DNA from: Lucinisca nassula
Lineage: Eukaryota > Mollusca > Bivalvia > Lucinida > Lucinidae
Assembly: GCA_963580285.1 (NCBI GenBank)
Contig: OY757011.1
Span: 100,718,316 to 100,782,315 of the forward strand
Reading direction: 5' to 3'
DNA: 64,000 nt
Shown here: positions 1 to 64,000 of the stretch, piece by piece
Numbering within the stretch: the first letter of the stretch is position 1
How the letters are laid out: every line of letters begins with the position of its first letter
The notes under the pieces: model-generated
Database searches by the model: none
The model's input: the letters and a program-made list of their open reading frames with translations, nothing else
What the model was told of the DNA's origin: nothing
Made by a program: the position numbers and the translations under genes

Positions 1-300
1 TAAGGTAAGGTAAGGTAAGGTAAGGTAAGGTAATGAAAGGTCAGGTAAGGTTAGGTAAGGTGTAAGGTAGGGTAGGGCAGGGTAGGGCAGGGCCAAGCAG
101 AGCAGGGCAGGGCAGGTAAGGTAAGGTACGGTACGGTACGGTACGGTACGGTACGGTACGGTAAGGCAAAGGCAAAGGCAAAGGTAGGGTAGGGTGGGGT
201 AGGGTAGGGTAGGGTAGGGTAGGGTAAAGGGAGGGCAGGCCAGGGCAAGGTAAAGAAAAAGGTAAAGGCAAAGGCAAGGCAAGGCAAGGCGAGGCAGTAA
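1..300. repeat. pentanucleotide simple-sequence array
   Basis: Runs of TAAGG grade into TACGG (about 128-164), AAAGGC and GGTAGGG-like units. The long reading frames across it, rich in Pro/Leu/Tyr, come from the repeat and are not genes. The unit differs from the metazoan telomere repeat TTAGGG, so I do not call it a telomere. Confidence 0.9.
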
Positions 301-689
301 GTAAGTACTTAATTTACCGGGGGTGACACAGTTGAACTACCCAATCTATCCTGAGGCCATAAACATTGTACAGAATCGAACAAGTTGTTAATAAATAGTA
401 CAAACACGGCTTTTCATTTACGACATGCTGGGTGCTACTGTTATATACAACATGAATATGTGCACTGAATGATGATGATGGAGGTTTCGTTTTATTTGTA
501 TTTGAGTTTAACGGCCCAGTCAACACTATTTAGGTCATTTTTGAGCCGGTCAGTTTACCTAGCCACACTTTTCCTGGACAGGCTTATTCGTAGGCGTTTA
601 ACCAGTACAGTGCACATTCTTTAGCCAGAAACTGACAACTGCCTTTCTTGATGATTGAGGTGTCAGTAATAATTTATTTTAAAAAGTAG

Positions 690-1260
690 TTCTGTCCTTC
701 ATCCATTTTATACAAATGCTGGTAAATGTTTCTTTCTTGTTAGCGTTCTTTATGCTTAGTGGAGCACTTTTCCAAAATAGAGCCCCGGAATGTCCAATAG
801 TCTGGCCATGAGGTAAATAGTCCACTAACAGACTATTGCTATTTGCTATCCAAAACACAGTCGCCATGACATTGCCTCTTGAATTTCTTTGGACGCGGTG
901 AACCGTGACCAGCCCATTGTTTACCCAACTTTTTAGTCTCAGGATCAAAGTGATGGATCCAAGTTTCGACCACGGTAACAATTCTTTCAAAAAAAGTCTT
1001 CCGGATCAGAATCATATCTTTCCACAAGTGGCTAAGACATATACACTCGGACAGCTCGTTGTTGTTTACTTAGGCATGTTGGCACCCAGCGCGCAGAAAG
1101 CGTACTCATGCCCAGCCGTTCATGTAAAATGTTGAAACACTACCCTCAGGAATCTCCAATCTTCTAGCCATTTCTGAAACTTCCATTCGCCTGTTCCCTT
1201 AGAGTTTTACTAATGACGTCATCAGTGGCGTTTACATGTTTACTCTTCCAACTTTACCCG
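690..1260 (-). pseudogene. mariner-family transposase fragment
   Basis: Reading the minus strand from about 1260 down gives, in shifting frames, pieces that match the mariner transposase plan. First come helix-turn-helix-like segments, then ETWIHHFDPETK (around 950), SSPRPKK-like residues, and finally VMATVFW and LLVDYLPHGQTI (around 790-860). Several stops and at least one frameshift break it. The Asp that normally precedes ETW, the first catalytic Asp of the DD(E/D) triad, is Val here. Terminal repeats were not located. The copy is dead and old; the family call is fairly secure because several motifs occur in the right order. Confidence 0.8.
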
Positions 1261-1433
1261 GCCACGTTTGAAATCAGCCACTTGAATATGGAGGAGCAAG
1301 CTTTCAGTTAACTGTTATTTTACCTCGCACGGACTACAAATACTAGACAGACCGATAAAGTTTTCTGAAACTGATGTATAATATTTGAAAAGTTAGGCCA
1401 GATAAATTTTTAACGACCCTCGTATATTTGTAC

Positions 1434-1525
1434 ATAGGTTTAACGTCCCCCATCAACACTGTATAGATCATTTCGGAGTCGCTGTTTCCAAGTTTGAGGG
1501 ACTTTTACTCGACATTGACATGAAA
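1434..1525 (-). repeat. fragment of SINE-C (tail end)
   Basis: Reverse complement of the 3' part of the abundant SINE described at 14256-14563. It has GTTTAACGTCCCC, then the TCATTTCGGAGTCGCTG-like and CGACATTGACATGAAATGA segments in the same order. Confidence 0.7.
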
Positions 1526-1544
1526 TGATATATCACAAAATGAA

Positions 1545-1765
1545 ACCAGGTGGACTGTGCTCGTGCACTTGGACATTGGCCAACAGAATCTACATTATCG
1601 GACGTCACATAACGCGATGTCTGATCAGATCTACTGTGCTTGCTTAAAATTAAACGAACATTTAGATTCTCAGTTCAGGACTATTTTTCCAACCTGCACT
1701 CAGAGACGATCGACCCACCAGTACTCTCAGTGCTTTGATTTTTCTGAGGAAAACGTTCTATTATA
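1545..1765 (+). repeat. dispersed repeat of unknown class
   Basis: GGACTGTGCTCGTGCACT and the downstream ACTCAGAGACGATCGACCCA segment recur at 13600-14035, and in part at 30810-30850. The 69-residue reading frame here is the repeat itself and resembles no protein I know. Confidence 0.6.
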
Positions 1766-1899
1766 GCGCTTACACATAACGTATGAAATTATTATCTGAT
1801 TTTCGTCTGAATGATTCTGGGCTGTTATTTCTGCTTCTAACATACATAGCAGGCGCATTCTTTTGACAGCTCTAAACCCGATTTTTTTTTTTTAAATAT

Positions 1900-2335
1900 T
1901 GTTTTTTCTTTCTTATTTCTTCTTCATACATCGATTGAAGGTGCTCGTTAGAACTGCCTCAATGAAAATGTTCTAACGAGTACCCACAATCTTTGTAATA
2001 ATAATGTATACCCTGTAGACCCTATTTTTCTCTATAGTAAGTTGGGTCATAGGGGTTTTCTTTACATTCATCATGTGAAAGGAACACCCCCTAAACCATA
2101 CTTTATATAGGGAAAACTGGGGTTTATTGAGGTATACACTATTTGTTCTTATTTCTGGTCCAAGACAAAGGTTGTAGATACTCGTTAGAACCTCCTCAAT
2201 GAGGCGGTTCTAACAAGCAGCCACAACCTATGTTTGCAGTATAAATAAGAAAAATATCAGAGATTTTCATATGAAAAGTAGCCATGTTGGAGATGTGAAA
2301 AATGCATTATTATATGTCGCAGCGGCGTGTTATTA
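1900..2335. mobile_element. two MITE pieces carrying the shared 70-nt hairpin
   Basis: Two hairpins of the recurrent core lie at about 1935-1995 and 2170-2230 (GCTCGTTAGAAC paired with GTTCTAACGAG). The second sits in a family-B MITE: left flank with CCCCCTAAACCATACTTTATATAG, right flank ending AAAAGTAGCCATGTTGGAGATG and an imperfect terminus near 2335. Confidence 0.7.
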
Positions 2336-3700
2336 TACCCCCGACATACGAAGTATGTCAGGGGGTATATAGTTTTCGTCTTTCCGTCCGTTCGTCCGTT
2401 CGTTAGTTCGTTCGTTCGTTCGTTCGTTCGTTAGTTAGTTAGTTAGTTCGTTCGTTCGTTCGTACTTCCGTCCGTCCCGCCGTTCGTCAACCTTTACGTC
2501 AAAGTTTTGCGTTAAACCTTTTTGATAGCTCATATCTCTGTAACCACATGTTAAATTCTCTTCATATTTGGTAAAGGATATCTCTATAGCATCACATTTC
2601 ATATGGAATAACTAAGCCCCTGGGTCAAGCCCCTGTGTGGACTGTCTGTCTGTCCGTCTGTCTGTTCATCTACTTTTACGTCAAAGTTTTGTGTTAAACT
2701 TTTTTGATTGCTCATATCTCTGTAACCGCATGTTAGAGTCTCTTCATATTTGGTAAAGGATATCTCTATAGCATTTCCTTTCATATGGAATATCCAAGCC
2801 CCTGGGTCAAGCCCCTGGGTGGGCTGTCTGTCCGTTTGTCAACTTTTACGTCAAAGTTTTGTGTTAAACCTTTTTGATTGCTAATAACTCTGTCACCACA
2901 TGTTGGATTCTCCTCATATTTGGAACAGGATATCTCTATAGCATTACCTTTCATATGGAGTATCTAAGCCCCTGGGTCAAGCCCCTGGGTGGGCTGTCTG
3001 TCCGTTTGTCAACTTTTACGTCAAAGTTTTGTGTTAAACCTTTTTGATTGCTCATATCTCTGTCACCACATGTTTGATTCTCTTCATATTTGGTACAGGA
3101 TATCTCTATAGCATTACCTTTCATTTGGAATATCTTAGCTCGCGGGTCAAGCCCCTGGGTGGGCTGTCCACCCGTCAGTCCGTTCATCAATATTTACGTC
3201 AATGTTTTGTGTTAAACCTTTTTGATTGCTCATATCTCTGTAACTACATGTTAGATTCTTTTCATATTTGGTAAAGGATATCTCTATAGCATAACCTTTC
3301 ATATGGAATATCTCAGCCCCTGGGTCAAGCCCCTTGGTGGACTGTCTGTCAGTTTGTCAACTTTTAAGTCGAAGTTTTGTGTTAAACCTTTTTGATTGCT
3401 TATATCTCTGTAACCTCATGTTGGATTCTCTTCATATTTGGTACAGAATATAGCTATAGTATTAACTTTCATATGGAATATCTAAGCTCCTGTGTCAAGC
3501 CCCCGGGTGGGGCTATGGGTCAATAATAAGGACTTACACATTTTGATCACGTCCAAGTTTTGTGTTAACTGTTTTGGTTTAAACAATATTTATTAGAATA
3601 AATTCACATATATACATCGCATAATAGTATATGGTACAGGATTTGATAACTGTTTTCATTATACTCCTTGCATACAAAGTATATCAAAGGTTATAGTTTT
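2330..3700. mobile_element. pearl/Helentron-like element with tandem core
   Basis: It opens with a hairpin (TACCCCCGACATAC, GTATGTCAGGGGGTA, 2336-2370), followed by a CGTTCGTTCGTT microsatellite (2380-2465). Next come about six tandem units of 170-180 bp (2487-3520), each with a TTTACGTCAAAGTTTTG-like start and AAGCCCCTGGGTCAAGCCCC. A decayed second hairpin (CTTGCATACAAAGTATATCAAAG) lies near 3665. Terminal hairpin, microsatellite and 160-180-bp core repeats are the plan of bivalve pearl elements, thought to be non-autonomous Helentrons. It has no coding capacity. Confidence 0.65.
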
Positions 3701-4544
3701 TGTCTTTCCATCTGTTCATTATTAGTTAGTTTGTTCTTTCTTTATGCTGTGACCCTTGTCAGATTTGTCCGTTTATACATGTATATTGGTCCTTGTGATC
3801 TTAGAAACAACAGCGACTAGAACTGTTAAATTTTGCATAATATTTTCTCTTGAAATGCAGACAATAATAAATGCAAGTAATAATAAAAAATGCATTGCTT
3901 TATTATGTCATTATACAGCTACTTTAATTCAGCAAATGTTCTATGACAGCCTATTCTATGTTTGTTGTTTCCAGTTGAAATTGTTCCAAATTGCAACAAA
4001 CTTTGAATTTTTATTATTCAGCAAAGACAAGCAGTCTCATCTTTGGATATGATAAATTATTCTATATTTGTTGAAATGCAATAGTTATTCTCAGTGGACT
4101 AAATGGAAAGTTTATATGGAAAGGTTCAATGCTACAAACAAATTTTCATTTCCACTAAAAGGGGATGGCACTGGTCGGGGGTATACGTGCCCCACTGGGC
4201 ACTTTCTCTAGTTGTAATGGACTTGTTGACCTTATGGATCTTAAACATTTCTGCTTTATAAATATGGGTCATATTATATGATGCTGGATAAACCTTTACA
4301 CAGCCATATTCAATCAGCCTATTGAGTCATATTTCAGCGAATGTGGAGCCTCTAGTTTAAAGGACAGAGGCATTCAAATTACCTATCAAGACTGGGCCAT
4401 CACTTCAATTACCTGTTTATCGCCTATGATTAAACCAAAACAAGAGGCTGGTGTAGCTGTAACCGAATATAAAACTCCAGATAATAAGGATATTTAATGC
4501 ATAAATCCGTTACATTTGACCATTACTTGCAGGTGCATACGACA
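3701..4544. other. no gene seen; AT-rich DNA
   Basis: The 98-residue frame at 3756-4052 shows no motif, signal peptide or splice context. A GGGGTATACGTGCCCC near-palindrome at about 4180 may be an eroded end of a pearl-like element. Confidence 0.5.
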
Positions 4545-4770
4545 TAGCTAATTACGGTTGGGGTCGTTAACCTGGGTGGTTCTCCTGCACATGGGGGCTG
4601 CAGTTAATGGTGCACTTAGTGGCGACCATCCCTGTGGAGCATGTTCGGACACCATAATTTTATTACCGCTGCCGGGAATCGAATCAGAATTGTTACTGGT
4701 GACGTGTCACCCGATTCCCGGCAGCGAACTGGGGGCTTCTAGCATCAAAGACAAAATGCATTATCTACCA
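4545..4770 (-). mobile_element. decayed SINE-E copy
   Basis: Aligned by eye to the better copy at 48850-49113: CACATGGGGGCTGCAGTTAA, TGTTCGGACACC and CGCTGCCGGGAATCGAA (the tRNA-like B box on the minus strand). The B-box end is duplicated as an inverted repeat at about 4670-4725. Confidence 0.65.
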
Positions 4771-5579
4771 CGAACACAAATGGACTGATGCAGTCTATAT
4801 ATATGATAATCGTTAGAACTGCCCCGCCGATAACCAATACCCACAATAAATATAGTTTTTGGAAAATTAGATCTATAGTATAGAAAACTGAAAAATGATC
4901 AACTGCACGTAATCTTCGTGAGAGGGTGTTGCAGTATACTATATTATAAATAAAGAAAGATCAGATGCGAAATTATTCCTACTCATTATCGTGTTATCTG
5001 GAGCTTTGATTTGTTTGACTTCTGCAGTCATTGACTCATTTTATAGATAGGCCTACTACAACCATACAACTTGGACTCGACTAATTTTATACACTATCCA
5101 GTATAAAAAAAGCATGTACGAATATCAAACCCGCAAAAATTATTCGAAATAGAAAAGAATATATATTTTCTTACTTTTCCGTACCGAAACACAACAATCT
5201 TGACCTCAGACCGATTGTATTCATCCGCCAGTAAAATTTTAATATCGTAAATAGATCAAACTGTTTGCTCTTAATGTATTCTAAACACATACAATCATAG
5301 CTGTATCCCAAATAAAACAATTCTGCACCAAAGGCTTTCAGATCTCCGATAAAACTGCAAAGACTTCACAGTGGGCGGAGGGATAAGTAGTAATAAGGTG
5401 TAGACAACCGCAAAACACTAAAACTTCAAAAGCATTTGAATAGAAGGAAGCTGAAAAGTGCCATCGGACGATGACTTAAGTCTTGTGAATAAATTCACCG
5501 ACTAAAAACTGTAGTAAATTGGAGTAAACATTATTGTATAATTCAACCTCACCTTAAACTGGTAACAGACACGCCTAAA
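4771..5579. other. no gene seen
   Basis: A degenerate copy of the recurrent hairpin lies at about 4805-4850 (ATCGTTAGAACTGCC, ACCCACAATAAAT). The rest is AT-rich DNA with no motif I can place. Confidence 0.5.
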
Positions 5580-5580
5580 C

Positions 5581-5821
5581 GGGCCTCCATGGCCTAGTGG
5601 ATTAGAGCGCTGACTTTTAATCATAAGGTCTCTCATCGGTGTTGTTCGAGCCTGGCTTGGCTCACAAGTGAGACGGCAAGTTCTACCACGGACGGTCAGG
5701 AGGTTTTTCTCAGGGTTTTCCGATTTTCACCCACCTCTGATTAATGATTGGCTCGATATGAGTGAAAAAATCTTGAAAGGGCTGTAACCCCCTTCCCCCC
5801 CACCCGAAAAAAAAAAAAAAA
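5581..5821 (+). mobile_element. tRNA-Lys-like SINE (SINE-D)
   Basis: An RNA polymerase III A box (TGGCCTAGTGG, about 5590) and B box (TGTTCGAGCC, about 5643) flank a loop reading GACTTTTAATC, as in tRNA-Lys(UUU). A body with GAGGTTTTTCTCAGGGTTTT-like sequence follows, then an A-rich tail. The acceptor stem does not close, so it is a tRNA-derived SINE and not a tRNA gene. Its tail lacks the GACGTTAAAC box of the other SINEs here. Confidence 0.8.
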
Positions 5822-5897
5822 CAATGGGCACGTCCAAATCTTGTTACACATCCGTGTGACATAGTGCATTCTTTCTTATCTCGAAAACGGTTGATTT

Positions 5898-6180
5898 CAT
5901 TACGAAAATGCGCCTATACAAATACATTGTAAACTTTACCGCCAAAAAAAAACAACATTTAAAGGTGAAAAATTGTGATTTTTTCCTTATTTCTACTCAA
6001 AGTATAGATTGTGGGTACTCGTTAGAACCGCCTCATCGAGGCGGTTCTGACGAGTACCCACACTATATATATATTAGAGCAGAAATAAGACAAATAAGGT
6101 ATACCCCTGTAACCCCAGTTTTACTGTATAAAAGTGGGGTTCAAGGGGGTCAGAATTATATAGACGTGTTTTCCTGATGT
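5898..6180. mobile_element. MITE family A with central hairpin
   Basis: The left end CATTACGAAAATGCGCCTAT and right end ATAGACGTGTTTTCCTGATG form imperfect terminal inverted repeats. The centre (about 6005-6065) is a nearly perfect hairpin with GTGGGTACTCGTTAGAAC, CCGCCTCATCGAGGCGG and GTTCTGACGAGTACCCAC. No coding capacity. Confidence 0.85.
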
Positions 6181-6530
6181 TCTGATGAAAATGCGTGATA
6201 TTATTCTTATTTATACTCACGAAAGATAATATATCCCCACCCCCGCTAATCCAGCAGTTTTCTCTGTTTAAAGTGGGGCCTGGTGTTAACGTGATGAGTT
6301 TACTGTAGGGCTTGGAAGTCATTCATCTCATCACGTGAACAAGTCCGTTAAATGAACACTTCCTAAACCCCACTTTATATAGAGAATAGGGAGGGGGATT
6401 AAGGGTTTACGGAGTATACATTAATTTACTATTTCTGCTCCAAGACATAGGTTGTGGGTACATGTTAGAACCGCTCCAATGAGGCGGTTCTAACGAGCAC
6501 CCACAACGTATGTTTGCCGAATTTCGGAAA
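6181..6530. mobile_element. MITE family B copy, rearranged
   Basis: The family-B right flank (ATATTATTCTTATTTATACTC) is followed by left-flank sequence (GAACAAGTCCGTTAAATGAAC, ACCCCACTTTATATAGAG) and a hairpin at 6440-6512 in the CATAGGTTGTGGG variant. Order and length suggest a rearranged copy or two overlapping ones. Confidence 0.6.
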
Positions 6531-6787
6531 CCTTGAGCATTGCTATTATAAGTAATAGTGATCTAAAATAAGCCATATACAAAGGTTCGATTTCACAGGT
6601 TCGCAAAGTCCCAGGACATAAAAAGCGAATAAGGAAAAAGAGCATTTTAACTAATATCGTTTTTTCTTATTCGTAAGTTTTACTTCCGGAATTTCGAATA
6701 CTATGCCATTATGTAGATGTCCTACGAACGTGTTGTTTGAAATTTAGGTCTCTTTTCATGGATCTCACCAGTAAATAAGCAAATGAG
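6531..6787. other. no feature seen upstream of the polymerase pseudogene
   Basis: AT-rich sequence with no recognisable reading frame. It may include decayed 5' sequence of the polymerase element, but I cannot show that. Confidence 0.4.
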
Positions 6788-7127
6788 GGTATTGACCCGT
6801 TTGATAAATGCACCACAATTGCCTCAGCATGCAATCTGGTGTTTAGTAGGCTTTTTCTTGACCACGAAACTATTGGTATCATCCCACGTTACTGGTACAT
6901 GTTCGAAGCCAAACAGTCTGTAATGGCTTACCAGTGGCTGTCGTACCTTGCTCATACCAGAGGCGTCCGCATTCAACATGGTAGTAACGGCAGTGAAAAA
7001 GAAATTGGGCCATATAAAGTGGATGGATTCTATGAAACCGACCAAGGAGATAAAGCTGCTCTTCAATTTAATGGTTGTTTCTTGCATGGATGTGCAAAGT
7101 GTTTCACGAGAACTACCATCAATCCGT

Positions 7128-7445
7128 ACCGGCCCCGATAGCTCAGTTGGTAGAGTGTCCGCTCCGGGGAACGGGAGGACACGGGTTCGATCCCGGGCCG
7201 CGGCATACCAAAGTCGTTAAAAATGGTACTAGCTGCTCCTCGCTTGGCACTCAGATTTACGGGGTAGAGCTAGGACTGGTCGACCCAGTGTCAGGATAAT
7301 GTGACTGGGTGTGGTATCATGTAATGTGTCTGGGACATGATACTTCAGTGAGGCAGCACTAAAAAAGTGAGCATTGAGCTCCCTGTCGCAACCAGACACC
7401 GTCGTGATATGACTGAAAAATTGTTGATAGCGACGTTAAACCCGA

Positions 7446-7483
<38 letters not shown>
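7128..7483 (+). mobile_element. tRNA-derived SINE-A with 13-bp target duplication
   Basis: The tRNA-like head has an A box (TAGCTCAGTTGG, 7138) and a B box (GGTTCGATCCC, 7184). The body ends in GATAGCGACGTTAAACCCG and a (CA)n tail. ACCATCAATCCGT is present on both sides (7115-7127 and 7484-7496), a perfect target-site duplication. The insertion is inside the polymerase pseudogene, and the host reading frame continues in phase when one duplication copy is ignored. Confidence 0.93.
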
Positions 7484-7486
<3 letters not shown>

Positions 7487-7779
7487 ATCAATCCGTTGAC
7501 AGATTTCACCATGCGGGAACCTGGGAAGTGTATGACAGATATGACACTCGAGAAAAAGCTGTTTCTTCAGTCAAAAGGGTTCGTCTGTGAGTCTATCTGG
7601 GAATGTGATTTCAAATTGGAATTGAAAAAAAAAAGAATCTCCCCATGAAAGCATACATAGATTCGTTGGCATCTTAACAACTCTAGAGCCGAGATATGCC
7701 TTTTACGGAGGTCGCACGGAAGCTTTTCAGACTGAATGAAGACGCTACAGATACTAAGATCAAGTACTATGATGTTGCT

Positions 7780-8050
7780 CTTTACAAAACACGCCTATAC
7801 TAATACATTGTAAATTTTACCGCCAAAAAAAAAATGAAAATTTTCCGAATCAATTTGTGATATTTTTCTTCTTACTGCTCAAAATATATATTGAGGGTAC
7901 ACGTTAGAACCGCCTCTATGAGGCGGTTCTTACGAGTACCCACAATCTATATTTTAGAACAGAAATAAGAAAAATAAGGTTTACCCGAGTAAACCCATAT
8001 AAAATTTGGGATCAAGGGGTCAGAATTATATAGGCGTGTTTTCGTGATGT
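7780..8050. mobile_element. MITE family A inside the polymerase pseudogene
   Basis: The ends are ACAAAACACGCCTATAC and ATAGGCGTGTTTTCGTGATG. The central hairpin is at about 7880-7950 (GGTACACGTTAGAACCGCC, GGCGGTTCTTACGAGTACC). The polymerase frame is lost at 7779 and recovered at 8051, which fixes the limits to within a few bases. Confidence 0.88.
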
Positions 8051-8065
8051 TCCCTATATCCCTTT

Positions 8066-8229
8066 AGAAGCCCCTGTGGCGCAGTGGTTAAGCTACTCAC
8101 CTTCTAAACCAGGGATCGCAGGATCGATCCCGGGCTTCTTCAGGCTTTCGGATGAGTCTTTAAACCGAGGTTCCGTCTCCGTATGACCTTAGCTGTTGGT
8201 GGGACGTAAAACTAAAATCACTCACTCAC
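8066..8229 (+). mobile_element. tRNA-derived SINE-B with 15-bp target duplication
   Basis: A compact 164-bp SINE with A box TGGCGCAGTGG, loop CTTCTAA as in tRNA-Arg(UCU), B box GGATCGATCCC, tail GGTGGGACGTAAAACTAAAA and a (TCAC)n end. TCCCTATATCCCTTT is duplicated exactly at 8051-8065 and 8230-8244. The head can fold as a near-complete cloverleaf, but the downstream body and target duplication mark it as a SINE. Confidence 0.93.
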
Positions 8230-8479
8230 TCCCTATATCCCTTTGTCAATAAGACAGGGAAAATTCCTATTGGACATCCGACTATTATCACAGAAAATTT
8301 TGACGAACTTGAAAACTATGAATGGCTCATCAAATGCAAGGTTCGTCCACCTAAAGGTCTCTATACGCCTGTACTGCCAATGAAGTGTAAAGGAAATCTG
8401 CTATTCAGTCCCTGTCGTACATGCGGAGAAACATACCAACAAATCAACTGTCAACATGAGACAGAAGCAAGAGCGTTTA

Positions 8480-8982
8480 GGCCTAAAAATAGCCGTGTTT
8501 CCGCTAACCCGACCGACCCTGCTTTAGACCCCCCCCACACACACACACTCCCCCCCCCCCCCCCCCGACTATTTTTATTTATAAAAGAACAAAATAAATA
8601 AAACCCCGACCCTACCATTTTTAATTTCCGACCCTACCCAATGTCGTCTTTGCATTTTCGCATAGTAATTTCGGGGTTTAAGTACATTTTTGTAGTACAT
8701 TCCAAAATACAGAGTTGACTTTTTTAAGCATCTAAAATGAAGTATGATATACAGTGCAAGTCTCAACACGACAATTTTATCAACAAACACATATGCAAAA
8801 AAAAAAAAAAATCACATAAAAAGAAATACAGGCCCGACCCTGTTTTTTTTTTTTTTTTTTTTGTTTTTTGTTTTTTGTTTTTTTTTTTCGGGAGAAAAAA
8901 TAAGATAATAAAAAAAGTTTCTCCTATCTACCGACTAAATTCTTTTTCAGAATGTTAGCGGAAACACAGCTATTTTTACGCC
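8480..8982. mobile_element. PIF/Harbinger-like MITE, TTA target duplication
   Basis: The terminal inverted repeats of about 30 bp start GGCCTAAAAATAGCCGTG at the left and match the complement of the right end, TAGCGGAAACACAGC...TTTTTACGCC. TTA flanks both sides (8477-8479, 8983-8985), a 3-bp duplication typical of PIF/Harbinger. The inside is low-complexity: C/CA tract at 8528-8567 and T-runs at 8843-8888. Ignoring one TTA copy leaves the polymerase frame exactly in phase. Confidence 0.85.
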
Positions 8983-9185
8983 TTATGGGGGCATGGGTTA
9001 CAGAATTAAAGACGGCCTTAGCCAATGGATACACATTATTGAATATCTACGAAGTTTGGCATTTTGAACATGTGTCTCAATATGATTCAGATTCGAAATC
9101 TGGAGAGCTTTTTACTGGATATATCAACATATTTCTTGAGATCAAACATGAAGCAAGTGGATGGCCTGACTGGTGTGCGGGCGAT

Positions 9186-9403
9186 ATCACGAAATCACGC
9201 CTATATAATTCTGACCCCCTTGAACCCCACTTTTATATAGTAAAACTTGGGTTTCCGGGGGTATACCTTATTTTCTTATTTCTGCTCTTATTTCTTATTT
9301 TGAGCAAAAATATATGAAAAATATCACAATTTTTCATCCTCAATTTTTCATTTTTTTGGCGATAAAGGTTACAATGTATTTGAATAGGCGTGTTTTCGTA
9401 ATG
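9186..9403. mobile_element. MITE family A lacking the hairpin
   Basis: It has the ends ATCACGAAATCACGCCTATA and ATAGGCGTGTTTTCGTAATG, and the family-A flanks TTGAACCCCACTTTTATATA and GGCGATAAAGG. The central hairpin is missing: only the outer TTTCTGCTC and GAGCAAAA parts remain, at 9280-9307. It interrupts the polymerase pseudogene. Confidence 0.85.
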
Positions 9404-10010
9404 GAAGAAAAGAAACACTGGTATAGTCATAAGTATCTTGATAAAGAAGGATTTAAACTCGATTCTGATAAGATACAAGATAACCCTGGCTTGAGATTAA
9501 TTGCAAAATTAATTGTTAAATTCCATCTGGGGAAAATTTTGGCAGATTTCAAATTTAACGGAAACAACATATTTAGACGACCCAAAAGAATACATGAATA
9601 TAATGACATCAGATCAACACGAAGTTAAGAACGTGCGTTTTGTGAATGACGATTTTGTTCAGTTGGACTGGATATACAGCGATAATTTCATTGAACCATC
9701 ATCTAGAACCAATGTAGTTATTGTCGCAAACACCACGGCCCAGGCATGACTCAAACTTTTTAGTTATTTACTTGGGAGATCTGACAGATGAAGCTCCGAA
9801 CAACAATATAACACGTTTTGTGACAGGTGGTCCGAAAAACTACGCCTATACCTTTCGTATTGAAGCCAGACAAAAAAAGACAAAAATCCATCTGCAAAGT
9901 CAGTGGAATCACGTTAAATTTCAAAAACACGCTAGACATTAATTTTGACATACTTAATGGACTGGTGTCTTGTAAATCTGTAACACATACAATAAAAGTT
10001 ACAGATGCGT

Positions 10011-10221
10011 TTAACCCTTATCTTGCTGTTCACGACAACCCCTATCTTTGCAAACAGTGTAGATCCAGATCAGATGGCTTCTGAAGAAGCCATCTGATCA
10101 GGATCTACATTGTTTGGCATTCAGTTTATGAATTTGTAGCAATAAATTACATCAAGTAATTTGATTGGTTGATAGACAGAAATGGGTGTGGCTTAAATGA
10201 ATATTCAGCAAGATAAGGGTT
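10011..10221. mobile_element. MITE with TTTAACCCTTATCTTGCTG ends
   Basis: TTTAACCCTTATCTTGCTG at the left is matched by CAGCAAGATAAGGGTTAAA at the right. Inside is an inverted repeat (GATCCAGATCAGATGGCTTC, GAAGCCATCTGATCAGGATC; 10061-10108) related to hairpins at 14.7, 20.1, 29.7 and 62.0 kb. It splits the C-terminal part of the polymerase pseudogene. Confidence 0.85.
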
Positions 10222-10306
10222 AAAATCAGGAGAAATCCTGAAACTTGCACTATTTTAACGAAATCAGAGCACAAAGACTACAGAAAAGTATCTGACACAT
10301 TACGAT

Positions 10307-10435
10307 AACACACCCGTGCGACATAGTGCATTTTTCACATCCCCATAATGGCTACTTTTCTGATGAAAAGCTGTCATATTTTTGTTATTTTTACTCCAAA
10401 CATAGGTTGTGGGTGCTCGTTAGAACCCCCTACAT
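10307..10435. mobile_element. MITE family B, truncated
   Basis: It starts ATTACGATAACACACCCGTG with GACATAGTGCATTTTTCACA and ends abruptly in the left arm of the recurrent hairpin (TTGTGGGTGCTCGTTAGAAC). Truncation at the hairpin suggests the hairpin was a breakpoint. Confidence 0.75.
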
Positions 10436-10501
10436 TGTATTAGAATTCTAGTACTTAGTCCTAAAATGTACTGCAACAATTTTGAAAATCGGTCAAGACA
10501 T

Positions 10502-11156
10502 AATGATTTTATGCCCAAACTAGAGCTGCCGCCTAACGGGCGCCAATTATACCCCCGCTACCGACAAATTTTTACAAGTATTTGACCTTGAGGAAGGTCA
10601 ACGTAAAGGTCAAGGTCAGGTTTGTGTATATCAATCTTAAGTACTAGTGGCAAGGTGTGTGGTGTGTGAATATTAAAGAAATCGGTCAAAGAATAAGGAA
10701 GTTATGAGCAATGTTAAAGTTTTTTGTAACGGACCGACGACAGACAAATTTTTACAAGTATTTGACCTTGAGGAAGGTCAACGTAAAGGTCAAGGTCAGG
10801 TTTGTGTATATCAATCTTAAGTACTAGTGGCAAGGTGTGTGGTGTGTGAATATTAAAGAAATCAGTCAAAGAATAAGGAAGTTATGAGCAATGTTAAAGT
10901 TTTTTGTAACGGACCGACGACAGACAATTTTTTACAAGTATTTGACCTTGAGGAAGGTCAACGTAAAGGTCAAGGTCAGGTTTGTGTATATCAATCTTAA
11001 GTACTAGTGGCAAGGTGTGTGGTGTGTGAATATTAAAGAAATCGGTCAAAGAATAAGGAAGTTATGAGCAATGTTAAAGTTTTTTGTAACGGACCGACGA
11101 CGACAAGCTGACTCCTATATACCCCCTTCAAACTTCGTTTGCGGGGGTATAATTAG
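10502..11156. mobile_element. pearl/Helentron-like element, three 180-bp core units
   Basis: The ends AATTATACCCCCGC (about 10546) and GCGGGGGTATAATT (about 11142) are inverted copies. The right end also forms a hairpin (TACCCCCTTCAAAC, GTTTGCGGGGGTA). Between them lie three almost identical units with a 180-bp period (starting near 10561, 10741 and 10921), differing at only a few bases. Each unit contains TGACCTTGAGGAAGGTCA and AAGGTCAAGGTCAGG, i.e. clustered AGGTCA half-sites. Confidence 0.85.
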
Positions 11157-11510
11157 ATCTAAGTAAGGAGTTTCAATGGGCAAAGGAGGTAACTGGAAAA
11201 ATTAAAATTGGTATTTTGACAGAGTTATGAACCATATTCAATTTTACATACAGTACCACGTTGTAAGTTTGGTGTATTCCTGCTAAAATAAAACAAAAGT
11301 TTTCTCAAGGAAAAGAGTGTCTTCCCTTTATTTGAAATTTCACATGTGGAATGCCCTATTTAAGCACATTTTTCGGCATAAAATTGGCATTTGTTTACCG
11401 ATTTTCAAAATTTGTGTTACATATTTTAGAACTCACGGAATGCGGATAGCTGAAAAAAAAAGTTTTGTTGAATCCTATTTAGAGCGAAGAAATATGCGAA
11501 AATGTCGTTT
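11157..11510. other. no gene seen
   Basis: AT-rich sequence. The 65-residue frame at 11317-11514 shows no motif. Confidence 0.4.
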
Positions 11511-11695
11511 CTGAAAGATGGTGTAAGGAGAGTACAGCTATAGATAATAAGACGGCAACGACAGGAACTGATACAATCAGATTCCACATCTTGCTCAAAA
11601 CATCGAAGGGAAAGAAGCAAATACAGACAACTTCAAGAAACTGACCGAACAAGTGACATTCAGAGTCAGCAACTCTTTCCCAAGCAGGTGGCAAC
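11511..11695 (-). mobile_element. inverted fragment of Penelope-element long terminal region
   Basis: The reverse complement (TTTCCCTTCGATGTTTTG, then TGATTGTATCAGTTCCTG) matches the end of the pseudo-LTR at 42290-42360. It lies head to head with the + strand copy that follows, an arrangement common for Penelope-like insertions. Confidence 0.6.
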
Positions 11696-12090
11696 TCATT
11701 TGTCCAGACTTAAGAGTCTAACGGTTGGTTTTCTTTTGCTCATTGCTCAAGCATTTCAGTGGTTTCTTTCTCTGCGGTTCTTTAATTATTTGGCCACGTA
11801 AAATCGATTAAAGCCCCCCCCCCCACCCCCCCCCGCCCCGTGGAATTCGTTTCGCTGACAGTTCCAAGGCGGTTCTTCTGTCGCAGTTTATTTTTGTTAT
11901 GGTTTGTCTTTGTGTGTTTGTGTCGCTTATATTATTTTATTTTGGATAGCCTATTGGGCATTTTGTGGGAAAGTAACTGTCATTTTGGCTTTCCGCTATT
12001 GATGTTTCCATTAGGGTATGTTTTTCTTTCCCTTTGGTGTCTCCGATGGGAGCTATGCGTTAATTGTATCGATTCCTGATCATTGCCTCC
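11696..12090 (+). mobile_element. Penelope-like pseudo-LTR copy
   Basis: Shares with 41880-42380 the blocks CTAACGGTTGGTTTTCTTTTGC, GCCACGTAAAATCGATTAAA, GTGGGAAAGTAACTGTC and TTGATGTTTCCATTAGGGT, in order. Internally deleted, with a C-rich run at 11815-11835. Confidence 0.75.
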
Positions 12091-12480
12091 ACTTCTATTA
12101 ACTAGCTTGAATAACATTGATAACATACATAATTGGCAAATTAAATAAAACACCGAAACAACAAACATAAAACAGTCAGGAACCACAACAAAAGTACCGA
12201 CTTGGAATGGTCAGTGACAAATCACTGGTGGGCTTAAATGCATTTTCCAGGCACCAAATCCTCACCCTTCTCTTTCATTGGCCATTATTCAAATTCTTGA
12301 CATCAATAACTCGAATTAGTGATGTCCATTAATAATAAAAAGGCTATCTCTTATTTTCGTAAATTGGGCTGGATAATTCTAATCCATGTATTCAATGATT
12401 GTGTAAAAAATAAATGTATTATTGGATTTTTTCATAATCCCAATTCATGATAAGAACCCCGAATAAAAAACCTCCAATGG
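12091..12480. other. no gene seen
   Basis: AT-rich, non-repetitive as far as I can see. Confidence 0.4.
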
Positions 12481-12700
12481 ACCCATCCATCCTAAATACC
12501 CACCTATACACCCATCCATCCAACATCCATCCATCCATTGATCCGTTGAAAATTGGGAGGGGGCGAAGCAACTAGGTGGGCGAAACGACTAAAGGGGCGA
12601 AAAGACCAGGCTTTGGTGGCGAAACATCTAGGGGTGCAAAATGGGAACGAAACGAATAGGGATAAAAGATTGGGGCATGGGGAACGTCTTGCGGGCATAT
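12481..12700. repeat. CATC-rich microsatellite and GGGGCGAAA-type repeat
   Basis: (CATC)n-like units at 12482-12540 are followed by imperfect repeats of GGGCGAAACGACTA at 12555-12640. Confidence 0.7.
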
Positions 12701-12839
12701 TATCTTGTTACCCCACTAGTCAGCGGTAAAGAAACCAGTTGAATAAACCACAGAAAGACATCGAATCAGGCCCCAGTCATCTGATGAATGCTTCATCTTC
12801 ATTTTAGGGCACTATCTCCATGTCGAGTGAACTAGATCC

Positions 12840-13122
12840 TTGTCAAGAAGACTATCTCGGACAATAATTTCGTCATAAGGTCGCAAGTTACGTAATCACG
12901 GCCAAAATGTTTGGCTTATTTCAAACTTTCCATGTTTCATTTCACTAGGGATGTTGCTTCTGGTGGTGTGAAGGGCGTTCTTGTCGAGAAGACTATCTCG
13001 GACAGTAATTTCGTCATAAGGTCGCAAGTTACGTAATCACGGCCAAAATTTTTGGCTTATTTCAAACTTTCCATGTTTCATTTCACTAGGGATGTTGCTT
13101 CTGGTGGTGTGAAGGGCGTTCT
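12840..13122. repeat. tandem duplication, two 141-bp units
   Basis: The stretch from GAAGACTATCTCGGACA through GGTGTGAAGGGCGTTCTT occurs twice in a row with only a few differences. Confidence 0.9.
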
Positions 13123-13599
13123 TTTAATTGAAAATGAAAGACCGCCGGCCAAAATCTCCGTGTTGACATAATTTGACCATTTTTCAGGTCCGTGATATAA
13201 TGTTTCCTTTCATACATACTCCAGCGCTGCAAATTTCCATGGCAAATTCTAGCGGGGTACAAAGTTATACCATTTCTATGTAGCACTGCTTTGTCGGATT
13301 TTCTTATACATACATGTAGCTTACAAAGAAACTCTTCGAGACTCACCTTTGTTTACAAGTTTTCTGGTGATAGAGCTACCTCGGGAAATCCCGGATGTGT
13401 CGAGGGAACAAATTTACATTGACTCATTTTCGAGCTAGTTCCCCTGATCACCACCCGTGCACAGTCTACTTATAAAGCTTGCTATTGTCCGTGTGGCTAT
13501 CACTGACCATCTGACTGCCGCCGACCCTGAACAAAATCTAGTTCATAACGTCGATAGTCGCCTCCCTAAGACGTCAGAGCGCTGCGTAAAAAGTAAATT
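13123..13599. other. no gene seen
   Basis: A minus-strand frame of 86 codons (13086-13346) has no recognisable domain and overlaps the duplication. Confidence 0.4.
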
Positions 13600-14040
13600 C
13601 TGGACTGTGCTCGTGCACTAGGGCATTGGAGAACAGTGCCTAATCAGACACCACATAACTGTCTGATCAGGCCCCGAGGTTATAAAACTTTTTTCATGCT
13701 CAACTCAGCTGAGCATGAAATTTGTAATAGTCATAACTATTAAAATACAAACAAATCGGGCAATTTTCCTGCTCAGACCAGCACAGAATGTCATTTATCA
13801 TACTCATGAATTTTAAAATGCCAACATCTGTTGGCATTTTAAAATTTATGAGCAGGATAAATTTCATGCTCAAGTGAGTAGAGCATGAAAAAAGTTTTAT
13901 AACCTTGGGGCCAGGGCTACTGTGCTTGCTTAAAATACTGGAATTTAAGGTTCAACGAAGAGTTCGATTCTCAGTTCAGGACTATTTTCCCAACCTTCAC
14001 TCAGAGACAATCGACCCACCAGCACTCTCAGCACTTTTTT
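13600..14040 (+). repeat. dispersed repeat split by a palindromic MITE
   Basis: Second copy of the repeat at 1545-1765, interrupted after CTGTCTGATCAGG by the MITE at 13671-13914 and resuming with CTACTGTGCTTGCTTAAAAT. Confidence 0.7.
13671..13914. mobile_element. palindromic MITE (GGCCCCGAGGTTATAAAAC ends)
   Basis: The ends GGCCCCGAGGTTATAAAACT and AGTTTTATAACCTTGGGGCC are inverted. Inner inverted repeats include TTTTCATGCTCAACTCAGC with its partner, and TTTTAAAATGCCAACA with TGTTGGCATTTTAAAA. A second copy lies at 50979-51232. Confidence 0.88.
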
Positions 14041-14230
14041 AATAAAACTGTTTCAAAGTCCAGTATTTGGATATCATCGACCGCATATTTCTGTTTTTCG
14101 CGCATTTATCCACACCCTACGAAAGACTACAGCTTTTTTTTTTTTTAATTGACGAGATAATTTATCCAAATCATTTCTAAAACAACCCAGAGAGAACGGA
14201 AAAGGTCAACTTACAATGATACTTATAATT

Positions 14231-14776
14231 AACCCGTTTTGTACCAAATGGAATCCGGCCCCCGCCCATCGGGGCTTGAAGAAATAGATGGGCTGCATGA
14301 TGCTTCCACGCAGAGCTGAAACCGACCAGCACCATGAGTACTAGTAAAATGCTTAGAGGATCTAAGCCTGCCCAGGCAAAGCGGTGCGAGTGTCGGCCCA
14401 TCCATTCTTATAAACCCTATTGGTTTCATTGGGTGGCAGGGCTTGGCATGTCATTTCATCTCAATGTCGGGTAAAAGTCCCGAAAAATTGGAAGCATCGT
14501 CTCAAAAATGACCTTTACAGTGTTGATGGGGACGTTAAACCTCAAATCAAACAAACAAACAAAACCAAATGGAATCTTCCGCGTTATATATAGCAGGAGT
14601 CCATTTCAAAATTTGGGGGTGTCAGGTTATTTTTTCATCAAAACTATTTGGAAAATGACTTAACTTTTAGCAAACAGTGGAGGCCCTGATCAGACGCCGC
14701 GTTCTGCGGCGTCTGATCTGGGCCTGCACTATTTACCAAGGTACCCCTTTAGGGGTTTCTGGTACTGAACGGGTTA
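14231..14776. mobile_element. MITE with TTAACCCGTTTTGTACC ends, split by SINE-C
   Basis: The ends TTAACCCGTTTTGTACCAAA and TTTCTGGTACTGAACGGGTTAA are imperfect inverted repeats. It contains the hairpin CCTGATCAGACGCCGCG / CGGCGTCTGATCTGGGCC (14685-14730). An uninterrupted copy is at 19921-20150. Confidence 0.85.
14256..14563 (+). mobile_element. SINE-C, complete copy with 13-bp target duplication
   Basis: Starts CGGCCCCCGCCCATCGGGGC and ends GGGGACGTTAAACCTCAAAT plus a CAAA-type tail. ACCAAATGGAATC is duplicated at 14243-14255 and 14564-14576. This is the most frequent SINE in the window. I see no convincing tRNA head, so its promoter class is open. Confidence 0.92.
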
Positions 14777-15050
14777 AATTAGTTGTTAAAGTTTATGTTA
14801 GGCTATCAGTACTACATAAATATTATAAACTAATTACGTAATAAATTGTATATAATGGTAGAATGGTAAAAAGGATTGCAAGGACAACCAATAACTTAAA
14901 ATCTTCATGAAGGTAAGGAAATACATATTACATGTATATCAACCAACTTGCGAAAAAAAAGTCAATATCATATCGGTAACCATGAAAGACCTCGACGAGC
15001 CTACGCATATGTGCAGTCTCGCCAGAGCCTTTGCAGCTCGCAGATATATA
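14777..15050. other. no gene seen
   Basis: A short frame at 14907-15140 has a peptide-like stretch (DLDEPTHMCSLARAFAAR) but no splice or domain support. Confidence 0.35.
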
Positions 15051-15054
15051 TACA

Positions 15055-15485
15055 GAAAAGTACGGTTTACGGGGTATTCGATATTTTCCCTCATATTTGC
15101 TCAAAAATATAGATTATGGGTACTCGTTAGAACCGCCTGATTGAGGCGGTTCTGACGAGCACCAACCATCTATATTTGGACTAGATATAAGAAAAAAATT
15201 GAACATCATCACCAAAACATGTCTTTATAATTTTGACCCTTGAAACCCCACTTTTATATAGTAAAACTGGGGTTTACAGGAGTAAACCTTATTTTTGTTA
15301 TTTCTGCTCTAAAATATAGATTGTGAGTACTCGTAAGAACCGCCTCGATGAGGCGGTTCTAACGAGTGCCCACAATCTATATTTTGACAAGAAATAAGAA
15401 AAATATCACAATTTTTCATCTTAAAATTTTCATTTTTGGCGATAAAGGTTACAATGTATTTGTTATAGGCGTGTTTTCGTAATGT
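15055..15485. mobile_element. MITE family A, one partial and one full copy
   Basis: Partial copy with hairpin at 15112-15172 (GGTACTCGTTAGAACCGCC, GGCGGTTCTGACGAGCACC). The full copy runs about 15208-15485, with hairpin at 15312-15378 and right end ATAGGCGTGTTTTCGTAATG. Confidence 0.8.
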
Positions 15486-15659
15486 TTTCACCTGAAAAAT
15501 GCTACTTCTAGAGATTTCAAAGACGCCATTACAGCGCACGGATGTGAGAAGGGACCTTGTGCGATCATCCGTGGACTACGCACGCGCATTTGAAAAAACA
15601 GTATTAAATCCTCAAGTGTCCGCTTTATTCATGAAATTATTTGTGTACTTATTTATTTC

Positions 15660-15940
15660 CATCACGCAAACACGCCTGTATAAATTTGACCCCCTTAAAC
15701 CCCACTTCTATATAGAAAAACTGGCGTTTACAGGGTGTACATTATTTTTCTTCTTTCTGCTCAAAAACATGGACTGTTGGTGCTCGTAAGAGTTGCCCCG
15801 GCAAGGCGGTCCCAACGAGTACCCACAATCTATGCTTTTAACAGAAATAAGAAAAAAATGATTTCATTTGAAAAAAAAAATATTTGGTGGTATAAGTTTT
15901 ACCCATGTATTTGAATAGACGTGTTTTCGTAATGATTCAG
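15660..15940. mobile_element. MITE family A
   Basis: Left end CATCACGCAAACACGCCTGT, right end ATAGACGTGTTTTCGTAATG. The hairpin at 15774-15835 carries more mismatches than the other copies. Confidence 0.82.
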
Positions 15941-16060
15941 CCCATGGGAAACATTATGTTTCTTTTTATTTCTGTCCCAAGTCATAGGTTGTGTGTACTC
16001 ATTAGAACCACCTCTATGAGGCGGTTCTAGGGCTCAACTGCAACCCGAGTTTGGAGTATA
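15941..16060. mobile_element. MITE family B piece with decayed hairpin
   Basis: AAGTCATAGGTTGTGTGTAC, then CATTAGAACCACC and GGCGGTTCTAGGG. The right arm is broken and joins the Penelope-like fragment that follows. Confidence 0.6.
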
Positions 16061-16930
16061 AATCATGAAAGAACCTTGTTGCAGAACAGATTTAACTCCA
16101 ACATTGAATTTTGAAATTAAATCGGAATGACGTCTATAAAATTTTGAAAAGGCTTTGCGTAGTTTACGATACCGATAACCCCGATTAAGAAGTTTAGCAG
16201 TTTACAATTTATTACGAGTGTTGACTAGACACTCTGGCAAATCGAATTAATTGCGAAATATAAACACCATAGGATGCCGCCCGAGGAACATCACCATCCA
16301 AGAAAGGAAATTTTACAATCTCAAAATCAAAATCATCGCGTTTATCATAAATTTTGCAAGAAACAAACCCATCTACAATAGATAGTTGTAAATTCAAAAA
16401 ACAGGGCTTCGTTATCAGCAGAATTTGCTTTATTTAACTGAAGTGCTGTGCGGGGAGGGAGTAAATTTGACTGATCAAACCATCGAAACAGGTATTGTCA
16501 ATATTTAATAAATCATCCAAATATCTAGAAGTCGAGCTGAATGATTCATTGATTTCAGATTGGTTTTCAACGGAAAGGACATCATGGAGTCTCTTTCATA
16601 ACAAAACAAGAACAGATAAGCCACAAGGGGTGCGCAATTTGTACCCATCGGAATACCCACAACTTGTCTAAATAACTGAGTACCAAATCTTATGTAAATA
16701 TTGTCAAGTAGAAAGGTGAGAGCTTCACACACTTTCTAACATGACCATATAAGTATAATTCTTATGCTCTTCAGAAGTGAAAAAGCATTACTTACATTAC
16801 AGGCAAGATAGAGTGAGTCTTCACTATGAAATGTCCATTCAGTTCAATAATTTAGTTTTTCTTTAATACGAATGTGAGGAAGTGTAGTGTAAAGGGTGGA
16901 AAAATCGTAGTCTTGCCATGACTTTCCTTG
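16060..16930 (-). pseudogene. Penelope-like (Naiad-type) reverse transcriptase fragment
   Basis: On the minus strand from about 16930 down come FSTLYTTLPH (motif A, the Asp before it in the adjoining codon), SEDSLYLACNV, CEALTFLLDNIYIRFGT, GIPMGTNCAPL (motif B), a decayed LDxWMIY in place of the YLDD box, LQLSIVDGFVSCKIYDK and YGVYISQLIRFARV. The residues match the intact copy at 40.7-41.5 kb almost throughout. Frameshifts and stops break it, and it stops near 16060 in MITE sequence. It sits beside + strand pieces of the same element, a complex inverted insertion. Confidence 0.88.
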
Positions 16931-17205
16931 CTTTGTGTTTTATACCCCTCCATCATCTCACCAGTTTCTTTTCCTTCTTTGACAGCTTGATGATATTTAG
17001 TGCACGTATTAAATTGATCTTTCTTTAGAAAGTAAAAATAAAAATTATATTCCTCGTTGAACAGCTTTCTGTCAGTAAAACTTGTGGCAGCTTCTTCAAA
17101 GTTTAACTCGCATTTCTCTTTGTATATGTCATACATACGAGTTATGTTCAGCTCTGGGCCCAAAAGTGTCTTGTGGATGTTTTTCTTATAAAATGTATTT
17201 CTCAT
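16931..17205 (-). pseudogene. unidentified reading frame, possibly transposase-derived
   Basis: The minus-strand frame reads LNFEEAATSFTDRKLFNEEY, then KKDQFNTCTKY. A KKDxCxxC-Y motif occurs in some transposase-like zinc-binding regions, and here its first Cys is Phe. The link is from memory and weak. It is fused in frame to the reverse transcriptase fragment by chance or by rearrangement. Confidence 0.3.
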
Positions 17206-17331
17206 TTAGGAAATTAATCAATATGCTCATGTACTTTGTTTATCGAGATCTGCCCCTTTTGTTTGTGTGGTGTATGCTTTCCATGATTTTCTTCCTCGCG
17301 ATATTCGACTTCATTTTCATTGCATGACTGA

Positions 17332-18010
17332 TATAGGCTTGAGTTAGGAAGCCTTCATGCGGACTGAACAAATTATTTGTCTAAATCGCGACGGAAATAA
17401 AGGCGAGGATTGTGGCCACGTAAAATCGATTTAAGCCCTCCGATGGAATTCTTCCTCGGAAATTCTTATATACCTTTTAACCTACAGTTGTTATAATGTG
17501 GTTTCAGACTAACTGTTGGCCTGTCCTAACGGAGTCTAACTGTTGGTTTTCTTTTGCTCCAGCATTTCGGGGGTTTCTTGCTGTCGAGTCCTCACCGTTG
17601 TTTCATCTCTGTGGTTGATTGATTTCTGTGTTCTCGGAGCTGTTGCACTGATGAGTTAGGAAGCCTTCATCGGACTGAACAAATTATTTGTCTAAATCGC
17701 GACGGAAGTAAGGGTGAGGATTTCAGCTGCGTAAAATCTATTTAAGCACCCACCCCCACCCACCCTCACTGACCGTTCCAAGGCGGTTCTTTTGCAGAAG
17801 TTTATCTTTTGGTTATGGTTTGTCTTAGAGTGTGTTATCGCTTATATTGACCATCTTGTCGGAAAGTAACTGTCCTTTTGGCTTTCCGCTATTGATGTTT
17901 CCATTAGGGTCTAGTTATTTAATGTTTGTGTTTCTTTCCATTTGGTGTCACTGATAGGAGGTGTGGGTTAATTTTATCGATTCCTGATCATTGCCTTCAC
18001 TTCTATGTTT
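17332..18010 (+). mobile_element. two tandem Penelope-like pseudo-LTR copies
   Basis: GAGTTAGGAAGCCTTCATG and AAATTATTTGTCTAAATCGC occur at 17341-17400 and again at 17652-17700. The second copy also has CTAACTGTTGGTTTTCTTTT, GGAAAGTAACTGTCC and CCATTAGGGTCTAG. Tandem partial pseudo-LTRs are characteristic of Penelope-like insertions. Confidence 0.78.
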
Positions 18011-18139
18011 CATTTGTTTTTCGGCACAGATTGTCCTGTAGTGTTTTGATATTTTTCTACTCAGTCGCAATAGTTTTTCTTCCAATTTTCAGGTTTAGCT
18101 TTTCCCTTTCTAACAGTCTCTCTTTTTACAGGTGTAACA

Positions 18140-18360
18140 ACCCTATCAGCTTTCATTCAATGACTTCAGCACCCAATATCGTAAAATCATTCTTAGATAT
18201 AAAAACATAGGGCACAACATAAATGTTATACGACAGACTGCATGCATGGTAATTAACCCAATCACGATTGACAACTTCGCTTCCCTCTTTAATTGCACAC
18301 CGTTGGGTCAGGCCTCAGAGTCTATCCAGCGTAGAGGCTTACTGAGAATTAGTACAACAA
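18140..18360 (+). pseudogene. 3' end of a Naiad-like reading frame
   Basis: TGACTTCAGCACCCAAT through CAGACTGCATGCATGGTA and TTTAATTGCACACCG parallels 41630-41790. The SECIS-equivalent region has lost its ATGA core (GAGTCTATCCAGCG instead of GATTCTATGACGG), so this copy could not direct UGA recoding. Confidence 0.8.
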
Positions 18361-19225
18361 GAGCTGTCGCATGACAGCATAGCTCGCCTGTTTTGCGACT
18401 TCAAGATATAAGGTAAAATCTATGAACCATGAAATATAGGTCACACTCACCTTGATATATTTGAACTCAATAATCAGGTCACAGGGAACATATATTCCAG
18501 ATATTACATTTCAGAATCAAATTGTAAGGCAAAATCATTGAACCGTGAAATATAGGTCATACTGAACTAGATATATTTTGAGGTCAATAATGGGGTCACA
18601 TGCAACTAATAACCCAGGTATAAGATTTTTCCATCAAATAGTATTCAAGAAAATAGACAAAATCACCGGACCGTGAAATGTAGGTCACCATGACCTACAT
18701 ATATTTTGCGGTCAATTATTGAGTCACATGGAACTAATAATCCAGGTATGACATTTCTCCATCAAATAGTATTCGAGATAATAGGCAAAATCGCTGAACC
18801 ATGAAATATAGGTCACGGTGACCTAGATATATTTTGAGGTCAATAATGGGGTCACATGCAACTAATAACCCAGGTATAACATTTCTCCATCAAATAGTAT
18901 TCAAGATAATAGACAAAATCACCGGACCGTGAAATGTAGGTCACCATGACCTAGATATATTTTGTGGTCAATTATTGGGTCACATGGAACTAATAATCCA
19001 AGTATGACATTTCTCCATCAAATAGTATTCGAGATAATAGGCAAAATCGCTGAACCATGAAATATAGGTCACAGTGACCTAGATATATTCTGAGGTCAAT
19101 CGTGGAGTCACTGGGAACTAATATCCCAGGTATTACATTTCTCCAACAAATAGACTTCAAGATATAAGGCAAAATCACTGGACCATGAAATGTAGGTCAC
19201 CATGACCTTCACCCTTTCACACTTG
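18360..19225. repeat. tandem array, about 6 units of 127-131 bp, pearl-like
   Basis: It begins AGAGCTGTCGCATGACAGC (hairpin-like start), then repeats units carrying AGGTCACCATGACCTAGATA, GAGGTCAATAATGGGGTCAC and TTTCTCCATCAAATAGTATT. Each unit holds the palindrome AGGTCACnnTGACCT. Confidence 0.85.
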
Positions 19226-19301
19226 AACCAATGTCACTTGATTGGCTGCTGATGTATAACCAATTGTGTCTATAACTTGTAAGTATAATGGAAAGGTATA
19301 C

Positions 19302-19660
19302 AACAAATTACAAAGGTGTCCTGGATTTTGACCCCTAGCCCCACCCAATCCCCACTCCCAGGCTTGAACCTAGGGGTGTGTTGTCTTGGAATCTCAGAAG
19401 ACACTCCCAGGTATCCAAGTTGTAAATATGAATGCTTTGTGATGAGTGACTGTTGAGATATAAGCATTTCAAAAACTTTAACACAGAATTACAAAGGTGT
19501 TCTAGATTTTGACCCCTAGCCCCACCCGGGGCATGAACCCAGGGGTCTGTTCTATTTGAACATCAGAGGACCCTCCCAGGTACTTAAGTTCCAAATATGA
19601 GTGGTCTGTGATGAGTGACTGTTGAGATAAAAGCATTTGAAAAACTTTAACGCAGTGTGA
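19302..19660. repeat. tandem duplication, two units of about 180 bp
   Basis: ATTACAAAGGTGTYCTRGATTTTGACCCC, CTCCCAGGTA and GTGATGAGTGACTGTTGAGA occur twice in the same order. Confidence 0.85.
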
Positions 19661-19920
19661 CGGGAACGCAAACGCACACGCACACGCGCACGCAATCCGG
19701 GGTACAGGCGAGCTAAAAAGGGTTAAAATCACAACACAATTTGTTAGCCTAATGTGTGTTATTTTCAACATGTTTTTTTTTTTTTTTTTAGAAAAGAAAA
19801 AGGAAATTTGATATCTGTTAACAAAGGTTAGAAACTGTTGTTTCCAGCGGCAAGTTTTTAGATTGACTTTTATGCAGTTAAACTTTGAAACCACTAGTGC
19901 CAGCATATATGAATGACAGA

Positions 19921-20150
19921 TTAACCCTTTATGTACCAAATGGAATCTCCCTTCTTATATATAGTAGGAGTCCGTTTCAAAATTTAGGAGTGTCAGCTTG
20001 TGTTTTCATCAAAACTGATTTGGAAAATGGCTGAATTTTTAGCAAACAGTGGAAGCCCTGATCAGACGCCGCGTTCTGCGGCGTCTGATCTGGGCCTTCA
20101 CTGTTTGCCAGGGTACCCGTTTTGGGGTTTCTGGTACTAAATGGGTTAAG
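19921..20150. mobile_element. MITE with TTAACCC...TACCAAATGG ends, intact
   Basis: TTAACCCTTTATGTACCAAA at the left and TTTCTGGTACTAAATGGGTTAA at the right. The central hairpin CCTGATCAGACGCCGCG / CGCGGCGTCTGATCTGGG lies at 20058-20100. Same family as 14231-14776. Confidence 0.85.
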
Positions 20151-20630
20151 TGGTGTTGGCATTACAATTTCTCACAGAGATCCTATTTACTGGAAGCACA
20201 ATAAAAGGATATAAAGACAAAGTATGTTTTGCATATAAATAAAGCGGAAAACTACCATTTTGAAAAGAGCCAAAACATCATGTCTCTTGGTATTATGTTT
20301 TCAACTTAAATGTTGAAATGGATCTATCAGAAAGATCAAGCGCCAAATGTGTTTATCTATGCATGGTTGTTTATGGAACAAATCTTTAGGGATAATTAAA
20401 GATAATTCATTTGGGTTTTAATTAATAGGATAAAAATTATTAAGATAGATGCTTGAGAATAAGATATGTTAAAACGTTGACATGAAAAGAAAGCGAAAAA
20501 ATGTAAAAAAAAAAAACAAAAAAAAAACTAGAAATGGTGTTTGTAAAACACAATGCCCCCAACCTTTGCTTGTCCCTAGATGGCAAAATATTCAACAAAT
20601 ATTGTTAAAGACTCAAAAACACACAACAAG
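20151..20630. other. no gene seen
   Basis: AT-rich, with an A-rich run at 20505-20530. Confidence 0.4.
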
Positions 20631-20631
20631 A

Positions 20632-23600
20632 ATTCTGCCGAAGGCTATGTCGCGCCTGTGGGGGCGCAAAGTCACCAAACCATGAAATCTAGGTCAAGGT
20701 CAAACATGGATGCCTGCATTAAAATTTCACTCCTAGTTGCAAGCATGTACCAAGTATCATCAATGAAACTCTTAAAAACAGACTCTTACATCAGGGTGAA
20801 AGTTAGGGTTGTCACACTATTTTACAAAGTCAGTGAACCATAAAATGTAGGTCAAGGTCAGAAATGGATACTTGCATTTAAGTTTCAATTCCTAAATGCA
20901 AGCTTGTACCAAAAACAATTATTGAAGCTCTAATAGATCTTGAGAAATGGACTCTTACATTAGGGTGAAAGTCAGGGTGGTCGCAATAATTCACAAAGTC
21001 GGTGAACCATGAAATATGGGTCAAAGTCAAATATGGATGCTTGCGTTGCAGTTGTAATTCCTAGATGCAAGTTTGTACCAATTATAATTTAAAAAGCTTT
21101 AATAGTTTTCGAGAAATGGACTCTTACATTAGAGTGAAAGTCAGGGTGGTCGCAATAATTCACGAAGTCAGTGAACCATGAAATATAGGTCAAGGTCAGA
21201 TATGGATGCTTGGGTTGAAGTTGCAATGCCTGGATGCAAGTTTGTATCAAGAATGATTAATGAAGCTCTAATAGTTCTCAAGATATGGACTTGCTGACAA
21301 GATTTTATTAAGAAAAAAAACAAGGCATCGCTTGCGATACAAATCCCCTCGCACAAGACAATAAGTGTGTGGAAAACACTGAAATGAACAAAGTCCAACT
21401 TGCTTGAGATATTATCATATGCAACATTTGTGTAAAGTTTGTTTAAAAATCCATCCATAAATGTAGGTTATAGAGTGATGACAATATTTCTCTTAAAATA
21501 GTCATAGGGACCTTGACTTGAGGCCATGGCCGTGAAGAAGATCTTGCTCAAGATATTATCATAAGCATCTTGTGTGTGAAGTTAGATTAAAATCATAAAT
21601 GTAGGCGGTAAAGCAATGGCAAAGTTTTTCTAAAAATAGCCACAGTGACCTTGACCTTGAGGTCATGACCTTGAAAGTCAAGCAACTCGAGATATTACCA
21701 TAAGAAACATTTGTGTGAATTTCTATTAACATCCATCAATAAATGTAGGCACTAGAGCGATGACAAAGATTTTCTCAAGATAGCCACAGTGACCTTGACC
21801 TTGAAAGTCAAAATAGCTCGAGATATTGTCATAAGGAACATTTGTGTGAAGTTATACTGAAATCGGTGAAGAAATGTAAGCGCTAGAGCAATGTCAAAGT
21901 TTTTCTAAAAATAGCCACAATGACCTTGCGTTGAAAGTCAAACTCACTCGAGGTATTGTCATAAGGAACATTTGTGTGAAGTTATATTGAAATCAGTGAA
22001 GAAATATAGTCGCTAGGGCGATGACAAAGTTTTTCTAAAAATAGCCACAGTGACCTTGACCTTGAAAGTCGAAATCACTCAAGATATTGTCGTAAGGAAC
22101 ATTTGTGTGAAGTTATATTGAAATTGGTGAAGAAATGTAAGCGCTAGAGCCTAACAAAGTTTTTCTAAAAATAGCCACAGTGACCTTGACCTTGAAAGTG
22201 GAACTCGCTACAGATATTGTCATAAGGAACATTGTGTAAAAAGAATTAAAATTGGTGAAAAAATGTAAGCGCTAGAGCAATTACAAAGTTTTTCTAAAAA
22301 TAGCCACAGCGACCTTGACCTTGAAAGTCGAACTCTTTCGAGGTATTGTCATAAGGATCATTTGTGTGAAGTTATATTAAAATCGGTGAAGAAATGTAGG
22401 CGCTGGAGCGATGACAAAGTTTTTCTAAAAAAAAGCCATTGTGACCTTGACCTTGAAAGTCGAACTCTTTCGAGGTATTGTCATAAGGATCATTTGTGTG
22501 AAGTTTTATTAAAATCGGTGAAGAAATGTAAGCGCTAGAGCGATGACAAAGTTTTTCTAAAAATAGCCACAGTGACCTTGACCTTGAAAGTGGAACCCCC
22601 TAGAGATATTGTCATAAGGAACATTTGTGTGAAGTTATATTGAAATATGAAGAAATGTAGGCGCTAGGGAGATGACAAAATTTTTCTAAAAAATAGCTAC
22701 AGTGACCTAAACCTTGAGATCATGACCCTGAAAGTCGAACTCGCTGAGATATTGTTATAAGGAACATTTGTATGAAGTTATATTGAAATCAGTGAAGACA
22801 TGCAGGCGTTAGAGCGATGACAAATGTTTTCTTAAAATAACCACAGTGACCTTGACCTTGAGGTCATGACCTTGAAAGTCGAACTCGCGGAGATATAGTC
22901 ATAAGAAACATTTGTGTGAAGTTATATTGAAATCAGTGAAGAAATGTAGGCGCTAGAGCGATGACAATTTTTTTTTAAAAATAGCCACAGTGACCTTGAC
23001 CTTGAAAGTGGAGCCCGCTAGAGATATTGTCATAAGGAACATTTGTGTGAAGTTATATTGAAATCGGTGAAGAAATGTAGGCGCTAGAGCGATGACAAAT
23101 TTTTTTCTAAAAAATAGCTCGGTGACCTTGACCTTGAGGTCATGACCCTGAAAGTTGAACTCGCTGAGATATTGTCATAAGGAAGATTTGTGTGAAGTTA
23201 TATTGAAATCAGTGAAGACATGTAGGCGCTAGAGCGATGACAAAGTTTTTCTTAAAATAGCCACAGTGACCTTGACCTTGAGGTCATGACCTTGAAAGTC
23301 GAACTTGCAGAGATATTGTCATAAGAAACATTTGTGTGAAGTTATATTGAAATCAGTGAAGAAATGTAGGCGCTAGAGCGATGACAAAGTTTTTCTAAAA
23401 ATAGCCACAGTGACCTTGACCTTGAGGTCATGACCTTGAAAGTCGAATCGCTCGAGATATTGTCATAAGAAACATTTGTGTGAAGTTATATTGAAATCAG
23501 TGAAGAAATGTAGGCGCTAGTGTGATAACAAAGTTTTTCTAAAAATAGCCACAGTGACCTTGACCTTGAGGCCATCACCTTGAAAGTCGAACTCGCTCGA

Positions 23601-26185
23601 GATATTTTTATAAGGAACATTTGTGTGAAGTAATATTGAAATTGGTGAAGAAATGTAGGCGCTAGAGCGATGACAAAGTTTTTATAAAAAATAGCCACAG
23701 TGACCTTGACCTTGAGGTCATGACCTTGAAAGTCGAACTCGCTCGAGATTTTTTTATAAGGAACATTTGTGTGAAGTTTTATTGAAATTGGTGAAGAAAT
23801 GTAGACGCTAGAGCGATGACAAAGTTTTTATAAAAATAGCCACAGTGACCTTGACCTTGAGGTCATGACCTTGACAGTCGAACTCGCTCGAGATTTTTTA
23901 TAAGGAACATTTGTGTGAAGAAATATAGTCGCTAGGGCGATGACAAAGTTTTTCTAAAAATAGCCACAGTGACCTTGACCTTGAAAGTCGAAATCACTCA
24001 AGATATTGTCGTAAGGAACATTTGTGTGAAGTTATATTGAAATTGGTGAAGAAATGTAGGCGCTAGAGCGATGACAATGTTTTTCTAAAAATAGCCACAG
24101 TGACCTTGACCTTGAGGTCATGACCTTGAAAGTCGAACTGACTCGAGATTTTTTATAGGTAAAATTTGTGTGAAGTTATATTAAAATCGGTCAAGAAACG
24201 AAGGCGCTAGAGCGATGACAAAAGTACGTACGGGACAACTGCTATATCCGCCCTCACAACTATGTTGTGCGAGGGGATGATAAAAAAATTCAAAGGGCAA
24301 TAACTCTTGAAAGGGGCATAATCCGGATGAGAAAAAAATACGCGTCAGCTTATTTTCCATTAGGAATGCATATATGAAATTTCAAAACCATAGCATGCAC
24401 AGTTCTAAAGTTATGCTATGCATCACTTTTAGCATTCATTACAATGGGCACAAATTACCAAAATGACAAAGGGCCATAACTCACTAAAGTATTTTTCGGA
24501 ATTTTGTCAAAAGTTAATCAGTTCATATACTCATCACCACCCATATACTCAAGAACATTCAAGGCTCTAGCTCCAAAAGTGTTTGAGATATTTTGCTGAC
24601 AAGATTTTATTAAAAAAATTTCAAAGGGCAATAACTCTTGAAAGGGGCATAATCCGGACGAGAAAAAAAGATGCGTCTGCTAATTTTCCATGAGGAATCC
24701 ATATATGAAATTTCAAAACCCTAGCATACACGGTTCTAAAGTAATGCTATGCATCACTTTTAGCATACATTACAATGGGCACAAATTACGAAAATGACAA
24801 AGGGCCATAACTCACAAAGTACTTTTCAGAATTTTGTCAAAAATTAATCAGTTCATCTACTCATCACAACCAATATATTCACCAACTTTCAAGGCTCTAG
24901 CTCCAATAGTTTTTGAGATATCTTGCTGACAAGATTTTATTAGAAAAATTTCAAAGGGCAATAACTCTTGAAGGGGGCATAATCTGGAAGAGAAAAAAAA
25001 TACGCGTCAGCTAATTTTCCATGAGGAATCCATATATGACATTTCAAAACCCTAGCATACACGGTTCTTAAGTTATGCTATGCATCACTTTTAGCATACA
25101 TTATAATGGGCACAAATTACCAACATGACAAAGGGCCATAACTCACAAAGTATTTTTTTGAATTTTGTCAAAAGTTAATCAGTTCATCTACTCATCACCA
25201 CCAATATATTCACCAACTTTCAAGGCTCTAGCTCCAAAAAATTTTGAGATATCTTGCTGACAAGATTTTAAAAGAAAAATTTCAAAGGGCAATAACTCTT
25301 GAAGGGGGCATAATCCGGAAGAGAAAAAAAATACGCGTCAGCTTATTTTCCATCAGAAATGCCTATATGAAATTTCAAAACTATAGCATACAGGGTTCTG
25401 AAGTTATGCTATGCATCACTTTTAGCATACATTACAATGGGCACAAATTACCAAAATTTCAAAGGGCCATAACTCACAAAGTATTTTTCAGAATTTTGTC
25501 ATAAGTTAATCAGTTCATCTACTCATCACCACCAATCTATTCACCAACGTTCAAGGCTTTAGCTCCAATAGTTTTTGAGATATCTTGCTGACAATATTTT
25601 ATTAAAAAAAATTCAAAGGGCAATAACTCTTAAAGGGGGCATAATCTGGACGAGAAAAAAAAATAAGCGTCAGCTAATTTTCCATGAGGAATCCATATAT
25701 GAAATTTCAAAACCCTAGCATACACGGTTCTAAAGTTATGCTATGCATCACTTTTAGCATACATTACAATGGGCACAAATTACCAAAATGACAAAGGGCC
25801 ATAACTCACAAAGTATTTTTCGGAATTTTATCAAAAGTTAATCAGTTCATCTACTCATCACCACCAATATATTCACCAACTTTCAAGGCTCTAGCTCAAA
25901 TAGTTTTTGAGATATCTTGCTGACAAGATTTTATTCAAAAAATTTCAAAGGGCAATAACTCATGAAGGGGGCATAATCCGGACGAGAAAAAATATACGCG
26001 TCAGCTAATTTTCCATGAGGAATCCATATATGAAATTTCAAAACCCTAGCATACACGGTTCTATAGTTATGCTATGCATCAAAAGCGTAACGGACGGACG
26101 AACGGACGAACAGACGAACGGACGAACGAACCAGAAGCAATATGCCCCTCCAACTTTTTCAAAGTTAGGGGCATAAAAAAAAGCC
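20632..26185. mobile_element. large pearl/Helentron-like element with two core arrays, nested host
   Basis: Starts near a GGCTATGTCGCGCCTGTGGGGGCGC segment. Array one (20680-21300) has about four units of 155 bp with AGGTCAAGGTCA. Array two (24290-26085) has about 5.5 units of 325-335 bp, each with CAAAGGGCAATAACTCTTGA and GGCATAATCCGGA. It closes with a GACGGACGAACGGACGAAC microsatellite (26090-26130) and a hairpin, TATGCCCCTCCAACTTT / AAAGTTAGGGGCATA. TTGCTGACAAGATTTTATTA, a junction of array-two units, also occurs at 21290, so the element at 21340-24277 appears to be inserted inside this one. Confidence 0.65.
21340..24277. mobile_element. nested pearl/Helentron-like element, about 20 core units
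   Basis: The ends ATCCCCTCGCACAA (about 21345) and TTGTGCGAGGGGAT (about 24263) are perfect 14-bp inverted repeats. Between them is a tandem array of about 20 units of 120-145 bp, each with GTGACCTTGACCTTGA, often AGGTCATGACCTTGAAAGTC, then ATTGTCATAAGGAACATTTG and GCGCTAGAGCGATGACAAAG. The units differ mainly by presence or absence of the 12-bp AGGTCATGACCT palindrome. Confidence 0.85.
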
Positions 26186-26677
26186 TTCATCAACGAAAAA
26201 CGGTACCAAAATATTCTTAATTTCATGCATTTTCATGCTTGTTTTGACAGAAGTGACTTCATACTGAGGAGCAATATCTAGCAAAGCTGTCCTTTTGGCC
26301 GGATTAAAAAAAACTTCTGAGAAGGTAGAGTCAAAAAACTATTCAAATCAAGCGACATGTGTGCTTTTTGTTCGTTTTCTAGAACAATATGGGTGATAAA
26401 ATTTAAGATTAATTTTACATTTTTTTTTAATGACACTCCCTCCAGAAACCTCATTCTCTATTTCACATGAAAAGCTAATCACTCTATTACATGAAATGTC
26501 AATCCCCTAGATGCCTATGGGAAAATGTCAATCTTTTGAAGCAACTGCCAATGACAAAGAAATGACAATTACTTGCCTAGATATGAAATGTCAGTCGTAA
26601 AATGCTCAAAATGGTTTTATTCCGGACGAGCCCCCAATTTCTGTTACGAATCAAGTATAGTAGAAAAGAAAAGCAAA

Positions 26678-26872
26678 CATAGTGTAGATTATATTTTCTT
26701 GTCCTTTGGGATCATTGATTCCATTGTGGAATTTTGAAAATATCTGAGGGTCACTGATGAGGCCTAATTGGCCGAAACTAGCTGGTCTGGCCCAGAAAAC
26801 ATCTACACTCCATATATTTCTGTTCTGCGTTGTATTCTTTGCTTCCAAAGGATAGCCGTATTATAGAACGTA
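26678..26872 (+). mobile_element. hammerhead-ribozyme retroelement fragment
   Basis: From CATAGTGTAGATTATATTTT to GGATAGCCGTATTATAGAAC, this aligns with the same blocks at 49395-49600 and, inverted, at 43375-43570. It contains the ribozyme at 26748-26793. Partial copy. Confidence 0.8.
26748..26793 (+). ncRNA. type I hammerhead ribozyme
   Basis: The core reads CUGAUGA (26754-26760), stem II GGCC/GGCC with a 5-nt loop, then GAAA. Stem III is ACUAG/CUGGU and nearly self-complementary. Stem I pairs GGGUCA with UGGCCC (one G-U). The cleavage triplet is GUC, with cleavage predicted after C26787. All conserved core bases are present, so self-cleavage is plausible. Confidence 0.88.
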
Positions 26873-27024
26873 TTTAAAGATACCAAAATTTATTGACAAA
26901 ATCTTTTAACTTTACTCTGAATCTATCTTTATAATCCTATTTATTAATCCCACAGAAAAATCACTGTGTCAAAAAGAATAATAATCCTCAAGTAATCCAA
27001 ACAGGATTGAGAATGCAATTTTTC

Positions 27025-27292
27025 ATTACGAAAACACGCCTATTCAAATATATTGGAAATTATACTACAAAAAAAATGAAATTCTTTAGATGAAAAATTG
27101 TGATATTTTTCTTATTCCTGCTCAAAATATAGATTGTGGGTACTCGTTAGAACCGGTTCTAACGAGTACCCAATTATCTATATTTTAGAGCAGAAATAAA
27201 AAAAATAAGGTTTACCCCTGTAAACCCCATTTTTCCTATATAAAAGAGGGGTTAAAGGGGTCAAAACTATATAGGCATGTTTTCGTAATGAT
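27025..27292. mobile_element. MITE family A
   Basis: Ends CATTACGAAAACACGCCTAT and ATAGGCATGTTTTCGTAATG. The hairpin at 27130-27180 has lost its inner CCGCCTC/GAGGCGG part, leaving GTACTCGTTAGAACC directly joined to GGTTCTAACGAGTACC. Confidence 0.88.
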
Positions 27293-27560
27293 TAGACATC
27301 CAAACTGAAAACTATGGAAATTATGATCCATTTTATATAGTGAAGGGAGATTCTGGAATATTGTAGAATGAAATTACCACATATGCTAAAATAATGTAAT
27401 CTCGAAGTCGCTGGATTACTCTTTAATCTACTTTCTTGTAAATAACATGTTTACCAGCTATTATTCTCTGTCTCAATATTCAAGAAAAATCTTTCTGAAA
27501 ATAAATTATTAAACAAATCCACTGGGTGTAATATGAGGATGAGAAATAAAATCGTATACA

Positions 27561-28900
27561 TAACGCCGTTCAGATCCCCACCCCTAAGCCATATACATGC
27601 ATATTATTGTTCTTTATGACAAGACGCATCCTATTGAAACTGGGAGATATTAGTAAATCTAATTACCTTGGTCGGTAGCACAAACTATCAGGTGAAATAC
27701 CCACCGTGTACCAGCAAATCCGGAACTTGTTACTCAAAAGTACCAGCGAAACCAATATCGCAGGTACGGCACACAGTAGGGTAAGTTAAAACTTTTAACG
27801 GGCTTCTACCGGGTTTTGTCCTTTAAAACAAAATGAATATGTGCCAGAGAGATATCTAGCTCTTGTCTGCTTCCACGAGTGATAACAACTCACTGGCAAT
27901 TGTTAAACAAAATGAAATCCTGACAGCTTGTACCAACATCAAATAATCTATATCGTGGAAAGTACCAGTTTTTGCTTTGAATATGGGCCACTTTTCATGC
28001 CGGAACATTCTGTTGGCTAGAAAAAGATGAGTAGCTGTGTATGTCTTCACTGAAACACCCGCTTTTTACTGTAGTTTTCGCGCGTGCCGAAAAAAGGAGG
28101 AAAGGAATTTCTGTTCGTGAAAAGAAGTTTTTGTTCTACGAATTAAAGAGCTCAAATAGCTTCTACATTGTTTTTGTGATATTTACAACCAGGATGGAAG
28201 CTATGTTATGTTTTGAGGCTGTTATTTATAGCTTTTGGGAATGGATATCATCGACAAAATAAACTTGAATAAAAGGTCGTGAAGGGGTTCATTTCTTTTG
28301 CGAAATGAAGATTATTCAAACTAAATAAAGGGTGATTTTGTAAGCATATCATATTCTAATTATTTTAAATTATAACTTTGGCCTATAATATGTTTGTTTG
28401 TTTGTTTGTTTGGTCGTCTTTTAGTCCTTTTAAGCCATATTTTACTTTATGGATATGTTTTTTCGACGATCATGGAGGTGCATGCATGTTATATTTTTCA
28501 TCTTGAATATTCTACTTCATCTTAGAACAGTTTAGCAACAAAATAGACAATATTAAGTTACTTGTATTAAATGTGTTTATTTCCTTTAAGCGACATAGAC
28601 ATCAAACAATTACTTGTATAAAAAGTGTTTATTTCCTTTAGGCGACTTAGACATCAAACAGTTACTTGTTTAAAAAGTGTTCATTTCCTTCAAAAGGAAG
28701 GTGACGATGTCTTTAGATTAACTTCCTTTCACAGATTTTCTTTCAATTCACAAAAGGAAGTTGTTCCTTTCGTTATACTATAACGAACAACTTGAAAACA
28801 TAAAATAACTTCCATTCTATTTGTAACTATTTTGTAAACATAGAACAATAAAATAAAACTCCGTTTCGAAGGAAATAGCTTTCACAATAGGAAGATTCCT
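27561..28900. other. no gene seen; AT-rich DNA
   Basis: The frame at 28041-28262 (73 codons) has no splice sites or motif I can support. A (TTTG)n run is at 28390-28410. A weakly repeated TTACTTGTATAAAAAGTGTTT / ATTTCCTTTAGGCGAC unit occurs three times at 28558-28695. Confidence 0.45.
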
Positions 28901-29023
<123 letters not shown>

Positions 29024-29124
29024 ATATCAGTTTCAAATACCTCCAACAAAAACTAGGCTGCATATTAGTTACACTGTCGTAGATATGCCCCACCCATCGT
29101 GGTTTGGGTAAATTTGGCCACGCA

Positions 29125-29655
29125 GGGCTGTTTGTTTGTTTGATTTAAGGTTTAACGTCCCCGTAAACACTGTATAGTCCATTTTGGAGACCCTGCTTCC
29201 AATTTTGTGGACCTTTTACACGACATTGAGATGAAACGACACCTCAAGCCATGCCGCCGAATGAAACCAATCGTGTTTATAAGCATGAACGGTCCGATTC
29301 GCACCGCTGTGCCTGGGCAGGCTTAGATTCTCTAAACGGATTACTAATACTCGTGTGCGGTCGGTTTCAGCTCTGCGTGGAAGCATCATGCAGCCCATCT
29401 ATTTCTTCAAGCCCCGATGGGCGGGGGCCGCCAGGCAGGCGTGAAACCGACCAAAAATGCGTACTGGTAAACCGCTCAGAAGGCCTAAGCCTACCCAGGC
29501 AAAGTGGTGCGAGTCGGATCATCCCTGAATATAAACCCTATTGGTTTGTTTGGGCTGCAGGGCTTTAGCTGTCATCTATATCAGATAAAAGTCGTAAAAA
29601 AATGACCTAAATAGTAGTTACGGGGACGTAAAACGTCAATTCAATCAAACAAAAC
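29125..29655. mobile_element. two SINE-C copies head to head
   Basis: A minus-strand copy (29128-29428, from GGTTTAACGTCCCC to GCCCCGATGGGCGGGGGC) abuts a + strand copy (about 29425-29655, ending GGGGACGTAAAACGTCAATT). They share the GATGGGCGGGGGCC 5' end. Confidence 0.82.
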
Positions 29656-29726
29656 CTTGTCGTAGCCCTGATCAGACATCGCAGAATGTGGCGTCTGATT
29701 ATGGTCTACACTGTTTGCTGAGAGAC

Positions 29727-30170
29727 CAGGGGCCAGTTGTTCAAAACTAACGACGTTGTTAGTGAACAAATCGTTCAAAGTTTGAACATTTCAGATTGCA
29801 AAAATATTAATGGTCCTGCAGGAAAATGTGAGCAGCTTTTGCAAATGCGAGCGCTGCCCACGTTCTTCAGCAAAAAAAAAAAAAACACACACTGTTTCAA
29901 GGTATGTTGCTTACCTGGGGCCAGTTGTTCAAAACTAACGACGTCGTTAGTTAACGTATCGTTAAAACTTTGATCATTAAATATGACAAATATGCTGAAA
30001 TTTATGCTGAAAAATTGTGAGCAGCTTTTGCGGACGCAAAAGCTACTCACATTTTTTTCAGCAAAAACACCAAAATTTACGATATTGTACTTGCTAGAAC
30101 AGTTAACAATATTACCACTAACAAGCTCGTTAAGCTAACGATGCTTTGAACATTTGGCCCAAGAACAGTT
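29727..30170. mobile_element. two GGGGCCAGTTGTTCAAA MITEs
   Basis: One truncated copy (29727-29915) and one full copy (29918-30170). GGGGCCAGTTGTTCAAAACT at one end and GCTTTGAACATTTGGCCC at the other. TAACGACGTCGTTAGTTAAC and GTTAGCTTAACGAGC-type palindromes lie inside. Other copies are at 30340-30570 and 63720-63945. Confidence 0.82.
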
Positions 30171-30339
30171 AACATTTTGACCAATAAAGAGCTCGTTAAG
30201 CTAATGATGCTTTGTTCATCTGGACCCAGGTCTTGTTTGTTTGAATTCAGGTTTAACATCACCCTCAACACTTTGGAGACGCTGCTTCGAGTTTTGTGGG
30301 GTTGTGATGAAATAACAATGAAACCAATAGGGCTTATAT

Positions 30340-30570
30340 ACCAGGGCCCAGTTGTTCAAAGCATTGTTAGCTTAACGAGCTTGTTAGTGGTCATATTGTT
30401 AACTGTTCTAGCAAGTACAATATCGAATTTTTTTTATTTTTGCTGAAAAAATGTGAGCAGCTTTTGCATCCATTTTAGAAAAAATATTAGCATATTTGCC
30501 ATAATAAATGATCAAAGTTTTAATGATACGTTAACTAACGACGTCGTTTGTTTTGAACAACTGGCCCCTG
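30340..30570. mobile_element. GGGGCCAGTTGTTCAAA MITE, full copy
   Basis: Starts CCAGGGCCCAGTTGTTCAAA and ends TTTTGAACAACTGGCCCCTGG. Flanks a SINE-C fragment at 30228-30345. Confidence 0.85.
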
Positions 30571-31039
30571 GTATTTAAGGGATAAAAAACAGTCTAAGTC
30601 CCCGCTCAGGACCATTTTTCTTGCTTTCACGCTTTTCTTGCTTTCAAAGAGCTTTGATTTTCTTCTTATTTTTTTACACACATGAGTTCGTGTGCTCGTT
30701 AGAACGGCCTCGGTGAGTATTCGCAAACTATGTTTCGAGTTATATTACGGCGTCTGATCCAGGTTTACACAGTTTTCTAAAAGCATAGGACTTAAAGGTC
30801 CATGTCCATTTTACAGCCAACACTCAGACACAATCGACACACCAGCTCTGACAGTACGCTGAATGCTTACCTGAAAGAAATGTCTCCCACTGGAATTCGA
30901 CCAGGACTTGGAGAAAAAAAACTAAATCGTCAGACTGGCTATATTTTTGTCTTTAGGTGGGCAGCAAACCAAGATTTTTTTATTGTCGGCGATGAACAGT
31001 GTTATAAATCCCACTTAATACAGTGACATTGGGTTTTCA

Positions 31040-31175
31040 AGAGTATACATTTTGCTTGTTTTAGCTCAAATATAGATTGTGGGTGCTCGTTAGAACCGCC
31101 TCAATGAGGCGGTTCTAACGAGCGCCCGCAGTCTATCTTGAAAGAGAAATATGGAAAGTATCACAATATTTCATT
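31040..31175. mobile_element. MITE piece with well-kept hairpin
   Basis: The hairpin at 31072-31135 has GTGGGTGCTCGTTAGAACC, CCGCCTCAATGAGGCGG and GGTTCTAACGAGCGCCCGC. It lies about 115 bp upstream of the first sulfotransferase exon. Confidence 0.8.
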
Positions 31176-31261
31176 AGAAAAAGACATACAAGACGTTGTC
31201 TAACATGGTAATCCAATGTATAATTAAGTTCCTTAGATTTTCTTTTTCAGAAAAACCGATA

Positions 31262-31364
31262 ATGCCACGTTGTAGAAAGTGTTCAAAAGCGGCGCAGATT
31301 CTTTGCTTACTCTTGCCATGTGCATTATTCCTGTACACAAGCCACCGTGTTTCCTTACACAACG
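31262..31364 (+). CDS. carbohydrate sulfotransferase, exon with signal anchor
   Basis: The exon runs 31251-31364: acceptor TTTTCTTTTTCAG before it, donor ACG|GTAAGT after it. The ATG at 31262 opens a short basic tail (PRCRKCSK), a hydrophobic helix (AAQILCLLLPCALFLYT) and a luminal start, the N-terminus of a type II Golgi membrane protein. It ends after one base of a codon (phase 1). The 74-bp exon at 50046 completes that codon and hands over in phase 0, exactly what the catalytic exon at 62333 needs. No in-frame stop separates the acceptor from the ATG, so an earlier start in an upstream exon is not excluded. The link to the catalytic exon is inference from phase, strand and topology; transcript reads would settle it. 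Confidence 0.68.
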
Positions 31365-31429
31365 GTAAGTATCACGTTGAGACGTAGTCATGTAGGAATA
31401 TTACATGAACAGAAAATCCGTTCCCAGGC

Positions 31430-31990
31430 TTACTGTCCGGCATCACGAGATGTGCCGCACCGAGGGTCACTATCCGGCATCACGGGGCTTGCTGCCTCTA
31501 CAACACTGTCCGGCAACATTAGTCTTGCCGTCCAGAGGTTCACTGTCTTGCGTCACGAGGCGTGTCATCCTGAGGGCCACTGTCCGGTAACACGAGGCTT
31601 GCCGTCCGATTATCGCTGTCGGGCATCACGAGTCTCGCCGATACGAGGGTCAGTAGTCTTGCCGTCCCGTGGATGACTGTCCGGCATCACGGGATTTGCA
31701 GTCCCGAGGGTCACTATACGGCAATACTAGTCTTGTCTCCCCGAGGTTCATTGTCTGTCTTCACGAGACTTACCTCCAGAGGGTCACTGTCCGGCATCTT
31801 GAGTCTACAGTCCCATGGTTCAATGTCCGTCATCATGAGGCTTTCCGTCCCGGGGGTCACTGTCCGGCAACATAGGTCTGCTATCCCGTGGTTCACTGTC
31901 CGGCATCACGAGTCATGACGCCTCGAGGGTCATTGTCCAGCATCACGGGACTTACCGCCCCGATGATCACTGTCCGGCATCATGAGGTTA
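31430..31990. repeat. minisatellite, about 14 units of 40 bp
   Basis: Units follow GGTCACTGTCCGGCATCACGAG plus CTTGCCGTCCCGAG with substitutions. The Ser/Arg/His-rich frames on both strands come from the repeat. It begins about 65 bp after the splice donor of the first sulfotransferase exon, so it is intronic. Confidence 0.92.
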
Positions 31991-32059
31991 ACATGTATTT
32001 TCTATATTAGCGTGTATTTTTGATAATGCAGTCACTACAATTGCTACCGTGATGACATT

Positions 32060-32345
32060 GCGTTGTTTGTTTGAATTGATGTTTAAACGTACCCATCAAC
32101 ATTGTATAGGTCATTCTGGAGACGTTGCTTCCAATTTTGTGGGACTTTTACCCGACATTGAGATTAAATGACAGCTCCAGCCCTCTCGCCCTATGAAACT
32201 TGTTTATAAGCATGGACGGTCCGACTTGCACTGCTTTTGACTGGTCAGGCTTAGATCCTCTAAGCGGATTTCCAGTACTCGTGTGCGGTCGATTTCAGCT
32301 CTGCGTGGAAGCATCATGCAGGCCATCTATATCTTCAAGCCCCGG
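32060..32345 (-). mobile_element. SINE-C copy
   Basis: Reverse-strand copy from GTTTAAACGTACCCATCAACA to TATATCTTCAAGCCCCGG, truncated at the 5' GC-rich end. Confidence 0.8.
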
Positions 32346-32545
32346 TGACATTGCTGTGACGTTTAGAGACGCCGTTGAGTTCAGTAACGTCAACCTAAAC
32401 GACGGCGTACAAGACGGCCTATAGGTCAACAACCATTGAACATCAGGGTTTCCTTATCGATGTATAAGAATTTTGCAAACCCGTTTTACGTAGAAATGCA
32501 AAAGAGTAGAGATAACGGAAAAGATGAATTTGAATAAAAAAAAAA

Positions 32546-32802
32546 GATATATGTGCCGGGGCACAGCATTTCCTACAATTTACATGTGCGCCCAGTGTAG
32601 AATCAGATCAGACTAAGCATCCATGTGGTCTGACCAGAGACTTCTCTTGTTGCATGAAGTAGCACTGAAGACTTAGCTATCCTAAGAGCGCTCAACGAAG
32701 ATTCTGATCAGACTGCTCGGATGCGAAGGCTGATCTGAGTGTCCGCTGGGCGCACATGTCAATTGTGGGAACTGCTGTTCCCCGGTTCATATATATTTCA
32801 TC
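32546..32802. mobile_element. MITE with TGTGCCGGGGCACAGCATTT ends
   Basis: The left TATGTGCCGGGGCACAGCA, ATTTACATGTGCGCCCAG and right CTGGGCGCACATGTCAATTG, GCTGTTCCCCGGTTCATATA are inverted. The inside holds AGATCAGACTAAGC-type and GATTCTGATCAGACTGC segments. A related piece lies at 33957-34125. Confidence 0.78.
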
Positions 32803-32937
32803 TCGTATGTAGAAAAGATCAGATTAAATAACTCGTGCTTCGCACTCAGAAATATACTGATATTTTCAACACAACTGATGATATTATAACTTTATATCTA
32901 CTCAAAGAAGAAGTAAATGTCTACGGAAGACTTTTTT

Positions 32938-33172
32938 TCTTTTGATAGGTATCTCGACATTTCGACTTAGTAACTCGAAATTTCGACTTATTAACCGCGA
33001 AATTTAGACTTAGTATCTCGAAAGTTCGACTTATTAACTCGAAATTTCGACTTATTAACTCGAAATTTCGACTAAGAAACTCGAAATTTCGAGATATTAA
33101 GTAGAAATTTCGAGTTACTAAGTCGAAATTTCGAGTTACTAAGTTGAAATTTCGAGATACCTATCAAAAGAA
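32938..33172. mobile_element. foldback element built from TCGAAATTTCGA units
   Basis: CTTTTGATAGGTATCTCGA at the left is the inverse of TCGAGATACCTATCAAAAG at the right. Between them about nine near-palindromic CTCGAAATTTCGAC or GTCGAAATTTCGAG units turn over in orientation at the centre, so the whole can form one hairpin of about 115 bp. Confidence 0.88.
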
Positions 33173-34281
33173 ATAAAAGTGGTTCTGGACCTAATGCTCC
33201 ATCGTTTAAATATCCTCTTTTACGTGACTTTTTTCTCTTTATTCTTGCACAAAAACAGAGATTGAAGGTACTATTTAGTTCTAACGAGCTTCCAGAATCT
33301 CAGATTGAGGCAAAATAAAGAAAAAGGCACGTTAACAAGTCCTTGTAATCTCTTCAAACCACATCTAATATCAAGAATACTGTGGTTTACAGGGATACAC
33401 GGTGTTATTATTTTGTGCCAAATCATGGGTTGTATTTACACATACACGTAAGAAGCGAGCCGTTTAGGTTGTTCCAAAGAGGACCTTGTTTCCTTTTTTG
33501 TTATCACCACCAAGAAATATTGCTCCATATTCAAAACTGTTTCAAATGTTTCTCATATCTAAAAATAAAATTGTCGATTAACCTATATGTTTTGTCGATT
33601 CATCGACTGTCCATCAGTTTACTTTTTAATTATAATGCATTTTATACAAGGATGATTTATGAATAAAAACATCGAAGATTACTTTTTATAGCTGAGTGCA
33701 TGTACTGATGCTGGTATCTAGTAATGGAAAAGACTCAAAGAGTTCGATTAAGTATAAGTTAAAATACATTGTGTAATTCGTGGAGTGTTTACATTAATAA
33801 AGAGGAATAATAGAAAATATCTTTATCGCATTTCTTTGCCAGTCGCTGTAATACTGACAAGATCGCCGATCTAGATTGGGATAGTTGGGCATGCGCAGTT
33901 CCAAGATTAGCATACTTGAGCCTATGTATGACAAAACCTACAATAAGACCGGTGCGACCAGCAGAGACTCAAATCAACCTGCGCACCTATCCACTATGAC
34001 AAGAGTTTTTGCATAGATATCAGCCTATATAATAGTATGTACATGCGATCAGCGGAGACTCTGATCAGACTGCGCGAATGCACAGGCTGATCTGAGCTTT
34101 TGCTGGTCGCTCAAGCATTCTTGTAGATTTTGACATGCGCTGGCTCACTTGTATTATACCCTTTTGCTTTGCAGAGGGAAAGTGGGTACCAATTTTAAAA
34201 CATCAATGTCTTTCAAGTTAATCGATGTCGAGAGTTCTAGACTTCGCAACTATAAATAATTAATAAAACATATATTACGTA
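33173..34281. other. no gene seen; eroded repeats
   Basis: A degenerate hairpin core lies near 33258-33305, and a MITE relic with AGACTCTGATCAGACTGCGC at 33957-34125. The 94-codon frame at 33382-33666 has no recognisable motif. Confidence 0.45.
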
Positions 34282-35322
34282 TCACGGAACCCGGGAAAGG
34301 ACATTTCTGTCCCAGTATCTAGCAGAATAGAATTTAAAACAATGAAATTAGAGTGGAGATGAAAACAAGAAATATGTCGTTTAATGGATATAATATGTCG
34401 TTTAAACGATATAATATGTCGTTTAAACGACATACGTTGTATTTCTTGTTTTCTGTTCCACTCTGAAAAAGTAGGGTGGAATTTAAAACAATAAAATTAG
34501 AACGGAACAGAAAACAAAAATATTTCGTTTACACGACATTTTTCCTGTTTTCTGTTCCACCCTGAAAAAGTAGCGTAGAATTTAAAACAATAGAATTAGA
34601 ATGAAACAGAAAACAAAAATATGTCGTTTAAACGACATATAGATTTTGTTTTCCTTTCCACTCTGAAAAAGAAGCGTGGAATTTTAAACAAAAAAGATAT
34701 CGTTTAATCGACATAATCTTGACCTCCCATTGGTTAAGGATCTCGTTTTTTTTTCAACATAATATGTAATCCTAGCCTTCCATTGGTTGGTGATATCAAC
34801 CAATGAAAGGTCAAGATTATGTCGATTAAACGATATCTTTTTTGCTTTAAAGTTCACACTACTTTTTCAGAGTGGAAAGAAAAGCAAGGAATATGTCGTT
34901 TAAACGACATATTTTTGTTTTCTGCTCCAATCTAATTTTATTGTTTTAAATTCCTTCCTACTTTTTGATGCTGGAAAGGAAAACAAGAAATATGTCGTTT
35001 AAACGACATATTTTTGTTTTTGTTCCATTCTATTTTTTTTTTTTTTTTTTTTTTTTTTTGCTTTAAATTCCACGTGACTTTTTCAGAGTGGAACAGAAAA
35101 CAAGAAATATGTAGTTTAAATGACATATTTTTGTTTTTTGTTCCATTCTAATTTTATTGTTATAGATTCCGCCCTAGTTTTTCAGAGTGGAACAGAAAAC
35201 AAGAACGACATATTATATCCTTTAAACGACATATTCCTTGTTTTCCTCTCCACTCTAATTTTACTGTTTAAAATTCTGATCTGCTAGATACTGGAACAGA
35301 AATGCCCTTTCCGGGTTCCGTT
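34282..35322. mobile_element. 1-kb foldback element with GTCGTTTAAACGAC palindromes
   Basis: The left end ACGGAACCCGGGAAAGGACA with CAGTATCTAGCAGA is inverted at the right as TCTGCTAGATACTGGAACAG and CCCTTTCCGGGTTCCGT. The arms are mosaics of units containing a CACTCTGAAAAAGTAG-like segment, AATTTAAAACAATAAAATTA and the palindrome TATGTCGTTTAAACGACATA, in opposite orientation on the two halves. A CAACCAATGAAAGGTCAAGA / TCTTGACCTCCCATTGGTT pair sits at the centre. The long T run at 35034-35059 is inside. Confidence 0.88.
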
Positions 35323-35404
35323 CGTATGTCACTCGAATAGCATACGTTTTTTGTTGTTGTTTTATTTTGGTTTCATGGCTGCAAATTAGTCATTTCCAGA
35401 TAAT

Positions 35405-35535
35405 AATATTATTAATCAAGTAATTTCGTATTGACCCAGTTACAGGTCCGAGGTCAGCTATGTTGGTCCGAGGCCGAAGGCCAATACAGCTGCAGGAGGA
35501 CCTGTAACTGGACCAATACTAAATTTCTTGATTAT
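35405..35535. repeat. short palindromic MITE
   Basis: CCCAGTTACAGGTCCGAGG / CAGGAGGACCTGTAACTGG, flanked by AATCAAGTAATTTCGTATTG and its approximate inverse. Confidence 0.75.
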
Positions 35536-36099
35536 TGACAATTTTATCAATTGACACAATTAAAAAAACATAATTATTGATTTTTACCTCGGCCTAATAT
35601 TGTTTTACCTGGTGTTAATATGGATGACCTATGACAAATACAGGATAGTCAATATAAATATCTGTCATATTTGTTTCTTTGCACCCCAAATGATCAGGGT
35701 TTCTTAAAAGCTACAACAGTCGAAGTTCGAATATCTCTGTGACCATGAAAATTTGTTCGACAAAGAGATAGTATGACCTATTGATGATTAATCATCATTT
35801 CCTTAAGCATAATGGAGATGACTATGATATTTGTTAAATTTATCTATACAATAAAGGAAAGTTGTGATTACTCATAAAAATCGCCTCCGCGAGGCGGTTC
35901 TAACAAGTACAAACACCATGTTTATGAACAGATAAGACAAATAATGTCCTCCCCTGCAAACCCCGGTTTTTACTGTATAAAGAGGATTTTAAGGTGATCA
36001 AATTTTTTCGTGATGTTTTCTGCATAATTAATATCATAAAAGGAAAATTCTGATAAGACTGCACTGAACGTCCATATTATGAGAATTTTACAAAACATG
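35536..36099. other. no gene; one decayed MITE A
   Basis: A family-A piece with a broken hairpin lies at 35850-35930 (ATCGCCTCCGCGAGGCGGTT) and continues to TTTTTCGTGATGTTTTC near 36020. Confidence 0.55.
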
Positions 36100-36381
36100 T
36101 GTTACGAGCCAGGCGTAGCAAAGCAAAGAAGCCTTTAAAAGTAACAAAATGTATTGACAAAATGTTTGAAGTGTCATAAACAAATTGTATTTAGCTGGGC
36201 CTTAATGAATAATAATCCTCCAGTAATCCGACACAGAATTTAGGATGACATTTTATTCAAAATACCCAATCTGAAACATAAAGGAAATTTTTATTCGTTT
36301 AAAGGACTTAGGAGAGATTCTAAACAGAAATAAATTTATTCATATGCTAAACACAATGAGATCTAGAAACTAGGTATTTCT

Positions 36382-37225
36382 TTAACCCTTTTTCTTGTAA
36401 ATAAGATGTTGACCAGCAAAAAACCTTGCATGACAAAATTCACTTTTGGCAAGATTTATTATCAATTTGCCATTACTCAGTCTATCAAAGACTGTTTTGA
36501 TAGTCCTAAAATGATGCTTCCACTTGCCACTAAATACGATAGCATCATCAATATAAGCAGTACAGCCTTTCAGCCCTGTTGTTACAGTGTTTATTAAGCG
36601 CTGAAACGTGACTGGCGAGTTTGTCATTCCAGATTGCATGACTTTATAGTTAAATAATCCGTCTGGTGTAGTAAATGCAGAAACCTCTTTTGCTCTTCAT
36701 GTGAGCAGAATTTGCCAATATCCTGTTAGAAGGTCTTTTTTTTATACATATGTGGCATTCCCGATGTTGTCAATACAGTCATCCATTCTTAGAATTGGAG
36801 AGCTATCTGTTTTAAATAAAGAATTACTTTTCCTAATGTCTATACACATACGATATGTCCCATCAGGTTTTGGTGCAGAACTCCATTCAATTTTGCTTGA
36901 TTCTATAAAATCATGGTCCAACTTCTTTAAGATATTTTTGTTTTATATGATTCATTCTGTATGGGTGTTGCTTTACAGGTTAAGAACCACCAATGTCCAC
37001 ATCGTAGAATATTTTGTCCGTCCGAGTAGGAAAATCCTGAAATAGGTGCTCATATTCAAATATCAACTGATTCAGTTCATTAAATTGACCTGACACTGCA
37101 TGTAACAGATTCTGGTCAAGATTTCCCAGAATATCAGAATTCTGTAGTTTTGATGACATGTAATCAAATTGCTTTGAATGAATGTCCTCACAGTCATTCT
37201 CACATGATTCAAGTGAAACACACAT
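36382..37225 (-). pseudogene. Gypsy reverse transcriptase, broken
   Basis: The minus-strand frame at 36639-36382 reads MTNSPVTFQRLINTV, then GCTAYIDDAIVFS (the catalytic YxDD box) and LIINLAKSEF, all typical of Gypsy reverse transcriptases. Upstream (37225-36980), QLIFEYEHLFQDFPTRTDKI followed by DVDIGGS is the linker that precedes the domain. The part between is recognisable only in pieces, with frameshifts and stops. After the palm domain the frame runs into LTR-like sequence, so connection and RNase H domains are missing. Confidence 0.85.
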
Positions 37226-37277
37226 AATAAGATTAACTGATGTTATAGATGAGTTATCATATCTCTGTGTTCCTTAA

Positions 37278-37774
37278 AGGAAAACAACCACAAAAATTCA
37301 GAACAAAGGTTTTGAAAAGACAAACATTTTGGGGCAGGTTTTATGAAAATTGACTGAGTGGTTTAGAAGTTATGACCTTTTGAACATTTCACAAATTCTG
37401 GTTTTGTTAGTCCAGAGCGAGGCTGTGGTGAGTAAATGACGTCATAAACTCACAATTGGAAAACTTTGAATTACAGCGATTCTGCGATAAAAAGCAATAC
37501 ATAGTTCAGTATGCATTCTATTTATTCAATGCGATGATGATTTACTGTTTTTAAGTACAAAATCTGAAAAGTATGCTGTAAATTATTATTTTTCTATTTC
37601 GTCACGTGACTGGATTAACAAAATGGCGGCCCTCATAGACAGCAATTGCAAAATGTTCAAAAGGTCATAATTTCAAAACCGCTCAACCTGATTTTCATAA
37701 AAGTTGTACCAAAATGTTCGCCTCATCAAAGGCAATATTTTAATGTGACAGTTAATTTTTGTGGGTGTTTCCCT
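37278..37774. mobile_element. MITE with TTAA target duplication
   Basis: AGGAAAACAACCACAAAAAT at the left and ATTTTTGTGGGTGTTTCCCT at the right are inverted, and TTAA flanks both (37274-37277, 37775-37778). Inverted similarity continues inward (ATTTTGGGGCAGGTTTTATG against CATAAAAGTTGTACCAAAAT). The TTAA duplication suits Kolobok or piggyBac-type mobilisation. It lies between the integrase and reverse transcriptase parts of the Gypsy element. Confidence 0.85.
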
Positions 37775-37858
37775 TTAAGCAAGTAAATAATTATGACACG
37801 GCTGTTTTAGCTTGCGCCTCCCAGGAGTGTTAATTTTGTAATTTACATCTTTTGGGCC

Positions 37859-38700
37859 TTAATACTTGGCTTGCAAAGATTTTTCAGGAATAGGCAAAAG
37901 AACAAGTACCTTATCACATGGTTTAAAATTCCTTTCTTTTGTACCTATGCCATACAGTTGTTTTATTTTTCTTTGGGATGACTGAAGATTGGTCCGAGCA
38001 GCTTCACAAGCTTTTGAAAGTCTAGGTTTGAAGTCAGACACGTTCTGAAGTAAGGTGAAGGAAGTGTCGCAACTGGAGGGAAATTTCGCTTAGGACCACG
38101 AACAGTGTGGGCAAATACTAACTCAAATAGACTGAAGCCAATATATTCTTGCACAGATTATCTCACGGAAAATAAAAGCAAATGGATGCCTTCATCCCAA
38201 TCCTTCTCTGTGTCAAAATAATAAGATCTTATCATATTTTTCAATGTTTGGTGGATCTTTCAAGGGCACCTTGATTCTCAGGATGATGTGCCGTTGACTT
38301 ATACTACATAATGCCTCGTTCATGCATAACTTGTTGAAAAAAATCCAGACATAAAATTTGAACCTTGATCTGACTGAAAAGACTTGGGAAGTCCATCAAA
38401 TGTAAAAATATAACTTCAGTAAAACCTTAACAATTGTTTTCGTTTTGATATTTCTAAGTAGAATGGCTTCAGGAAAACATGTGGAAGCACACATAATAGT
38501 CAAAAGGTATTCACAACCAGACTTAGTTCTTTGCAAGGGGCAAACACAATCTATAATTAATCTACTAAAAATTAATCAGATGTAGGTATTGGATGCAAAT
38601 AGGCCTAAAGTATAGTCTGATTGGGTTTGTCTACCCTTTGGCATGTATGGTATGACTTACAATGTTTTAAAAACATCAGATTTTCTATTTACACATAAAT
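37859..38700 (-). pseudogene. Gypsy integrase, broken
   Basis: From 38700 down: the CKSxHTC half of the zinc finger, IIDCVCPLQRTKSGCEYLLTI (first catalytic Asp), an SDQGSNF-equivalent (second Asp, about 38370), an ESQGALE-equivalent (catalytic Glu, about 38270), WDEGIHLL, GFSLFELVFAHTVRGP (38150) and a C-terminal ERNFKPCDKVLVLLPIP with SLQAKY (37860). The order and spacing fit a full integrase core plus C-terminal domain, broken by several stops and frameshifts. The upstream half of the zinc finger is lost at the junction with the Naiad insertion. Confidence 0.87.
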
Positions 38701-41700
38701 GACTTTAGACCCTTAAATTTGTCTTCTGTAACTTCAGTTAATCTCAAAGGAGCAGGCAATACCAATGTTTTTGGGAGTAGTCTTCGTATAAGACTATCTC
38801 CTCTCAAATCACCCATCCTTCGAAAATATACTAATCCGTGGAAAAGAAGTGGAATGTATCCTAGTATTTCTAAGTGCAATGCCAAGAGGTGCAGATGTTG
38901 TTCGCATTTAAGCACTGCGTCTACCGTTACTTCATCTGTAAACGGTAGACGCTTCTCTGTAGTTAACATGTCTGATTTGACATGACAGTCTACAGATTTA
39001 ATGTATCTAATTACTTGACGTGCTGCAAACTGTAATATGCAGTACGTCGGTCAAACTAACCGCATGCTTAAAACTAGATTGAACGAGCATTATCGTAGAA
39101 TGAGTAAGCCTAAGAAAACTGACACTTTCTTGTACCGTCACTTTCGACGTACAGGTCATTCTGTAAATAGCATTATTATAAAACCAGTGGAAAAACTTTA
39201 TTACGATGCAAATTCTACATCTAGATTCAAAATAATCAAAAGACATGAAGCTGAACTGAAATGGATTAAATTTTTACAGACCCCTTTTCCACTGGGATTT
39301 AATGACAACATTTATCATGAGGGTAATATTTCCAGAATGCCGGACTTTGATATTTTCTCACTCCTGGAATGTCGAAAACGCAGAACTAGATCTCACGGCA
39401 CCAGGAAAAATGGTAACTTTAAACGTAAATCACGTGCGTTTAAACGAAACAATACTAGACTGAAGTGACTGTCAATTATATTATTAAATCATGGACGCCA
39501 CTCTATGCTTTCATTTTTAAGTTCATTACCCGTTTCTGTTTTACGTCTTCTGGACACCGAGGCGAATAAATTCTACGATAGTTCTCATCAGTTATATGAT
39601 GCGGCTCTCTTAACTAGAGGCTATACTCAGCATACTCTCCGTCCTTACATTGATTCTGAAATTAATCATAAACGTCATTTCTTCAAAATATCCTTCATTA
39701 ATAAGGGTATGGATTTTATAGATTTGCCCAGTATCTTCCATGAGAGATCGGTGCTTTCTTCCATTCCTGCTTATTTTCAAAATACTGAAACACCTATAAT
39801 TTGCTATAAATATAACAAACCTGTTAGATCTATCATTTTTAATTTCAATAAACTTGTTTCAGATCTTGATATTGATACTAATACTCCTGATTCATGTGAT
39901 TGTAAAAACTCAAAGTATTGCTATCCTGCTGCTGGTCATGTAATTACTGGCAATTTGAAAATTATTCCTGATTCTAGGATAAGGAATATAATTTCTAAAG
40001 GACCGAAATATCGGTTTCCTTCTAAAATTGATTTCAGTAAATGTAGAGATGAAATCGCTGCTTCCTTGAATGAATTCGGTAATCGATGGTGTAAGCGAGA
40101 GTATGTTGAGTATAAAGCCCTAAAGGACTGGAAACTTAGCATTTTAAGGCTAGTGAATAAACGCATTTCTTTCTATTCTCAAAATACTAACTTATTACCT
40201 CCTAAGCCCAAGACGTCTTTACGTCATCTTAAACTAGGTATTCAAGAATTTCATAAGAAGTTTGTTTTGGCCCCTGCAGACAAGGCCGCTAACAACGTCG
40301 TCGTTGTGTGACGGCTCCACTATGTTAACACGCTTAAGCAGGAGCTTGGTGGTACTAAGGCCTATGAACTTCAGCCTTTGGCTGAAGAGAGAGCTATAGT
40401 AGATAAACATGTTTGTCTTTCAGCCACCAAGTTTGCTGTGTGTGTTAACGAAGGCCAAGACAAGCTTCCTACGCTATACTGGTTACCAAAACTTCATAAA
40501 AAACCTTATAAAGCACGGTTTATTGCAAATTCTAGTTCTTGCACTACCACTGAACTTTCTAAATTATTAACTTCCTGTCTTACTGCTATTAAAACGCATG
40601 TAATTAAATATTGTGATAAAGTCTTTGAAAGATCAGGAAGAAATCTGTTTTGGTCTATAAAAAATTCGAATGAGGTTTTAAATAAATTGAAATCTAGACA
40701 GTTTCGTGCTTCTAGTCTGTCTACCTACGATTTTTCCACTCTTTACACTACACTTCCTCATAATCTTATAAAAGAAAAGCTTAATGATTTAATTGAATGG
40801 GCTTTTCACAGAGAAGATTCTCTCTATCTTGCATGTAATGTCAGAAATGCATTTTTCACTTCTAAAGAGCATAAGAATTATACACTTTGGTCATGTCAGA
40901 AAGTGTGTGATGCCCTCAACTTTCTACTTGACAATATTTATATTAGATTCGGTACTAAGTTATTTAGACAAATTGTGGGTATTCCGATGGGTACTAATTG
41001 CGCACCTCTTGTGGCTGATCTGTTCTTGTATTGTTATGAAAGAGACTTCATTTTGTCGCTTTCCATTGATAACCAATCTGAAATTATTGAAGCTTTTAGC
41101 TCTACTTCTAGATATTTAGATGATTTATTAAATATTGATAATACCTATTTTGATGGTTTGATCAGTCAGATTTACCCCCTAGAACTTCAGTTAAATAAAG
41201 CAAATTCTTCTGATACCGAGGCCCCGTTTTTGGATTTACATCTATCTATTGTAGATGGATTTGTTTCGTGCAAAATTTATGATAAACGCGATGACTTTGA
41301 TTTTGAGATTGTAAATTTTCCTTTTTTGGATGGTGATGTTCCTCGTGCGCCATCCTATGGCGTTTATATTTCGCAATTAATTCGATTTGCTAGAGTGTGT
41401 AGTCATGTAACTGACTTCAACACTCGTAATAAATTATTAACGGCTAAACTTCTTAATCATGGTTATCGGTACCATAAACTACGCAAAGCCTTTTCAAAAT
41501 TTTATAGACGCCATTCTGATTTTATTTCAAAATTCAATATTGGACTTAAATCTCTTCTGCAACAAGGTCTATCGGAACCCGAATTTTATGGTGACTTAGT
41601 ATATAAATTCAGAAAAATATATAACCGCAATGACTTCAGCACCCAATTTCGTAAAATCATTCTTCGATATAAAAAGATTGGGTACAACATGGATATTATA

Positions 41701-41811
41701 CGACAGACTGCATGCATGGTAGTTAACCCAATCACGGTTGGCAACTTTGCTTCCCTCTTTAATTGCACGCCGGTTGGTCAGGCCTCAGATTCTATGACGG
41801 CTCCAACCTAA
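38701..41811 (+). CDS. Naiad-type Penelope element protein: GIY-YIG endonuclease plus reverse transcriptase, probable selenoprotein
   Basis: One frame stays free of TAA and TAG from 38671 to the TAA at 41809-41811. It contains four TGA codons: 38983, 39016, 39466 and 40309. Order: a CxxxxCxCC cluster (38870); GIY-YIG endonuclease with MYLIT (39001), QYVGQT (39040), Arg in LKTRLNEH, the H/H pair in YRHFRRTGH and Glu in RHEAELKWIKFLQT; a CxC linker (SCDCKNSKYC, 39894); and a reverse transcriptase with DFSTLYTTLPH (40730), GIPMGTNCAPLVADL (40978) and YLDD (41113). N-terminal endonuclease and CxC linker define the Naiad clade, and clam Naiads are reported as selenoproteins. The first two TGAs fall where PLE endonucleases have zinc-ligand Cys. 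The 5' end is truncated near the Gypsy junction and the first in-frame ATG is 38854. If UGA is not recoded, it is a pseudogene with four nonsense changes. Confidence 0.85.
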
Positions 41812-41861
41812 AGGCTTATTGAAAATTAAAGAGATAATGTTGGTTGGTGCCTGATGCTCTG
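41786..41861 (+). promoter_or_regulatory. SECIS element overlapping the Naiad stop codon
   Basis: ATGA (41794-41797) and TGAT (41852-41855) can form the non-Watson-Crick quartet. Above it GGCTCCAACC pairs with GGTTGGTGCC (nine pairs, one U-U). AAA (41810-41812) lies 12 nt after ATGA, the usual SECIS distance. A short helix TTATT/GATAA above the AAA gives a type 2 form. CAGA/TCTG closes below. The TAA stop lies in the structure and supplies the apical A bases. Folded by hand only. Confidence 0.8.
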
Positions 41862-42425
41862 TCTCTGGTCGGGCTCATCGGAGTCTAACTGTTGGTTTTC
41901 TTTTGCTCCAGCATTTCAGTGGTTTCTTGCTGTCGAGTCCTCACCGTTGTCTCACCTCTGTGGTTCTTTGATTTCTGTGTTCACGGAGATGTTGCACTGA
42001 TGAGTTAGGAGGCCTTCATGCGGACTGAACAAATTATTTGTCTAAATCGCGACGGAAGTAAGGGCGAGGATTGTGGCCATGTAAAATCGATTTAAGCCCC
42101 CCAGTGGAAATCTTCCACTGACCGTTCCAAGGCGGCTCTTCTGTGGCGATTTATTTGTGTTGTTGTTTGTTACTTACTGTGTGTATCACTTGTGTGTTTT
42201 AATTTTGGATGGCCATATGGCCATTTTGTGGGAAAGTAACTGTCCATATGGCCTTCCTTTGTTTAGGTTTCCATTATGGTCTGGTCGCTTAATGTTTGTA
42301 TTTCTTTCCCTTTGGTGTCTTTTATGGATGGAGTAAGTTAATTGTATCAATTCCTGATCTTTGTTTTACTTCTACTTTTTATGTGCAAAGTTAAATATTT
42401 CAGGACTATAAACCCGCGGAACCAC
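41812..42425 (+). mobile_element. Naiad 3' tail / pseudo-LTR
   Basis: After the SECIS comes the block GTCTAACTGTTGGTTTTCTT, GAACAAATTATTTGTCTAAA, GGGAAAGTAACTGTCC and TTCCCTTTGGTGTC, which recurs without coding sequence at 11.7, 17.4-18.0 and 47.5-48.0 kb. Gypsy protease/integrase sequence resumes on the minus strand at about 42430. Confidence 0.75.
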
Positions 42426-42443
42426 AATTTGGTAGTTAGCATT

Positions 42444-43150
42444 CTACTCATCTTCTGCTGAGACATCTGGCAGAAGCCATTTCTTCATCAAAATCCCATT
42501 GTTTACATAAGAACAGGACGGATAACGATCAGGAATTTCATGCTCAGTTGGATCAGGTAGTTGATCAATGCAAGAATTAGAAGTCAAAAGTGGACTTACC
42601 ACAACCTTATCTCCAACTGAGTCATTGCCTAGCAATAAATGAACACCTTTAAAAGGTAAATAATGTTTAATACCAACAGTCACTAACCCAGATACAAAGT
42701 CTGATGACAAATAAATGATATGAAGTGACACATTAACATTTCCAAAGTCCAAGAGGACACTTTGGCCAAAAGAAAATAGAAGTGGAGGCAATGATCAGGA
42801 ATCGATACAATCAACCCACAGCTCCCATCAGAGACACCAAAGAAGTCTTCTCAGAAGTAGGCAGGGTATCTGCTAGAATAAGAGATTGAGAAGCTCCGGT
42901 TTCTAGTAAAATTTTAATAGGGATAGGATGAGCATACTTGTCACCATTTAGTGACACAAAACCCTCTGATAAGAATGGTTCATAAATTTCCATAATTAAA
43001 ATAGTCTCAGATAAGCTGGTATAAAAAAATTCTTCACTTAAACTAACCTTAAAGAGGTCCTCTTGTCTTCCTCTCATTATCTTCAATTTTAAACATTCAG
43101 AGATCAAATGACCTGTATGCTTGCAGTAATTACAAACTACTAGAGATTAG
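42444..43150 (-). pseudogene. Gypsy zinc knuckle and protease region
   Basis: At 43150-43090 the minus strand reads CNYCKHTGHLISEC, a CCHC zinc knuckle (CX2CX4HX4C) of a Gag nucleocapsid. The frame continues through LNGDKYAHPIPIKILLETGA (aspartic protease; the active-site DTG is ETG, Asp to Glu) and SQSLILADTLP. A frame change follows, then LVTVGIKHYLPFKGVHLLLG and VVVSPLLTSNSC, ending in KKWLLPDVSAEDE, which normally leads into the integrase. The Glu substitution and frameshift argue against function. Confidence 0.83.
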
Positions 43151-43374
43151 GATAAGGGATTCTAGGCTTTATTGTCACAAGAAGGGGTTTGGAAGGATTC
43201 TTGCTTTTGTTTTCACCAGAAAGTTTGGGGGAGTTCTGGCGTTTGCTTTCACAGGAATGCTTGGGTATCGGAGTAAACATATGGCTACGACTGCCAAATG
43301 GATTACTAAGATATAATCTAGAACATGTCTGTGGGCAGTATAAGGTTTTCTAGGATACATATGTTCTATAAAAG

Positions 43375-43600
43375 GGTTATCCTTTGGAAGCAAAGAATAC
43401 AACACAGAACTGAAAAATATGGAGTGAACATGTTTTCTGGGCCAGACTAGCTAGTTTCGGCCAATTAGGCCTCATCAGTGACCCTCAGATATTTTCAAAA
43501 TTCCACAATGGAACCAATGATCCCAAAGGACAAGAAAATATAATCTACACTATGATGTAGGGCATGGAGACGTTTTACCGCCGCCACACATTCCCACACA
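43375..43600 (-). mobile_element. hammerhead-ribozyme retroelement inserted in Gypsy gag
   Basis: On the minus strand: ACTACAGCTGGTGTG, GTGGCGGCGGTAAAACGTCT, CATCATAGTGTAGATTAT, the ribozyme, then GTTGTATTCTTTGCTTCC and AACCCTTTTATAGAACATAT. Same family as 49303-49610. Gag sequence flanks it on both sides. Confidence 0.82.
43439..43484 (-). ncRNA. type I hammerhead ribozyme (minus strand)
   Basis: GGGUCA, CUGAUGA, stem II GGCC/GGCC, GAAA, stem III ACUAG/CUAGU (a perfect palindrome), triplet GUC, then UGGCCC closing stem I with one G-U. The core is complete. Confidence 0.88.
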
Positions 43601-44160
43601 CCAGCTGTAGTGATCACAAATGAAACTTTATGAGCATAATATTTTGCCAAACGTGAAGCGTCATCCAAAGTGTTAACCTGTTTTTCATAAAGAAACGACT
43701 TAATGTCTGAATTTATACACCGTTTGAACTCTTCAACAAGGACAAACTGTCCAGGTTTTCATGATTAGATCCTCCTATTTTAGAATAACACCATAGTCTG
43801 GGCTTTCTCATCAGCATGCTGAGTTTAAATGTCTCAAGCTTTTCCAACTACAACGCTCTGCAAAAGCAAGAACCAATGCTCTTTCGGCCATTTTAAAATT
43901 TCAGCAACTTTCTCAAAATGAAAAAAAAACTTATCGACCACTCTTCCTTTAATGGAGGAACTAATCTGATGTTCTTCGTAATATCAATGTAACTGCCAGA
44001 GTCAAAACAGTTATAGGTTTTACCCTCTCCTAGCTCTGGCGCTCTAATTCCTTCAGCTTTCATTAAAATTGTCATTCTTCTCTTTCTATTTCAAGCCATT
44101 CTTCAATTTCTATTTACAGCCGCTCCTCTTTTTCTATTAGGTTCTCTATGAATACGTTCC
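43580..44160 (-). pseudogene. Gypsy Gag fragment
   Basis: The minus strand reads FDSGSYIDITKNIRLVPPLK, a FHFEKVAEILKWPKEHW-like segment across a frameshift, VEEFKRCINSDIKSFLYEKQ and VNTLDDASRLAKYYAHKVSF. These match the SCAN-like capsid segment of bivalve Gypsy Gag proteins as I remember them. Several frameshifts break it. Confidence 0.72.
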
Positions 44161-44161
44161 T

Positions 44162-45458
44162 CAGTGATTCTTGAAAAAATGACCAAATTATGAAACCAAA
44201 AAGGTAGAAAAATGAACCTTATGGAATTTCGACAGATATGTTTTCTTTCGGTTTATTTCCACATTTTAACATTTGACCCAAACTTTTACCCACACCATTT
44301 CAATAGTTTTTGAGTTTTTGACAGTAAAACATGCTCGTTACGGAGGAGAGTTTATATTTGTAAGCCCAGATGTCTGTTTCATCAAACAGTCTATGCTAAC
44401 CCAATGGGTATATTTATGAAGTTCAACTCATAGCTTTTGCCTACAAACAACACTTCGTCGGGCTACTGATTGTCTGAATAAGTAACGCTCACTTCTAAAA
44501 TTGCTCGCCTCCGTAACATTTTAACTCACCTCCGTAACATCTCTTCCGTTACGATAGATTTCTCCCCCCAGTCTGTAGCTAGGACAAAATCCAATTTTTT
44601 GCTTTAGTGATTTGATATTACTAGCACAAATAGCACTCGATACACACAAAGATGTTCCGATACCTATATCGGCTTAGGTTTTTACGTTACGGAGGAGGGT
44701 AGTTACGGCGGTGGAGGACAGTTTGTTTTTTATCAACCAAACCGTTGTTGTTGGACCAATGGTCAATATTATGTTTCATATCAGTACAATCTTATGCAAT
44801 ATATATGGCAATTAGCTAAAAGTGTTCCTTTCAATCCACTGACCTTTTGAAATCACCGTTACGGAGGTGAGGCTCTGAAAAGTGACAAATTAATTATCCA
44901 CTTTCAGATTTCATATAATGTTTATTTCGAAAGAAGATCAAACACTTAATGGTTTATTTACCAGAACCTTCCTTTGGAGGGATATAAGACATAGTCATAA
45001 GCAGAGAATTATTCCTGTCTGCACACGTTGACCAGATATAGATCCGTTACGGTAGGTGAGTGCTGTTTTAGCGACACCCTATTTTTACGGCATTGTGTCC
45101 AGACAATGAATGCAATAAGTCTATAAATTCTGCTTTTTGTTTCCTAAGCATCGTATCATTGAACCGCAATTGCAATCCCATTCCATCTAAACAATAACAG
45201 GTTAGATATTTGCACTTCAGTATGTAACCATGCCTTGTGACATGGCAAAAACGCATATCCCACTTGTATATTAATGGTGCTAACTCAGTAATCGTACTAG
45301 AAGGCATTTGTTTTAGAATTGGAAGTAAGTTCCTGATTATGCCTATTGGCTTATATGGCTTATTTATACCCATAGATTGCGTTGTTTAATCACCATGAAG
45401 GGACAAACATTAGCGACAGGGTATATTCAAAATTGGGTCATTTTTTCAAGAATCACTG
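44162..45458. mobile_element. 1.3-kb DNA element with CAGTGATTCTTGAAAAAATG ends
   Basis: CAGTGATTCTTGAAAAAATG followed by ACCAAATT at the left matches the inverse of the right end (AATTGGGTCATTTTTTCAAG, AATCACTG) over about 28 bp with one mismatch. TCCT flanks both sides (44158-44161, 45459-45462), a possible 4-bp duplication. No transposase frame was found; the 101-codon minus frame at 45068-45373 is unrecognised. Inside are at least seven GTTACGG(A)GG-type motifs. Superfamily unassigned. Confidence 0.72.
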
Positions 45459-46016
45459 TCCTCCGTTTTCATTTGCTTTTATTTTTCTTTTTCCTCCTTT
45501 TGCCTTCAAATTTCAATTTGTCTCATTAGTATTTCGGTATGTGATACAAAAATGAGAGACAATACAGATGACATAAACCAGATATTGTACCGAAATATCC
45601 TTTCATGTTTTTTTTTTTTTTTTTTTTTTTTTTGAGTGTGTGTTTTTTTTTTTTATTATTTTTTTATTTCATGCTTGACTTGACAGCAGTGACCCCATAA
45701 TGGGATACAATATCAAGCAAGTCTATTCCATTAGCAAGATTAAATTGCTCCTGGGAAGGCTGAGCCAAACGTTATTTAAATCAAACGAGGTGTTTGCTTT
45801 TTTGTAAACTAAATTTGGTAAATAAAATTAAGGTTAGCTTGAAAAAGTTTTTCTTAATGTCAATAACTCTAGAAATGTCAGTCTCTATGTCACCGGCCAG
45901 CCGGTATCTGCTTTGTTTATGCGGGGTAGGGTTCAAGGAATGACGTAACAAGTCTTCAAATGATGATGATGATTTAATGTTGATGATCTAAGTTGTAAGC
46001 TGGTACCAAGTCGTCA

Positions 46017-46854
46017 CTGCAAAATAATAAAGATACAATAAATATACATGTTATACATGTACATCAGATGAAAGGCATAGGTCCTTTCATACTGAACACA
46101 AAAAGGAATCTGCCTTGTAGTACACAAAATACCAAGCAAATAAAACAATTTGCTCTGAAGACACAGAACAGCAAGTGACGTCGCATCAACGTCAGCACAC
46201 CGACGTCGGCGCAACGCCACCCTACTGCCGTAGAGTGAATTGAAAAATACACGTAAGGTAGCATAAACGACAAAACAAGCGACTTTGAATCCACTCCACG
46301 TCAAAGTGACATCGAATCAACGTCGATTAGATACATCGACGTTGATGCGACGTCACCCCAACATCGAAGGGGCCCGGAGACTGCAGCATACAAACAAGTA
46401 ACAAATGGCGAAATACTTATTTAAAGAAATGTCACATTAACATTGACATTTAGAATACATTGAATACTGTCTAACAAAATGTCAAAGAGCCAATCAAAAG
46501 ATGAACTTACTTCAATGGCTCAGAAGCAGTAAAACTATTGTATGGGTAATGAGAAGGTGAAAATGAAATGAAATGAATATAGAAAGAAAGAAGCCTTGTA
46601 TGGGTTAGAGCAGTCCCACCGCCGACGAGCCGACGGAAGTCCATCTCCGACTCCCATTTACGAGGCTTAATCACACAGACATGGCTCTGACTGTTCTACA
46701 TTTTATGAAAATAATTCTATGATTTACTAACCTGCAAAATAATAAAGATACAATAAATATACATGTTATACATGTACATCAGATGAAAGGCATAGGTCCT
46801 TTAATACTGAACACAAAAAGGCATCTGCATTGTAGTACACAAAATACCAAGCAG
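46017..46854. mobile_element. element with 122-bp direct terminal repeats (TRIM-like)
   Basis: CTGCAAAATAATAAAGATAC through CACAAAATACCAAGCA occurs at 46017-46138 and 46732-46854 with about three differences, around 590 bp of non-coding sequence rich in GACGTC/CGACGT motifs. It could be a small LTR-type element or a simple duplication. It lies in the Gypsy leader. Confidence 0.5.
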
Positions 46855-47196
46855 ATGGATTAGCACACGTGAGTGCAAGTTAATAACGCAAGTTAGTAAT
46901 ATTTACCAAAACACACCATGCAGCCTAATAATCGAGGGCGGTCCGTATGTTACTGAAGGAGATAAGACATAACAAAACACTTGAGTATTTTCCTATGTTT
47001 AATTCAGCCTATGACATCTATATCACATGAAATGACTATCACACGCTCCCACATGAAATGTCAATCCCCAAGGTGCCTATGTGGAAATGTCAGTATTTTT
47101 AAAAGCAAATGCAAATGCGCATTCTATTTTTGAAAATAACTGACAATTAATTGCCTGCAGCTGAAATTTCAGTAATTAAATGCTCAAAAACTGTTT

Positions 47197-47214
47197 ATCC
47201 CGGACGAGCCCCCA
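47197..47214 (-). other. tRNA-Pro primer-binding site of the Gypsy element
   Basis: The minus strand reads TGGGGGCTCGTCCGGGAT, all 18 bases of the tRNA-Pro primer-binding site familiar from other LTR elements. It lies just inside the LTR edge at 47220. Confidence 0.85.
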
Positions 47215-47472
47215 ATTTCTATTACGAGCCAATCGTACCAGAAAGAAAAGAAAAAAAAAAAAAACATCTATAAAAATGACAAAATTTATTGACAAAATGT
47301 TTGAAGTGTAATAAAATAAAAATGTACTTACTTGAGTTAGCTCTGGTTTTAAAAAGCCTTTAATCCTGGTGTGTGATTCCACACGAGAAGCACTAAGTCC
47401 TTAATGATTAATAGTACTCCATCGCAGAATTTAGAATGAAAAATTCTTGAAATACCCAAATCTGAAACTTAA

Positions 47473-47980
47473 CTTGGAGTCTAACTGTTGTTTTTTTTAT
47501 TATTATTATTATTATTCTTCTCCAGCTCCAGCATTTCAGTGGTTTCTTGCTGTCGAGTCCTCACCGTTGTTTTATCTTTGTGGTTGTTTGAGTTCTGTGT
47601 TGTCGGAGATTTTGCGATGATGAGTTGGGAGGCCTTCATGCGGACTGAACAAATTATTTGTCTAAATCGCGACAGAAGTAAGGGCGAGGATTGCCGCCGC
47701 GTAAAATCGATTCAAGCCACCCACCCCCAGTGGAATTCGTTTCACTGACCGTTCCAAGATGGTTCTTCTGTCGCAGTTTATTTTGTTATGGCTTGTCTTC
47801 GCTTATATTTTTTTGTGATAGCCAGTTGGCCATTTTGCGGGAAAGTAACTGTCCTTTTGATGTTTCCATTAGGGTCTAGTTATTCCATGTTTGTGTTTAT
47901 TTCTCTTTGGTGCCTCTGATGGGATCTGTTGGTCATTTGTATCGATTACTGATCATTGCCATCCCTTCTATTTTTTAAAG
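47473..47980 (+). mobile_element. Penelope-like pseudo-LTR inserted in the Gypsy LTR
   Basis: Starts GGAGTCTAACTGTTG, carries CATTTCAGTGGTTTCTTGCT, GAACAAATTATTTGTCTAAA, GGGAAAGTAACTGTCC and GATTACTGATCATTGCC. LTR sequence flanks it on both sides (CCCAAATCTGAAAC before; AAACTTAGGGGAGATTCTGA after). Confidence 0.8.
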
Positions 47981-48230
47981 GAATTCTGGTCCGTTTACAA
48001 ACTTAGGGGAGATTCTGAAACATTATATATAGAAGCAAACTTGCTCAGCAATCTACAAATGTCTAGGTATTTCTTTAACCTTTCTTTTGTACACAACATG
48101 TTTACCAACTAAAATTTATCCATGACTCATAATCTAGAACCTTCCCTTTTTGCAGTAAGTTGGTAAACAAAATCTACTGAGTATAATAGGAGAATCGGGA
48201 AAGCTCAGGGAAAAAATCTTATACACAACA

Positions 48231-48690
48231 CATGCCTGTACATGTACTTAATGTACACAGTGTAAACCCAGATCAAATGCCGCTTCCAATGTCCTATTTT
48301 TGGCACGCTAAGTATGTATGGAGTTAACTTACTAAAGATCTCATCATCTCTAATTAGTCGTGAATTTCATATTTTAGATTTAATTTTTCGTACATTTTCA
48401 AAATGGTTTGAATACAAAAGTGGAATAGAAATTTCACGGGGAAAACGTTCTAGCAGAATGCAAAATGTTACTGAGTAATATACAGATTTTTATTATTTCT
48501 CTTTGACATGTAGCAAATACTGGTGTATTCATTCAAGTCAGACTTAGACTTTTTGTATAGCTGTGTCAATTAATATGTTTAAAGGCGAAAAATTTACATG
48601 TAGAAGTATCCGATCTCTTTCTCATTAAAAAGCTACTGCGCTATATAACTTTCGGTCGATTGATAAAAAATCGTCAAAAAATTATGAGCT
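48231..48690. other. no gene seen
   Basis: AT-rich intronic sequence of the sulfotransferase gene, if the model is right. Confidence 0.4.
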
Positions 48691-49300
48691 TGCATTACGA
48701 TAACATCTCCTTACGATGTAGTGCATTTTTCATCTCCAAAATGGCTACTCTTCTTTCTTTCTTTCTTTCTTACTTCCGGTTTCGCCTTAACCTCGGGAGG
48801 GGACACAAACGGTGTACATTACATACACTCCAGTTTTGCAGGATGAAAGCATATCATGTAATTACGGTAGGGTTCTTTAACCTGCACAGGGGATGGTTCT
48901 CCCTGCATCGGGGGGGGGGGGGGGGGGGGTGGGGGGGGCTCCAGTTAACAGCCCGATCGGCAGGACGGTGCACTTTATGAAATTCATTCCTGCATATGAT
49001 GCCAGTGGGGCGTGTTCGGACACCGAAATTTTCACACCGCTGCCGGGGATCGAACCCGGGACCTCTAGCATCAGAGGCAAGTGCACTAACCACTGAGCTA
49101 TCACGCTCCACAATGATAATATATGATATTTTTCTTACTTATACTTCAGTTATAGGTAGTGGTGCTCGTTAGAACTGCCCCATTGAGCCAGTTCTAACGA
49201 GTACCAAAACCTATGACTTGGAGCAAAAATAAGAAAAATAATGTATACCCCCGTAAACCATAGTTTTCTCTATATACAGTGGCGTTTGGGGTGTTCATTT
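48690..49300. mobile_element. MITE family B split by SINE-E
   Basis: Left part TTACGATAACATCTCCTTAC...GTGCATTTTTCATCTCCAAA. The right part, with a hairpin at 49158-49212 (GTGCTCGTTAGAACTGCC, GTTCTAACGAGTACC), ends GGTGTTCATTTCACGG. Confidence 0.75.
48850..49113 (-). mobile_element. tRNA-derived SINE-E
   Basis: On the minus strand the head reads GTGATAGCTCAGTGGTTAGT (A box), a CCTCTGATGCTAGAGG stem and GGGTTCGATCCCCGG (B box), then GGTGTCCGAACACGCCCCAC and a body containing a long C/G run (48909-48938 on the + strand). Related decayed copy at 4545-4770. Acceptor-stem ends do not pair, so it is not a tRNA gene. Confidence 0.83.
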
Positions 49301-49302
49301 CA

Positions 49303-49610
49303 CGGAATTCCAAAAGATAACCCTTTTATAGAACATATTAATGTCACTACAGCTGGTGTCTTGGAATGTGTGGCGGCCGAAAAAAAAGTATCCCTGCCCT
49401 ACATCATAGTGTAGTTTATATTTTCTTGTCCTTTGGGATCATTGGTTCTATTGTGGAATTTTGAAAATATTTGTTGATCACTGATGAGGCCTAATTGGCC
49501 GAAACAAGCTAGTCTGGCCCAGAAAACATGTATACTTCATATTTTCCAGTTCTGTGGTGTAGTCCTTGCTTCCAAAGGATACCCCTTTTGTAGAACATAT
49601 TGTTCACATG
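49303..49610 (+). mobile_element. hammerhead-ribozyme retroelement copy
   Basis: GATAACCCTTTTATAGAACA (49313) and GATACCCCTTTTGTAGAACA (about 49580) are direct repeats at the two ends. Between them are ACTACAGCTGGTGTC, GTGTGGCGGCC and a ribozyme at 49475-49520. Confidence 0.78.
49475..49520 (+). ncRNA. hammerhead ribozyme, probably inactive
   Basis: CUGAUGA, stem II GGCC/GGCC and GAAA are intact and the triplet is GUC. Stem III has an A-A mismatch (ACAAG/CUAGU), and stem I (UUGAUCA against UGGCCC) pairs over only about three positions. Confidence 0.75.
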
Positions 49611-50045
49611 ATATATTGAAGTTTGTTCTGTGTTACTTAGGGTAGTAATTGCGTCAGGAATAAAACTTCTTCTGTTTAGGAAATACATCAGCTCCAGCTT
49701 AGATTTATTGAGTAATAAATCACAGTTTGGTGGTATGTTATCGTAATGGTCTAAACCCCGCAGGCACATAACGTAATTGTGACGTCACATCAATGTCGGT
49801 GCAAGACAAGGGTTTCGAGCTATTCAAGTTCGACTTTACGGAAGTTCCGCTGTTAAAACCGGATGAAATTCAGATGTACTCAAAACGTATTTAAAAGCTT
49901 TATTTTTTTCTTTCTTTGTGTTTTATGCACCTCGTGTCCTCTGCTAAGAGACAACCTTTAGATCTGTTGAAAAGTGGTCACTTTGGAACTGTTCGAAAGT
50001 GGTCCAGTTAACCATGCAATTTTAAAAGTTTTCTTTCTTTTACAG
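49611..50045. other. no gene; partial palindromic-repeat sequence
   Basis: TTTATTGAGTAATAAATCACAGTTTGG (about 49704-49731) is an end of the palindromic MITE described at 61559-61745. The rest is intronic, with the pyrimidine tract of the next exon at 50020-50045. Confidence 0.5.
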
Positions 50046-50119
50046 AGATGTTAGTAGCAGAAATAAAAAAGATCGCGAGACAGAGATATCAGCAAGGATT
50101 TTTCCTAAACAATAACGCG
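50046..50119 (+). CDS. carbohydrate sulfotransferase, 74-bp stem exon
   Basis: The acceptor TTTCTTTCTTTTACAG ends at 50045 and the donor GCG|GTACGT starts at 50120. With one base from the 31364 exon, the 74 bases give 25 codons without a stop (MLVAEIKKIARQRYQQGFFL and more) and end in phase 0. That phase is exactly what the catalytic exon at 62333 requires. The peptide is polar and basic, as expected for the luminal stem of a Golgi sulfotransferase. An exon this short could arise by chance; the support is two good splice sites, an open frame and matching phases on both sides. Confidence 0.62.
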
Positions 50120-50978
50120 GTACGTATCTCACCTCCAGGCCATTGGAAACAACAAAATATTTCGCTTGCCCAAGGGACAAATGGGCGATAAAAGTCCACT
50201 TGTTCTAACATTTCACTTGTTCAGAGCAAAAGGGAAAAATGGACAGCAGATGATCAATTAATTTATCTGAGCACGGCATAAAATCCTATTTGAAGCTATT
50301 CTTGAATTGACCTGAAGTCGTGTTCAAACAACAAAACCCATGTTTAGATCATGAAATTACGTGTTGTTTGAACATGGACTTTTAACTTTGGCTAACACAA
50401 GATAGGTCTTGCTTTGTTAATCACGTAAACGTTGAGCGATGTAACGTTATCGCCCTGAACATAGCATTTTAGAATTTATGTTGACGTCAGAGAGTCATTG
50501 CGTAACTGACGTTATTGTAATAGAGGATCTTACACGAGTGATCATTTCATATGACTTTTATGACACGAGCCTTTGGCGAGTTTCATAAATTTCATATGAA
50601 ATGACCACGAGTGTAAGATCCTGTTTATCATATGACAACTTTAAATTGGATTAAACAGTCGCCTTTAATTTGTCAAATTTACCATAAAAATTCATGGTTG
50701 ACATGGCCGTTGTCATGACGTTATTTAATCCCGCCAAAGTGTTATTACACGTGTTGTCATACGATTTTTATTACACGAAGTTAATCCCTGCTTATCAACG
50801 ACGTCATATGATAACGTTCTGAACAAGTCGCCACCGCGTTTGAAGAGTTTATACATTTATCGAGAATACATGGCGCTATTGGGCGTTTACGTCACAATAT
50901 GCCGTTGCAATCGTAAGTTATGCAAGAACAACGATTATCCATGCTATTTCTATTTCATTGCAGTAACATTTGCCAGGT
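50120..50978. other. no gene seen; intronic
   Basis: A near-palindrome lies at 50520-50630: GATCTTACACGAGTGATCAT, and later ATGACCACGAGTGTAAGATC, with CATATGACTTTTATGACACG inside. It is likely a decayed palindromic MITE. Confidence 0.5.
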
Positions 50979-51232
50979 AACGAGGTTATAACACTTTTTT
51001 CATGTTCAGCTCAGCTGAGCATGAAATTTGTAATGCTCATAACCATGTAAATACAAACAAATCAGACAATTTTCAAGCTCAGATGATCAGATCAGCATAA
51101 AAGCCATTTATCCTGCTCACAAATTTTAAAGTGCCAACATTTGTTAAAATTTTAAAATTTATGCGCAGGATAAATTTCACGCTCAAGTGAGTTGAACATG
51201 AAAAAAGTTTTATAACCTCGGAGCCAGGTACC
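50979..51232. mobile_element. palindromic MITE, second copy of the 13671 family
   Basis: Ends ACGAGGTTATAACACTTTTT and AAAAAGTTTTATAACCTCGG. Contains CAGCTCAGCTGAGCATGAAA and GTGCCAACATTTGTTAAAAT. Confidence 0.85.
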
Positions 51233-51401
51233 TCGGAATATATTTGAACACTCGGCTTAGCGGCCACGTGTTCAAATAGCTTCCTCGGGACTCGTCAAAT
51301 GTTAATGCATGAAAAACCATGGGTGATCCCAATATGAATAGGCGAGCCTTTGTCAAATTGATAAGAATGCTAAAAGAGATACAATTTATAATCGATAGCC
51401 G

Positions 51402-51705
51402 GCCCCCGCCCATCGGGGCTTGAAGAAAAAGATGGGTTGCATGATGTTTCCACGCAGAGCTGACAACAATCCGCACACGAGGACTGGTAAACCGCTTAGA
51501 GGATCTAAGCCTGCCAAGGCAAAGCGGTGCAAGTGTCGGACCGTCCATGCTTAGTAACCCTATAGGTTTCATTGGGCGGCAGGACTTGAGAAGTCATTTC
51601 ATCTCAATGTCGGGTAAAAGTTCAACAAAATTGGAAGCAACGTCTCCAAAATGACCTTTACCGTATTGACGGGGACGTTAAACCTCAAATCAAACAAAAC
51701 AATGA
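51402..51705 (+). mobile_element. SINE-C copy
   Basis: CCGGCCCCCGCCCATCGGGG at the start, ending GGGGACGTTAAACCTCAAAT and CAAACAAAAC. Confidence 0.88.
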
Positions 51706-52137
51706 TAATCGATAGGTGAATGCATCCTGGAAAGGGTAGTGGCTTCTGAGGTATTTGAATCGCTTTCACATCGGGGCTAACTCTTAAGAGATTTTTTATC
51801 GATTACGGTGAAATAATTCACTAGTTAAGGCTTCCGAGTAAAAAAACCGGTGAGCTATAGCGCACGAAAGCCTTAGAACACGAGTGAATTAATTCTCCGT
51901 AATCAATCAAAACAACAAAATAAATAGTTTATAACATTTCCATTCATGTTTTACCTTTGAACTTTCAAATGCAACCATTCTGATTTCCAACCAAAATAGT
52001 TCGAGTCAGGGTATTGATTTCAAGAGGCGTAGTTTAGTTTGAAAATCAGTCGACATCTTGTTTTCATTTCACTGCAAAAATCATCCTGTGCTTCAAATAC
52101 AGATCATAGTGTGATTTGTTGTAAAATAATTCGCAAT
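51706..52137. other. no gene seen; intronic
   Basis: An imperfect inverted repeat around 51795-51905 (GATTACGGTGAAATAATTCA; GAATTAATTCTCCGTAATC) suggests a decayed palindromic element. Confidence 0.45.
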
Positions 52138-52305
52138 TTCTTTCCATTGCCCATATAGGGTCGCTGTGTTAGAATCTGTGTTTTCTAGACCAGCTTTTTA
52201 TAGTAAGAGACCGCCTTTAAGATTTCTTTCCATTGCCCATATAGGGTCGCTGTGTTAGAATTTGTGTTTTCTATGCCAGCCTTTTCTAGTAAGTGACCGC
52301 CTTTG
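52138..52305. repeat. tandem duplication, two units of 84 bp
   Basis: ATTTCTTTCCATTGCCCATA through AGACCGCCTTT occurs twice. A GACCGCCTTTGAGAC copy also flanks the MITE that follows. Confidence 0.85.
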
Positions 52306-52327
52306 AGACCCAAAGATGGTCTACATC

Positions 52328-52507
52328 ACGCTAACATGTCCGTGAAATGAACACCCCCTTTGACCCAACTTTATATAGAGAAAACAGGGGGTTTGGGGGG
52401 TATTTTAGAGCAGAAATAGAAAAATATCACAATTTTTCCTCTCAAAATTTTCATTTTTTCGGCGATAAAGGATACAATGTATTAGTATAGGCGTGTTTTC
52501 GTAATGA
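52328..52507. mobile_element. chimeric MITE: family B left part, family A right part
   Basis: The left part (ACATGTCCGTGAAATGAACA, CCCAACTTTATATAGAGAAA) is family B and the right part (GGCGATAAAGGATACAATGT, ATAGGCGTGTTTTCGTAATG) is family A. The hairpin that both normally carry is missing at the junction. GACCGCCTTTGAGAC lies on both sides (52287-52301 and again at about 52508), consistent with insertion into the duplicated repeat. Confidence 0.78.
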
Positions 52508-52509
52508 GA

Positions 52510-53300
52510 CCGCCTTTGAGACTGTTCAACAGTGGTCTTAAAGACCACTGTTGAACAGTCCCAAAGATGGTCTAAATATGGGAACTTTACTGTACAACAG
52601 TTCTACTCATATCACTCTAGCTTTCGTGATTCTTGCAAGTTTTATTGGATTTTAAATACTTTTGCCGGATTGTCATTTAATAATTGATCAGTTCTTTAAT
52701 TAAAGTGAAAATAGGCCGCTACCATAGAAAAGTATCCATATGTCAGATTGAAACAGTGAAATCGCTTGGGATTGAGTATAGTCATACATTTATCTTTGAG
52801 GGGAATGTGTAATTCAGGGGAAGCGATTCCTTTCAAATCTGATTGGACGCGGTATTTATGACATCATAAGCGAATGTTTAGTCACGAATGTTTAGACTGG
52901 CTCCACATACCATTCGTTAATCACGGCAAAAACAAATTGACACAATTATTTCTTACTTCTTATCTAAGAGCATTTGGGCAAGCTCAAAAAATCTTCTGAG
53001 TAAGTCTTTATCCTGCTAGGGACATACAATCGTTTGAGTTGCGTACGTGCGAGTGTGCATGCGCGCGTGCGTGCGTGACTGTGTGTTTCAAAATTTACAT
53101 CAGGATAACACACCCATGTGACCCGTTTTCGTGTCCCTAAAAGAGATCTTGTTCTGGTGTATTTTTCTGATAGGGGCGTAGCATCCTTTACGCAGATACG
53201 CACTTGCGTACACATTACAAAAAAGAAGGAAAAAGAAAACGAAGCAAAATAGTAGAATAAAAGCAGCACTAACACTGCATGATACCCCTACCACTGCAGG
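52510..53300. other. no gene seen; intronic
   Basis: A perfect inverted repeat GACTGTTCAACAGTGGTCTT / AAGACCACTGTTGAACAGTC lies at 52521-52562. Minus-strand frames at 52964-53294 have hydrophobic Phe-rich stretches without start or splice support. Confidence 0.45.
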
Positions 53301-53309
53301 CCAATATCG

Positions 53310-53665
53310 TTACGGAAACACGCCTATACAAATACATTGCCACCTTTATCGCCGAAAAAGCAAAAATTTTATGATGAAAAATTGTGATATTTTTCTTATT
53401 TCTGCTCAAAATATAGATTGTGGGCACTCGTTTGAACCGCCTCATCGAGGCGGTTCTAACGAGTACCCACAATCTATATTTTAGAGCAGTCGTTTGAACC
53501 GCCTCATCGAGGCGGTTCTAACGAGTACCCACAATCTATATTTTAGAGCAGAAATAAGGCAGAGATAAGAAAAATAAGGTATACCCCCGGAAACCCCAGT
53601 TTTACTATATAAAAGTGGGGTTCAAGGGGGGTCAAAATTATATAGGCGTGTGTTCGTGATGTGTT
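53310..53665. mobile_element. MITE family A with duplicated hairpin
   Basis: Ends GTTACGGAAACACGCCTATA and TATAGGCGTGTGTTCGTGAT. The hairpin (53412-53475) is followed by a tandem copy of its loop and right arm (about 53490-53550), so GTTTGAACCGCCTCATCGAG occurs twice. The 62-bp duplication is exact. Confidence 0.85.
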
Positions 53666-54534
53666 TCCTTGGCCACAATAGGCTTCGTTTAGTGTTCTAT
53701 ACATCTGTAAAATTTCATCTAGATATTTCTTGTTTAGTAAAGGGGCTAGGCACCAAAAACCATTTTAACATATATCAAGGGCAGATAACGCGAGAACCAG
53801 AATTGACAGAGTGATTGTGCTTGTCATAGTATGCTTCATCTAGTGTTTTATACATCTGTAAATGTTCATCAAGATATTTCTACAGCAAAGAATAAAAAGA
53901 CCAACACCATTTTCGGATCCATTCAGGGCAGATTACTCAGTCCTTGGTCATAATATGCTTTCTTTATAGGTCTATATAACTGTGAAGGTTCATTCATATA
54001 TTCCATTCGGTATAGGAATAATATTCCAAAAAACGTTTATTGGAACTATTAATGACCACAACACTATCAAATGTTAACAGATTTTGCCAATTGACAAGAC
54101 GAAACATGCTTCCTTTAGTGTTTTTTTTTTTTTTTTATCTGTGAAGTTTCATCCAAATATTCCATAAAGTAAATGAATAAGAGTTCAAAAATCATTTCAT
54201 AGGAATTCGTAATGGTCATAACTCTGTCAAATGTTAACGCATTTTGCCCGTTTACAATCCCAAACACGATTCCTTTGTGGTCTTTATATGTGTGAAGTAT
54301 TTAAGTAAAGGAAAAAAATATCCAAAACCCATTTACGGGCCGCGCCCATCGGGGTTGAAGAAATAGATGGGCTGCTTGATACTTCCACGCAGAGCTGAAA
54401 CCGACCCGCACACGAGCACTAATAAACCGCTTAGAGGATCCAAGCCTGCCCAGGCAAAGCGATGCGGGTGTCGGACCGTCCTTGCTTATAAACCCTATTG
54501 GTTTCATTGGGCGGCTGGGCTTGAGATCATTACA

Positions 54535-54580
54535 GGGTCACTGATGAGGCTTTATTAGCCGAAACTACGTAGTATGACCC
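54535..54580 (+). ncRNA. type I hammerhead ribozyme, upstream copy
   Basis: Stem I GGGUCA/UGACCC (six Watson-Crick pairs), CUGAUGA 54541-54547, stem II GGCU/AGCC with loop UUAUU, GAAA 54561-54564, stem III ACUAC/GUAGU (a palindrome without a loop), triplet GUA, with cleavage predicted after A54574. Stem III without a loop is normally unstable in one molecule and favours action as a dimer. Confidence 0.93.
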
Positions 54581-54917
54581 ATCTTCTTTCTTATGAATGT
54601 TTTCATTGGTCTTAAAGGAACTCATTTTTGATTATTATTTGCCTTCACTGCAGCTGGTGTTGTGCCGTGTGGCGGCCGTAAAACGTCTCCCCGTACACCA
54701 ACCATAGTGCAGTTTATATTTTACTTTTGGTCCTTTGAGATCAGCGTGAATATTCTGAGAAATCAGAAATAAATTATTTGTTTAGACTCATATTCTAGAC
54801 AGGTTTTTAATTATTTGGACCCCATTTTGATTTATATCAGTCTTTGAATCGACTGCCTATTCGAAATTCGCAAAATTGGAGTTTGTGTCCTCTGGCTTTC
54901 TTTGCCGGATCATTACA

Positions 54918-54963
54918 GGGTCACTGATGAGGCTTTATTAGCCGAAACTACGTAGTATGACCC
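54918..54963 (+). ncRNA. type I hammerhead ribozyme, downstream copy
   Basis: Identical to 54535-54580; cleavage predicted after A54957. Together the two cut sites delimit one 383-nt unit. Confidence 0.93.
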
Positions 54964-56330
54964 ATCTTCTTTCTTATGAATGTTTTCATTGGTCTTAAAG
55001 GAACTCATTTTTGATTATTATTTGAGATGTCAATCCATCTCAATGTCGGGTAAAAGTCTAACAAAATTGAAACAACATCATCTCCAAAATGACATTTACA
55101 GTTAAACAAACATATATATATATATATTTTTTTTTTTTTTTATCCATGAAGGAAAAATATCCAAAATTCATTTAATGGGAATTTTTCATGGTCATAACTG
55201 TGTCAAATGTTAACGCATTTTGCCCAATAACAATCCCAAACATGCTTCCTTTAGTGGTCTATCATCAGTGAAGTTCCATCCATATATTCCATTAGGTAAA
55301 GGAAAACAATCCAAATTCCATTTAATTATTTACAGTCATAATTCTGCAAAATGTTAATGTATTTTGCCCATTAATAATCCCAAACGTGTTTCATATAGTG
55401 GTCTATATAGTCTGTGAAGTTTAATCCGTATATTCCATTTAGTAAAGGAATATGTGTCCAAAAACCATTTAATCGGAATTGTTAACGACCATAACTCCGT
55501 CAAATATTAAAGTAGTTTGTTCATTAACAATCCCTCACAATACATCCCCAATACCAAGGTATATACAAAATTTGAAGAAGTTTCATCCAAATATTCCATA
55601 AAGTTAAGAAAAAGAGTCCAACAGCAATTTAATGGGAATTGTTAATGGTCATTACTCTGTCAAATGTCAACGCATTTTGCCGATTAACAATCCCAAACAT
55701 AATTTCCTATAGTGGCATATATCTTTGAAGTTTCATCCATATATTCCAGCTAGTAAACGAATGTGTCAAATAACCATTTATTGGGAATTGTTCACGACCA
55801 TAACTCATCAAATGTTAACGTATTTGTTAATGCATTTGCACATTAACAATCCCAAGCATGCTTCCTATAGTGGTCTATACATCTGTGAAGTTGTATCCAT
55901 ATATTCTGTTTTGTGAATGAATAAGTGTCCAAAACCATTTAATGGGAATTGTTAACGGCCATAACTCATCCAATGCTAAAGTACGTGTTAATGTAATTGC
56001 ACATTAACAATCCCAAGCATGCTTCCTATAGTTGTCTATACATCTGTGAAGTTCCATCCATATATTATGTTTAGTGAATGAATAAGTGTCCAAAAACCAT
56101 TTAATGGGAATTGTTAATGTCAAAAGTTAATGTATTTGTTAACACACGTTTTGCATATTGACAATCCCAAACATACTTCCTATAGTGGTATCTGTGAAGT
56201 GTCATCCATATATTCCATTTAGTAAAGGAATAAGTGTCCGACAACCATTTAATGGGAATTGTTAACGACCATAACTCTGTCAAATATTAACGTATTTTGC
56301 CATTAATAATCTATGCCCAAACCACATATC

Positions 56331-57780
56331 CCCAGTACCATGTATTTACAAAGGGGGTCTTTCATTTGTGCCCATGCATGTTTTTTCTCTAAACTTTGTA
56401 TATTAATAAATCAGCATATACAACCTATAAAAATGTATTTAATAAATTATATAAATCAAAGTAGGACTCAGAATGCCATTCTAACTGACCCCTCCATGAG
56501 CTGGTATCTGTCTCTAAATAAGTGCGTCTTAAATCTTATGTTTTATTTAGTTTCAAGATTTATAAACTGGATTGAATGCAGAACTCCATAGGCATTCCTT
56601 TGATACTAAGAAACCTTTTGAATTAATTAAAGTTTACATTTTCTGATAAAATAATTATCAAAAATCTCATTTTTTAATTAGATTTTTAAAAAAAATTCAA
56701 AATTCAATCCCTAAGATAAATATGTTCTAGTCTTTGTCAAGATTTCATTTTGCTAGGAAAACTTGCCATATGTATCTTCTTTAGCTATGCCAAATTTCAT
56801 GAAAATCCAAAACCGGTAACACTGTAGTTTTACACTTTTAATGGATGTAAGTCGTTTCTGCAAAATTTACTATTTTATTGAAATCATCCAAGAACCTTAC
56901 AAAGTGGCAATTCGTAACACTTACGTAATAAAAATGAGATTATACAAATCAAAATGAACACATATTGAGCTGATCTAGCTTAGAAACTATTAAAATATCT
57001 TGAATTTCTGATATTTTCCATTCATTTATACACTATGATCTATCCAAAATAGTAGATAGTAAAACACTAAATCAAAAGGTTTTCTAATCAACAAATTAGG
57101 CTTAACAACATTAATTAGGCTTTTTTATTAGCAGCAAAATTATTGTGAACATGTGCAACTTTATTTAATGACTTTGCATAAGTCATGCTACTCAAATAAG
57201 TGTAAGGCAAGGATATCCATTATTTTCATTTCCATACCAAGCTGGTATGCAAGGACGCAATGGTCAGTGGTTTGTTGTTACTAGTAAAAATAGTTCTGTT
57301 GATAAATCCATGACCAGATTAAGCCTTAGATATACTCAGTCTTTATGAACGCTGGATTATTATCCTAACAAAAAGTTACAGTAATTATTGGTTAGCATTT
57401 CCAAAAATCGAAATGTCACTGATACTGAGTTTCTGTTGCAAAAGATATCATTGATGGATGAGGCGCAGAATATTTGGTGTAAACAAAGCTGTCCCATGAC
57501 CTAGAGAAATTTTGCTATTAGACGGGGAGAGAAACAGTTTCCTTCCTTATAGTACACATGCATAAATATCTCTTTTCTGGATTGGTATTGTAATTGTTGG
57601 CGTTTTTTTTAGTGTCTTATTTTTTCTATTTACTTTGTCAATATAGTGGTTAATTTATCGGAAGCGAGCTTTTAGTATTTGTTTCTGGTTGTAAAACTTT
57701 CAACCACTTCTTGAATATTTCTGCTGAATGCAAGTTCACTATTTTTTAAGCACTGTTCTTGCTTGCTTTTTGTTCATTAA
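56331..57780. other. no gene seen; AT-rich intronic DNA
   Basis: Apart from a short frame at 56313-56591 without motif support, nothing repeated or coding stands out. Confidence 0.45.
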
Positions 57781-57950
57781 CTAGAGCTGTCAGTGAAACT
57801 GACTAGGGCCCCGGCAGCACTATCAGAGGAGTAGGAAAATTTGTGGACGGACAGACGGACAGACAGACAGACGGACAGTCAGACAGACGGACGGAGTGAT
57901 TACTATAGGGCACCCACACTTTCAGTGCGGGGCCCTAATAATTACCAGTA
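57781..57950. mobile_element. minimal pearl-like element
   Basis: CTAGAGCTGTCAGTGAAACT start, AGGGCCCCGGC, a GGACGGACAGACGGACAGAC microsatellite (57845-57895) and a hairpin end GCACCCACACTTTCAGTGCGGGGCCC. It lacks core units: a 170-bp skeleton of the class. Confidence 0.65.
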
Positions 57951-59280
57951 CATTAATTTTCTGTGCAATGTATCTCTCAGCTGAGAAAGAGCATTGCAGT
58001 GTTTGGACAGAAAAAAAACATCACAATGTATTTACTGAAAATAATTTAAAATCCTATGAGTAATGCGATAACTACTCACAGATTAAATAATTATTATCAA
58101 CAGTTCAAATGCTTCTGGATATCTTACATAATGTGTATTGAAATTACTGCAACAACTGCTGAGATAGGTAAATGAAGTGAAAGACCTATACAAATATATA
58201 GACAACACAATCATGATCACATAAGTTTTGGAACACTGACAAATGTACGACCATGTGAATTCTAAAAGCAAATTCAAATGGCTTTGGAATACAACTTCAG
58301 GAAGCCATTTGATTTCGTTCATAGGGGCTATACAAAAAAGATAGATTGGCTAGTGCCTATGCAGATACAAATTCTGAAAACTTAATGTCCAGGAAAAATA
58401 ATCTCAAGTGTTATTGATTTTCCCTAGAGTAAACCTTTCTTTTTAAATGGACAGTTAGGGTTAAACAAACAAACAACAGTTTGACTTGAGAGTCATTTAT
58501 CCCCAGTTGGATAACAAATTTCATAAAATCTGAAGCACCATCTAAAGTGACTGGTATGTTGTTGATTTGAATGTTAAATCTAAACATCACCTTAGCACCA
58601 TTACCAAATTAGAAAAGAAAGACAGAAAGAAAACTGTGCACATGATTACATGGGTGCGTTTGATGACGTTAGGGGGTGGGGGGGGGGGGGGGCAAATTTA
58701 CTGAAATGGATGTTTTAAAGTAATACTTATAATTATGCTATGAACTACTGACACAAACCATACTATACTATAGCCATCCAAATTGAAAGCAATAGTAAAG
58801 TTTTATTAAACAGCATGGCCAAAACATGATAATCATATAATTTCACATTTTGCTGAATCAGGACTATCAGTATTTAGTCTGTTAAAACACAATGTTACCG
58901 GTCCTCAATTTCCATCAAAATTCATCAACATGTTCTTAAGATATGTGGGTAGTTTTTATGCTAAAATGGTGTTTTGACAAAAATTGGAACATGGCAAAAA
59001 TGCATATAAATTTTTAATTAATACAAAAATAGGAGCTGAAATATGGGGACACCATCAAAGAAAACTGAATGCCCAGCCACTATTACTAGACATATGAGGT
59101 CATTCATAGTATCAACTAACTCACCAATTATGGCTTTATTTCATAAAACATAGCAGTTATAGATATATGAAACTCTGAATACTGTAGACAAGTTTATATG
59201 AGAGTACTCCCTGTTGTGATAGAGACTTCATAAACTATGTAATAAATTTACTACGGAAATAAAATTTAAAAGTGAATGCA
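57951..59280. other. no gene seen; intronic
   Basis: A degenerate + strand SINE-C tail (GAGAGTCATTTATCCCCAGT...GAATGTTAAATCT) at 58480-58590 and a G run at 58674-58692. Otherwise AT-rich. Confidence 0.45.
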
Positions 59281-59289
59281 TCGTAATTA

Positions 59290-59975
59290 TAATGGTTATA
59301 CCCAAGGCAATTATTGTGCGTAACTTCATCAAAATCAAAGTGTGGGCAGAAACCAATGCAAATTTCCTATACCTTGAAAGACCCCCATTTGAAGAAAATC
59401 CATGATAAAATACTCAATTTATCGATCGAAAACGCCCCACAAACACTTATATATTTGGATCTGACAAGAGCCGTAACTCTTTCAGTTGTTAACGGATTTT
59501 GCCTGTTAACAATTCCATACCACTCATTCCCGGTATGGCCCTGCACATCGGCGCTTGAAGAAATAGATGGACTGCATGATGCTTTCACGCATAGCTGAAA
59601 CCGACCCGCACACGAGTACAGGCAAACCGCTTAGAGGATCTATGCCTGCCCAAGCAAAGCGGCGCGAGTCGGACCGTCCATGCTTATAAACTCTATTGGT
59701 TTCATTGGGCGGCAGGGCTTGAGATGTCATTTCATCTCAATGTCGGGTTAAAGTTCCACAAAATTGAAAGCAACGTCTCCAAAATGACCTTTACTGTGGT
59801 GACGGGGACGTTAAACCTCAAATCAAAGAAACTAATCATTCCCGGTATGTAAGCATTTAAAAAAATGTCCGTGAATAATTACTCAAGTTATCGATCGGAA
59901 ATGGTACGACGGACGGACAGACACTCGAAAGTATAAAATAATACCCCACCACTATCGTGTGGTGGGGTATAAAAC
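59290..59975. mobile_element. pearl-like element split by SINE-C
   Basis: A unit with CTCAATTTATCGATCGAAAA (about 59413) recurs at 59880 as CTCAAGTTATCGATCGGAAA. A GACGGACGGACAGACACTCG tract and the terminal hairpin ATACCCCACCACTATCG / GTGTGGTGGGGTAT (59941-59970) close it. Confidence 0.65.
59538..59835 (+). mobile_element. SINE-C copy with 14-bp target duplication
   Basis: TCATTCCCGGTATG is duplicated at 59524-59537 and 59836-59849. Tail GGGGACGTTAAACCTCAAAT. Confidence 0.9.
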
Positions 59976-60042
59976 GAAGAAGAAGAAGAAGAAGAAGAAG
60001 AAGAAGAAGAAGAAGAAGAAGAAGAAGAAGAAGAAGAAGAAA
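59976..60042. repeat. (GAA)n microsatellite
   Basis: About 22 uninterrupted GAA/AGA units directly after the terminal hairpin of the preceding element. Confidence 0.95.
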
Positions 60043-60439
60043 TAGACATTACACAACACTAATTATTAGCTAACATAGTTTCTTACACTTACAGAAAAGA
60101 ATTGGCTCCCTAATTTTTTTTCTTGCAAGAGTGGTCTACGTTAAGGGTCGGTATTATTATTTGTAACATTTTCTTTGGTGTGCGTACAAATTACGAGTTC
60201 CCCCTAGTTACGCCCCTGAGTTTCCCTAGTTACGCCCCTGATATTTATCTTATTCTTCGGCAAAAACAGATTGAGGTGCTCGTTTGAACCACAATTAGGC
60301 GTTTATAGTGCGTTCTCACAATCTATGATTCTGGGCAACAGTACTATAATGCATACTCGTACATTCCCTTGTACTGATTGTACGGGGTTTTGCAATACGT
60401 CAAACTTTGTGGGTCAAAAGTGTGTGTGTGTGTTGTACA

Positions 60440-61140
60440 GGGGGGATGGGGGTCTACGTCCACACCAACACTATTTAGGTCATTTTGGAGACGTTGCTTC
60501 CAAGTTTGTGGGACTTTTACCCGACATTGAGATGAAATGACATCTCAAGCCCTACCGCCCGAAAAACCACTAGTTTTTAAGAAGCGATCCGAGGCACACC
60601 AACTTTTGTCTGGGTAGTCTTAGACCATCTAAGCGGATACCCAGTACTCAATTTCGGTCGGTAACAGCCCTGCGTGGAAGCACCATGCAGCGCAATCCAT
60701 TTCTCAAAGCCCCGATGGGCGGGGTACGGGGGAAAAGAGACAGAAGAGATAACAGAGTAGATTAAAGAGAAAGTGACAGTCGAAAAAGGGGATATAAATG
60801 AAAGCGAAGAAACAGTTGAAATAACAGCCTTCCCCTATTCCCTTGCCTGCTGCAAGGACAACAAGCCTTGTCCAACTGTAAGCCAATATCATTCGTAAGA
60901 TACACGGCATCTTCGGATCACTCAGCCGACCGCAAAAGCCCATGTATACTCCAATTTTCTATGTATAAAACAGGTTTTTTTTATTTCAGGTTTAAAGTCC
61001 CTGTCAGCACCATATAGGTCATTTTCGAGACGTTGCTTCCAAATATTTAGGACTTTTACCCGACATCGAGATGAAATGACTTCTCAACGAAACCAATTGG
61101 GTCGATCCGACTCGCAGCACTTTGCCTTGGTAGGCTTGGA
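60440..61140 (-). mobile_element. two SINE-C fragments (minus)
   Basis: One copy at about 60455-60725 (CCACACCAACACTATTTAGG to GCCCCGATGGGCGGGG) and a truncated one at about 60985-61140 (GGTTTAAAGTCCCTGTCAGC to the GCCTTGGTAGGCTT segment). Confidence 0.75.
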
Positions 61141-61194
61141 GCGGTTCTCAATGAGGCGGTTCTAACGAGCTCCCACTACCTATATTTGAAGTAT

Positions 61195-61558
61195 AAATAA
61201 GCAAAATAATGACAACATTTCGTCAGAAACGTAAACATTTTGCAGATATGAAAGAATGCACATTCTAACACAGCGCGCCTATATAGGCAATGGAAAATAA
61301 CTGTGTTTTATTCTACAACAAATCAGGGCAAAGGAGAGCGTGACGAGTGACGTCATTAAAACTGCAAATTTATGACGTCACTAGTCAATTTCCTTGACGT
61401 TGGACGGTGTAACGTCATTTTCTCGCATCGAAAACGTTAGAAAAAGATATAAATGCATGTGTTTCAGTCGATAATTTTAGCGGGATTTCTTCTAACAATG
61501 GCGAAAAGTTGTGAGAATTTGAAGGAAACAATAGCATTATTGCCGAGTTTCAGCGTGT
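61195..61558. other. no gene seen; intronic
   Basis: TGACGTCATTAAAACTGC and ATGACGTCACTAGTC flank 61345-61390 as an imperfect inverted repeat. A broken hairpin core lies just upstream at 61140-61180. Confidence 0.45.
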
Positions 61559-61745
61559 TAGAATCGAAATAGATTAGCTCTAGCTAGTGATTTGTTAGAT
61601 AATAAATAACAGTTTGTCGGTCAGTTGTAAGTAGACAAATCACGCGCGCTACGCGCTCGTGATTTGTCTACTTTACAACTGACCTCCAAACTGTGATTTA
61701 TTACTCAACAAATCACAGCTAGAGCTGATCTATTTCTTAAATAGC
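61559..61745. mobile_element. palindromic MITE with arms of about 80 bp
   Basis: AAATAGATTAGCTCTAGCTA / AGCTAGAGCTGATCTATTT at the ends, ATTTGTTAGATAATAAATAA and its inverse, TAAGTAGACAAATCACG / CGTGATTTGTCTACTT near a GCGCGCTACGCGC centre. A decayed copy is at 63580-63960. Confidence 0.88.
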
Positions 61746-62332
61746 ACACGGGTTAGTTAACGTTATAATGTACAGTGAAATTCGGCTATTAAGACCACCT
61801 GAAATTAGGGCTGGCTAATCAGAGCATAAAAGATAATCGGTTACCAGTCCTGCCATTGTGATCGATAATCGATTAGCAATCACGGAAAATTTGGCCATAA
61901 TTTTACCTGTCTGGCTTTCTGTCAGAGCATGACTCTTACCATATGTTGCAATTTACAATATGTATTTGAACAAACAGTGTAGAACCAGATGAGACGCCGC
62001 AAAATGCGGCGTCTCATCGGGGTCTGCACTGTTTACCACTCATCCAGTTATTTTAGGCACGACTTTAGGTAGTAAATTGTACTTATCAGACAATCGATTA
62101 CAAGCAAACCAGTAATGATAATAATTTTTGTGGAATTTACCGATCGATTAATCGATTATACGATTAAGCGTACCAGCCTTACCTAAAATTAAGCCTAATT
62201 CTGCTTTAAAACGTTATTTAGTATGTTGCAGTTATTCATTCTTTGATTTTTCTGCAAACCGTGTCCTCTGGACCACTTTTTAACAGTTCCAAAAGGTTGT
62301 CTTAATATAGGGATTTTTCTGTATTATTTCAG
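61746..62332. other. intron end; one hairpin
   Basis: A perfect inverted repeat ATGAGACGCCGCA / TGCGGCGTCTCAT with flanks AAACAGTGTAGA and TCTGCACTGTTTA (61970-62035) belongs to the dispersed GACGCCGC hairpin group. The polypyrimidine tract and AG acceptor end at 62332. Confidence 0.6.
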
Positions 62333-63409
62333 GAAACAGAAGAGGAAAGCCAAAGACGAATTATGGAACAAAGGAAGAAACTAATTACTAATACTTGTAA
62401 AAGAACAGGTCCAATTTCTAACAAAACCACTGAGGTATCGGGAGTCAAAGATAAAAATTTGTCCTACTGCATGGTTCAAAAGGCCGGTTGTACTATCTAC
62501 ATACGATTGTTTAAGTTTTTAAATGGACAGAATCGACAGACAGGCACACCGCTGTCTATTGGAAAATACGACGTTCATTACGTCTCGCCTAGCCTTTATG
62601 TGAAATTTACCAAGCAGGATGCAGATTTTGTTAGTAAATCTCTTAGAGCTATGACTGTCCGGGACCCATACACTCGCCTTTGGTCAGCTTATATAGACAA
62701 ACTTTTGTTACCGGATTTCTGGCAAACGAAAGGCAAAATGATAATCAGACAAACAAGAAAGAACGCGTCTACAAAATCACTACAGTGCGGATATGACGTA
62801 ACATTCCCAGAATTCATAAAATACGTCATTTCCACCGGGCATTCCATGGCGTATCTTTCTCAAGATAAACATTGGTTACCGGCCTCAGACATCTGCGACC
62901 CCTGTGTATTTAAGCCAGAAATTATCAGTAAACAGGAAACATTCTTGAAAGATCTTAAATATACCTTATTGAAAAGCAACTTGACAAATATGCTTCGAAA
63001 ACTGATTGCTGATGATCCCACTGAATATGAAATCAAGGATGAAATAGACTATAATTTCAAAATTCATGGCCACCACAAAAAGTGTATTGATAAACTAGGT
63101 TTAAGTAAACTAATCTGGATAGCTTTGACACTCAATGGTTATATCCCTACCGGGGAAAGGTTTCCATCGGATATATACGAAGACAGCCTAAACGCCGATT
63201 CTTTATATGAAATAGTTAAGACGACACGTGCAAGACATAATGTGACTAAATCAGATATAAAGTCAGCAAGGAAAATTGCATTAAGAACTGCATATTCACA
63301 CATTTCAAAAGAAGACATGCAAAGCCTTAGAAAATTGTACAATAATGATTTTGAGATGTTTGGGTACAGAAGTGTACCGGAATTTCTTAGCGCGGAAGCA
63401 CACAGTTAG
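62333..63409 (+). CDS. carbohydrate sulfotransferase, catalytic exon
   Basis: A 358-codon terminal exon that starts after the acceptor TTCTGTATTATTTCAG in phase 0. It belongs to the Sulfotransfer_2 family (CHST8-14/HNK-1 type), Golgi enzymes that move sulfate from PAPS to sugars of glycans. The 5'-phosphosulfate loop is MVQKAGCT (62471-62494; the usual Pro before Lys is Gln). The 3'-phosphate motif is VRDPYTRLWSAY (62657-62692). The conserved C-terminal block is LYNNDFEMFGY (63335). NLT, NVT and NAS sequons suit a luminal domain. With exons 31262 and 50046 the protein would be about 417 residues, within the family range, with a type II anchor. Which sugar it sulfates cannot be told. An in-frame ATG at 62363 could start a shorter form without anchor, but that seems unlikely. 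Confidence 0.92.
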   Translation, partial: ETEEESQRRIMEQRKKLITNTCKRTGPISNKTTEVSGVKDKNLSYCMVQKAGCTIYIRLFKFLNGQNRQTGTPLSIGKYDVHYVSPSLYVKFTKQDADFVSKSLRAMTVRDPYTRLWSAYIDKLLLPDFWQTKGKMIIRQTRKNASTKSLQCGYDVTFPEFIKYVISTGHSMAYLSQDKHWLPASDICDPCVFKPEIISKQETFLKDLKYTLLKSNLTNMLRKLIADDPTEYEIKDEIDYNFKIHGHHKKCIDKLGLSKLIWIALTLNGYIPTGERFPSDIYEDSLNADSLYEIVKTTRARHNVTKSDIKSARKIALRTAYSHISKEDMQSLRKLYNNDFEMFGYRSVPEFLSAEAHS

Positions 63410-63579
63410 CGTATTGGACTATCTGTCTTGGGAGGAATCCAGGCTCGGTGACCTAGGTGCACTTCATTTCGTTGACTACATTCATTGATGATTCTTGATT
63501 CTAATGCATATACGTATGTAACGCAACGTCTGATTGGATATAGTCAAAAATTTGCGACAGTATATTTAAGAAATACATG
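63410..63579. other. 3' untranslated or downstream sequence
   Basis: I see no AATAAA within the first 170 bases after the stop. The polyadenylation site is unknown and may lie in the MITEs that follow. Confidence 0.4.
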
Positions 63580-63960
63580 CAGATCAGCTCTAGCAGTGAT
63601 TTATTGAGTGATATAGGGCCTATCACCGTTTGGAGGTTATTTGTGAAGTAGATGAAATCATGAGCGCGTAGCGCCAGTGATCTGACCGACAAACACTGAT
63701 TTATCACTCAATAGAGCTGGGCCAAGTTCTTCAAAGCATCGTTAGTTTAACGAGCTCGTTAGTGGTCATGTTGTTAACTGTTCTAGCAAGTTCAATTTCT
63801 AAAATTTTGGTATTTTTGCTGAAATAAATGTGAGCGGAAAAACTTTTTTTCAGCAAAAATATTAGCATATTTGCCATATTGATTGATCAAAGTTTTAACG
63901 ATACATTATCTAACGACGTCGATAGTTTTGAACAACTGGCCCCTGATCTATTTCAAGTCT
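63580..63960. mobile_element. decayed palindromic MITE with a nested GGGCCA MITE
   Basis: Outer element: CAGATCAGCTCTAGCAGTG ... GAGCGCGTAGCGCC ... TGATTTATCACTCAATAGAGCTG, resuming at CTGATCTATTTCAAG (63944). Inner element (63721-63943): GGGCCAAGTTCTTCAAAGCA ... TTTTGAACAACTGGCCC. CTG flanks the inner element on both sides. Confidence 0.8.
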
Positions 63961-64000
63961 AACACACTAAAGGTCGACGAAAATGTTATTGAATTCCTTC

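Follow-up and report, generated by a model that had tools for sequence, protein, structure and literature searches.

A young Naiad-type Penelope-like element of the clam Lucinisca nassula that very probably encodes a selenoprotein with four selenocysteines

The stretch of Lucinisca nassula DNA analysed here (64,000 nucleotides, hereafter the window) holds one copy of a young, high-copy Penelope-like element (PLE) of the Naiad type. Its single ORF very probably specifies a selenoprotein with four selenocysteine (Sec) residues, made with the host tRNA-Sec and a SECIS element that spans the stop codon. The SECIS hairpin, which starts in the last codons and runs across the stop, would recruit the Sec machinery, and the host tRNA-Sec would decode the four UGA codons. 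Sec would then stand in for two cysteines of the GIY-YIG endonuclease and one at the start of the reverse transcriptase (RT), with one more in the linker. An intact RT and endonuclease apparently need four Sec insertions by the host. Insertion of Sec at each UGA is what we infer from the sequence, and the residues might act in metal binding or in redox chemistry. The initial annotation had read the TGAs as Sec codons and not as decay, a view which the copies, the SECIS element and the host tRNA-Sec support. Since Sec-encoding elements of the Naiad kind have already been reported for clams and spiders the surprise is limited, and the element looks like a further member of this group. With its near-identical copies, purifying selection beyond all four UGAs and one copy that naturally has Cys for Sec, the element lends itself to asking why a transposon would depend on selenium and whether selenium supply controls its transposition.

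Reading frame, domain order and affiliation

The four TGAs are the sole interruptions of the plus-strand frame 38701-41811, which runs for 1036 residues with no internal TAA or TAG and ends with a TAA (codon 1037, 41809-41811); the TGAs are codons 95, 106, 256 and 537 (Table 1). This confirms the frame of about 1030 codons broken by TGA only that had been described at the outset. The five remaining frames of the same stretch carry 53-149 stops each. The part of that description which did not stand is the start of the element: the other copies are homologous only from 38705 on, and the window copy is without about 40 N-terminal codons present elsewhere. Among the 29 further loci whose flanks were available, 27 have this extension open, with its ATG start in CCAAAATGA. 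Judged by these copies the one in the window is a 5'-truncated offspring, itself incomplete as an element. On its 3' side the element continues through the SECIS to about 42377.

Table 1. Coordinates of the element and of related pieces in the window
Feature	Position	Strand	Evidence or remark
PLE ORF, 5'-truncated (residues 3-1036 and TAA)	38705..41811	+	copy comparison
N-terminal GIY-YIG endonuclease domain, about residues 65-192	38893..39276	+	homology to P0015 and P0028-P0030; fold elements of the predicted model
TGA, residue 95, candidate Sec codon; conserved Cys in PLE GIY-YIG domains	38983..38985	+	alignments, copies
TGA, residue 106, candidate Sec codon; conserved Cys in PLE GIY-YIG domains	39016..39018	+	alignments, copies
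TGA, residue 256, linker, candidate Sec codon	39466..39468	+	relatives mostly Asp, some Cys; ORF end in the nearest two
CxC motif, residues 399-401	39895..39903	+	TGT for the first Cys here; many relatives have W or an ORF end
Telomerase-like RT, about residues 445-860; YLDD at residues 805-808	40033..41280	+	homology, fold matches
TGA, residue 537, candidate Sec codon at the Cys right after ADKAANNVVVV, start of RT	40309..40311	+	alignments, copies
SECIS element	41784..41863	+	SECIS_1 match, strict pattern, copies
3' untranslated part common to other copies, 98-99% identity (four loci compared)	41812..42377	+	
Older fragment of a related copy, 87% DNA identity	16073..16910	-	frame breaks and TAA/TAG
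Older C-terminal fragment, 86% DNA identity	18158..18351	+	SECIS quartet deleted

The layout of the ORF is Naiad-like, as had been proposed. The GIY-YIG domain (about residues 65-200) lies N-terminal and a telomerase-related RT (about 445-860) follows it, and the linker between endonuclease and RT carries a motif, C399-D-C401, which aligns with the CxC of distant relatives. Naiads are known for a CxC linker, tandem or inverted copies and the lack of a canonical hammerhead ribozyme, as well as for an insertion fingers domain in the RT and a bias towards microsatellites. A piece in the same orientation was found within the 1.5-kb flanks at 13 of 30 loci and an inverted one at a single locus; the tandem unit measures about 4.15 kb (4151 bp at locus L009). 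No hammerhead was matched by Rfam in four loci or by the core pattern in three.

Pfam GIY-YIG matched the relative P0015 with 26.4 bits, over the cut-off, and P0033 with 19.2 bits, under it; the window protein, in its read-through form, gave no Pfam family at E≤1. A PDB sequence profile search with this protein likewise returned no match at E≤1, and GIY-YIG is absent among the fold matches listed for it, which cover residues 372-960. Canonical EN+ PLEs (P0028, P0029, P0030) are related to the window element in both RT and GIY-YIG; they differ in having Cys at the two GIY-YIG sites where the window element has TGA, and the endonuclease is C-terminal in P0028 (residues 696-832) rather than N-terminal.

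Craig, Yushenova, Rodriguez and Arkhipova are said to have described, in 2021, clam Naiads which encode several selenocysteines. Naiads and the window element have in common the N-terminal GIY-YIG, the CxC linker, the telomerase-like RT and the tandem units. The window family has four TGAs, a cysteine kept in the CxC motif and a stop-spanning SECIS. Among the titles listed in literature searches on Naiad selenoproteins, none was identifiable as treating them.

Elsewhere in the window a hammerhead-like core lies on the minus strand at 43431-43486 (CTGATGAG...CGAAAC; RF02275, 17.6 bits, below gathering); the hammerhead form is absent from its predicted minimum-energy fold. The repeat which holds it recurs at 26678-26876 and 49344-49600, and the copy near 26743 matches Hammerhead_3 with 18.2 bits, again below gathering. 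A piece of a related repeat at 54530-54743 has its match in P0035, a Naiad relative from elsewhere, within the unrelated tail at the C-terminus; judging from this match, the repeat seems to lie in or beside a Naiad copy in the source of P0035 too.

The TGA codons in other copies and selection on the frame

Copies were sought in the source genome itself (2.93 billion bases). The DNA search scored 40 matches, the window copy included, out of 4832 first-look candidates, the unscored ones being unconfirmed as copies. The scored matches are 99-100% identical, and all save the window copy start at window position 38705. TGA is present in 40/40 at each of codons 95, 106, 256 and 537, as are TGT at codon 399 and the terminal TAA. 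Three further in-frame stops occur in the whole set (TAG in L003, TAA in L019, TAG in L037), none of them TGA; 8.8 would be expected from the synonymous count. Because these copies had been picked by similarity, ten tandem neighbours chosen by position were also fetched. Three of the ten reach none of the four sites; the others gave TGA in 6/6 at 95, 106 and 256 and in 7/7 at 537.

Two further searches used proteins of relatives as queries. The first, P0033, is an N-terminal piece of 259 residues and drew 10743 candidates, of which 147 were scored; two TGAs lie inside every one of these GIY-YIG matches, presumably sites 95 and 106, and one match has a TAG in addition. With P0153, a relative having Cys at 537, 78 RT matches were scored of 135836 candidates; 77 contain one TGA and none contains TAA or TAG. 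In 54 of the 78 (counted by hand) the frame stays open for 780 residues, a length presumably given by the span from the third TGA to the end. The matches to both queries are partly the same copies as the 40, so that the samples are not independent. The lone exception among the 78 is L051 (C511:415900-418334), which is 99.3% identical and has TGT at 537 and TGA at 256. Read from its sequence, L051 is a natural Sec-to-Cys change at site 537.

The initial annotation had proposed collecting the copies and tabulating the four codons, with TGT or TGC in most copies, or TAA and TAG at equal rates, as the outcomes that would speak against Sec. Neither was seen: a single copy has TGT, at one site, and extra stops number three in all 40 copies. 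Its argument that decay would also give TAA and TAG is only moderate by itself, the copy comparison being decisive. TGA accounts for 29-30% of the new stops which can arise by one-step mutation from the sense codons of the ORF, and four TGAs out of four have a P of 0.007-0.008, so the argument from composition is by itself merely suggestive.

The median pairwise divergence among the 40 copies (window copy excluded) is 0.39%. The family is therefore young, and the identity of the TGAs among these copies is due in part to recent common descent; for this reason the case for Sec leans on selection and on the diverged relatives, the latter being known as predicted proteins alone whose TGAs are deduced from ORF ends or from tryptophan (W). 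Pattern searches of viral contigs (3 and 46 stretches matched) and of genome contigs (31) gave none confirmed as related loci.

The 40 copies contain 174 distinct variants, of which 77 are synonymous, 94 non-synonymous and three stops. Under neutrality 188.5 non-synonymous variants would be expected (P=1e-5). The share of changes which alter or stop the protein has an expectation of 0.71-0.73 across segments; the values found were 0.46 for residues 3-94 (P=0.063, not significant), 0.47 for residues 107-255 (P=0.019) and 0.55 for residues 257-536 (P=0.017). Beyond the fourth TGA (residues 538-1036) 57 of 95 changes are of this kind (0.60 against 0.72 expected, P=0.016). Alternative transition weights gave P=0.005 and 0.033 for this last segment, and 0.057 and 0.072 for residues 3-94. 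In the two shifted frames over 538-1035 the altering share was 0.78 and 0.84, that is, no constraint. Because residues 538-1036 are constrained, translation appears to reach beyond the fourth TGA, into a part of the protein that seems to be functionally important.

Could the TGAs be stops that arose by decay in an old copy no longer active? The window copy has lost its 5' end and is not a full element, and the window also includes another copy that has truly decayed, the minus-strand fragment at 16073..16910, whose frame breaks and TAA/TAG codons contrast with the intact frame. Such decay is nonetheless next to impossible for the family, given TGA in all 40 copies at the four sites beside three other stops in total, amino-acid changes below the neutral expectation both for the frame as a whole and for three of its four segments, and TGA in 147/147 and 77/78 of the protein-search matches. 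On the copy counts (40/40, 147/147, 77/78) we reject decay.

Residues at the four sites in relatives

Among ten distant relatives (34-38% identical), nine have Cys at site 95 and one has W, and all ten have Cys at site 106; P0028, P0029 and P0030 have Cys at both sites in their canonical PLE GIY-YIG domains. This bears out the statement of the initial annotation that the first two TGAs fall on GIY-YIG cysteines. Cysteines of this kind bind zinc in PLE endonucleases, and those which Sec would replace at 95 and 106 probably do so too. The fourth TGA had been assigned to the start of the RT, and site 537, which follows the conserved ADKAANNVVVV, is indeed Cys in 11/11 distant relatives. Site 256 is different. 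Its 84 rows hold Asp (55), Leu (10, the distant ones), Asn (8), Cys (5) and other residues or gaps (6); P0084 and P0128, which belong to the Cys rows, are poorly aligned there, and P0208 (53% identical) has Cys too. Three predictions stop directly before 256, two of which are the nearest relatives of the window protein. On this alignment residue 256 is not an ancestral cysteine.

Many predicted relatives are interrupted at the same places. Of 120 listed N-terminal relatives 20 end at residue 398, at the first Cys of CxC, and represent 3476 member sequences (summed); among 120 listed RT relatives 18 begin at 539, right behind site 537. The ORF ends of predicted proteins do not identify which stop codon was present. 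In many other predicted relatives W is found at 95, 106, 399 and 537. This is what would be expected were TGA a tryptophan codon under another code in the element or its host. The W residues are most simply TGA translated with table 4 by a gene caller, since the unrelated tails of these predictions show an excess of W as well (48 of 1481 residues, 3.2%, against 44 of 3662, 1.2%; P=2e-6); the control for W enrichment at aligned positions was borderline (P=0.068). The frame itself uses TGG eight times, distant relatives have Cys at three sites, and the host has a tRNA-Sec. A tryptophan code is, with decay, at the very bottom of the scale of probability, and we reject it on the enrichment of W in the tails and on the host tRNA-Sec.

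In an RT tree of 53 rows the window protein clusters with three rows which start after 537 (support 88/76). Three of the seven W rows fall within a large clade of rows starting after 537, another three make up a separate clade and the last sits on a long branch; 23 of the 27 Cys rows are in one nested clade. Judged by these predicted proteins, a site seems to be TGA in some subfamilies of the wider family and Cys in others, a pattern which the initial annotation did not have; at the DNA level the alternation is seen at site 537 only, in the one copy of the source genome already mentioned (L051). The relatives P0177 and P0184 are labelled Candidatus Thiodiazotropha, a name that appears in the literature for symbionts of lucinid clams; these labels most likely reflect host contamination.

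SECIS element, host tRNA-Sec and Sec decoding

Rfam SECIS_1 matches the end of the ORF with 26.3 bits, under the gathering score of 35, and no other SECIS match in the window reaches E≤1 (E=0.75 for this one). The core consists of ATGA (41794-41797), a stem of 41799-41808 with 41842-41851 (nine of ten pairs), TGAT (41852-41855) and AA at the foot of the loop. A strict SECIS pattern has one match in the window, against 0.083 expected in random sequence of equal composition. SECIS_1 was also found in 4/4 other loci tested (23.4-25.1 bits, all below gathering; two matches in two of the loci). The TAA stop forms the foot of the apical loop, so that the last five codons double as SECIS. A SECIS which spans the stop codon is new relative to the initial annotation. 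From the overlap we infer that ORF and SECIS are in one RNA.

Both stem arms are kept in 28 of the first 30 copies, the window copy (L001) among them. At 41808 the window has C and the other 29 copies have G, which costs them the top pair of the stem; L016 has one further stem change and L012 has lost the element. The coding side is also conserved: M1032 is followed by a codon necessarily starting with A, as the ATGA quartet requires, in 67 of 71 relatives reaching the C-terminus, and 65 of the 71 end exactly at 1036. This tail is of low confidence in the predicted model, and the SECIS stretch folds only slightly better than shuffled sequences (z -1.18). In L007 and L015 the SECIS takes a second form, in which the apical loop is longer while the stems stay the same. 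Positions 15-167 of L007 also match SCARNA7, an snRNA family, with 39.6 bits (E 4.9e-6), less than the gathering score.

Two tRNA-Sec genes, each with the anticodon TCA, are present in the host genome (80.0 and 77.4 bits). Seven more rows over the cut-off, at 47.2-49.5 bits, are presumably other tRNAs, since the same search also matches the control genomes (14/14, above the cut-off in five). Three marks of a selenoprotein gene are present here: in-frame TGA where relatives have Cys (95, 106 and 537, with Cys in few at 256), a SECIS motif, if one below the Rfam gathering score, and a host tRNA-Sec.

The base after each of the four TGAs is C, for which base composition gives a P of about 0.001. 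UGA-C is a weak, leaky stop context, and the C may aid recoding. The same context would suit plain read-through, in which near-cognate tRNAs read UGA and yield a little full-length protein with no Sec, and the SECIS score under the Rfam cut-off, together with a reading of Sec that comes from sequence alone, leaves some room for this. It is very unlikely all the same, if less so than decay or a tryptophan code. A SECIS lies at the ORF end in 5/5 loci tested, window included; at three of the sites the TGA takes the place of a conserved cysteine, and at one the source genome has both TGA and a Cys codon; and four leaky stops in series would be expected to give very little product.

Sec decoding and termination may conceivably be coupled through the stop-spanning SECIS, a suggestion we consider improbable. 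A ribosome finishing the ORF would melt half of the hairpin, synthesis of the full-length enzyme would be self-limiting, and retrotransposition would be tied to host selenium. Accounts of the fowlpox virus GPX4 gene place its SECIS within the ORF, and canarypox is described as having a Cys form of GPX4 with a fossil SECIS (PMC8310308, PMC6769590). As far as these accounts go, fowlpox GPX4 resembles the window element in having the SECIS in translated sequence and not wholly in the 3' UTR, and in the Cys form of a relative; it differs in that it has one Sec in a host-derived redox enzyme, whereas the window element has four in a mobile element's own enzyme.

The window also contains an open frame of 367 residues (62306-63409, plus strand) with a Sulfotransfer_2 domain (131 bits), and two tandem-repeat blocks, at 21390-24222 and 24282-26081, whose copies are about 74-84% and 92-93% identical, respectively.
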